Part shown: positions 1 to 37,303 of the stretch, one piece after another
Layout of the letters: each line of letters opens with the position of its first letter
Numbering within the stretch: position 1 is the stretch's first letter
Source of the DNA: Thermotogaceae bacterium
GTDB lineage: Bacteria > Thermotogota > Thermotogae > Thermotogales > Thermotogaceae
NCBI GenBank assembly: GCA_026993805.1
Contig: JALWSA010000064.1
Span: forward strand, 29,136-66,438
Length of the DNA stretch: 37,303 nucleotides
Reading direction: 5' to 3'
Notes under the pieces: generated by a model
Told to the model about the DNA's origin: nothing
The model's database searches: none
What the model saw: only the letters and a program-made list of their open reading frames with translations
Made by a program: the position numbers and the translations under genes

Positions 1-1
1 A

Positions 2-1738
2 CCATCGATCCCATTTGGTCCATCTCCAGCGGACGGGAGCGAAGTCACTTTTCAGAAGATCCATCTCGAATGGGGATGTTTCGACATTGACAGCACGGAA
101 TTGAGGTACGACGTTTATCTGGATGGAAATCTCGTGGCGAAAGACCTGGTAACACCACATCTGGATATAAACGTTTCCAAAGGAAAACACACTTGGTATG
201 TAGTAGCCAAAGACGAGAGCGGCAATATTTCAAAAAGTCCAAAATGGTCTTTCTCTGTCGTCGAAAGAGCCCTGATCGAAAAACCCCTACTCGTATTGGC
301 TGCAGCAGGTTCGAACGGCATCTACCTCATCGATGTGAATTCGAAAAAAATCGTCTCGAACTTCTCGGGATATCCAATAAAAAAGATTGTGAAGTACAGA
401 GATGGATTCATAGGGGCTGATGAGAAAGAACTGCTCATATTCACACTAAAGAACAACATGCCCTTAATAGAACACATCATAGATCTGCCCTTTAAACCCG
501 AGGATATAGCTGTGTTCAATGGAAACATCTATGCCTCCGGAAACGGATACGTTTATATGAACGGAAAAACGATCAAAATCCCTGGAGCAAGCCACTTGGC
601 AGTCTCTGAGGACAGAATATATGTCTCATCCGGAGAAACGCTGAACATAATGGACAGCAGTGGCAAAACTCTGCAGAGAATCAAAATGGGTTCCAATATA
701 AAAAGAATACGACTTGACAAAGAACTCATGCTGGTTGCGGAGGAATTCGCCGGAGTGCTGGAAAACGGTTCTCTGAAAAGAATAGAACTCCCACATCCAA
801 CAGACATAATAAGGCTTAGCGACGGTTACGCGATTTCCGATGCAACAATAGGCGTTGTTTTCACAGACAAGGACTTCAATCCAAAATTCACCGTAAACGT
901 TCCAAAAGCCTCTTCTCTTACGAAATTCCCAGATGGATCCGTCCTCGTTTCAGGTGAGGGCTTATGGATAATAAGGGGAGTGCACAGCGAAAGAATCACC
1001 GGAGGCATTAGCCAGCCTACGGCTGCTTGTGAGGACTTGAGAGCTTCAGAAGAGGGTATATTCAAAAATGGCATGGTGCTGGTACGAGGCAAAGCCAAGT
1101 CACTTTCCTGCGCAAATGGAGTTTGGGCGGCTATTGTCGATGGCAAAGTATATATAAATGGAAGGGAAACACAGTACTCAGGAAACGATGTAGCTGTAGA
1201 TGATAAAAACATCTATGCGGTCAGCCACGAAGGACTACTCATATTCGATGCATCTGGGAAACTCTTAGCCAAGCTCGGGACTGGATATTCTCACGTTACA
1301 AGAGGAGGATATGTATCTCAAGGAAAAGTAATATGGAAGCCGGGGCTCGAAGAAGTCGAAACCGAGAGTGAAGTAAATGATATGGCGTTCGATACCGTTC
1401 TCGCAGTTCTTGAAAGAAAAGGTGTCGAAATTTTTGGATGGAACCTCAAGAAAATTTCCTCGATAAAGGTCACTGGAAAAACTATAGATACTTTCAAGCA
1501 ATTCGTTATTGTGGGAACAGAAGATAGGATCTTGGTCTACTCTTTCAAAGGTGGAGCACCGCTTAGCAGCATGAATGTATCGATTGAAACGGTCAAGCTA
1601 CAAAGGGACTCCAAAAACCTGTACGCAATTCTGAAAGATGGAACCATTTTGGAGTTTGATCTCTCAACGCTTCCAAATTTGATATTGAAAAATGTAGAAA
1701 AAAATATAACATTCATGAACTGCGTTTTGACAGACTAA
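2..1738 (+). CDS. Secreted/envelope beta-propeller-like protein, 5' end outside the window
   Basis: The reading frame is open to the left edge (first full codon at base 2), so this is the 3' part of a longer gene. The TTG at 101 is an internal Leu codon and not a start. The first ~80 visible residues look like a fibronectin-III or Ig-like domain: they begin PSPADG, include LRYDVYLDGN, and end in KHTWYVVAKDESGN. The remaining ~470 residues are a series of short beta-rich repeats with motifs such as GIYLIDVNSKK, NIYASGNGYVYMNGK and NIYAVSHEGLLIFDASGK, typical of a beta-propeller. No catalytic motif is visible. Location outside the membrane is inferred from the domain style, because the signal peptide would lie upstream of the window. 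It ends 24 bases before a diguanylate cyclase gene. Specific function unknown. Two other propeller-like secreted proteins lie near the right end of the window. Confidence 0.8.
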   Translation, partial: PSIPFGPSPADGSEVTFQKIHLEWGCFDIDSTELRYDVYLDGNLVAKDLVTPHLDINVSKGKHTWYVVAKDESGNISKSPKWSFSVVERALIEKPLLVLAAAGSNGIYLIDVNSKKIVSNFSGYPIKKIVKYRDGFIGADEKELLIFTLKNNMPLIEHIIDLPFKPEDIAVFNGNIYASGNGYVYMNGKTIKIPGASHLAVSEDRIYVSSGETLNIMDSSGKTLQRIKMGSNIKRIRLDKELMLVAEEFAGVLENGSLKRIELPHPTDIIRLSDGYAISDATIGVVFTDKDFNPKFTVNVPKASSLTKFPDGSVLVSGEGLWIIRGVHSERITGGISQPTAACEDLRASEEGIFKNGMVLVRGKAKSLSCANGVWAAIVDGKVYINGRETQYSGNDVAVDDKNIYAVSHEGLLIFDASGKLLAKLGTGYSHVTRGGYVSQGKVIWKPGLEEVETESEVNDMAFDTVLAVLERKGVEIFGWNLKKISSIKVTGKTIDTFKQFVIVGTEDRILVYSFKGGAPLSSMNVSIETVKLQRDSKNLYAILKDGTILEFDLSTLPNLILKNVEKNITFMNCVLTD

Positions 1739-1742
1739 ATGG

Positions 1743-1751
1743 TGATATAAT
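1743..1751 (+). promoter_or_regulatory. Extended -10 promoter of the 7TM-GGDEF gene
   Basis: TGATATAAT is a perfect extended -10 element (TGnTATAAT). It ends 11 bases before the ATG at 1763, so transcription starting 6-8 bases downstream would give a leader of about 0-5 bases. A TTGACA lies at 1727-1732, but the spacer is only 13 bases, so it is probably not a working -35. The same 11-mer, GTGATATAATC, recurs upstream of the HD-GYP gene at 8723-8733. Confidence 0.6.
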
Positions 1752-1762
1752 CGACAATTGCT

Positions 1763-3253
1763 ATGGAAAGATTTAAAAAGAGGATCATAAAATCACTGCT
1801 TATATATGCGATCATAGTCTTCATCGCCATTTTTCTCACATACCCGCCTGGTGAGAAGCTTTCGTTTTACAAATACGGAGAAAAGATGGATTATCCCATA
1901 ACGAGCCAAAAGCCAACAGGAAGATGGGAAGAGTACACCGCGTATTACTTCACAAAAAGGCCCGTGGTGAAGTATATCGTTCTTCCGAGGATAGAAGCTC
2001 AAGGACTCGAACTCTACGCCAACTGGAAGAGAGTCTTTAAAATAGGAGGAGAAAACAGCAACAGCAAAATTTGGGCTAAAACCTTTTCCGTTCCCGTTTA
2101 TTTCAAATCCGGGGAGAATGAGATAACTCTGAGGCTCTGGGGACTGTCGAGACTCTCCATCACCGTTCCTGTGGTAGTAACCAAAAACCCCCACCTTTAC
2201 ACTATAACATCCGACGTAATCTACGTCTGGTTTCCAACGATAATGGCTCCTTCCATAATGATGATGGGCGTCTTCTTTCTTGTGATGAGCGGCAGAACTA
2301 TGCAAAGAAGGCACCTTTTCTTCTTCTTGGGTATGGCCATGCTCTTTATAGGAACCCACATGTTTCATTACTGTTTTCTGCCATATCTTGGAGACACCAG
2401 GCTTTATTCCTTCGTAAACAAAGTGCTTTACAGCGCTCTTTTCGCATCACTTTCGTTCTACTATTCCGCAATAGAAGCCATATTGGGAAAGATGAAGTTG
2501 TGGAAGTGGATCATGCCAGCCGGTCTGATCACAGCTCTTTTCATACTTTTGTCACCAAACCTTTACAAAGCACTCAAATTGACCATAACCCTCCTCACAC
2601 CAATCTTGCTGGTAGTGATAATCTACGGACTAGTACAGCTAATAAAATATCAAAATTATTACTTCGCACCCCCAACCCTGATTCTCACTATCTCCTCCCT
2701 GCAGTTTTATTTCTCCTATATTCACAATCTCAACCTACAACCCGTGTTGGTATTCGGAATATCGTACATGGCATACTCCTTCCTCTACTTCCTAATAACA
2801 GAGCTGGAAAACCTGAGCAAAGAGCGCATAAAGGCTTACACCGATCCACTAACAGGAGCGTACAACAGGAGAATCCTGGAAAAGCTGGAGCTGGAAAAAG
2901 GAGACATATTCGTTTTCTTCGATATAGACGGAATGAAAGATTACAACGACATTAGAGGACACGACTACGGTGATGCCGCATTGGTCGACTTTGCAAAAAC
3001 GGTAAAAAGAAATATAAAAGGTAAAGATTGCCTTATAAGATACGGGGGAGATGAATTCATCGTTATCATGAAGGACTGCCGAAAAGAAGATGCAGAAGAC
3101 ATCGCGAAATCAATAGATAGAGAGTACAGAAGTAAGAGAGGTCTTGGTGTCTCATACGGTATAGCCACATACGATGGTGATGTAAAAGAGACTATCAAAA
3201 GAGCAGATAAAAAAATGTACGAGATGAAGGAAAAGAAAAAGACAAGCGAGTGA
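1763..3253 (+). CDS. 7TM-sensor diguanylate cyclase (GGDEF)
   Basis: Predicted to make cyclic di-GMP from two GTP at the inner membrane in response to an extracytoplasmic signal. A membrane anchor (residues ~9-26) is followed by a beta-rich external domain (~30-145). About seven hydrophobic segments follow (~150-345), the layout of 7TMR-DISM receptors. A short linker leads to a GGDEF domain (~355-490) with DPLTGAYNRR, FFDIDGMKDYND and the intact active-site loop RYGGDEF (GGDEF at 428-432). The residue at the I-site Arg position is Lys (KGKD in place of RxxD), so classical product inhibition is probably absent. The in-frame stop TAA at 1748-1750 rules out a longer protein. No Shine-Dalgarno sequence lies at normal spacing, which fits a leaderless mRNA. 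The ligand is unknown. Confidence 0.9.
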   Translation: MERFKKRIIKSLLIYAIIVFIAIFLTYPPGEKLSFYKYGEKMDYPITSQKPTGRWEEYTAYYFTKRPVVKYIVLPRIEAQGLELYANWKRVFKIGGENSNSKIWAKTFSVPVYFKSGENEITLRLWGLSRLSITVPVVVTKNPHLYTITSDVIYVWFPTIMAPSIMMMGVFFLVMSGRTMQRRHLFFFLGMAMLFIGTHMFHYCFLPYLGDTRLYSFVNKVLYSALFASLSFYYSAIEAILGKMKLWKWIMPAGLITALFILLSPNLYKALKLTITLLTPILLVVIIYGLVQLIKYQNYYFAPPTLILTISSLQFYFSYIHNLNLQPVLVFGISYMAYSFLYFLITELENLSKERIKAYTDPLTGAYNRRILEKLELEKGDIFVFFDIDGMKDYNDIRGHDYGDAALVDFAKTVKRNIKGKDCLIRYGGDEFIVIMKDCRKEDAEDIAKSIDREYRSKRGLGVSYGIATYDGDVKETIKRADKKMYEMKEKKKTSE

Positions 3254-3285
3254 GGGCTTGCTAATTTCAAGCTCATCCTTTCTTT
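3254..3285 (+). terminator. Weak hairpin after the diguanylate cyclase
   Basis: GGGCTTG (3254-3260) pairs with CAAGCTC (3268-3274) through one G-U pair and a 7-base loop. It is followed by a T-rich but interrupted tract (ATCCTTTCTTTAC). It may end the upstream transcript; the T tract is poor and overlaps the next promoter's -35. Confidence 0.35.
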
Positions 3286-3311
3286 ACATCTCAGAAGTTT
3301 TATGTTATATA
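3283..3311 (+). promoter_or_regulatory. Promoter of the disulfide oxidoreductase-trxB operon
   Basis: TTTACA (3283-3288) and TATATA (3306-3311) are separated by 17 bases, with TG at 3303-3304 making an extended -10. Transcription would begin near 3318 and leave a leader of about 40 bases ending in the strong Shine-Dalgarno GGAGGTGAT before the ATG at 3358. Confidence 0.5.
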
Positions 3312-3357
3312 TTCTCCGTTGTGAATGAAACGATAACATATTCGGAGGTGATTCAAC

Positions 3358-4020
3358 ATGGGACTGCTCTCGCCAAGCGATGTCGAATACTTGAAGGATC
3401 TGTTTTCCAAAGAGATGCAGGATGAAGTGAAAATACTCGTGTTCAAGAGTGATGACAAGTCCAAGTGCGAGTACTGCGATATCACGGTGGACGTTCTCAA
3501 AGAGGCGGCGGAGACAGACGACCGCATACAGTTAGAAGTGTACGATATCGAAGACGACGAGATAATAGCCGAAAAGTACAACGTAAAAGGAAGGGTTCCG
3601 ACTATCATATTCCTGACGTCCGATGGTGTAGACAAAGGAGTGCGGTACTATGGAATACCATCGGGACATGAGTTCTCCACTGTTATACAGAACATAATAT
3701 CCTTCTCCAAAGGAGCGCAGCCTGAGCTTTCCGAAGCTTCCAAGGAAAAGCTAAAGGCCATAGATAAACCCACGGAGATTCTCGTTTTCGTGACCCCAAC
3801 ATGTCCATACTGCCCGAGGGCAGTTCAGCTTGCTCACGAAATAGCCAAAGCCAATGAAAACATAACATCGGCCATGGTCGAGGCCAACGAGTTCCCGGAA
3901 TGGTCGATGCAGCATCAGGTAAGCGCGGTTCCGCATATAGTGATAAACGATGAAACGGCTTTCGTGGGAGCATATCCCGAGGATATGTTCGTTGATTATG
4001 TCCTCCAGCACGCGAGGTGA
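3358..4020 (+). CDS. Protein disulfide oxidoreductase (two thioredoxin folds, glutaredoxin-like)
   Basis: A 220-residue cytosolic thiol-disulfide oxidoreductase of the PDO family found in thermophiles, where many intracellular proteins carry disulfides. Two thioredoxin-fold units lie in tandem. The N-terminal unit has a CEYC site (residues 37-40) and a cis-proline loop VPT (90-92). The C-terminal unit has a CPYC site (149-152) and a cis-proline loop VPH (191-193). In characterised archaeal PDOs the C-terminal CPYC is the main active site, reduced by thioredoxin reductase, and the gene directly downstream encodes that enzyme. The start is fixed by GGAGGTGAT seven bases upstream. The stop is six bases before the trxB ATG, and trxB's ribosome binding site lies inside this gene's last codons, so the two are co-translated. 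Confidence 0.93.
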   Translation: MGLLSPSDVEYLKDLFSKEMQDEVKILVFKSDDKSKCEYCDITVDVLKEAAETDDRIQLEVYDIEDDEIIAEKYNVKGRVPTIIFLTSDGVDKGVRYYGIPSGHEFSTVIQNIISFSKGAQPELSEASKEKLKAIDKPTEILVFVTPTCPYCPRAVQLAHEIAKANENITSAMVEANEFPEWSMQHQVSAVPHIVINDETAFVGAYPEDMFVDYVLQHAR

Positions 4021-4026
4021 TGAAAA

Positions 4027-4971
4027 ATGTTCTTTGTTGGAGGTCAGACCCATATAAAAGACTACTACGACATCATCGTCATCGGCGGTGGGCCTGCGGG
4101 GATGAGTGCGGCTCTCTACGCAGGCAGAGCAGGGCTTTCATGCCTCGTGATCGAATCTAACATCTCCGGTGGGCAGATGAACGAAACTGACATAATCGAG
4201 AACTATCCGGGAATAGATGAAATACAAGGAGCCGTTCTGGCAGAAAAGATGAAAAGACATGCTGAGAAATTCGGAGCACAGTTTCACACCGCTACTGTGG
4301 TTGAGGTGGATTTCTCGGGACAGGTTAAAAGGGTAAAACTGGACGATGGGAACACGATATCGAGCGAGGTCGTTGTGATAGCTACGGGAGCATCTCACAG
4401 GAAACTCAACGTTCCTGGAGAGAGGGAACTGTCTGCAAAGGGAGTCTCTTACTGCGCTACATGTGATGGACATTTCTTCAAGGGAAAAACCGTCGCTCTC
4501 GTCGGTGGTGGAGACACAGCGATGACGGAAGCCCTGTATCTCTCCAATATAGTGGAAAAGGTAATAGTAATACACAGAAGAGACAAGCTAAGGGCAACCA
4601 AGATCTTGCAGGACAGAGCTTTCAAAAAGGAGAACATAGAATTTCTATGGAACACCATAGTGAAGGAGATCAGGGGAAATGGAAAGGTTGAGAGTCTTCT
4701 GCTTGAGAACAAAAAGACGGGTGAAAGCTTCACGCTCAAAGTGGATGGAATCTTCATAGCAATAGGAATAACCCCGAATACCGAGCTCTTTAAAGGAAAG
4801 GTGAATTTGGACAGTCAGGGCTACATCCTGACTGACGAGAACATGGAGACGAACATAAAGGGAGTTTATGCAGTAGGAGATGTTAGATCCAAGAGATTGA
4901 GGCAGGTAATAACAGCAGTGGCTGACGGAGCGATAGCTGTAACCCACGCAGCGGAAAATTACTTCGATTGA
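4027..4971 (+). CDS. trxB: Thioredoxin reductase (FAD/NADPH)
   Basis: A 314-residue low-molecular-weight thioredoxin reductase that passes electrons from NAD(P)H through FAD to a redox protein, here most likely the upstream disulfide oxidoreductase. Visible features are the FAD-binding IGGGPAGMSAALYAGRAG near the N-terminus, the redox-active CATC at 143-146, a second nucleotide-binding GGGDTAMTEA at ~161, HRRDKLRA (the NADPH-preferring signature) at ~183, and a C-terminal FAD motif GVYAVGDVR. The start uses GAGGTGAT, which overlaps the end of the preceding gene. The stop codon TGA (4969-4971) abuts a strong bidirectional terminator. Length and motif order are normal for the family. Confidence 0.97.
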   Translation: MFFVGGQTHIKDYYDIIVIGGGPAGMSAALYAGRAGLSCLVIESNISGGQMNETDIIENYPGIDEIQGAVLAEKMKRHAEKFGAQFHTATVVEVDFSGQVKRVKLDDGNTISSEVVVIATGASHRKLNVPGERELSAKGVSYCATCDGHFFKGKTVALVGGGDTAMTEALYLSNIVEKVIVIHRRDKLRATKILQDRAFKKENIEFLWNTIVKEIRGNGKVESLLLENKKTGESFTLKVDGIFIAIGITPNTELFKGKVNLDSQGYILTDENMETNIKGVYAVGDVRSKRLRQVITAVADGAIAVTHAAENYFD

Positions 4972-4997
4972 AAAGGCGGGCAAAAGCCCGCCTTTTT
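4971..4997. terminator. Bidirectional terminator between trxB and the phosphohexomutase
   Basis: GGCGGGC (4975-4981) and GCCCGCC (4986-4992) form a perfect 7-bp GC stem with an AAAA loop. It is flanked by AAAA on the left and TTTTT on the right, so it can end transcription on both strands. The two convergent stop codons touch its two edges. Confidence 0.92.
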
Positions 4998-6367
4998 CAT
5001 ATCATCTTCTTAGCCCTTTCCAGAAAATCTTTCGCCATATCAATCAATTTTTTCGCTTCCTCCATGCTCTTTCTCGTCTCGGCAAAGATCCTGACTATCG
5101 GCTCGGTTCCGCTTGCTCTGACCAAAACCCATCCATCCTCAACCAGAATCTTCGTTCCGTCCGTGACGTCAGTTTTAAACCCCCTCTCGCGTGCAAGATC
5201 GTTTACTATCTCAACAACCCTCTTTCTATCACCCTCCAGATGGACCTTCGTTTTTACCTGGTAGTACACCGGAAGCTCCGCCAGTAGCCCGGAAAAGCTT
5301 TTGCCAGACCTTGAAAGAGCTTCGACTATCTTCGCCGTTGCCATCGCACCGTCCCTTCCAAGGGTGAAATCCGGAAAGATAACCCCGCCATTCTCCTCGC
5401 CACCTACGACTCCACCATGTTCCAAAAGCGCCTTTGTAACGACCAGATCACCGACCTTTGTCCTCATCACATCGCATCCCATTTCTCTCGCCACATCGTC
5501 AATGACAAGAGAAGTCGCAACGGTTGTTACGACAAGACCCTTCTTCCTCCTCAAAACCTCTCTCATCGCAAGGGCAAAGGTTTTGTCACCCTGTATGAAA
5601 CTGCCGTTTTCATCCAAAAAGACGGCTCTGTCCGCATCCCCATCTTGAGCCACAGCAAAATCAGGTCTGATCGCTTTGACTACCTTCACCAGATCTTTCA
5701 GGTTTTCTTCATTTGGCTCCGGATTTCTCGCGGTAAAAGCGCCGCTCGGATGGGCGTTTATGCTTAAAACCCTGCATCCTATCCTCTCAAGAACATAGGG
5801 GAGGGTGAGAGAACCCGCGCCATTTCCAAGGTCCGCCACAACGAATGGCTTTCTCTCTCTTATCAACTCCACATCCACGGAAGAGACGATAGCTTCTACG
5901 TAGTCCTCCAGGATATCAACCTCTCTATACCTTCCCGCACCTCTCCAATCAGCATCGAAAAAGTTTTCGGAAAAGAAGATATCTTCTACCTTTGCTTCCT
6001 TTTCTCTTGAAAGCCCCATTCCGTTTCCTTCTAAAAGCTTGAGACCGTTGTACTCCGGCGGGTTGTGAGAAGCCGTCACGGAAATTCCACCATCCACACC
6101 AATCTTTCTGCAGGCAAATTGAACAGCAGGTGTGGGCAAGGTCCCAACGTCTATCACATCAACGCCGCTCGAAAGAAGTCCTGAAATGGCAGCATCTTTC
6201 AAGGCCTTTGTTGAACTTCGCGTGTCACCTCCGATCACAACCTTGGGCCTATCGACTGACCTTCTCAAAAAAGTCCCGAAAGCTTTGGCAAGTCCGTAAG
6301 CCATATGGCAATCTATCTCTTTTCCGAACACTCCCCTGACTCCAAATGTTCCGAAGAGTCTGCCCAC
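4997..6367 (-). CDS. Phosphoglucomutase/phosphomannomutase family protein (alpha-D-phosphohexomutase)
   Basis: Interconverts hexose-1- and hexose-6-phosphates through a phosphoserine. All four family loops are present (numbering from the start chosen here): TASHNP with the phosphoserine (98-103), DGDADR binding Mg2+ (242-247), sugar-binding GGEENGG (322-328), and phosphate-binding RASGTEP (~417). I chose GTG at 6367 because AAAGGAGG lies seven bases upstream and the protein then begins VGRLFGTFGVRG, the standard N-terminus of bacterial/archaeal phosphohexomutases. An upstream in-frame start at 6454 would add 29 unrelated residues and lies beyond the predicted promoter. Length 456 aa is typical. 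Substrate (glucose, mannose or glucosamine phosphate, GlmM-like) cannot be settled from sequence. Confidence 0.93.
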   Translation of the reverse strand: MGRLFGTFGVRGVFGKEIDCHMAYGLAKAFGTFLRRSVDRPKVVIGGDTRSSTKALKDAAISGLLSSGVDVIDVGTLPTPAVQFACRKIGVDGGISVTASHNPPEYNGLKLLEGNGMGLSREKEAKVEDIFFSENFFDADWRGAGRYREVDILEDYVEAIVSSVDVELIRERKPFVVADLGNGAGSLTLPYVLERIGCRVLSINAHPSGAFTARNPEPNEENLKDLVKVVKAIRPDFAVAQDGDADRAVFLDENGSFIQGDKTFALAMREVLRRKKGLVVTTVATSLVIDDVAREMGCDVMRTKVGDLVVTKALLEHGGVVGGEENGGVIFPDFTLGRDGAMATAKIVEALSRSGKSFSGLLAELPVYYQVKTKVHLEGDRKRVVEIVNDLARERGFKTDVTDGTKILVEDGWVLVRASGTEPIVRIFAETRKSMEEAKKLIDMAKDFLERAKKMI

Positions 6368-6398
6368 CTCAACCCCTCCTTTGAAAAAAGCTTCTACC

Positions 6399-6404
6399 AT
6401 TATA
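6399..6404 (-). promoter_or_regulatory. -10 element of the phosphohexomutase gene
   Basis: TATAAT on the minus strand (6404 to 6399), preceded directly by TTTTG. It lies 31 bases upstream of the GTG at 6367 and its ribosome binding site. The -35 region would fall inside the hppA 3' hairpin and has no good match, so this is a -10-driven call. Confidence 0.45.
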
Positions 6405-6405
6405 C

Positions 6406-6433
6406 AAAACCATGCCCCGCCAGAAGGCGGGGC
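6406..6433 (-). terminator. Hairpin terminator downstream of hppA
   Basis: A perfect 8-bp GC stem, GCCCCGCC (minus-strand 6433-6426) with GGCGGGGC (6421-6414), and a 4-base loop. It is followed by ATGGTTTTG, so the U tract is short and broken. It sits 26 bases past the hppA stop and directly before the next promoter's -10, and may act as a partial terminator or transcript end. Confidence 0.65.
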
Positions 6434-6459
6434 TAAAATTTCCCTGTTCCACAATTCCT

Positions 6460-8622
6460 TCAGAACAAATGATATATCTTGAAAATAGAAGCAGCTATTA
6501 TCGATACTACCGACATGATCTTTATGAGAATATCAAGAGAAGGTCCGACTGTATCCTTGAGCGGATCCCCAACCGTGTCTCCAACGACCAGGGCCTTGTG
6601 CTCTTCCGTGCCCTTGCCGGTTCCTTCTATATTTCCCTGTTCAAGGTATTTCTTGGCATTGTCCCAGGCGCCACCCGAATTTGCGCAAAATACCGCAAGC
6701 ATTGCACCCGAAAGCAGCGTTCCTATCAAAAGCCCGCCAACGAATTTGGTTCCGAAAAGAAATCCACTGACGAGCGGCGTGAAAACAGCTATATAAGCGG
6801 GATATTTCATCTTCTTCAGAGCACCGCTGCTGCAGATGGCAATACACCTTTTGTAATCTGGAAGCTCTTTGCCTTCCATGAGCTCTGGCCTCGCCTTGAA
6901 CTGCCTCCTTATCTCCTCGACCATCTCTCCTGCAGAACCTGCAACTGACTTTATAAGCATTCCGCTGAACATGAAGGGCAATGCTGCACCAACCAAAGCA
7001 CCCGCTATGGTCTTGGCGTCTATCATGTTAAGCATCAAAACATGCGCTATTTCCTTGACACCTTCAAGATCCTTTGGACTTATCTGTGAGAATATGTAGG
7101 AAGCAAAAAGTGAAAGAGCCGCAAGAGCTGCAGAACCTATCGCAAATCCCTTTCCGATCGCCGCCGTGGTGTTTCCAACAGAGTCAAGCCTGTCCGTTAT
7201 CTTCCTGACATCTTCTTCGAGTCTTGACATCTCACTTATTCCGCCAGCGTTGTCCGCTATGGGACCATAGCTATCAGTCGAAACAGCTGTCGCGACGAAT
7301 GAGAGCATTCCGGCAGCTGATATCGCAACCCCGTAAAGTCCCGCGAACATGTTCGAAACGAGAATCCCGGCGGCGAGAGTCAAAATCGGCATGAAAGTAC
7401 TCTCCATACCCAGAGCCAGCCCCTGACTTATAACCATTCCAACTCCTCTAAAGGACTCCTTACTTAGATTCTTGGTTGGCTTGAACTTATCGCTCGTGTA
7501 ATATTCTGCCCAGTAACCCATTGCAACTCCGACGATTATCCCAGTCACGAGCGCTCCCCAAGGAGAGACCCATCCGTATCTGAAACCCGCATTTGAGAGA
7601 TCCTGAAGTTTCCCAAAACAGAGCCATGTGACAAATAGACCTATTCCCATAGTGAGGAACGCTGAAGTCCAAAGTCCGGTATCGAGAGTCTTTTGCGGAT
7701 CCTTGGAATCCTTTTTAGAGATAACAACGAGAATTCCTATTATTGAAGAAGCAAGCCCCGTTGCTGCAAGCATAACGGGGTAGTCAACGAGCCGAAGCGT
7801 CGTTTTGTAAGATATCCCATTGTACAGACGGAACATGTAAGAAGCCAGTATCGTGGCCGATATCAAAGCCCCGACAAAGCTTTCGAGAAGGTCCGCTCCA
7901 AGACCTGCAACATCTCCCACATTGTCCCCGACATTGTCGGCTATCGTTGCGGGATTCCTTGGATCATCTTCGGGAAGGTTGAGCTCGGTTTTTCCAACGA
8001 GGTCTGCCGCCATATCGGCTGCCTTCGTGTAAACCCCTCCACCGACCCTGTCAAAGAGTGCCATCAATGAGCATCCAAGAGCATAACCCGAGACGGTCAT
8101 CGCGAACGGAATGAAGTTTATTCCTATCCAGTTAGTCTCGATCACCAGATTTGGCTCATCTAACTGGCCCAAGAGTTTTCCAAAGACGAAATAAACTATA
8201 ACGAGCCCGAGTATCGAAAGACCCGCAACGGAGAGCCCCATAACGCTACCACCCATGTACGCCACCCGTAGAGCCCTTCCGATGCTCTTGGTAACTCTTG
8301 CCTCATTTGTAACCCTGACATTCGCCTGCGTCGCCGACTTCATTCCAAAAACGCCCGCAAGCATGCTTAGAGTCGCACCAAGTATAAAAGCCACACCCAC
8401 ATGCCAAGTTGTCACAAGCATCAGTATGATCGCTATGGGAATCATCACCTTAAAGACTGTCGCGTTCTCGTGGCGCAGGAATGCGTCCGCCCCGTCCCTT
8501 ATGGCTCTTGAGATCTGCTTCATCCGCTCCGTCCCCTCATCTTTCCCGAGAACGAGCCTATAGTTCACAAAAGCCAACCCCAAAGCAACGAGCGATATCG
8601 TCAGAGCGGCCACCAACGTCAT
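6460..8622 (-). CDS. hppA: Membrane-bound ion-translocating pyrophosphatase
   Basis: Hydrolyses pyrophosphate and pumps H+ and/or Na+ across the membrane. The protein is a chain of about 16 hydrophobic helices and 720 residues, the normal size. Diagnostic acidic cytosolic loops are present: GGVYTKAADMAADLVGK, the Asp-rich DNVGDNVGDVAGLGADLLES, and a C-terminal GAWDNAKKYLEQG with GDTVGDPLKDT. The residue that separates K+-dependent from K+-independent enzymes is Ala (GNTTAA, not GNTTKA), so it should need K+. T. maritima has a K+-dependent, Na+-pumping relative, but the pumped ion cannot be read here with certainty. I chose ATG at 8622, which has GGGAGG seven bases upstream; the upstream in-frame start at 8649 would put that site inside the gene. 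It has its own promoter and runs toward the phosphohexomutase. Confidence 0.96.
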   Translation of the reverse strand: MTLVAALTISLVALGLAFVNYRLVLGKDEGTERMKQISRAIRDGADAFLRHENATVFKVMIPIAIILMLVTTWHVGVAFILGATLSMLAGVFGMKSATQANVRVTNEARVTKSIGRALRVAYMGGSVMGLSVAGLSILGLVIVYFVFGKLLGQLDEPNLVIETNWIGINFIPFAMTVSGYALGCSLMALFDRVGGGVYTKAADMAADLVGKTELNLPEDDPRNPATIADNVGDNVGDVAGLGADLLESFVGALISATILASYMFRLYNGISYKTTLRLVDYPVMLAATGLASSIIGILVVISKKDSKDPQKTLDTGLWTSAFLTMGIGLFVTWLCFGKLQDLSNAGFRYGWVSPWGALVTGIIVGVAMGYWAEYYTSDKFKPTKNLSKESFRGVGMVISQGLALGMESTFMPILTLAAGILVSNMFAGLYGVAISAAGMLSFVATAVSTDSYGPIADNAGGISEMSRLEEDVRKITDRLDSVGNTTAAIGKGFAIGSAALAALSLFASYIFSQISPKDLEGVKEIAHVLMLNMIDAKTIAGALVGAALPFMFSGMLIKSVAGSAGEMVEEIRRQFKARPELMEGKELPDYKRCIAICSSGALKKMKYPAYIAVFTPLVSGFLFGTKFVGGLLIGTLLSGAMLAVFCANSGGAWDNAKKYLEQGNIEGTGKGTEEHKALVVGDTVGDPLKDTVGPSLDILIKIMSVVSIIAASIFKIYHLF

Positions 8623-8670
8623 CCTTTCGCCTCCCACTTTGAGAATCAATTCACAAAACTCCCCCAGTTT

Positions 8671-8699
8671 ATATTACACCCATGTTCGAAATTTTTCAA
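8671..8699 (-). promoter_or_regulatory. hppA promoter
   Basis: On the minus strand, TTGAAA (8699-8694) and TAATAT (8676-8671) are separated by 17 bases, giving a leader of about 40 bases before the ATG at 8622. It diverges from the HD-GYP promoter at 8724-8732. Confidence 0.5.
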
Positions 8700-8723
8700 G
8701 AAAACGTCATATCCTCATAGGAG

Positions 8724-8732
8724 TGATATAAT
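8724..8732 (+). promoter_or_regulatory. Extended -10 promoter of the HD-GYP gene
   Basis: TGATATAAT, a perfect extended -10, with little -35 similarity (ACGTCA at 17-base spacing). The transcript would start near 8739 and go straight into the Shine-Dalgarno AAGGTGA (8741-8747) and the ATG at 8753. The core is identical to that of the 7TM-GGDEF gene at 1742-1752. Confidence 0.6.
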
Positions 8733-8752
8733 CTCAATCGAAGGTGAACGTT

Positions 8753-10774
8753 ATGAGACGAGCAACGGTATTCATTATCGCGGTTATCATTACATCTATA
8801 TACTTTTCCATCACTCTAACCATAGGAATCTACGATGATTATCCCCTCGTGTATGTAGAAGAGGGCAAAGCAAAAGGCTTGTACGTAGATCTCCTATCCG
8901 AGATCGCCCGCCTGGAGAATTGGAATATCAGATTCGTTTACTACAAATGGCGGGACATCTTCAAAGCTTTGGCACAGGGAAAGATAGATGCAATAGCGGC
9001 TATTGCCGAGACCAAAGAAAGGGGCAAGGTCTTTCTCTTCAACAAAGAAGCATTCGTCCAAAATTGGGGCGTGGTCGTAGGACGGAAACCCTTAAACAAC
9101 ATATTTGATCTTCAGGATAAAAGGCTCGCGCTCGGATACAACGACGTCTACTCTCTGGAATTTATAAAGCTTTTGGGAAACTTCCGCATAAGCTCTTCGT
9201 TCGTATTTTTCGATAGCTACGAGGAGGAACTTTTGGCTCTCCAAGAGAAAAGAGCAGATGCAGCTGTGATAAGCAGATTAGCCGCGGTGGCGTTGTCTTC
9301 AAAATACAAATTCCACATATCATCCCTAATATTCAAACCGGTAGATCTAAAATTGGCTTTCAGGAAGGATTCGAAGGTAGCAAAAGTCGTCATACCTGTG
9401 ATAGACAGGTACCTGCTGGAGTGGAAACTCAAAGAGAACTCTTTTTATTGGAAATCATTTTACAAATACTTTGCCACAGAAAAACCTTTCCCCCAATGGG
9501 TGAAATATCTCTTGACAATCCTGATCATCGGATTTTCCGTTTTGGCGTTGCTCTATTCATTCCAGAGGTATTACTCTAAGAAGCTGAAGACAGAACTGGA
9601 GACAGCTACAAGGCAGCTGAGAGACAGCAGCGAAGAGCTTCAAGCCCTCAACGAAGAATTGGAATCATCCTACCGTCAGTTGGAGAATGCGATGTCCAAA
9701 TCACTGGAAATCTTAGAGAGTGTCGCTCAGATTGCCAACAAATACATGGGGGAAGAGGAGTTTCTCCAAAAGATTCTGGAGCTTGCAATCGATATGCTGG
9801 AACCCGCAAAGTACGGTGCTGTATTCATGATAGATGAGAACGGGCAACCCAGAATGGTGGCTTCCGTGGGGCACGACAAGGAAACTTTCAACTCCCATAC
9901 TTTTAAGAAGACCGACTTCTTCTTAAAACCCGAAAAGCCCATGATAATCGAAAACATTTTGGAGTACGACAAAGATCACATGGACCCAGAAGACTACGAG
10001 ATCTTAAAGAAGTCCTCAAAACCAATAAAAGAGACTCTGATAGTTTCCATTTGCTTCAAAGGAGAAATTGGAGGCACCATGGTCATAGACATTCCGCCGA
10101 ACGTCAATGGATCCTTCACCGAATACCATGCCAAAGTGATGGATAACTTTTCAAGGATCGTATCGGTCTTCCTCGATTACAGAAAATATTTGAAATTAGA
10201 GGGCGAACTCCATAAAAGCATCATACTCATACTCGTAAAAGCTCTGGACTTCTATAGCCCATATACGAAGGGTCACTCTGAAAGGGTGGCTGAACTATCT
10301 GCGAAAATAGCGGAGGCGATGGATCTACCATCAGAAGAGATCAAAAAAGTCTATTGGGCGGGAATTCTCCACGACGTTGGTAAGATTTTCGTTCTCCAAG
10401 AAATCATAAACAAACCTGGCAAATTGACGGATGAGGAATTCGAAATCATCAAACAACATCCCGTTAAAAGTTACGAACTCGTAAGAGAGATAAAAGGTAT
10501 GGAAGAGATCGCCAAGATTGTCAGACACCATCACGAACGGTGGGACGGAAAAGGCTACCCGGATGGACTGAAAGGTGAGGAAATCCCGCTCGAAGCCAGG
10601 ATAATAGCGGTTGCCGATGCATACGACGCCATGACCAGCGAGCGTCCTTACCGAAGCGCATTAACGCCTCCGGAAGCTTTAGAAGAAATCATGAAAGAAA
10701 GCGGAACTCAATTCGACCCACAAGTGGTGAATGCGTTCGTGAAAGCGTTCCAGCTCATGAGCGAGAGCGCCTGA
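8753..10774 (+). CDS. Periplasmic-sensor / GAF / HD-GYP cyclic di-GMP phosphodiesterase
   Basis: Probably degrades cyclic di-GMP in response to an extracellular small molecule. An N-terminal signal/anchor (~residues 5-22) is followed by a periplasmic solute-binding-protein-type domain (SBP_bac_3, ~23-235), a transmembrane helix (~250-268), a coiled coil (~270-320), a GAF domain (~325-480) and an HD-GYP domain (~490-670). The metal and signature residues are intact: HSERVAELS, ILHDVGK (HD pair ~540), HHHERWDGKGYPDGL, and DAYDAMTSERPYR. I chose ATG at 8753 because AAGGTGA is five bases upstream; the in-frame GTG at 8744 lies inside that site. The last 20 bases overlap the 3' end of the convergent MFS gene. 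The ligand is unknown; domains of this type often bind amino acids. Confidence 0.93.
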   Translation: MRRATVFIIAVIITSIYFSITLTIGIYDDYPLVYVEEGKAKGLYVDLLSEIARLENWNIRFVYYKWRDIFKALAQGKIDAIAAIAETKERGKVFLFNKEAFVQNWGVVVGRKPLNNIFDLQDKRLALGYNDVYSLEFIKLLGNFRISSSFVFFDSYEEELLALQEKRADAAVISRLAAVALSSKYKFHISSLIFKPVDLKLAFRKDSKVAKVVIPVIDRYLLEWKLKENSFYWKSFYKYFATEKPFPQWVKYLLTILIIGFSVLALLYSFQRYYSKKLKTELETATRQLRDSSEELQALNEELESSYRQLENAMSKSLEILESVAQIANKYMGEEEFLQKILELAIDMLEPAKYGAVFMIDENGQPRMVASVGHDKETFNSHTFKKTDFFLKPEKPMIIENILEYDKDHMDPEDYEILKKSSKPIKETLIVSICFKGEIGGTMVIDIPPNVNGSFTEYHAKVMDNFSRIVSVFLDYRKYLKLEGELHKSIILILVKALDFYSPYTKGHSERVAELSAKIAEAMDLPSEEIKKVYWAGILHDVGKIFVLQEIINKPGKLTDEEFEIIKQHPVKSYELVREIKGMEEIAKIVRHHHERWDGKGYPDGLKGEEIPLEARIIAVADAYDAMTSERPYRSALTPPEALEEIMKESGTQFDPQVVNAFVKAFQLMSESA

Positions 10775-12107
10775 TCTTTCCCTTACCATTAACACCGTTT
10801 GCCCTCATCTTTCTCAAAAGGTAAACCATTTCCATGTATCTTGCATGCACTCTCCTTCCAATATAGTTGAAAGGAGAGGCTAAAACTTTTCTTACCGGAA
10901 CATGTCTTCTAACCGAGACTCCGTCTATTAGCTTTACACCTGAAAGTCTCAGTATACCGCATATCAAGAAAAAGACCTGCAAACCCCATACTTCCAATTC
11001 TCCAAGCTGGAAAGATACACTTGCGATCATCTTTCCTATAAATCCTCCGAGGATGGCTCCAAGCAACCCTCCAAAACCTCCAAAAGTGTAGTAAACCAAG
11101 AAATAAGTCGTTGAAGAGCTTCTGGAAACTTCCATTGGCAGTGTTAAAAGAGCAATTCCCATAGCAGACCAGCCGAAGCCACTCAAGAAAGAATCAGCAA
11201 GCATAAGCTCTTTGTAGCTATGAGCTCCCATGAAAAACCATATAAAGCCTGTCATAGAAGTCAATATCATCCCAAGCTGTGCCAGGCTCTTATGGCCTAT
11301 CTCGTCGGCGATCTTACTATAATGCCAACTCGAGATTATCGAAATCCCAGATCCAATAGCTCCAGTCAATCCTATGTAAGAAAATGGGACATGGAGATTC
11401 TTTATGAGGTGATAAGAGAAGAAAGGAGAAGAGAGCATCACAACAAAGTTCCAATAGAAGAAGAACGAAGCAAGCTTCATGAAATTCCTATCCAAAATAA
11501 CCTCTTTCAAAGCTGCCAACGCTCCCAAGCTTTTCCTTGGAACTTCATCTACCTTACTCAAGAAGACGAATGATAAAACTGAGAAAATGAGTATGGAAAG
11601 AGCAAAAATCGTATATCCAATGTGTTCATCACGTTCTATGAGAAAAGAAAAGAGCGGTAGAGTCGAAAAAGTTACAACCGCACTAAAGAGGTTTCTCTTT
11701 CCAACAATATTTCCTCTCAATTCCTGGGGTATAGCATCCCTCATCAAAGAAGAGAGCGCGCTTGTATAGAAACTCAGCACAATCTGGGAAATCCCAAAGA
11801 CGATGATGAATGCAACCGGTGGTGCCTTCAGAAACAGCATACTGAGCAATATAAAAGAAGACCACAGAAGTCGCGATAAGAGACCAGAAAAGCCTGCCAA
11901 TAGTTTCCTGCTTCTTGCCCTCTCAACCATATAAACTGAGACTATCTGGAATATCTGAGCAACCATGGGAAACGAACTCACTATCCCCAGTTGCATCTCG
12001 TCGAGTCCAAAAAATAGAGCTAATCCCACGAAAATCGGGCCTTGAATTGAGAGAAGAAAAGGTGCGGAAAAAGTTGACTCTAAGTAGAAATATTTGGCCT
12101 TGCTCAG
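10755..12107 (-). CDS. Major facilitator superfamily transporter, probably CTG-initiated
   Basis: A 12-helix MFS permease of unknown substrate. The first ordinary in-frame start, GTG at 12029, would begin inside the first helix (GLALFFGLDEMQLG). Upstream the same frame stays open and encodes LSKAKYFYLESTFSAPFLLS and on to QGPIF, which is what the front of such a transporter looks like. No ATG, GTG or TTG occurs there. A CTG at 12107-12105 sits eight bases after AAAAGGAGG and overlaps the TGA of the upstream GGDEF gene as CTGA, the same geometry as the common ATGA coupling. From CTG the protein has 450 residues. The basic tail ends KIRRSRS. It overlaps the HD-GYP gene by 20 bases tail to tail. 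The start codon is inferred; the family call is firm. Confidence 0.85.
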   Translation of the reverse strand: MSKAKYFYLESTFSAPFLLSIQGPIFVGLALFFGLDEMQLGIVSSFPMVAQIFQIVSVYMVERARSRKLLAGFSGLLSRLLWSSFILLSMLFLKAPPVAFIIVFGISQIVLSFYTSALSSLMRDAIPQELRGNIVGKRNLFSAVVTFSTLPLFSFLIERDEHIGYTIFALSILIFSVLSFVFLSKVDEVPRKSLGALAALKEVILDRNFMKLASFFFYWNFVVMLSSPFFSYHLIKNLHVPFSYIGLTGAIGSGISIISSWHYSKIADEIGHKSLAQLGMILTSMTGFIWFFMGAHSYKELMLADSFLSGFGWSAMGIALLTLPMEVSRSSSTTYFLVYYTFGGFGGLLGAILGGFIGKMIASVSFQLGELEVWGLQVFFLICGILRLSGVKLIDGVSVRRHVPVRKVLASPFNYIGRRVHARYMEMVYLLRKMRANGVNGKGKIRRSRS

Positions 12108-13027
12108 GAGATCTTCCTCCTTTTCACCCTGTACATCCTCTCTTCTGCCTCTCTCAGAACATCCACACCTCTTCCCTTCGAAATGGCAATCCCCGTTGAA
12201 ACGGTAATCGGCCTTCCTCCAAGAGATATTTTGCTTTTAACGTTTTTTTCTATCCTCGAAGCGATTATTCTAACAACACTTTCATCCATCGTATCCAAAA
12301 GAACCAAGAATTCATCGCCGCCATATCTGTAAATCCTATCACTATTTCTAATCGAATCCCTTATGACTTTGACGAGCTCCTTCAAAATCTGATCTCCCAC
12401 CAAATGCCCGTAGGTGTCATTTATACTCTTGAAATCATCAACATCAATGAATATGACCCCTTTATCCTCATGCAAACTCAGATCTCTCTCCAGAGCCCTC
12501 CTGTTGAAAACACCAGTTAATGGATCTTTGAATCCCTCTTCTATCGCACCCTTCAACCTTTCTCCTTTATTCAATACCGTCTCAAGGACTTCCTTCACCT
12601 TGCTCAGATACTTTCTAAAACCCTCTGAACTATTCCTACCCTCGATCACAGCAACACATTGCACGTCTCTTTCTATATTCAAGACAAATCCCATACCGAG
12701 ATCTCCAAAGTCCTGTATTCCCTTTCCCGAAGTCCAATTTGGAGATATTGAACCTCCTCGATCAGGAGATGCTGTGTATATGCGTAACGGAACAGAAAAG
12801 GTCCTTTCAAAAAGATCCGCTACATCTTCAAGGAGCTTCCGAAAGGGCTTTTCTTCGAGGAGAAAATCGAAAACGATCTCATAAAGATTGAGTTCAAATT
12901 CCAGGAGAGCCAAGAACTCCGCTTTGACAACGCACACATCATCAAAGCAATTTTTATCATCAAAACCCCGCAGATGTCTTATCGACTCCATATCAAACTC
13001 TTCTTTATCTACCTTGCGTCCCTCCAC
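12104..13027 (-). CDS. Soluble GGDEF diguanylate cyclase with an N-terminal regulatory domain
   Basis: Predicted cytosolic cyclic di-GMP synthase of 307 residues with no membrane segment. The first ~160 residues form an alpha/beta domain that may be a divergent GAF (LRIYTASPDRGG, GMGFVLNIERDVQCVAVIEG). The GGDEF domain (~165-300) has DPLTGVFNRR, FIDVDDFKSIND and RYGGDEF (GGDEF at 236-240). The inhibitory I-site is present as RNSD (227-230), unlike the 7TM cyclase at 1763. The start is GTG at 13027, about 28 bases after the predicted transcription start; its ribosome binding site is weak (GTAGGGCGAG), so the exact start is less sure. Its stop overlaps the presumed CTG start of the MFS gene, implying a two-gene operon. 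Confidence 0.88.
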   Translation of the reverse strand: MEGRKVDKEEFDMESIRHLRGFDDKNCFDDVCVVKAEFLALLEFELNLYEIVFDFLLEEKPFRKLLEDVADLFERTFSVPLRIYTASPDRGGSISPNWTSGKGIQDFGDLGMGFVLNIERDVQCVAVIEGRNSSEGFRKYLSKVKEVLETVLNKGERLKGAIEEGFKDPLTGVFNRRALERDLSLHEDKGVIFIDVDDFKSINDTYGHLVGDQILKELVKVIRDSIRNSDRIYRYGGDEFLVLLDTMDESVVRIIASRIEKNVKSKISLGGRPITVSTGIAISKGRGVDVLREAEERMYRVKRRKIS

Positions 13028-13061
13028 GCTCGCCCTACTCTCACAAAAAATTCCTGCCCCG

Positions 13062-13090
13062 AGTATCCACCCTCAAGCCGAGAATGTCAA
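13062..13090 (-). promoter_or_regulatory. SigmaA-type promoter of the GGDEF-MFS operon
   Basis: On the minus strand, a perfect TTGACA (13090-13085), a 17-base spacer, then GATACT (13067-13062). It is one of the best -35/-10 pairs in the window and points into the GGDEF gene. Confidence 0.65.
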
Positions 13091-13106
13091 CACCCAAATT
13101 TCGTTC

Positions 13107-13134
13107 AAAAAAATCCCCCCGCGATGCGGGGGAT
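13107..13134 (-). terminator. Terminator of the sugar ABC transporter operon
   Basis: Read on the minus strand, ATCCCCCGC and GCGGGGG pair around an ATC loop (one extra G), followed by AT and a run of T (the A-run at 13107-13113 on the plus strand). It lies 32 bases past the last permease gene and just upstream of the GGDEF promoter. Confidence 0.88.
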
Positions 13135-13166
13135 CAGAGAAATCTTCACGAAAGGGAGGGGCCCAC

Positions 13167-14438
13167 TCATCCCTTAACCGCTCCTTGAAGAACACCGGCT
13201 ATGATTCGCCTCTGGAATATGAGATATACGATGATCACGGGAAGACCTGCTATAGTGGACGCAGCCAGCAAAGAGGGCCAATCTGTGTTCAATTTTTGAT
13301 ACATAGCAAGTCCGAGCTGGACGGTTCTCATTTCTTTTGAAGTCGTGAGTATCAATGGATAGAACAGATCGTTCCAGGCACCTATGAATATGTTTATTCC
13401 CAGAACGGCCAAAGGTGCTTTGCTGAGTGGCATGATTATCCTCCAGAATATCTGCCAGTCGCTTGCTCCGTCCACTCTCGCAGCTTCGTCAAGGGACACG
13501 GGAATCTGCTCGATATATTGTCTCATCAAAAAGACTCCAAAGGGCGTAACCAGCGCCGGAACTATGAGAGCCCAGTAAGTGTCTATCCACCCGAATTTTT
13601 TCATTAAGATAAACACCGGGATTATGGTCGTTTGTGGTGGAATCATCATCATTCCGAGTATCAACGCGAATAGCGTCTCTTTCATGAAGAACTTTTTTCT
13701 CGCAAAGGCGTAACCCACCATGGAAGAGAGTACGAGATTTCCAAGAACGACGGCAAAGGAAATTATCGCACTGTTTAAAAGATATCTACCAAACATGTCG
13801 TACTTCAAAACGTGAACGAAATTGTAGAGAGTTGGAAAACGATTGACAAAATACACATCGTCGATTGATACCTTTACATCTTTAGGCGCCTCGAATATCA
13901 GATAGAGTCTGGAAATCTTTTCCAAATCAATGCTCTCGACTTGGCCTTTTAGATTCTCCGGTATTTCCAGATCCTTAACCGATTTAGGATCGAAGGGAAT
14001 TAAAACCGTCTGCCATCCTTCGGTGGCCTTTATTTCACGCCATCCTTGAAAACCCCTGACTCCATTCATCGCGTCCTTAAAACCGAGTTTAACCTTAACA
14101 TCCACAGGAGTGTTTATCCTCAATCTAATCGCTTTGACGACATACATGTTCTTAGTACCTGTGTTGAAAACCAATCCCTGAGGTTTTTCCCCTGTGAGAC
14201 TCAATACCGCGTACCTGTTTTCACCACTATCTTCAACATCCCATTTAACCCATCCGTATGTCTTTATCTTTATCTTGAGAAGGAACGGGTGTGTTTGGAA
14301 ATTGTTCAAAATGCTCTCTTTCTTCAGGTGAAAGGGATCACCCTGGGGTATAAAGGAAGTGTAGAACATTATTATGAGCGGAGAAAACAGAATAACGAGC
14401 AATATCATCAAAAGTACAAACTTTATTTTTGTCCACAT
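13167..14438 (-). CDS. Sugar ABC transporter permease (MalG type) with an inserted ~155-residue extracytoplasmic domain
   Basis: One of two membrane subunits of a CUT1-type sugar importer. The carboxy half is ordinary: a NSAIISFAVVLGNLVLSS helix, AYAFARKKFF-like loop (GYAFARKKFF), the ATPase-coupling EAA loop EAARVDGASDW (~320), and PLAVLGINIFIGAWNDLFYP. Family members usually have ~270-300 residues, but this one has ~423. The excess lies between the first helix (~6-28) and the second (~220): residues ~45-200 are beta-rich with no helix-like hydrophobic runs and end LYLIFEAPKDVKVSIDDVYF. An IDDVYF strand like this closes many carbohydrate-binding jelly-roll domains. I chose ATG at 14438, seven bases after GGAG and overlapping the upstream stop by one base (TGATG); GTG at 14441 is the alternative. 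Confidence 0.9.
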   Translation of the reverse strand: MWTKIKFVLLMILLVILFSPLIIMFYTSFIPQGDPFHLKKESILNNFQTHPFLLKIKIKTYGWVKWDVEDSGENRYAVLSLTGEKPQGLVFNTGTKNMYVVKAIRLRINTPVDVKVKLGFKDAMNGVRGFQGWREIKATEGWQTVLIPFDPKSVKDLEIPENLKGQVESIDLEKISRLYLIFEAPKDVKVSIDDVYFVNRFPTLYNFVHVLKYDMFGRYLLNSAIISFAVVLGNLVLSSMVGYAFARKKFFMKETLFALILGMMMIPPQTTIIPVFILMKKFGWIDTYWALIVPALVTPFGVFLMRQYIEQIPVSLDEAARVDGASDWQIFWRIIMPLSKAPLAVLGINIFIGAWNDLFYPLILTTSKEMRTVQLGLAMYQKLNTDWPSLLAASTIAGLPVIIVYLIFQRRIIAGVLQGAVKG

Positions 14439-15694
14439 CACACATCACTCCTGAGAAGCCTTTTCTGGATTAGAGTTACAGCCATGATTATTCCAAACAA
14501 AATGTAAGCTATGGCAGATGCGTAACCCATCTCGAACCTTCTGAAACCAACTTGATACAGATAATGAACGATGGTCTCCGTTGAATTCCTCGGACCTCCG
14601 CCTGTCATCGTGAATATCTCGGTGAATATCTGAAAAGACCTTATGGTGTTTATTGCGATTATGAAAAAGAGCGTAGGTTTAAGAAGTGGAAGGGTGATCC
14701 TGAACGTCATCTGAATTCTGTTGGCTCCGTCGATCCTGGCGGCTTCGAAAATATCCTCCGATATGCTACGCAGACCAGCGATGAAAAGCAAAGTGTAGTA
14801 ACCTATGGCACTCCATACATCCATGACCATTATGGATGGGAGGGCCGTTTCGGGTCTCGCAAGAAAACTTATGTTCCTGTAGTTCATTATCACCACTTCA
14901 AGCCACTTGGTCATCAAAACGAGAACCTCAAAGAGTGCTACATTAGCGATTATCAAACCGAACTCTGCCTTGAAGCTCAGTTTCTCCTTGAAAGAGATAG
15001 AAAGTATAAGCCTTATCAGCAACCAAACGACTATTATTCCAAGGATGTAAAACCATGATGAGAATTTCCAAAAATTCACGAAAAATTTAAAAGCATACCA
15101 AAGGGGAACGGACAGGAGATATATAGCTACTCTGTTTCTCTTCGTGTCCACCTCTTGGAAAAAGACGGAATCCATAAGATGCATCAAAAGATACGTTATG
15201 ACGTATATTATGAGCCAAAGGAGAAAACCATGGCTTTTGAAAAACAAAACAGAACTCTGAAGAGGCTCTTTCCATTTCGCCATCAAGATATTGAACGGTC
15301 CATCAGCACTGTAAAGGTAGAGCCATATAAGAGATATTACGACCATGGATACCACTGATGGTAGAAAGAAGCCTGCTTGAAAGAATTCTCGTAGTGGCAA
15401 GAGTTTGTCATTTATCAATATGGCCAATAGCAAAGAGATAGCAGTGGTGAAAGGGATCGTTCCTATCACAAAAACGAAAGTGTTTTTAAGAGCAGTGAGA
15501 AACACCTCATCTTGAAATGCTTTTACGTAATTGTGGAGCCCCACGAATTCCATATGAGGATTCAATCCGCTGTATTTCGAAAGACTCACGATTACCGAAA
15601 AAACCAGCGGATATATGGAAAAAACGGCAAACAGTATTATCCAAGGGGCGAGAAAAGCGAAGGTGGTCAATCTCTCTCTTGTTTTTCTGCTCAA
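14438..15694 (-). CDS. Sugar ABC transporter permease (MalF type) with ~120 extra residues containing about four membrane helices
   Basis: The partner permease of the same importer. Typical parts are an N-terminal helix (FLAPWIILFAVFSIYPLVFS), FVGLHNYVKAFQDEVF, the central ALPSIMVMDVWSAIGYYTLL, the EAA loop EAARIDGANRIQMTFRITLP (~317) and TGGGPRNSTETIVHYLYQ. Relatives have ~290-310 residues; this one has 418. The surplus falls between DGPFN (~132) and ARPETALPS (~280). It contains at least four hydrophobic runs at ~156-174, ~190-210, ~213-233 and ~246-264, separated by charged loops. I chose TTG at 15694, six bases after GGAGGTG. The upstream TTG at 15709 would put that site within the coding region. 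Confidence 0.9.
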   Translation of the reverse strand: MSRKTRERLTTFAFLAPWIILFAVFSIYPLVFSVIVSLSKYSGLNPHMEFVGLHNYVKAFQDEVFLTALKNTFVFVIGTIPFTTAISLLLAILINDKLLPLREFFQAGFFLPSVVSMVVISLIWLYLYSADGPFNILMAKWKEPLQSSVLFFKSHGFLLWLIIYVITYLLMHLMDSVFFQEVDTKRNRVAIYLLSVPLWYAFKFFVNFWKFSSWFYILGIIVVWLLIRLILSISFKEKLSFKAEFGLIIANVALFEVLVLMTKWLEVVIMNYRNISFLARPETALPSIMVMDVWSAIGYYTLLFIAGLRSISEDIFEAARIDGANRIQMTFRITLPLLKPTLFFIIAINTIRSFQIFTEIFTMTGGGPRNSTETIVHYLYQVGFRRFEMGYASAIAYILFGIIMAVTLIQKRLLRSDV

Positions 15695-15722
15695 GTAAAG
15701 CACCTCCAATTACTCTTAATAA

Positions 15723-15747
15723 GGGAGAGGGGATCGCCCCCTCTCCC
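15723..15747 (-). promoter_or_regulatory. Intergenic hairpin between the binding-protein and permease genes
   Basis: A perfect 10-bp stem, GGGAGAGGGG (15723-15732) with CCCCTCTCCC (15738-15747), around a 5-base loop. On the minus strand it is followed by TTATTAAGAG, which is not a strong U tract. Hairpins at this place in sugar ABC operons commonly protect or partly terminate the transcript, giving more binding protein than permease. It lies 20 bases after the binding-protein stop. Confidence 0.6.
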
Positions 15748-15766
15748 TATCAAATTCAACGCTCAA

Positions 15767-16984
15767 TCACTTTCCGTATTCGTTGAGTACCTGCTGGATT
15801 TTAGCGTTGTATTCGTCGAGCACGCTCTTAACATCGGCCTTGTCGAGGATGATCTTCTCTATAGCCTCGCACAGGAGTCCTTCGATCTTGTCCCATGCCG
15901 GGGTTGGTGGGGTCATCTGGACGTGCTTGTTCTGTTCGAAGAAGATCATGTGCATTGGGTGCTCTTCGAACCAAGGATCGTTGATGGCTTTTGGATCGGA
16001 TGGGTAAACGACTCCGGAGAAAGCCTTGGTTATCTTCATTGCAATATCGGGTTTGAGGAGGAAATAGGCGAGTTTTCTTGCAGCATCTTTGTTCTTGCTC
16101 TGGGTGGTTATTGCCAGAACCTCTCCACCTGCGAAGGAAACAGAGTATGGCTTGTTATCCGGCCTTGGAACGAGAGCAAGATAGTAGTTAAGATCGGGGT
16201 AGGAAGTGTTCAGAGTTCCTATAACCCACTGACCGCCTATGTACATTCCGACCTTTCCTTCTCCGAAAGCCTTTTCTATGTCAGCCTGCTTCGTCATAAG
16301 GGAATATTTGGAAAGCTCCTGATAGAACTTTGCAGCTTCAACGACCTCTGGCGTATTGAAGCAAGCCTTGTCAAGGTTGTCGCCGCAGACTACCCTTCCA
16401 CCGTTGCTCCATACCGCGAGGAGGAACCACTGCTGCCACGGGCTGTAGTGCTCACCGGCCGGGAGTCCGAATCCGTAGATGTCGTCTCCAAGAGCGTTTA
16501 TCTTCTTTGCAGCCTCGAGAACTTCGCTCCAGGTCTTCGGAGGATTGGCTGGATCGAGTCCAGCCTGGATGAAGAGGTCAACGTTGTAGTACATGGCTCT
16601 GGTTCCGACGAGCCAGATGTAACCGTAGTATTTGCCTTTGTAGAACGTGGTGTTGAAGCCAAGGAAGTCCTTGAATCTCGCCTCTTCATCCTTTGTCAAG
16701 GGTTCTACTGCTCCCTGGTCTGCGAATATCGGCACCCAGGTGTTTCCAAGTTCCACCAGATCTGGAGCTGCATTCGCTGCAATAGCTGTGGTTATCTTGT
16801 CGAATCCGTTGGCCCAGGAGAGCTGGGTGAACTCAACCTCGATGTCCGGATACTCTTTCTGGAACTCAGCGTATATGTCCTGCCAGAGCTTGTCATCGAT
16901 CATAAAGGACCAGAACACGAGCTTCGTCTTAGCAAATGCAACGACTACGAGAATTGCCAAAAGCGCCACAAGAACCTTCCTCAT
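15767..16984 (-). CDS. Sugar-binding protein of the ABC importer
   Basis: A 405-residue extracytoplasmic solute-binding protein (SBP_bac_1, MalE-like) that delivers sugar to the two downstream permeases. The signal peptide is MRKVLVALLAILVVVAFA with likely cleavage after AFA. No lipobox cysteine is present, so it should be released or held by other means and not lipid-anchored. The mature protein starts with KTKLVFWSF and has the family hallmark EVEFTQLSWANGFDKITTAI and FGEGKVGMYIGGQWV. The start is fixed by AAGGAGGTG and overlaps the GH3 stop as ATGA. The neighbouring hexosaminidase suggests N-acetylglucosamine oligosaccharides as the ligand; this is inferred from context and from the similar T. 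maritima TM0808-TM0812 order. No ATPase gene is in the operon, so a shared one elsewhere is expected. Confidence 0.93.
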   Translation of the reverse strand: MRKVLVALLAILVVVAFAKTKLVFWSFMIDDKLWQDIYAEFQKEYPDIEVEFTQLSWANGFDKITTAIAANAAPDLVELGNTWVPIFADQGAVEPLTKDEEARFKDFLGFNTTFYKGKYYGYIWLVGTRAMYYNVDLFIQAGLDPANPPKTWSEVLEAAKKINALGDDIYGFGLPAGEHYSPWQQWFLLAVWSNGGRVVCGDNLDKACFNTPEVVEAAKFYQELSKYSLMTKQADIEKAFGEGKVGMYIGGQWVIGTLNTSYPDLNYYLALVPRPDNKPYSVSFAGGEVLAITTQSKNKDAARKLAYFLLKPDIAMKITKAFSGVVYPSDPKAINDPWFEEHPMHMIFFEQNKHVQMTPPTPAWDKIEGLLCEAIEKIILDKADVKSVLDEYNAKIQQVLNEYGK

Positions 16985-18393
16985 GATGCCACCTCCTTAA
17001 AGATAGTTAAAGTTTCATAGAGAGAGATTGGATTCAAGGAATGGGTGACGACGTAATCGTAATCTTTGAAGAAATTTTCATCGTAGGGATCCCTCGCGAT
17101 TATGTAGAAAACACCTTTGGCTTTCTCTCTCAAACTCAGATGCGCTCTCAGAGCTTCCTCGCTTCTGAAAGCGTCCACAACCACATCGAAGACGAAAGAA
17201 TCTATTCCATCAATCTGTGGGCCTTTCCTGATCTCGTACTCCGTGATACCTTCAACTTCAAAAATCTTTGAAAATACTTCTCCAAGCTTCTTGTAGTACT
17301 TGACTGTGGTATCGGCAGGACTGAGGTTTTCCCCTTTTGGAAGGATCACATGTACCTTCTTGGGAAGTCTGGAACTCACCCTGAATTTCAAAGCCTTTCT
17401 GGCAACCTCCGCTACGAATCCTATACCTTCCCGCGTGTAGTACTTCTCTATCGCTCTTTCGACGTTATCAACGGCTCTGTCCACGTGATCTTTTGATATG
17501 GCTCCAGACCTTATCATTTTTTCCAATGTCGTGTAATACTTCTTCAAATCATCAACACTCGTTACGAGAATCATGTCCCCACTGGCTTCGAAAAATCTCT
17601 TTATAATCTCCTCAACAGAGTAATGTGCAGACAAAGCCCTCATATCCACCGCATCGCTTATTATCAATCCTTCAAAACCCAGTTCTTCTCTTAGTATTTC
17701 CTTCAAAAACTTGCGAGATATACTTGCCGGGAGATCGTCTATATCTTCAACTACAAGATGGGCTACCATCACCATCTCCACGCCTTCTTCAATCGCCTTT
17801 ATAAAAGGCATCATGTCGGTGTTCCAGAATTCCCTTTTCGGGACATCGATTATCACTTTGTCGTGATGAGAATCCACCCTTGCTCTACCATGACCGGGGA
17901 AGTGTTTGACACAAGACAGTACTTTCGCATCTTGATAACCCTTGACGGCCGCGATCCCATGTTCAGAAACTACCTTTGGATCCGAACCGAAACTCCTGAA
18001 ACCTATGACAGGAGCAGATGCCTCTGCAAGAACGTCGAGGACCGGAGCGAAAACGGTGTTGAATCCCAGTGCCCTCATTATGTTCCCCGCCATGTTGGCA
18101 TACCTATAGGTTATAGAGGGATCAACGAATCCAAAAGCAAGATTACCAAGGGAGGGTGGTATATAAGGTATCGTCTCCATCTGTCCACCCTCGTGATCCG
18201 AAGAAATCAAATACTCTCCCTCTCTTTCGAGAAAGTGGAAAAATTCAACTGTAGAGACGTAATCATCCAGCACCCCTGGCATCATCAATATTCCGCCAGG
18301 TTTAAATTCCCTAACAGTTTCCATCACAGTCTCGTTGAACTCGTTGAAACCAACGAAGAAAACTCTTCCTATGTCTCCCAACAATCCATTCAC
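16981..18393 (-). CDS. Glycoside hydrolase family 3 beta-N-acetylhexosaminidase (NagZ/CbsA-like)
   Basis: Cleaves terminal beta-N-acetylglucosamine from chitobiose or muropeptide-like substrates. It has the GH3 TIM barrel with substrate-binding SSDHEGG (~64-70), KHFPGHG (163-169), the NagZ-type acid/base dyad in DSHHD (174-178), and the nucleophile Asp247 in ISDAVDMRA. A C-terminal extension of ~130 residues follows the barrel, so it is longer than E. coli NagZ (~340) and closer to two-domain thermophile enzymes. No signal peptide is visible, so it should be cytosolic and act after import by the adjacent transporter. The GTG at 18393 overlaps the ROK stop (GTGA), but the best Shine-Dalgarno match, GGAAGGTGA, sits at better spacing for the TTG codons at residues 4 or 5. 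The true start may thus be 9-12 bases downstream. Confidence 0.92.
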   Translation of the reverse strand: MNGLLGDIGRVFFVGFNEFNETVMETVREFKPGGILMMPGVLDDYVSTVEFFHFLEREGEYLISSDHEGGQMETIPYIPPSLGNLAFGFVDPSITYRYANMAGNIMRALGFNTVFAPVLDVLAEASAPVIGFRSFGSDPKVVSEHGIAAVKGYQDAKVLSCVKHFPGHGRARVDSHHDKVIIDVPKREFWNTDMMPFIKAIEEGVEMVMVAHLVVEDIDDLPASISRKFLKEILREELGFEGLIISDAVDMRALSAHYSVEEIIKRFFEASGDMILVTSVDDLKKYYTTLEKMIRSGAISKDHVDRAVDNVERAIEKYYTREGIGFVAEVARKALKFRVSSRLPKKVHVILPKGENLSPADTTVKYYKKLGEVFSKIFEVEGITEYEIRKGPQIDGIDSFVFDVVVDAFRSEEALRAHLSLREKAKGVFYIIARDPYDENFFKDYDYVVTHSLNPISLYETLTIFKEVAS

Positions 18394-19457
18394 CTTCCCT
18401 TGAGAATCTCGATGGCGAAGTCGTAGTTGTTGAAGAAACAGTTCAAGAAAGCCTTTGCAACACCGATGGCGACAGTTTCCAACCCTTCCTCATCTATGAT
18501 GATCTCCGTGAAAGAGCGCGGTTTTTCCATCAAACCTTTTTCCAATTCTGATCTGAGATAGTCGTGCACTTCCCTTGGAAGAAGGTTTACATCTCCTCCT
18601 ATAACGACCCCATCGGGATCGAGCATGTAAATCGTATCTTCTATGAGCTCAACCAACCTCTTCAAAAATTCCTTTATGTCCTCCAACCTCAAAGAATCGT
18701 ATTTTTTCAATTCCTTCAGGGTCCTCACCTTATCCGTTTCGCTCACGAGCGGTGGCAACGCCCCTACTCTGAACTCTCCTGCCGACATAGAAGAGCCTAA
18801 ATAACTCTTGCCTTCAAGCCAAAGACCTACTCCCATTCCAACCGACCTATCCAAGTTGTACGGTATAGATATCAAAAAGTACTCGAGGTTTCTCCATCGA
18901 TGGGAAAAAGCCGCAGCTGCCGCATTCGCGTCGTTCATTAAAAAGAAATCCTTGCCGGTCCTCTCTCTCAATCTCTCTTTGAGGTCGTAATCCCTCAATT
19001 CAAATGCAGCGCTGTAGATTATCACTCCAAGATCTACATCCATTATTCCAGGCATTGCCACACCGATACCGAGCAACTCCTCATCATTTCCATACTCTTT
19101 GGAAAGCTTCGCTATCACATCTACGATTTCATCCTTCCTTATCTCCCTAACCCAATGTCCTTTCTCAATGACTTCACCACGGAGGTTCAGCTTCGCCACC
19201 GCAACCTCACTCTGCTCAAGTCCTATCCCCAAAACGGCATACTTTCCAGGATTGAGACCATAAACTTTGGCTTTCCTCCCACCGTAAGGTCCCGCATCCA
19301 ATTCACCCGTTACGACCACAAATTCTTCCTTAACGAGATTTCTCAGATTTCTGGAAATCGTAGAAGCGTCGACTTTGAGACCTTTTCCTATTTCCTTCGC
19401 CGGTGAGTCTCCGTTGTTCCATAGAAAACGTATCATCTTGTGCTGAGTCAGATTCAC
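18390..19457 (-). CDS. ROK-family transcriptional regulator of the sugar operon
   Basis: A winged-helix DNA-binding domain (~1-65; NLTQHKMIRFLWNNGDSPAK, then DASTISRNLRNLVKEEFV) is joined to a sugar-kinase-like ROK fold. The ROK part keeps the ATP-fold start (YAVLGIGLEQSEVAVAKLNL), GIGVAMPGIMDVD and NDANAAAAA. It lacks the zinc-binding CxCGxxGCxE segment and the GH motif, with SSMSAGEFRVGA in place of the usual AGExGH region, so it is probably a pure sensor and not a kinase. I chose GTG at 19457, after GGGGGGA at five bases; ATG at 19472 has no ribosome binding site. It leads the operon and its stop overlaps the GH3 start, so it likely controls its own transcript. The inducer would be N-acetylglucosamine or chitobiose, inferred from neighbours. 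Confidence 0.9.
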   Translation of the reverse strand: MNLTQHKMIRFLWNNGDSPAKEIGKGLKVDASTISRNLRNLVKEEFVVVTGELDAGPYGGRKAKVYGLNPGKYAVLGIGLEQSEVAVAKLNLRGEVIEKGHWVREIRKDEIVDVIAKLSKEYGNDEELLGIGVAMPGIMDVDLGVIIYSAAFELRDYDLKERLRERTGKDFFLMNDANAAAAAFSHRWRNLEYFLISIPYNLDRSVGMGVGLWLEGKSYLGSSMSAGEFRVGALPPLVSETDKVRTLKELKKYDSLRLEDIKEFLKRLVELIEDTIYMLDPDGVVIGGDVNLLPREVHDYLRSELEKGLMEKPRSFTEIIIDEEGLETVAIGVAKAFLNCFFNNYDFAIEILKGR

Positions 19458-19477
19458 GGCAATTCCCCCCATGGTTG

Positions 19478-19496
19478 GTTGCATGCATCACGCAAC
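19478..19496. promoter_or_regulatory. Possible operator: inverted repeat upstream of the ROK gene
   Basis: GTTGC (19478-19482) and GCAAC (19492-19496) form an inverted repeat with the palindrome TGCATGCA (19480-19487) inside. It is 20-40 bases upstream of the chosen ROK start, where a repressor could act. No copy elsewhere in the window was found by eye. Confidence 0.3.
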
Positions 19497-19534
19497 TTAC
19501 CGATTTATTTTTTACTACCCCACCACCCAATAAC

Positions 19535-19566
19535 TGAAACACGATCTGGACCGATTTGAAACGATT
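19535..19566. repeat. Direct repeat TGAAAC(AC)GAT upstream of the ROK operon
   Basis: TGAAACACGATC (19535-19546) and TGAAACGATT (19557-19566) start 22 bases apart, about two helical turns. The second copy lies in the imperfect palindrome CGATTTGAAACG (19552-19563). It is a candidate binding site for the ROK regulator. The 263-base gap between the ROK and mutase genes holds this repeat, the preceding operator candidate and the mutase terminator; I saw no gene in it. Confidence 0.3.
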
Positions 19567-19662
19567 ATCTCCATTTACAGTCCATGATGGGCTCAGATAT
19601 AGGTTTCTCTCAGGGTTACTTGCAATTTCTCCCGGCTCTTTGCAAACGGCCGATATATAAAG

Positions 19663-19694
19663 AAAAACCCTGGCAGCGGTAAATGCCGCCAGGG
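19663..19694 (-). terminator. Terminator of the methylmalonyl-CoA mutase gene
   Basis: CCCTGGC (19668-19674) pairs with GCCAGGG (19688-19694). Read on the minus strand the hairpin is followed by TTTTTCTTTATATA. It lies 26 bases past the mutase stop. Confidence 0.85.
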
Positions 19695-19720
19695 CTCCAT
19701 AGCGTGCGAGATTTCTTTCG

Positions 19721-21403
19721 TTAAATTATCACTGCCTCGGTATACTCACCGAAAACATCTCTCAAAGCGTCTGAAATTTCTCCCACGGTCGCGTATGCTC
19801 TCACAGCATCGATTATAGGTGGCATGAGATTTTCATTTGAAGCCGCAGCATTTCTAACCCTCTCAAGTGCCTTTTTGACCTTTTCGTTATCTCTCCGTTC
19901 TTTGAGTTTCTTGAGCTTTGTTTTCTGTTTCTCCTCAACTTCCGGATCGACTTTCAGAATATTCTCAGTGCTTAGATCCTCTTCTATCTGGAATTTGTTA
20001 ACCCCAACGATGATCTGCTCGCCGTTTTCAACCGCAAGCTGATATTTGTAAGCGCTCTCGTTTATTTCCCTCTGTACATAACCACTCTCTATTGCTTTCA
20101 CCATGCCACCCATCGCGTCTATCTTCTCTATGTACTCCATGGCTCTCTTCTCGATTTCCGTCGTCATTGCCTCTATCGCATAAGAACCTGCCAAAGGATC
20201 TATCGTATCTCCAACACCCGACTCATACGCGATGATCTGCTGCGTTCTCAACGCTATCCTGACGGATTCTTCCGTTGGAAGAGCCAGAGCTTCGTCGTAG
20301 GAATTCGTGTGCAGAGATTGCGTTCCGCCCAGAACCGCCGCCAGAGCCTGGATCGTAACCCTTATTATGTTGTTCATGGGCTGCTGTGCAGTCAGTGTGG
20401 AACCTCCCGTCTGCGTGTGGAATCTGAGTCTCATGGCTGCAGGGTCTGTGACTCCGAAGCGCTCCTTCATTATCCTCGCCCAGAGCCTCCTTGCGGCTCT
20501 GAACTTAGCTATCTCCTCTAAGAAGTTGTTGTGAGCAGCGAAGAAGAAAGAAAGCCTCTTTCCAAATGCGTTAGGATCGAGCCCCGCATCAATGGCCGCC
20601 TGCACATAGGCTATTGCATCTGCCAAAGTGAAGGCGACTTCCTGAACGGCTGTGGCTCCCGCCTCCCTTATGTGATATCCACTTATGCTTATCGGATTCC
20701 ACTTTGGCATGTTCTTCGTGCAGAATTCGAAAATGTCGGTTATTATTCTCATTGAAGGCTTCGGCGGGAATATGTAAGTTCCTCTGGCTATGTACTCCTT
20801 CAATATATCGTTTTGTATCGTTCCCCTGAGCTTTTCCATGGGAACACCCTGCTTTTCCGCCACCACTATGTACATGGCAAGGAGTATCGCGGCTGTGGAA
20901 TTTATCGTCATCGACGTACTGACCTTGTCAAGCGGAATTCCATCGAAGAGCGTCTCCATGTCCTCCAGCGAATCGATCGCGACTCCAACCCTTCCAACCT
21001 CTCCTTCGGCCATCGGATGATCGGAGTCGTAACCTATCTGGGTCGGAAGATCAAAAGCAACGGAGAGACCTGTCTGACCCTGCGAAAGAAGATACTTATA
21101 TCTTTTGTTAGACTCCTCGGCAGTTCCGAATCCCGCATACTGTCTCATAGTCCAGAAACGGGCTCTGTACATCGTCGGCTGAACACCCCTGGTAAAGGGG
21201 TACTGACCGGGAAACCCCAAATCCTCCAGATAATCCATGTCTTTAACATCTAATGGAGTGTAGACCCTCTTTATCTCATAACCCGATGTCGACAAAAACT
21301 TTTCTCTCCTCTCTGGAAACTTCTCAATAGCCTTTTTAACGACACCACTTTCCCAAGTTCGCATTTCCTCTTCTATTCTCTTCAGTTCATCCTCCTTGAA
21401 CAC
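19721..21403 (-). CDS. Methylmalonyl-CoA mutase catalytic (N-terminal/alpha) subunit
   Basis: Carries the substrate-binding TIM barrel of an adenosylcobalamin-dependent acyl-CoA mutase but ends at ~560 residues without the cobalamin-binding domain (no DxHxxG). It must therefore work with a separate B12-binding subunit, not found here. The residues that set substrate choice are those of true methylmalonyl-CoA mutase: Tyr89 in TMRQYAGFG and Arg207 in [12 protein letters not shown] (isobutyryl-CoA mutases have Phe and Gln). Gln197 in TIQNDILKE and the [12 protein letters not shown] His are also present. The reaction interconverts (R)-methylmalonyl-CoA and succinyl-CoA. I chose GTG at 21403, eight bases after AAAGGAGG; TTG at 21409 would be only two bases from it. 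It is monocistronic here and divergent from the YgeY-like gene. Confidence 0.94.
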
Positions 21404-21434
21404 TTCCAACCCCTCCTTTTGATTTTTCGAGAAG

Positions 21435-21443
21435 ATTTTATCA
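21435..21443 (-). promoter_or_regulatory. Extended -10 promoter of the mutase gene
   Basis: TGATAAAAT on the minus strand (21443 to 21435), giving a short leader that holds AAAGGAGG before the GTG at 21403. It overlaps the -35 element of the divergent hydrolase promoter. Confidence 0.5.
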
Positions 21444-21466
21444 AAACGATGCCTTAGGTGTAGAAT
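21438..21466 (+). promoter_or_regulatory. Promoter of the YgeY-like hydrolase gene
   Basis: TTATCA (21438-21443) and TAGAAT (21461-21466) with a 17-base spacer. Its -35 shares bases with the divergent mutase -10, so RNA polymerase probably cannot sit on both promoters at once. Confidence 0.45.
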
Positions 21467-21489
21467 TACTCTCGAAAGGAGGAGTCGAT

Positions 21490-22689
21490 ATGTCGAAAGC
21501 CCTGGAGCTGGCGAAAAGCAAACGAGAAGAGATCGTGAAATTCATGAGTAGATTGATAAAAGCCAAAAGCTTATCCGGCCAGGAAAAAGAAGTCATCGAT
21601 GTGATAGGAGAAGAGATGGAAAAAGTGGGTTTTGATGAGGTCAAAGTCGATGGTCTCGGGAACATCATAGGAAGGGTGGGAAATGGAAGATTGAAGATAG
21701 CAATGGATGCACACATAGATGTTGTCGATGTTGGGGATCCAGAAGCTTGGGAGAAAGATCCATTTTCGGGCGATTGGGACGATGAGTGGGTTTATGGAAG
21801 AGGAGCCTCCGATCAAAAGGCAGGCATGGCTTCTATGGTCTACGGTGTAAAAATCATGAAAGAGCTGGGACTTTTAGACGACTTCACACTCTATGTGACG
21901 GGAACAGTGATGGAAGAAGACTGCGATGGAATGTGCTGGAGGTACATCATAGAAGAGGATAAGATAAAACCCGATTTCGTTTTAATAACCGAACCCACTT
22001 CACTGCGCGTCTACAGAGGGCACAGGGGAAGAATTGAATTCAAGATAAGGACAAAAGGACTTTCAGCTCATGCGAGCGCACCTGAAAGGGGCATAAACGC
22101 AGTTTACAAGATGGCAAAGATAGTTTTGGAAATAGAAAAACTCAACGAAAGGTTGAAGAGCGACGATTTCCTTGGAAAAGGAACCATTGTGGTTTCTCAA
22201 ATAGAGAGCGTGGCGCCTTCTGTGAACGCCGTGCCCGACCTTTGTACGATTCACATAGATAGGAGACTGACAGCCGGCGAAACAAAAGAAACTGCTTTTG
22301 AAGAAATAAGAGAAGTTTTCAAGAGAGCTGGCGTTGAAGACGCAGAGATAATAGAATTGGAGTACAAAGGAGTTGCTTACACGGGCAAGCATTATTCCAT
22401 GGAAAAGTACTTCCCGACATGGGTTATGGAAGAAAATAGCCTTGTGGTGAGAGCAGCGAAAGAAACTTACAAAAAGGTGTTTGGCGATGAACCAGTAGTC
22501 GGTAAATGGACCTTCTCCACAAATGGCGTTGTCACGGCAGGAGTGTACGGAATACCCACTGTGGGTTTTGGTCCCGGAGATGAGAAATATGCACACGCAC
22601 CGAACGAAAAAGTCAAAATAGAACATCTCGTCAAAGCAGCTGCGTTCTACGCCGAATTTCCAAAAACTCTGCTGAAGATTGTGGGGTGA
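21490..22689 (+). CDS. ygeY: M20 metallohydrolase, YgeY family
   Basis: A 399-residue zinc-dependent amidohydrolase/peptidase of the M20 (ArgE/DapE) clan. It closely follows the YgeY pattern: [51 protein letters not shown]-like [22 protein letters not shown] and GFGPGDE with AHAPNEK near the end. Metal ligands expected for the clan are visible: the His of DAHID (73-77), Asp108 in GRGASDQK, Glu in EED (142-144), Glu168 in TEPT, and the His of AHAP. E. coli YgeY sits in a purine/selenium-linked cluster and acts on a diaminopropionate-type or related substrate in some reports; the substrate here is not evident. The start is ATG at 21490 after AAAGGAGGA. It is divergent from the mutase gene and is followed by the rpoB promoter region with no clear terminator. 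Confidence 0.9.
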
Positions 22690-22749
22690 TCATTAGGGTT
22701 GCAAATAGGTAAATACTTTGTTGCAACATAGAAAAATGAAAAAACGGGG

Positions 22750-22779
22750 TTGTCAAACTAAGACTTCATATGATTAAAT
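22750..22779 (+). promoter_or_regulatory. rpoBC promoter
   Basis: TTGTCA (22750-22755), an 18-base spacer, and TTAAAT (22774-22779) preceded by TGA, so an extended -10. Transcription would start near 22786, leaving a leader of about 88 bases. The interval 22690-22873 also holds a TTGCAA / TTGCAA pair (22703-22708 and 22720-22725) of unknown meaning. Confidence 0.55.
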
Positions 22780-22818
22780 ACAAAGGGCGAAAAATTTCAT
22801 ACCTTTGTAATAGGTGTA

Positions 22819-22841
22819 GGGGTTTATCCCCGATCTTTTTT
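22819..22841 (+). promoter_or_regulatory. Attenuator-like hairpin in the rpoB leader
   Basis: GGGG (22819-22822) pairs with CCCC (22828-22831) around TTTAT. It is followed by GATC and six T residues (22836-22841), inside the predicted rpoB leader. The stem is short, so it may be a partial terminator acting as an attenuator, or the terminator of a transcript coming from the hydrolase gene. Confidence 0.45.
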
Positions 22842-22873
22842 GTCGTATAAAAACTCATCTACGAGGTGATAGG

Positions 22874-25800
22874 ATGTTAAAGGTAAAAAGCGGAAAGAGG
22901 GAAAGGCTCTCCTTTGGAAAGATAAGAGAACCTCTTCCAGTACCCGACCTCGTTTCCATACAAAAAGACTCGTACAAGCACTTCTTAGAAGAAGGCCTCC
23001 TCAACGTTCTTAAAAAATTCTCTCCTATACAAACTCAGACGTCCAAGGACAAAAAGAGCGATAAGGGGTTCATGTTGGAATTCATATCAACCAGAACCGA
23101 AGAACCCCAGTTGGATCCGCTCGAATGCAAAATGAAGGGTTTGACTTACACCATACCCGTTTATGTCACGGCAAGGGTCACTGACCTCAGAACCGGAGAG
23201 ATGAAGGAAGAAGAGGCGTTCCTGGGATACATACCCTACATGACGGATAGGGGAACATTCGTTATTAACGGAGCGGAAAGAGTAGTAGTATCGCAAATAG
23301 TGGTATCTCCAGGTCTTTACTACCCCGACGATTACATAGACGATGAGGAATACGGCGGTTACTTCTTGCCCGCAAGAGGAGCATGGCTCGAAGTGCTGCT
23401 CGACCCCTATGATGGGGTTTTATACACCTCACTCGACGGAAAGAAAGTCAACGCCTTTCTTTTCTTGAAAGCCCTCAAATTCGACACCGATGACGAATCC
23501 CTTTTCAAATACTTCCCAACCTGGCTCAACGCCGAAGATGAGGAAAATCTGCTTCTACACGTTGGTTCAATCATCCTGGAAGATGTCGTTGACGGCAATC
23601 AGGTTATAGCTCAAAAGATGTCCATTCTCACAAAAGAACTTGCGGAGAAAATCCTCAGATCAAATGTCAAAAAGCTTAAAATCTTACATCCCATAGCACA
23701 GAATACCTTCGAACAGATGGTCAGGGATGTGTTCGGTAAAAAAGGTGAAGAGATAGAGGGAAACGAGATATTCGGACTCGGTGAAGTAACATCGATAGAT
23801 GCGTACTTAGAGATATTCAAAAAGCTCAGGCCAGACGAGCTTCCAAGGATAAACGCCGCCAAAAGACACATCCACGACATGTTCTTCTCCACGGAGAGAT
23901 ACGACCTCTCTGAAGTCGGAAGATATAAAGTAAACAAGAAACTCCAGGACATTTACAGAAAATATCTCGTGGAAGTCGAGGGAATGAGCGAAGAAGAGGC
24001 TTCAAAAGCCGTTTACGATGAAAAGAGCTTGACCTTAACAGTGACGGATATACTCCTCGCTATGAGACATCTAATTGATTACTTCGAAAGAAGGTACATG
24101 AATGACTTCGAAGTGGACCAATCAGAACTCAAAAAATTGGTCATGGTCTTTCTGGAGAAGTACTTGGAAGATCACCAAAGTGCGCCGTATGATCTCAGAA
24201 AATTCATGAGTATTATGAAGAAAAACTACGGAATAGAACTTGACATATCCGTATTCGCCGCCATGAGATATCTAACGGATACCAACGAAGAAGTCGTTCC
24301 AATACCGTTTGACACCAAGGACCATCTTGGAAACAAGAGGGTTAGAACGGTTGGAGAGCTCATTCTAAGAGAATTCGAAAGGACTTTCGCCAGAGCTCAA
24401 AGAGCGATCCAGGAAAGACTCGCTCTTTACAACAACCTCGCCTCCGTTAACATTCAAAGCCTCATCAACGTCAAGACGATAATAAACACCATTCACCAGT
24501 TCTTTGCCACCAACCAACTATCCCAGTTCATGGACCAGGTCAATCCACTCTCTGAGTTAACACACAAGAGGAGAATTTCCGCCGTTGGCCCCGGAGGTCT
24601 CAGAAGGGAATCAAAGGTCTTTGAAGCCAGGAATGTGCACCATTCTCAGTACGGTAGGGTCTGTCCCATAGAGACACCGGAAGGTGCAAACATAGGTTTC
24701 ATCACCTCTCTGGCTATATATGCAAGAACAGACAAATACGGATTCCTCGTAACCCCTTATAGAAAAGTCAAAGATGGCAAGGTTTTAGACGAGATCGTCT
24801 ATCTGACAGCAGATGAAGAGGAGAAATACAGGATAGCAACGGCCACTACGAAAATAGACAAGGATGGAAACATACTGGATAAGAAAGTTCTTGTTAGGTA
24901 TGGTGAAGATATTCGCTTTGTATCTCCTGAAGAAGTCGATATGATGGACGTCTCACCGAAACAACCCTTCAGTGTTTCGGCATCCCTTATACCGTTCCTG
25001 GAACACGACGACGCCAGCAGGGCTTTGATGGGATCTAACATGCAAAGGCAGGCAGTTCCTTTGATAAAAAACGAGGCACCACTCGTTGGTACGGGGATGG
25101 AATCCGTCGCCGCGGCAAACAGCGGATATGTGATTCTCGCCAAACACGATGGTATCGTGAAAAAGGTCGATGCAAGAAAAATAATCATCCACAGAACTGA
25201 TGAAAAAGGAAAGCCGATGTACGACGAAAAGGGAAATCCCGTGGTCGATGAATACAAACTTCTAAAGTTCGTGAGATCCAATCAGGATACGACTATAAAC
25301 CAGAGACCCATAGTTGATGAAGGTGAAAAGGTGAAAGCGGGAGACCCGATAGCAGATGGCCCGGCAACGGATATGGGAGAGCTCGCGCTTGGGAAGAACA
25401 TCCTCGTCGCATTCATGCCTTGGGAAGGATACAACTACGAGGACGCTATACTCGTAAGTGAAGAACTCCTCGAAAAAGACACCTTCACTTCCGTACATAT
25501 AGAGGTATACGAGACGCAAGCAAGGGACACAAGACTTGGACCCGAAGAGATAACATCCGATATTCCCAATGTCTCCAAAGAACTCCTCAAAAACTTGGAC
25601 GAAGAGGGAATCATAAGGATAGGAGCCTACGTTGTTTCAGACTACGGCGTTGGTTCTCAGGCTATACTCGTCGGTAAGGTCACGCCAAAAGGAGAGAGTG
25701 ACACCACCCCCGAGGAAAAGATAATAAGGTCCGTTTTCGGAGAAAGGGGAAGGGATGTAAAGGACACATCTTTAAGACTTCCCCACGGAATAGAGGGAAG

Positions 25801-26650
25801 GGTAATAAGGGTAGATGTATTCGATAAGAACGACATACAAGACCTCGGCCCCGGGGTTTTAAAACTCGTCAGAGTATATGTGGCTTCGAAAAAGACTCTG
25901 GAGGTAGGCGACAAACTCGCGGGTAGGCATGGAAACAAGGGGGTCGTCTCCAGGATTCTTCCAAAAGAAGATATGCCGTTCCTTCCCGACGGAACCCCGG
26001 TTCAGATGGTTCTCAATCCACTGGGAATACCTTCGAGAATGAACGTCGGTCAAATCTTAGAAGCACAGCTCGGATGGCTTGCAAAACTCACCGGTCAGTG
26101 GTACACGACCCCGATATTCGACGGTGCAAAGGAGAGCGATATCCTTCCAGCACTGTATGAAGAGAGGAAAAAGCAGGGCCTCCATTACGGCGACAACGAA
26201 GCCGATCCGTCGGGAAAGGTCGTTCTGAGAGACGGAAGAACCGGTGAACCCTTCGACAATCCCGTGGTCGTCGGGTACATGTACGTTATGAAACTCATAC
26301 ACATAGCGAAAGACAAGATACACGCGAGATCCACGGGTCCCTACTCTCTCATACACCAGCAACCTCTGGGCGGAAAGAGCCACTTCGGTGGTCAGAGGCT
26401 TGGAGAGATGGAGGTTTGGGCACTGGAAGCCTACGGAGCCGCCCATACCTTGGCAGAGATGCTCACGATAAAGAGTGACGACATAAAGGGAAGGGCAGAA
26501 GCCTACAAAGCAATCCTGAAGGGCAGAGACATACCAGAGCCCGGAATACCGGAATCTTTCAGGGTTCTCATAAAAGAGCTCAGAGGTCTTGCCTTAGATG
26601 TAAGGCTCTACGATGAGAACGGTAACGAAATAAACATAGACAAGTACTGA
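22874..26650 (+). CDS. rpoB: RNA polymerase beta subunit
   Basis: The 1258-residue beta subunit, close to the T. maritima length. Conserved regions include [12 protein letters not shown]-type ([19 protein letters not shown]), the rifampicin cluster [17 protein letters not shown] (548-564) with KRRIS following, [28 protein letters not shown] and the C-terminal [21 protein letters not shown]. The main rifampicin-contact residues match the E. coli wild type (Asp554, Ser560, His564 and Ser569 for D516, S522, H526 and S531); Val556 replaces Asn518. The start is ATG at 22874 after GAGGTGAT. It is 20 bases upstream of rpoC. In most bacteria rpoB follows rplKAJL; here a metallohydrolase gene precedes it. 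Confidence 0.98.
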
Positions 26651-26670
26651 ATATCCCGAGGAGGGATAGC

Positions 26671-29600
26671 ATGCCGGTAGGTACTTTCAAGAGGAGGATA
26701 GCCTCTGTAAAAATAGGTATCGCATCTCCAGAAACCATAAGAAGCTGGTCTTCCGGTGAGGTCAAAAAACCGGAAACCATCAACTACAGGACTTTTAAAC
26801 CTGAAAGAGACGGGCTTTTCTGTGAAAGGATATTCGGGCCTGTCAAGGACTACGAGTGTGCTTGCGGAAAGTACAAGGGGAAGAAGTACGAAGGTGTCGT
26901 TTGTGAAAGGTGTGGAGTCAGAGTCGAATCGAGAGAAGCGAGAAGAAAGAGAATGGGGCACATAGAATTAGCAGCTCCCGTCGTACACATATGGTACTTA
27001 GAAGGAATCCCGAGCGTTCTCTCCACACTCTTGAACATGCCGCTTTCCGACCTCGAAAACATCGTCTATTATGGCTCAAAGAGAGTTATAGAAAGGGTAT
27101 TCATCGTAGTCGATCCCAAAAACAGCCCCTTTGCAAAAGGAGACATATTCTACGAGAGTGAATATCTGATCTACAGCAAAAAATGGGATATCGGCGTTGA
27201 ACAGGCTTTCATTATTCGAAATCCGAAATCCCCCGTGGTATCGGATATAGACGGCGTAGTTTCTGTAAAGACCGAAACCACTTCAGCAGGCAGAGAGATA
27301 ACATGGATAACCGTTAGAAACGTAAGCAGAAGAGAAGTAAAACTGCACCCTGGGATGATTCTGCAGGTGAAGGAAGGTCAGGAAGTCTCAGAAGGAGACG
27401 TCTTGGTACCCGAAATGGAGGTTGAACCCATCTACGCGCCTTTCGATGGAAAGGTCGAAATAGACGATCTCACGGGAACGATAACCGTAAAACCCCCAAA
27501 AACCAGTAAAGAGTCACCCGTCGTATTCAACATACCTTACAACGCCAAGGTGCTCGTTAAAAATGGTGGCAAGGTCAAGGCGGGCGATCAGCTCACCACA
27601 CATACTGTCATGAGCGCCATTACAGCCCCCACGGCCGGAAAAATCGCTTTTGGGAAGGACTTGAACCTCAGACCTCTCGAAGATGGAAACTACGAAGTCC
27701 TCACCGATGGAACACTTTACATAGAGAACGTTATAGAAGAAAAGAGATATCCCGTATTTGAAGGAGCTTTCGTGTATGTGAATGACGGAGATGAGGTGAA
27801 GTCCGGCGATCAGCTTGCGGATAGGTTTCTCTTCGAAGACGAATACCTCTCTTCATCCGAGCTTCGCGTCTTCGAGGAATACTACCCGACACTTTTCGAA
27901 TACGAGGAAAAAACGGCAAACGACAGAGCTGTTGTAATGATAACCTCCATAGACGAAGAAGCATCCAAGGAAACCAACCTGAAGGTTGGAGACATAATTA
28001 CCATGGCAGAGTTCGAGGCTTACAACACCATATATCCCGGAAAAATAGAAGCAGATCAGGGTGCGAGCGCTATAAAGAAACTCCTCCAAAATCTCGACCT
28101 TGAAAAATTAAGAGCAGAGCTCGAAGGGGAACTCAAGAAACTTCCGAAAAACAGTTCCAAAGCTCTGAAGATAAGAAAGAGACTGAAAATAGTCAAGGAT
28201 TTCATAAAGAGCGGGAACAAACCTGAATGGATCGTACTTGAAGTGATACCCGTTATACCACCTGACCTGAGGCCAATGATCCAGATAGAGGGTGGAAGGT
28301 TTGCAACAACGGACCTTAATGAACTCTACAGAAGGGTTATCAACAGAAACAACAGGCTCCGCCGTCTCATGGACATGGGATCACCCGAGATCATTCTCAG
28401 AAACGAGAAGAGGATGCTGCAGGAAGCCGTCGACAACCTCATATACAACAGGGCTGATTCCGAAGGAGGAAGATCGAGGAGAACGGCGGTAAGGGATAGA
28501 AACGGAAGACCTCTCAAATCTCTCACGGACCTTCTGAAGGGTAAGAAAGGTAGGTTCAGAAGAAACCTTCTTGGAAAGAGAGTTGATTACTCCGGAAGAG
28601 CCGTTATAGTCGTCGGACCCGAGCTCAAGATACACCAGTGCGGTATTCCAAAGAAGATGGCGATGGAGCTCTTCAAGCCATTCGTTCTCGCCCGCCTCTT
28701 GGGTGAGGGAGACAGCTCCAAGGCCATAAGAAAGATGAAGAAAGCGATAATAGAAAAGGAAATGCCAGAAGCTTGGGAAGTTCTGGAAGAAGTCATAAAA
28801 GGGAAGGTCGTGCTTCTCAACAGGGCTCCAACCCTGCACAGGATGTCCATCCAGGCGTTCGAACCGAAGCTCGTTGAAGGTAACGCTATCAGGCTCCATC
28901 CCGTCGTGTGTCCTCCATTCAACGCGGACTTTGACGGTGACCAGATGGCAGTCCACGTGCCACTATCCTTTGCAGCGCAGGCAGAATCACGTCTCCTCAT
29001 GCTCTCGAGGTACAACATAATATCGCCGGCACACGGAAGACCCATTTCCCTGCCAACACAGGACATCATAATAGGTGTTTACTACCTTACGAGCGTCGAT
29101 GAAAGGTTCGAGAAAACGCCCCAAGATAAGATCAAATGGAAGTTCTCGTCCCCGAACGAGGCAATGCTCGCGTACTTCTTCGGTTATATAGATCTACATG
29201 AGCCGATAATAATAAAACTCAGCGGAAAGAGAATTAAAACCACCCTTGGTAGGGTGATATTCAACGAGATCCTTCCGTACGACCTCAGGGATTACAACAA
29301 GGTCTTCGGAAAGAAACAGATAAACCAGCTCGTTTACGAGACGTTCAAGAGACATGGTATTGACGCGGCAGCCGACCTCCTGGACGCTATAAAAGACCTC
29401 GGATTCCATTACGCAACTGTCTCCGGTCTGACCTTCTCTCTGAAAGACTTGATAAACGATCCTGAAAGAGAAAGACTCCTTCAGGAAGCTTGGAACAAAG
29501 TTGAAACCGTAGAAAACTACCACAGAATGGGATTCCTCACGGATGACCAGAGAAAGAGCGAAATAATAAGGATCTGGAGAGATACCACGGACAAGATAAG

Positions 29601-31761
29601 AGATCTGACATACGAAGTCTTGAGTCGCAATCCGTTCAACCCGATATTCATGATGGTCAACTCCGGTGCAAGGGGTAACATAGATCAGGTCAAACAGCTC
29701 GCAGGTATCAGAGGATTGATGATCAAGGCTTATGACCCCAGATCCAGAGAAATAAAATCCAGGATATTCAGGGGGCAATCGGTTTATGAGGCTCTGACCT
29801 TCGAATACCCCGTGGACAGAAACCTCAGAGAAGGCGTCAACATACTGCAGTTCTTCATTTCGACATACGGGGCAAGAAAAGGTCAAGTCGATACGGCTAT
29901 GAATACATCCTTTGCCGGTTATCTGACAAGAAGACTCGTTGATGTGGCTCAATCCGTTACCGTTACAACCCCAGACTGCGGAACCCACGAGGGAATACGA
30001 GCTCTTGAACTGATTAAAGACGGAACAACGATTGAAAAACTGGATGGCTTCCTATTCGGAAGAGTCCTGGCAAGAGACGTACTCGATCCCGAGACGAAGG
30101 AAGTTGTTAAGAACCCAGAAAACGGAAAAGAATACACGAGAAACACTATGCTAAAAGACGACGACGCCAAGTTCCTCGCCGAATACAGAAAGAATGTGCC
30201 CGTCTCCTACACGATGGATTGGGATATAAGCGGAGAACTGGCACTCCCGAAACACTACGCAGTTCTCGCAGAAGAAATCGAGAAAGAAACCGAGGGAGAA
30301 TTCTTCGAAATCGGTGAAGAGGTAACCTGGGATGTCGTAAAGGCAGCACGAGCCGCTGGAAAGTCCTCCATAAAGATAAAGGTATACCCGATTGTGGGCG
30401 CAGTTTATGCCAACAAACAGCCTCTGTGGGATAAGAAACACCAGCGTCAGCTTCTCGTCTACCAAGAACTCATAAGTCCGGAAGCGGCAAAGCTCGTCGA
30501 AGAGGACGGAATAAAAGAAGTTGCGGTGAGACCCGAGATAATCGTGCGTTCTCCTTTGACATGTGAGGCAGAACACGGTGTGTGTGCGGCTTGTTACGGT
30601 ATGGATCTTTCCAACCACAAGATAGTCAATGTCGGTGAATCGGTCGGAATAGTCGCTGCCCAGTCCATAGGAGAACCCGGAACACAGCTGACGATGAGAA
30701 CATTCCACGTCGGTGGAGTCATGGGTGCAAGCGACATCGTCAGCGGTTTGACAACGGTTGAAAAGACATTCGAACCCTATGCATTCCTCAGGGACGAAAA
30801 GAGCTCTTCTAAGAAGGGAATAAAGAAGTACTACGGATCCGAAGCGATACTTTCGGAAGTCGAAGGATTCGTTAAGGATATAAAAGAGGACGAAAAGGGA
30901 AGAACCGTTATATACGTCGAAGACTACGATGGAAACATATACGCATATGAATTGCCAAAGAAAGGAAGACCTAAGGTTGAGATTGGACAGAAGGTATTCG
31001 TTGGAGATCAGCTCAGCACCGGTGCAATTGTATGGTGGAAGCTTCTCGCTCTCGAAGGAGAAAAAGGCGTGCTAACGGCAATGAATCTTCTGAAGATCAT
31101 AAAGAACGCTTACTTCCAGCAGGGAGTCGATATCCACGACAAGCACTTTGAAATCATCTTCAGGCAGATGCTCTCTATGGCGGAAGTTGTGGATCCAGGA
31201 GACACTGACTATCTGCCAGAGCAACTGGTGCCTCTTGTAGATCTAAAGAGAGTCAATCGGGAGATACTCACTGGAAACTCTCAAGTAGACGACAACAGAA
31301 AGAGAATCATAGGGAAACAGCTTGCAGAAAAAGTCATGTATGAGGAAGACAACGAGGTCAAGACTCTTGCGGAAGAAGGAGAAGAAGTCACAGAAGAACT
31401 GCTGGAAAAGATGATAAAAGCTGGCATAAAGGATGTGAAGATCAAAGTCAATACAGCTCTCGGAGACGAAATAGAAGTCCTGCAGATAGCTCCAAAGGAA
31501 CCCGTGAGATACAAGAGAAGACTGCTCTCATTGAAAAAAGCTGCTCTTAACTACACAGGATGGCTGTCCGCTGCAGCGTTCGAGGAAACGGCGTGGGTGC
31601 TTACCGCAGCCGCAGTTGAAGGAAAGGTCGATATACTCAAGGGACTCAAAGAGAACGTCATCGTTGGACAGCTCATTCCCGCTGGTACAGGGCTCGATGC
31701 TTTCACAAACATACAGATCGTGGAAACACCGAGGGAAGCGGAGAAAGAAGAATTGGCATAA
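26671..31761 (+). CDS. rpoC: RNA polymerase beta' subunit
   Basis: The 1696-residue beta' subunit. The N-terminal zinc site uses Cys63, Cys65, Cys78 and Cys81. The catalytic Mg loop NADFDGDQM is at 751-759. A second zinc site includes [13 protein letters not shown] at ~1298-1310, and the trigger-loop region has TMRTFHVGG. Between the zinc finger and the dock region, residues ~150-440 hold an insertion of repeated barrel-sandwich units with V-x-x-G-D-x-L motifs ([39 protein letters not shown]), as known from Thermotoga and Thermus. The C-terminus ends in [16 protein letters not shown] and [13 protein letters not shown]. The start follows GAGGAGGGA. It is co-transcribed with rpoB and ends at a strong terminator. 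Confidence 0.98.
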
Positions 31762-31767
31762 GGATTC

Positions 31768-31794
31768 GAAGGGGGCCTCCAAGCCCCCTTCTTT
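31768..31794 (+). terminator. rpoBC terminator
   Basis: GAAGGGGGC (31768-31776) and GCCCCCTTC (31783-31791) form a perfect 9-bp stem with a 6-base loop and a short T tract, starting seven bases after the rpoC stop. Confidence 0.92.
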
Positions 31795-31807
31795 CAACGA
31801 CCCAAAC

Positions 31808-31836
31808 TCGACATCATAAACTCCAAGTGTTAGAAT
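31808..31836 (+). promoter_or_regulatory. Promoter of the metallophosphoesterase gene
   Basis: TCGACA (31808-31813) and TAGAAT (31831-31836) are separated by exactly 17 bases, with TG at 31828-31829, so -35, extended -10 and spacing all fit. The -10 ends only nine bases before the ATG at 31846, so the transcript should start at or within a few bases of the start codon. Confidence 0.65.
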
Positions 31837-31845
31837 TTACCAGCC

Positions 31846-33033
31846 ATGAAATATTTAATACTTAGCGACTTACACGTAGGAGATGGATCCGCAAAAGATG
31901 ACTTCTATTACGATGACGAATTGGTAGAGCTTCTAAAAGGCTACCAAGATAAGTCTGTAACCCTAATACTCAACGGCGATATACTGGAGCTTGTGGAAAG
32001 CCAGGCTGTGAAAGAACTGGGGATGATTTCATTCTTTGAACTCATAGAAAAACTGGAACCTCACGTTATAGACAGTATAGTCGAAAACCATCAAAAAGCC
32101 TTCTCAGCCATCCGAGATTTTGCCAAAAGAAATCCCGTCATATACATAGCTGGAAATCACGATTACTACATTCTCAAAAACGAAAAACTCCAAACGAGAA
32201 TAAAAGAACTGATAGGCGACATTGAGATCAAACCGTATCATTTCATCGAGGAACTCTCCACTCTTATAATCCATGGGAACCAATTCGATGTGCTCAACAG
32301 ATTTATAAAAGACAAGAAAACCGGGAACTTGGTCCCTCCCTTGGGCGATTTCATCGCGAGATACATGATGGTGAATTTCGAGGAATACATCGAAGAAATC
32401 GTTCCAAAAAATGTCATAAGGGATTACGACAATGTAAGACCACTGCTGGACGTCTTCAACTGGTTTGAACATGTCACAGAACTGTACAAAATAGGAGAAG
32501 ATCTTCTCGAGCTATGGATAAAAAACTTCTTGGAACTCATGAAGTGCACAACCGCCAAATATTGGCTGAAAAAGAACTATCCATTTTTGAGATTCCTATC
32601 CAAACTCTTCTTGAACAGATTGGGTGGTATGAAGTTAGGCGAAATGCTCGTAAGGCTCACGATGAAAATAAGGTCGTGGAGGAGAACGGATTATCTCGTG
32701 AAAGTCGCAAAGAAGATACTAATGGGTAAAAGAGGATTGAAAGAAGAGGACTTCTTTGGATATGAAGGAAACGGCATTCCAAAAGATCCCATCCGTGGCA
32801 TCGTTATGGGACATATACACCACGCACAGTTAGAGATATTCCATGCCAACGGGCAACACAAATTCTACCTCAACACGGGCACTTGGAGGCCTGTGGTTGA
32901 AAGGATAAGAAGTGTTAAAAGAGGCTTTCAGAAAAAAGCCGAGCTCACCTTTGCCTTGCTCTCGAGAAACGGAAAAGATGTAGATATATCAATACACACC
33001 ACGAACAAATTGGAAGAAATCAGTGTGTCTTAA
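31846..33033 (+). CDS. Calcineurin-like metallophosphoesterase
   Basis: A 395-residue phosphoesterase with the complete two-metal site: DLHVG (Asp8, His10), NGDILE (Asp45), GNHDYY (Asn104, His105), HGNQFD (His143) and GHIHH (~322). The segment ~150-310 between the fourth and fifth motifs is a long, helix-rich insertion not shared by small members. The motif set resembles the LpxH/YbbF-like branch, but the length and the lineage (which is not known to make ordinary lipid A) argue against calling it LpxH. No signal peptide or membrane helix is present. No Shine-Dalgarno sequence precedes the ATG, in line with a leaderless mRNA. The last 14 bases overlap the end of the convergent propeller gene. 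Confidence 0.88.
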   Translation: MKYLILSDLHVGDGSAKDDFYYDDELVELLKGYQDKSVTLILNGDILELVESQAVKELGMISFFELIEKLEPHVIDSIVENHQKAFSAIRDFAKRNPVIYIAGNHDYYILKNEKLQTRIKELIGDIEIKPYHFIEELSTLIIHGNQFDVLNRFIKDKKTGNLVPPLGDFIARYMMVNFEEYIEEIVPKNVIRDYDNVRPLLDVFNWFEHVTELYKIGEDLLELWIKNFLELMKCTTAKYWLKKNYPFLRFLSKLFLNRLGGMKLGEMLVRLTMKIRSWRRTDYLVKVAKKILMGKRGLKEEDFFGYEGNGIPKDPIRGIVMGHIHHAQLEIFHANGQHKFYLNTGTWRPVVERIRSVKRGFQKKAELTFALLSRNGKDVDISIHTTNKLEEISVS

Positions 33034-34996
33034 CGATCTTGCTGTGCATCTGGTTTCCACAGCACATTGGCCAAGGCCCGTCATCGAGTCCTTCCGTCTC
33101 ATCGTAAACTCCATAAAATCTTCCATCCGTACTCCCAAAGGCAACTAAGTTTTTGAGAATTAGCGGAGATGACGTAACCTTACCACTCGTGAGATATTTC
33201 CATCTCAAAGTTCCATCCATCGAAAGAGCGTAAATGTATCCATCATCCGAACCGAAGTAGATGTTTCCTTCCTTCGAAACAGCGGGAGTAGATCTAATCT
33301 GAGCTTTCGCCATAAACTGCCACTGGAAATTCCCCTTTCTATCTAACACAACGAGCCTTCCATCCTTGGTGCCAGCCATTACCCTTCCGAAGGAATCGAC
33401 AACAATTCCCGATGTTATATCGCTGCCCACATCGTATTTCCAAACGAGTTCGCCCTTCGTTGTGATCTTGTATATCATCCCATCGGCAGTCCCAAAGTAA
33501 ATTCCTCCAACCTGATCACTCGCAAGGTAGGAAGTCACCCAAGAAGAAGCATGAAACACCCAGAGAACATTACCGGAATAAGATAGGGAGTAAATCTTTC
33601 CATCACTCGTACCGAAATATATGGCTCCTTCATTGTCAACCAGAATATTCGTGGTCGGCCAACCCGTGAATTGACGCGACCAAACGATCTTGCCATCTTC
33701 CACAGCATAGACCTTCCCATCTTCTGCACCAACATAGATTCTCTTTCCCAGAACTCCCACGGGCTTTGTGATATCCCCACCCAACTTCACCCTATCCACA
33801 AGCCTTCCATCAGGAGAAACGATGTACAAGTGGTTATCCCAACAGCCGATGACTATCCTTCCATCCTTATCCACAACGAGAGGAGCATTGATTAAAAATT
33901 TCGTCCTATAACTCCACTTGAATGTCCCGTTCAAATCAACAGAATATATCGTTCCGTTTATTGAGGAGAAGAAAATAGCTTCACCGTAAGAAACGGGAGA
34001 AGACCTTATCTCGGATCCTGCGTTATAACTCCAAAGAACCGTTCCGGGTTCCTTTGTCGGTATCTCTATGCTCCTGACCATTGCAAAAGACTTCGCTGAT
34101 ATTTCGGGGAAGTAATCCACGAATTTCAAAGACTCATGTTGATATTCATACACATAAAGTCCGTTATAACGAGCAACATAAACAAGATCTTTGTAAACGA
34201 ACAAATCGCTGGTTCCAGGTCCAAAAGCCTTTTTCAAAACAAATCGCGGCTCTATCGGATCACTAACATCCACAACAGAAAGCTCTCCGTTTTTGAAGAG
34301 TATGTACACGTTGCTCCCAGAAGCTTTAACGACACGCAGGGGCTCTTCCAAGAGCTTGGTATAAAACAGTACTTTGGGCTTTGATATATCCGAAACATCT
34401 ATTATGAAGAAAAGCCCTTTCTTTCCCACAACGTATATGTAATCGTTATAACAGGCGAGATCCTGAATAACATCGTCTTTCACTTCCAATCTCCACATGA
34501 GCCTTGGATCAGAGACCTTAAAGATATCGACCATTCCCACGCCATCGTTTTCAAAGACGAGAAGCACATGATTTTCGTCGAAGAAATGGACACTCTTCAA
34601 ACTCTTGCCAGCGGACAGTGTTCCAAGAGGCTGGAACCGTGAATCCGTCAGAAAGAGAGCACTCCCGTGAGATAAGGCTATGGTCCTTCCGAAAACGTCA
34701 AGTGAATCCACAGTGTATGGGAGATCGTAATCTTCCCAAGAGCTGGCCTCTCCATTTTCATCGATCTTTAAGATTCTTACCTTCGAACCTTCCACAAGGT
34801 ATACAACCCTACCGTAAACCATGATATTGTTAATGGTCGTATCAGACCTTATGTTTTGAATGATCTTTGGTGAAAACGGATCCGTTATATCCAAAACCAC
34901 CGCTTTTTGAGGATTCTCCTGATACACGGTAATGGATGAGACAGAAAATGCAGCAACAACCAACAAAATAAGCGTGATAAAAGCAAACTTCTTCAC
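33020..34996 (-). CDS. Secreted two-propeller protein (LVIVD repeats plus PQQ-like repeats)
   Basis: A 658-residue secreted or surface protein. The signal peptide is MKKFAFITLILLVVAAFS. Residues ~25-330 carry LVIVD-type repeats (VVLDITDPFSPK, FIIDVSDISKPK, SVVDVSDPIEPR). Residues ~340-640 carry at least seven PQQ-like blades with the pattern IYFGTSDGKIYSL / GNVLW, for example IYVGAEDGKVYAVEDGKIVW. The end, PWPMCCGNQMHSK, is the usual closing motif of such propellers, with an unusual Cys-Cys. It lacks signs of an attached dehydrogenase, so a binding or scaffold role is more likely than PQQ catalysis. The start is GTG at 34996, eight bases after GGAGG. It is divergent from truA and convergent with the phosphoesterase, overlapping it by 14 bases. 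Confidence 0.88.
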   Translation of the reverse strand: MKKFAFITLILLVVAAFSVSSITVYQENPQKAVVLDITDPFSPKIIQNIRSDTTINNIMVYGRVVYLVEGSKVRILKIDENGEASSWEDYDLPYTVDSLDVFGRTIALSHGSALFLTDSRFQPLGTLSAGKSLKSVHFFDENHVLLVFENDGVGMVDIFKVSDPRLMWRLEVKDDVIQDLACYNDYIYVVGKKGLFFIIDVSDISKPKVLFYTKLLEEPLRVVKASGSNVYILFKNGELSVVDVSDPIEPRFVLKKAFGPGTSDLFVYKDLVYVARYNGLYVYEYQHESLKFVDYFPEISAKSFAMVRSIEIPTKEPGTVLWSYNAGSEIRSSPVSYGEAIFFSSINGTIYSVDLNGTFKWSYRTKFLINAPLVVDKDGRIVIGCWDNHLYIVSPDGRLVDRVKLGGDITKPVGVLGKRIYVGAEDGKVYAVEDGKIVWSRQFTGWPTTNILVDNEGAIYFGTSDGKIYSLSYSGNVLWVFHASSWVTSYLASDQVGGIYFGTADGMIYKITTKGELVWKYDVGSDITSGIVVDSFGRVMAGTKDGRLVVLDRKGNFQWQFMAKAQIRSTPAVSKEGNIYFGSDDGYIYALSMDGTLRWKYLTSGKVTSSPLILKNLVAFGSTDGRFYGVYDETEGLDDGPWPMCCGNQMHSKIVKTH

Positions 34997-35038
34997 AACT
35001 TATCCCTCCATCTTCAACTCCTTTTCCTTCTTCTGTGT

Positions 35039-35047
35039 ATTATTACA
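35039..35047 (-). promoter_or_regulatory. Extended -10 promoter of the two-propeller gene
   Basis: TGTAATAAT on the minus strand (35047 to 35039), about 43 bases upstream of the GTG at 34996. No convincing -35. It is divergent from the truA promoter. Confidence 0.4.
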
Positions 35048-35081
35048 TAAAATGCTCATTACTACATATAGAAATAGGGGG

Positions 35082-35087
35082 TAAAAT
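35082..35087 (+). promoter_or_regulatory. Likely -10 element of truA
   Basis: TAAAAT preceded by GGGGG, 33 bases upstream of the GTG at 35121, with a poor -35 (TTACTA at 17-base spacing). The in-frame TTG at 35094 would coincide with the transcription start, which supports the later start codon. Confidence 0.35.
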
Positions 35088-35120
35088 ACTTCCTTGGATA
35101 CACTCTGGGGAGGTACAAAC

Positions 35121-35870
35121 GTGGAAAAGAGAAGAGTAGGCGCATTCGTAGCGTACGATGGGAGCAACTTTTATGGATATCAAGGCCAACCCAACGTCAG
35201 AACCGTTCAAGGAGTAATAGAAGACGCTCTCGAGAGAATCTTCAAATACAGGGTTTACACTCACGCAGCGGGAAGGACAGATGCTGGAGTGCACGCCTGT
35301 GGCCAGCTCGTAGTATTCGATTGCCCGAATCCTCGAATGAGCAACGAGGACATCAAAAACGCCATGAACGCCAATCTACCCTCGGATGTCTACGTACGGT
35401 CCGTTGTAGATCTTCCTCCCAAATTCAACCCGCGCGCCAACGTTAAAAAAAGGGTATACCACTACTATATACTCAACACAAAGACGCCCAATATCTTCAT
35501 GAGAAAGTACACATGGTGGTTTCCATACAAGCTGGACACAAACGCCATGAGAGAGGGAGCAAAATACTTGGAAGGTGAACACGACTTCTCGGCATTTAGA
35601 AAGAGCGATCCGGACGACAGGAGAAGCCCCGTGAGAACTATATATAGGATAAGGATAATCAAGCTACGAAAAAACCTAATACTGATAAGAGTCGAAGGGA
35701 AATCGTTTTTGAGAAGAATGGTTAGGAATATCGTAGGTGCCCTTGTTAAAGTCGGAATCGGTGACTGGCAACCAGAAAAGATAAAGGAGGTGTTAGAATC
35801 CAAAGACAGATCGAAGGCAGCAGCTTCCGCACCCCCAAATGGGCTGTTCTTGTACTCTGTGCACTTTTAA
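35121..35870 (+). CDS. truA: tRNA pseudouridine(38-40) synthase
   Basis: Converts uridines 38-40 of the tRNA anticodon arm to pseudouridine. The catalytic Asp lies in the signature GRTDAGVHA. Other TruA features are VAYDGSNFYGYQ near the N-terminus, NPRANVKKRVYHYYI, GEHDFSAFRKSD and FLRRMVRNIVGALVKVG. I chose GTG at 35121, six bases after GGGGAGGT; the protein then starts VEKRRVGAFVAYDGS and has 249 residues, a normal size. The in-frame TTG at 35094 would include the ribosome binding site and add nine atypical residues. The next gene's probable start and ribosome binding site lie within its last 90 bases. Confidence 0.96.
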   Translation: MEKRRVGAFVAYDGSNFYGYQGQPNVRTVQGVIEDALERIFKYRVYTHAAGRTDAGVHACGQLVVFDCPNPRMSNEDIKNAMNANLPSDVYVRSVVDLPPKFNPRANVKKRVYHYYILNTKTPNIFMRKYTWWFPYKLDTNAMREGAKYLEGEHDFSAFRKSDPDDRRSPVRTIYRIRIIKLRKNLILIRVEGKSFLRRMVRNIVGALVKVGIGDWQPEKIKEVLESKDRSKAAASAPPNGLFLYSVHF

Positions 35871-37135
35871 TGCAGACCGTAGCTTTCTCAATAAACATCA
35901 TTTACAACGACGGTTTTCCCATATACATTTCCCAATCGACACCCACTCAAGAAGAGTCAAGACTCATATCAGAATGGAAAAAGGTCAGGTTCGTCTCGCT
36001 ATGGTACGAAGGCCCTGAAGAATACAGAAAAACCGTCGTAAAGGCTTTGAGCTCCTGCGGAATCTTCTCAGGAGGTTCAATTCCCCTATACATAAAGCTT
36101 TACACCAACAACGATAACGCCGCCATTTGGATATGGCTGAGTGGCAAAACGTGGGACGATTTCGCCAGCCCTATAAAAATCAAATATCTGGAATCGGAGA
36201 TAAAAAGAGCAATGAAAGAGCTCTCGCTTTGTGCGCAGGTGCCATCTCAAGGCTTCTTGGTGAAAATAGAAGACGGAAAAATTAAAACGGAGATAACCAA
36301 AGGTGCTTCTCCTATTCTCATAGAGAGAGTCGAACGAGAGAAATATGACGTTGTTGTAGACGGAGAAGCTACGAGCTTGACACTGGGTTTTCACGACATC
36401 GAAGGAAGGTTGGTCTTCATTGGAAAGAACATGAAAATAAGCACTGCAAAATTATTCGAAGGCGCTCAAATGGTATATCCAACCGAAAGTGGTTTTGTCG
36501 TTTACAAAGATGGGGTACTTAAGTATCCAGAAGGAACGGAGATTCCTGTACCATCTATTCCCGTTGGAATATGGAAAGATTGGATAGTTATGAGAAATCA
36601 AATCGTACACGATGGAAAAAAATACCCCATTTCAAGTACAGCTTTGGATCTTTACCGAGACATAGTTCTCTTCGCCGATGGCTCCATAGGAGACGTGGTG
36701 GGATCATGGAGGATGAAGATAGGTTGTCCTCCTTTAGAATGGCATTTCGACGGCAACAGCTTGGAAATTCTGGACATGTGCGGCTTTTATAAGAAGATCG
36801 ATCTATACAGGAAAAAAGTATCTTACGAATCTCGATACGAGGCGAGCTACGGTTTTGACAAACTGGAGAGTTCCCTCCTAATAGGAGTCCCTGAAAAAGT
36901 CTTCTTCAAAAACTCATCTTTCACTGCTCCTGGATTCTGCGTCGTGAAAAATTCTATTTTGAAAGAGAAAGACTGTCTGAGATTGCACAACGGATATGCG
37001 CTCATCTTCAAAGATGGAAACGTCGAAGTCCTTGGAAAAGATCTGGAGTTTCGTGCAAAAAGCGTGAGGTTGATAAACGGTTGGCTCATGATAGTAGGGG
37101 ATGAAGGAACATGGGCAGTAAGGTTGAGAAAGTAA
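35798..37135 (+). CDS. Secreted protein of unknown function; start codon uncertain (possibly ATC)
   Basis: I do not recognise the family. The first ordinary start is ATG at 35870 (overlapping the truA stop as TAATG), but it has no Shine-Dalgarno sequence and falls inside a hydrophobic stretch. Upstream in the same frame is RTPKWAVLVLCALLMQTVAFS, a convincing signal peptide, with no ATG, GTG or TTG before the stop at 35762-35764. AAAGGAGGTG (35783-35792) lies inside truA, and an in-frame ATC begins six bases after GGAGGT, at 35798. From there the protein has 445 residues. The mature part is beta-rich, with repeats such as VVYKDGVLKYPEG, LVFIGKNMKIS and LIFKDGNVEVLGKDLEF, and several cysteines. 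It may be another propeller-like envelope protein. Frame and reality are well supported; the start is inferred. Confidence 0.75.
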   Translation: MQRQIEGSSFRTPKWAVLVLCALLMQTVAFSINIIYNDGFPIYISQSTPTQEESRLISEWKKVRFVSLWYEGPEEYRKTVVKALSSCGIFSGGSIPLYIKLYTNNDNAAIWIWLSGKTWDDFASPIKIKYLESEIKRAMKELSLCAQVPSQGFLVKIEDGKIKTEITKGASPILIERVEREKYDVVVDGEATSLTLGFHDIEGRLVFIGKNMKISTAKLFEGAQMVYPTESGFVVYKDGVLKYPEGTEIPVPSIPVGIWKDWIVMRNQIVHDGKKYPISSTALDLYRDIVLFADGSIGDVVGSWRMKIGCPPLEWHFDGNSLEILDMCGFYKKIDLYRKKVSYESRYEASYGFDKLESSLLIGVPEKVFFKNSSFTAPGFCVVKNSILKEKDCLRLHNGYALIFKDGNVEVLGKDLEFRAKSVRLINGWLMIVGDEGTWAVRLRK

Positions 37136-37303
37136 GGCTGGACAAACTTTTAGTAGAAAAGGGTTTGGTGGAAACGCGTGAAAAAGCCAAGAGGTTGATA
37201 ATGGCTGGAAAAGTGTTGGTAAACGGTGAAATTATCGACAAACCAGGAAGAGAAGTAATACCTGACGCCAACGTCAAGCTAAAAGAGGTTCAGAAATATG
37301 TTA
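37111..37303 (+). CDS. tlyA: TlyA-family rRNA 2'-O-methyltransferase, N-terminal S4 domain only (runs off the window)
   Basis: An open frame from ATG at 37111 to the right edge gives 64 residues: VRLDKLLVEKGLVETREKAK, then RLIMAGKVLVNGEIIDKPGR and EVIPDANVKLKE. This is the RNA-binding S4 domain that begins TlyA/hemolysin-A proteins, which methylate cytidines in 16S and 23S rRNA; the methyltransferase domain would follow outside the window. Other S4 proteins (e.g. RluD-type) are less likely given the LVEKGLVETREKA pattern. The start overlaps the previous gene by 25 bases, and the nearest ribosome binding sequence (GGGGATGAAGGA) lies in that overlap. Confidence 0.8.
   Translation, partial: MGSKVEKVRLDKLLVEKGLVETREKAKRLIMAGKVLVNGEIIDKPGREVIPDANVKLKEVQKYV

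Follow-up and report, generated by a model that had tools for sequence, protein, structure and literature searches.

A Thermotogaceae sugar importer with an old, predicted carbohydrate-binding-module-like domain in MalG and a younger, predicted four-helix insert in MalF

Large domains after the first helix of MalG-type permeases are already known in the Thermotogota, because the MalG1 and MalG2 proteins of the Thermotogales were reported to carry a hydrophilic region of ~500 residues between helices 1 and 2, for which no function was known in 2008 (PMC2246101). The MalG protein described here, encoded in a 37,303-nucleotide stretch of DNA from a heat-loving Thermotogaceae bacterium (the window), resembles MalG1 and MalG2 in subunit type, in phylum, and in having an extracytoplasmic insertion after helix 1. 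It differs in that their insert is about three times longer and in that they fall outside the subfamily with the carbohydrate-binding-module (CBM)-like insert on the MalG tree. BLAST ranges suggested that the ~500-residue loops might be homologous to this insert, but the profile test failed, an HMM of the CBM-like insert giving no significant match to twelve such loops. The CBM-like inserts thus appear as a class distinct in sequence from the MalG1/MalG2 loops. The window's own genome also encodes two long MalG permeases of 750 and 781 amino acids, with ~540-residue loops after helix 1 (L070:1908-4160 and L071:3784-6129, both on the minus strand); no MalF or binding-protein gene was recognized adjoining either gene in the stretches read.

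A folded extracytoplasmic domain beside the binding protein is also present in a CUT1 permease of Escherichia coli, where contact of the P2 domain of MalF with MalE persists through the cycle (Daus 2009, as cited in PMC3150292). The likeness to the MalG domain of the window is one of analogy: MalF-P2 is a different domain of ~180 residues, it sits in MalF and not in MalG, and its contact with MalE has been shown, according to that citing account, whereas the corresponding contact in the window is one that we infer. MalF-P2 also differs from the insert in the window's MalF, in that P2 is hydrophilic and joins helix 3 to helix 4 of a protein with eight helices (core helices 1 and 2), whereas the insert is predicted to be membrane embedded and separates core helix 3 from core helix 4. 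Among solved permeases, SugB, AlgM2, and E. coli MalG share the core fold and the EAA motif with the window's MalG but have no comparable domain after helix 1, and SugA and AlgM1 share the core of its MalF (TMt ~0.8) but lack a four-helix block at the corresponding place. The CBM11 of Lic26A-Cel5E (1v0a, 6r31) and a CBM30 (1wzx) resemble the MalG insert in beta-sandwich topology and in sequence profile; they are modules of glycosidases, whereas the insert lies inside a permease. A limited search of the open literature gave no description of a CBM-like domain in MalG or of a helix block in MalF. The four-helix module of MalF is the more novel part and matches nothing known.

The importer and its gene cluster

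The malF and malG ORFs are both intact and lie downstream of genes for a solute-binding protein, a GH3 enzyme, and a ROK-family regulator (Table 1). Thermotogaceae, Pseudothermotoga, Fervidobacterium, and Marinitoga are the named relatives of this Thermotogota genome. The MalG product matched PF00528 (E = 2.2e-21, residues 241 to 414). MalF had no Pfam match at E ≤ 0.001, probably because its insert splits the domain; NCBIfam UgpA/GlcT models matched it in two pieces flanking the insert (UgpA, 1.9e-29). The EAA motif of the coupling helix can be read directly in both permeases, as EAARVDGA in MalG and EAARIDGA in MalF. By sequence, these two permeases with BPD_transp_1/MalF-MalG similarity and EAA motifs, together with a family 1 solute-binding protein, make up a CUT1-type sugar ABC importer.

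A sequence-only reading of the window had called attention to large extra segments in both permeases, and their place and extent were borne out. MalG has 424 residues, compared with about 270 to 285 in MalG-type proteins that lack the insert; ~160 of its residues are extra, compared with the ~155 first proposed. MalF has 423 residues, compared with 288 to 321 in the orthologous MalF proteins of other Thermotogota, which lack the segment in an alignment; its extra length is nearer 127 to 130 residues than the ~120 first proposed.

The GH3 enzyme matched the solved beta-N-acetylglucosaminidase 3wo8 at E = 1e-134 and contains 'KHFPGHGRARVDSHHD', which we take to be the GH3 NagZ dyad site. The ROK regulator is 38% identical to the regulator of a Thermotoga-like nag-type cluster, and the arrangement ROK-(GH3)-SBP-MalF-MalG (SBP, solute-binding protein) is conserved widely among relatives. 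Because of this conserved cluster and the closeness of the GH3 enzyme to 3wo8, the substrate is probably a set of N-acetylglucosamine-containing oligosaccharides. The nearest solved relatives of the solute-binding protein are 5ysb (Lin1841) and 5ci5. No cognate ATPase gene was found among the five cluster genes tested, and the mal operons of T. maritima are likewise without one (PMC2246101). In another genome of the same family (G090), which has clear counterparts of the ROK regulator (38%) and the GH3 enzyme (46%), a different, insert-free set of solute-binding protein and permeases lies directly behind these two genes (L170:3310-8807), and the transporter at that locus has apparently been swapped in place. 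Elsewhere in the window, the beta' subunit of RNA polymerase (26671-31761, plus strand, 1696 amino acids) has an N-terminal insertion with weak matches to the barrel-sandwich hybrid.

Table 1. Features of the importer locus, in window coordinates
Feature	Coordinates	Strand	Description
malG	13167..14441	minus	ORF; MalG-type permease subunit, 424 aa, GTG start, EAA motif 'EAARVDGASDWQIFWRIIMP'
MalG extracytoplasmic insert	13842..14330	minus	residues ~38-200, ~160 extra residues, between helices 1 and 2; predicted CBM11/CBM30-like beta-sandwich
malF	14438..15709	minus	ORF; MalF-type permease subunit, 423 aa; overlaps malG by 4 bases
MalF insert	14894..15274	minus	residues ~146-272, ~127-130 extra; four predicted TM helices between core helices 3 and 4
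FKE[KR]L motif	14978..14992	minus	second connecting loop of MalF insert, predicted cytoplasmic; invariant except K/R
DTK[KR]NR motif	15131..15148	minus	first connecting loop of MalF insert, predicted cytoplasmic; invariant except K/R in 4/4 complete insert-bearing proteins
Solute-binding protein of importer	15767..16984	minus	PF01547, E = 2e-43
GH3 beta-N-acetylglucosaminidase	16981..18393	minus	PF00933 and NagA_C
ROK-family (NagC-type) regulator	18390..19484	minus	PF00480 and MarR HTH; NagC match

The extracytoplasmic domain of MalG

The AlphaFold2 model of the MalG insert is an all-beta domain in which most ten-residue blocks have a pLDDT of 80 to 93. With Foldseek, its best non-permease matches in the PDB were CBM11 modules (1v0a, E = 1.7e-7, TMt 0.64); 7zkq, a complex I assembly intermediate (CIA30), and CBM30 ranked below them. 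A viral-library Foldseek search returned tail-fibre and CenC-type sandwiches, which were no better than CBM11. Independently of the structure, a profile made from the insert sequences matched CBM11 at E = 3.3e-5. When the inserts of relatives were searched against Pfam, CBM30 was matched by 10 of 32 and CBM11 by 3 of 32, and the CIA30 model also matched some; a profile of the Omnitrophota inserts matched CBM30. We label the insert CBM11/CBM30-like and not a member of either family because the window insert alone matched no Pfam family at E ≤ 1, such matches coming from relatives and profiles only. The beta-rich, CBM-type jelly roll that had been suspected after helix 1 is consistent with the model, the Foldseek matches, and the profile, and we predict that the insert is an extracytoplasmic beta-sandwich of carbohydrate-binding-module type.

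MalG orthologs of about 390 to 422 residues with the same insert occur in five Thermotogota families (f1, f2, f3, f7, and f10), and the insert recurs in about 30 genomes. In a tree of the MalG core, the insert-bearing proteins of the Thermotogota form one clade with a support of 100; the "none" labels inside this clade are truncated or frame-broken ORFs. The MalG proteins of Omnitrophota have a segment at the same place that is homologous to the Thermotogota insert (hhalign 98.3%, E 1.4e-14). Nearby lineages on the tree (Zixiibacteriota, Ignavibacteriota, and two Deltaproteobacteria) have MalG without the insert, a pattern that could have arisen by a single ancient gain followed by losses, by two separate gains, or by transfer. 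Alignment with relatives therefore divides the earlier claim that ordinary permeases lack both segments: it holds for MalF, in which the longer form is not the standard length, and it fails for MalG, in which the insert is ancient and belongs to the standard form of the subfamily, both in the five Thermotogota families and in Omnitrophota.

Loss of the insert from the MalG copies of Marinitoga lauensis (G041) was ruled out, since the frame-broken copies still hold the segment, and the short ORF of G098 reads only part of this same gene. The M. lauensis genome has four copies of the transporter locus (L074-L077), three of them with broken frames; these may be duplicates in decay or may reflect misassembly at the ends of unitigs. 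Fusions of the solute-binding protein to the N terminus of MalF, in ORFs of 684 to 828 residues, were seen in Omnitrophota (L111-L117, L119-L122, and L142) and in Deltaproteobacteria (L144 and L151). The Omnitrophota fusions are paired with a MalG carrying the CBM-like insert (some of them shortened), and the two deltaproteobacterial fusions are paired with an insert-free MalG.

The four-helix insert of MalF

The MalF insert lies between the sequences DGPFN and SFLARPETAL. Hydropathy gave four hydrophobic runs within it (residues 161-179, 194-212, 222-240, and 248-266), and these coincide with the four helices of the AlphaFold2 model (161-183, 190-213, 220-239, and 246-275), whose blocks have a pLDDT of mostly 82 to 90. 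The loops joining helices 1 and 2 and helices 3 and 4 contain three or four K/R residues each in all four complete proteins, compared with none or one in the middle loop, and because these two loops are K/R-rich, the positive-inside rule places them in the cytoplasm. Such a placement agrees with a block that starts and ends outside, and it leaves almost no periplasmic mass. Hydropathy, modeled helices, and loop charge all favor the suggestion that the hydrophobic runs are membrane helices, and we predict two transmembrane hairpins, confined to one clade and much younger than the MalG domain, which bring the helices of MalF to ten. The model rests on four complete sequences, from the window genome and three g5 genomes; the MalF of G087 (g2) has the first ~20 residues of the insert and then meets a contig edge. 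Among the 38 genera searched, the insert was seen only in g1, g2, and g5, all of which belong to the family of the window genome.

Foldseek against the PDB returned no solved structure matching the insert, and we found no convincing relative in Pfam, in PDB profiles, or in the genomes of the phylum. A PDB profile match to PCNA at 0.0085 covered only 24 residues. BLAST extensions hinted at an internal duplication of core helices, but profile comparison found nothing. A search of 103 Thermotogota genomes for a donor gene for the four helices gave only weak matches; the one checked reads as FeoB, and it was taken to reflect membrane composition.

Relative age and possible roles of the two inserts

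The two inserts evolve at a similar rate and faster than the cores: each is 35 to 37% identical between genera, and the cores are 79 to 90% identical. In both inserts, the nonsynonymous difference is far below the saturated synonymous difference, implying that both are maintained as protein sequence, and chance or an assembly artefact is excluded because both recur in other genomes. Dozens of species combine the MalG domain with a MalF that lacks extra helices, and the distribution of the sequences indicates that the two inserts were not one event, the younger MalF change having arisen within a clade whose MalG was already extended by the older domain. It had been proposed that the two changes together rebuild the translocation pathway, with the MalF helices holding the outside domain, and the window genome and the g5 genomes do have both inserts in one complex. 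We now regard this as very improbable: the inserts arose at different times, most Thermotogota have the MalG insert without the MalF insert, Omnitrophota have the MalG insert and show no similarity to the MalF insert by BLAST, and the MalF insert combines little periplasmic mass with invariant polar motifs in loops that are predicted to be cytoplasmic.

The explanation that we prefer for the whole, to which we give a little less than even confidence, is that an ancient CBM11/CBM30-like domain in MalG seats the solute-binding protein and that a young, peripheral hairpin module in MalF makes cytoplasmic contacts. The MalG domain would stand beside the mouth of the pathway and would help to seat or retain the binding protein, rather than being a strong sugar binder; it would act like E. 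coli MalF-P2 grafted onto the other subunit, and it is by this analogy that we favor docking or positioning of the binding protein. The main objection to docking comes from the Omnitrophota, many of which have the binding protein fused to MalF yet keep the MalG domain, so that recruitment as such is unnecessary there. Furthermore, one would expect a docking face to be better conserved than the 35 to 37% seen between genera, unless the partner has covaried. The retention of the domain beside fused binding proteins is instead what might be expected of a working carbohydrate-binding module, which would bind oligosaccharides weakly near the pore and so raise the local substrate concentration or hand chain ends to the binding protein. 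The CBM11/CBM30/CBM4-like fold and profile, the closeness of the Omnitrophota versions to CBM30, and the position of the domain outside the cell, adjoining a sugar importer, also point in this direction. However, the CBM11 loop RRLDYQPPGQ, which we take to hold the ligand contacts Arg126, Asp128, and Tyr129 of CtCBM11, lies opposite a gap in the MalG profile and has no counterpart in the profile alignment. Because this canonical sugar-binding loop appears to be missing, CBM11-type sugar binding is doubtful, the balance being slightly against it. The best-conserved positions of the insert, namely, an early F (DF), the D in D.RK, a W, and a DD near the end, look like a structural framework, and CIA30, which has the same fold, is not known as a sugar binder. 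A working module seems to us a serious but unlikely account of the domain.

Under the preferred explanation, the MalF hairpins would form a peripheral membrane module that is not required for the MalG domain to work, and their conserved basic loops would lie on the cytoplasmic side and touch the ATPase or some other partner there. Since the conserved parts are predicted to face the cytoplasm, we consider such a partner likelier than an interaction with the outside domain; the lack of an ATPase gene in the cluster counts against it. The more specific proposal that the insert is a new kind of in-permease module, docking a cytoplasmic partner or regulator via DTK[KR]NR and FKE[KR]L on a transporter with a CBM-type domain, strikes us as decidedly doubtful. 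We rate somewhat higher, but still as improbable, a neutral accretion in which a pair of hairpins was inserted once, was tolerated at the lipid-facing rim, and has been kept only for folding. Such an origin would fit the fast divergence of the insert (35 to 37% identity, compared with 79 to 83% for the core), its restriction to a single clade, and its similarity to no family; it fits poorly with the two invariant loop motifs, with nonsynonymous change well below synonymous change, and with an insert length that is nearly constant across two genera.

Taken together, these results give a predicted CBM11/CBM30-like fold to one class of the unexplained domains that follow helix 1 in Thermotogota MalG proteins, a class that is also present in the Omnitrophota, many of which fuse the solute-binding protein to MalF. 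The young four-helix insertion in MalF could serve to ask how one half of an importer tolerates, or uses, added membrane helices.
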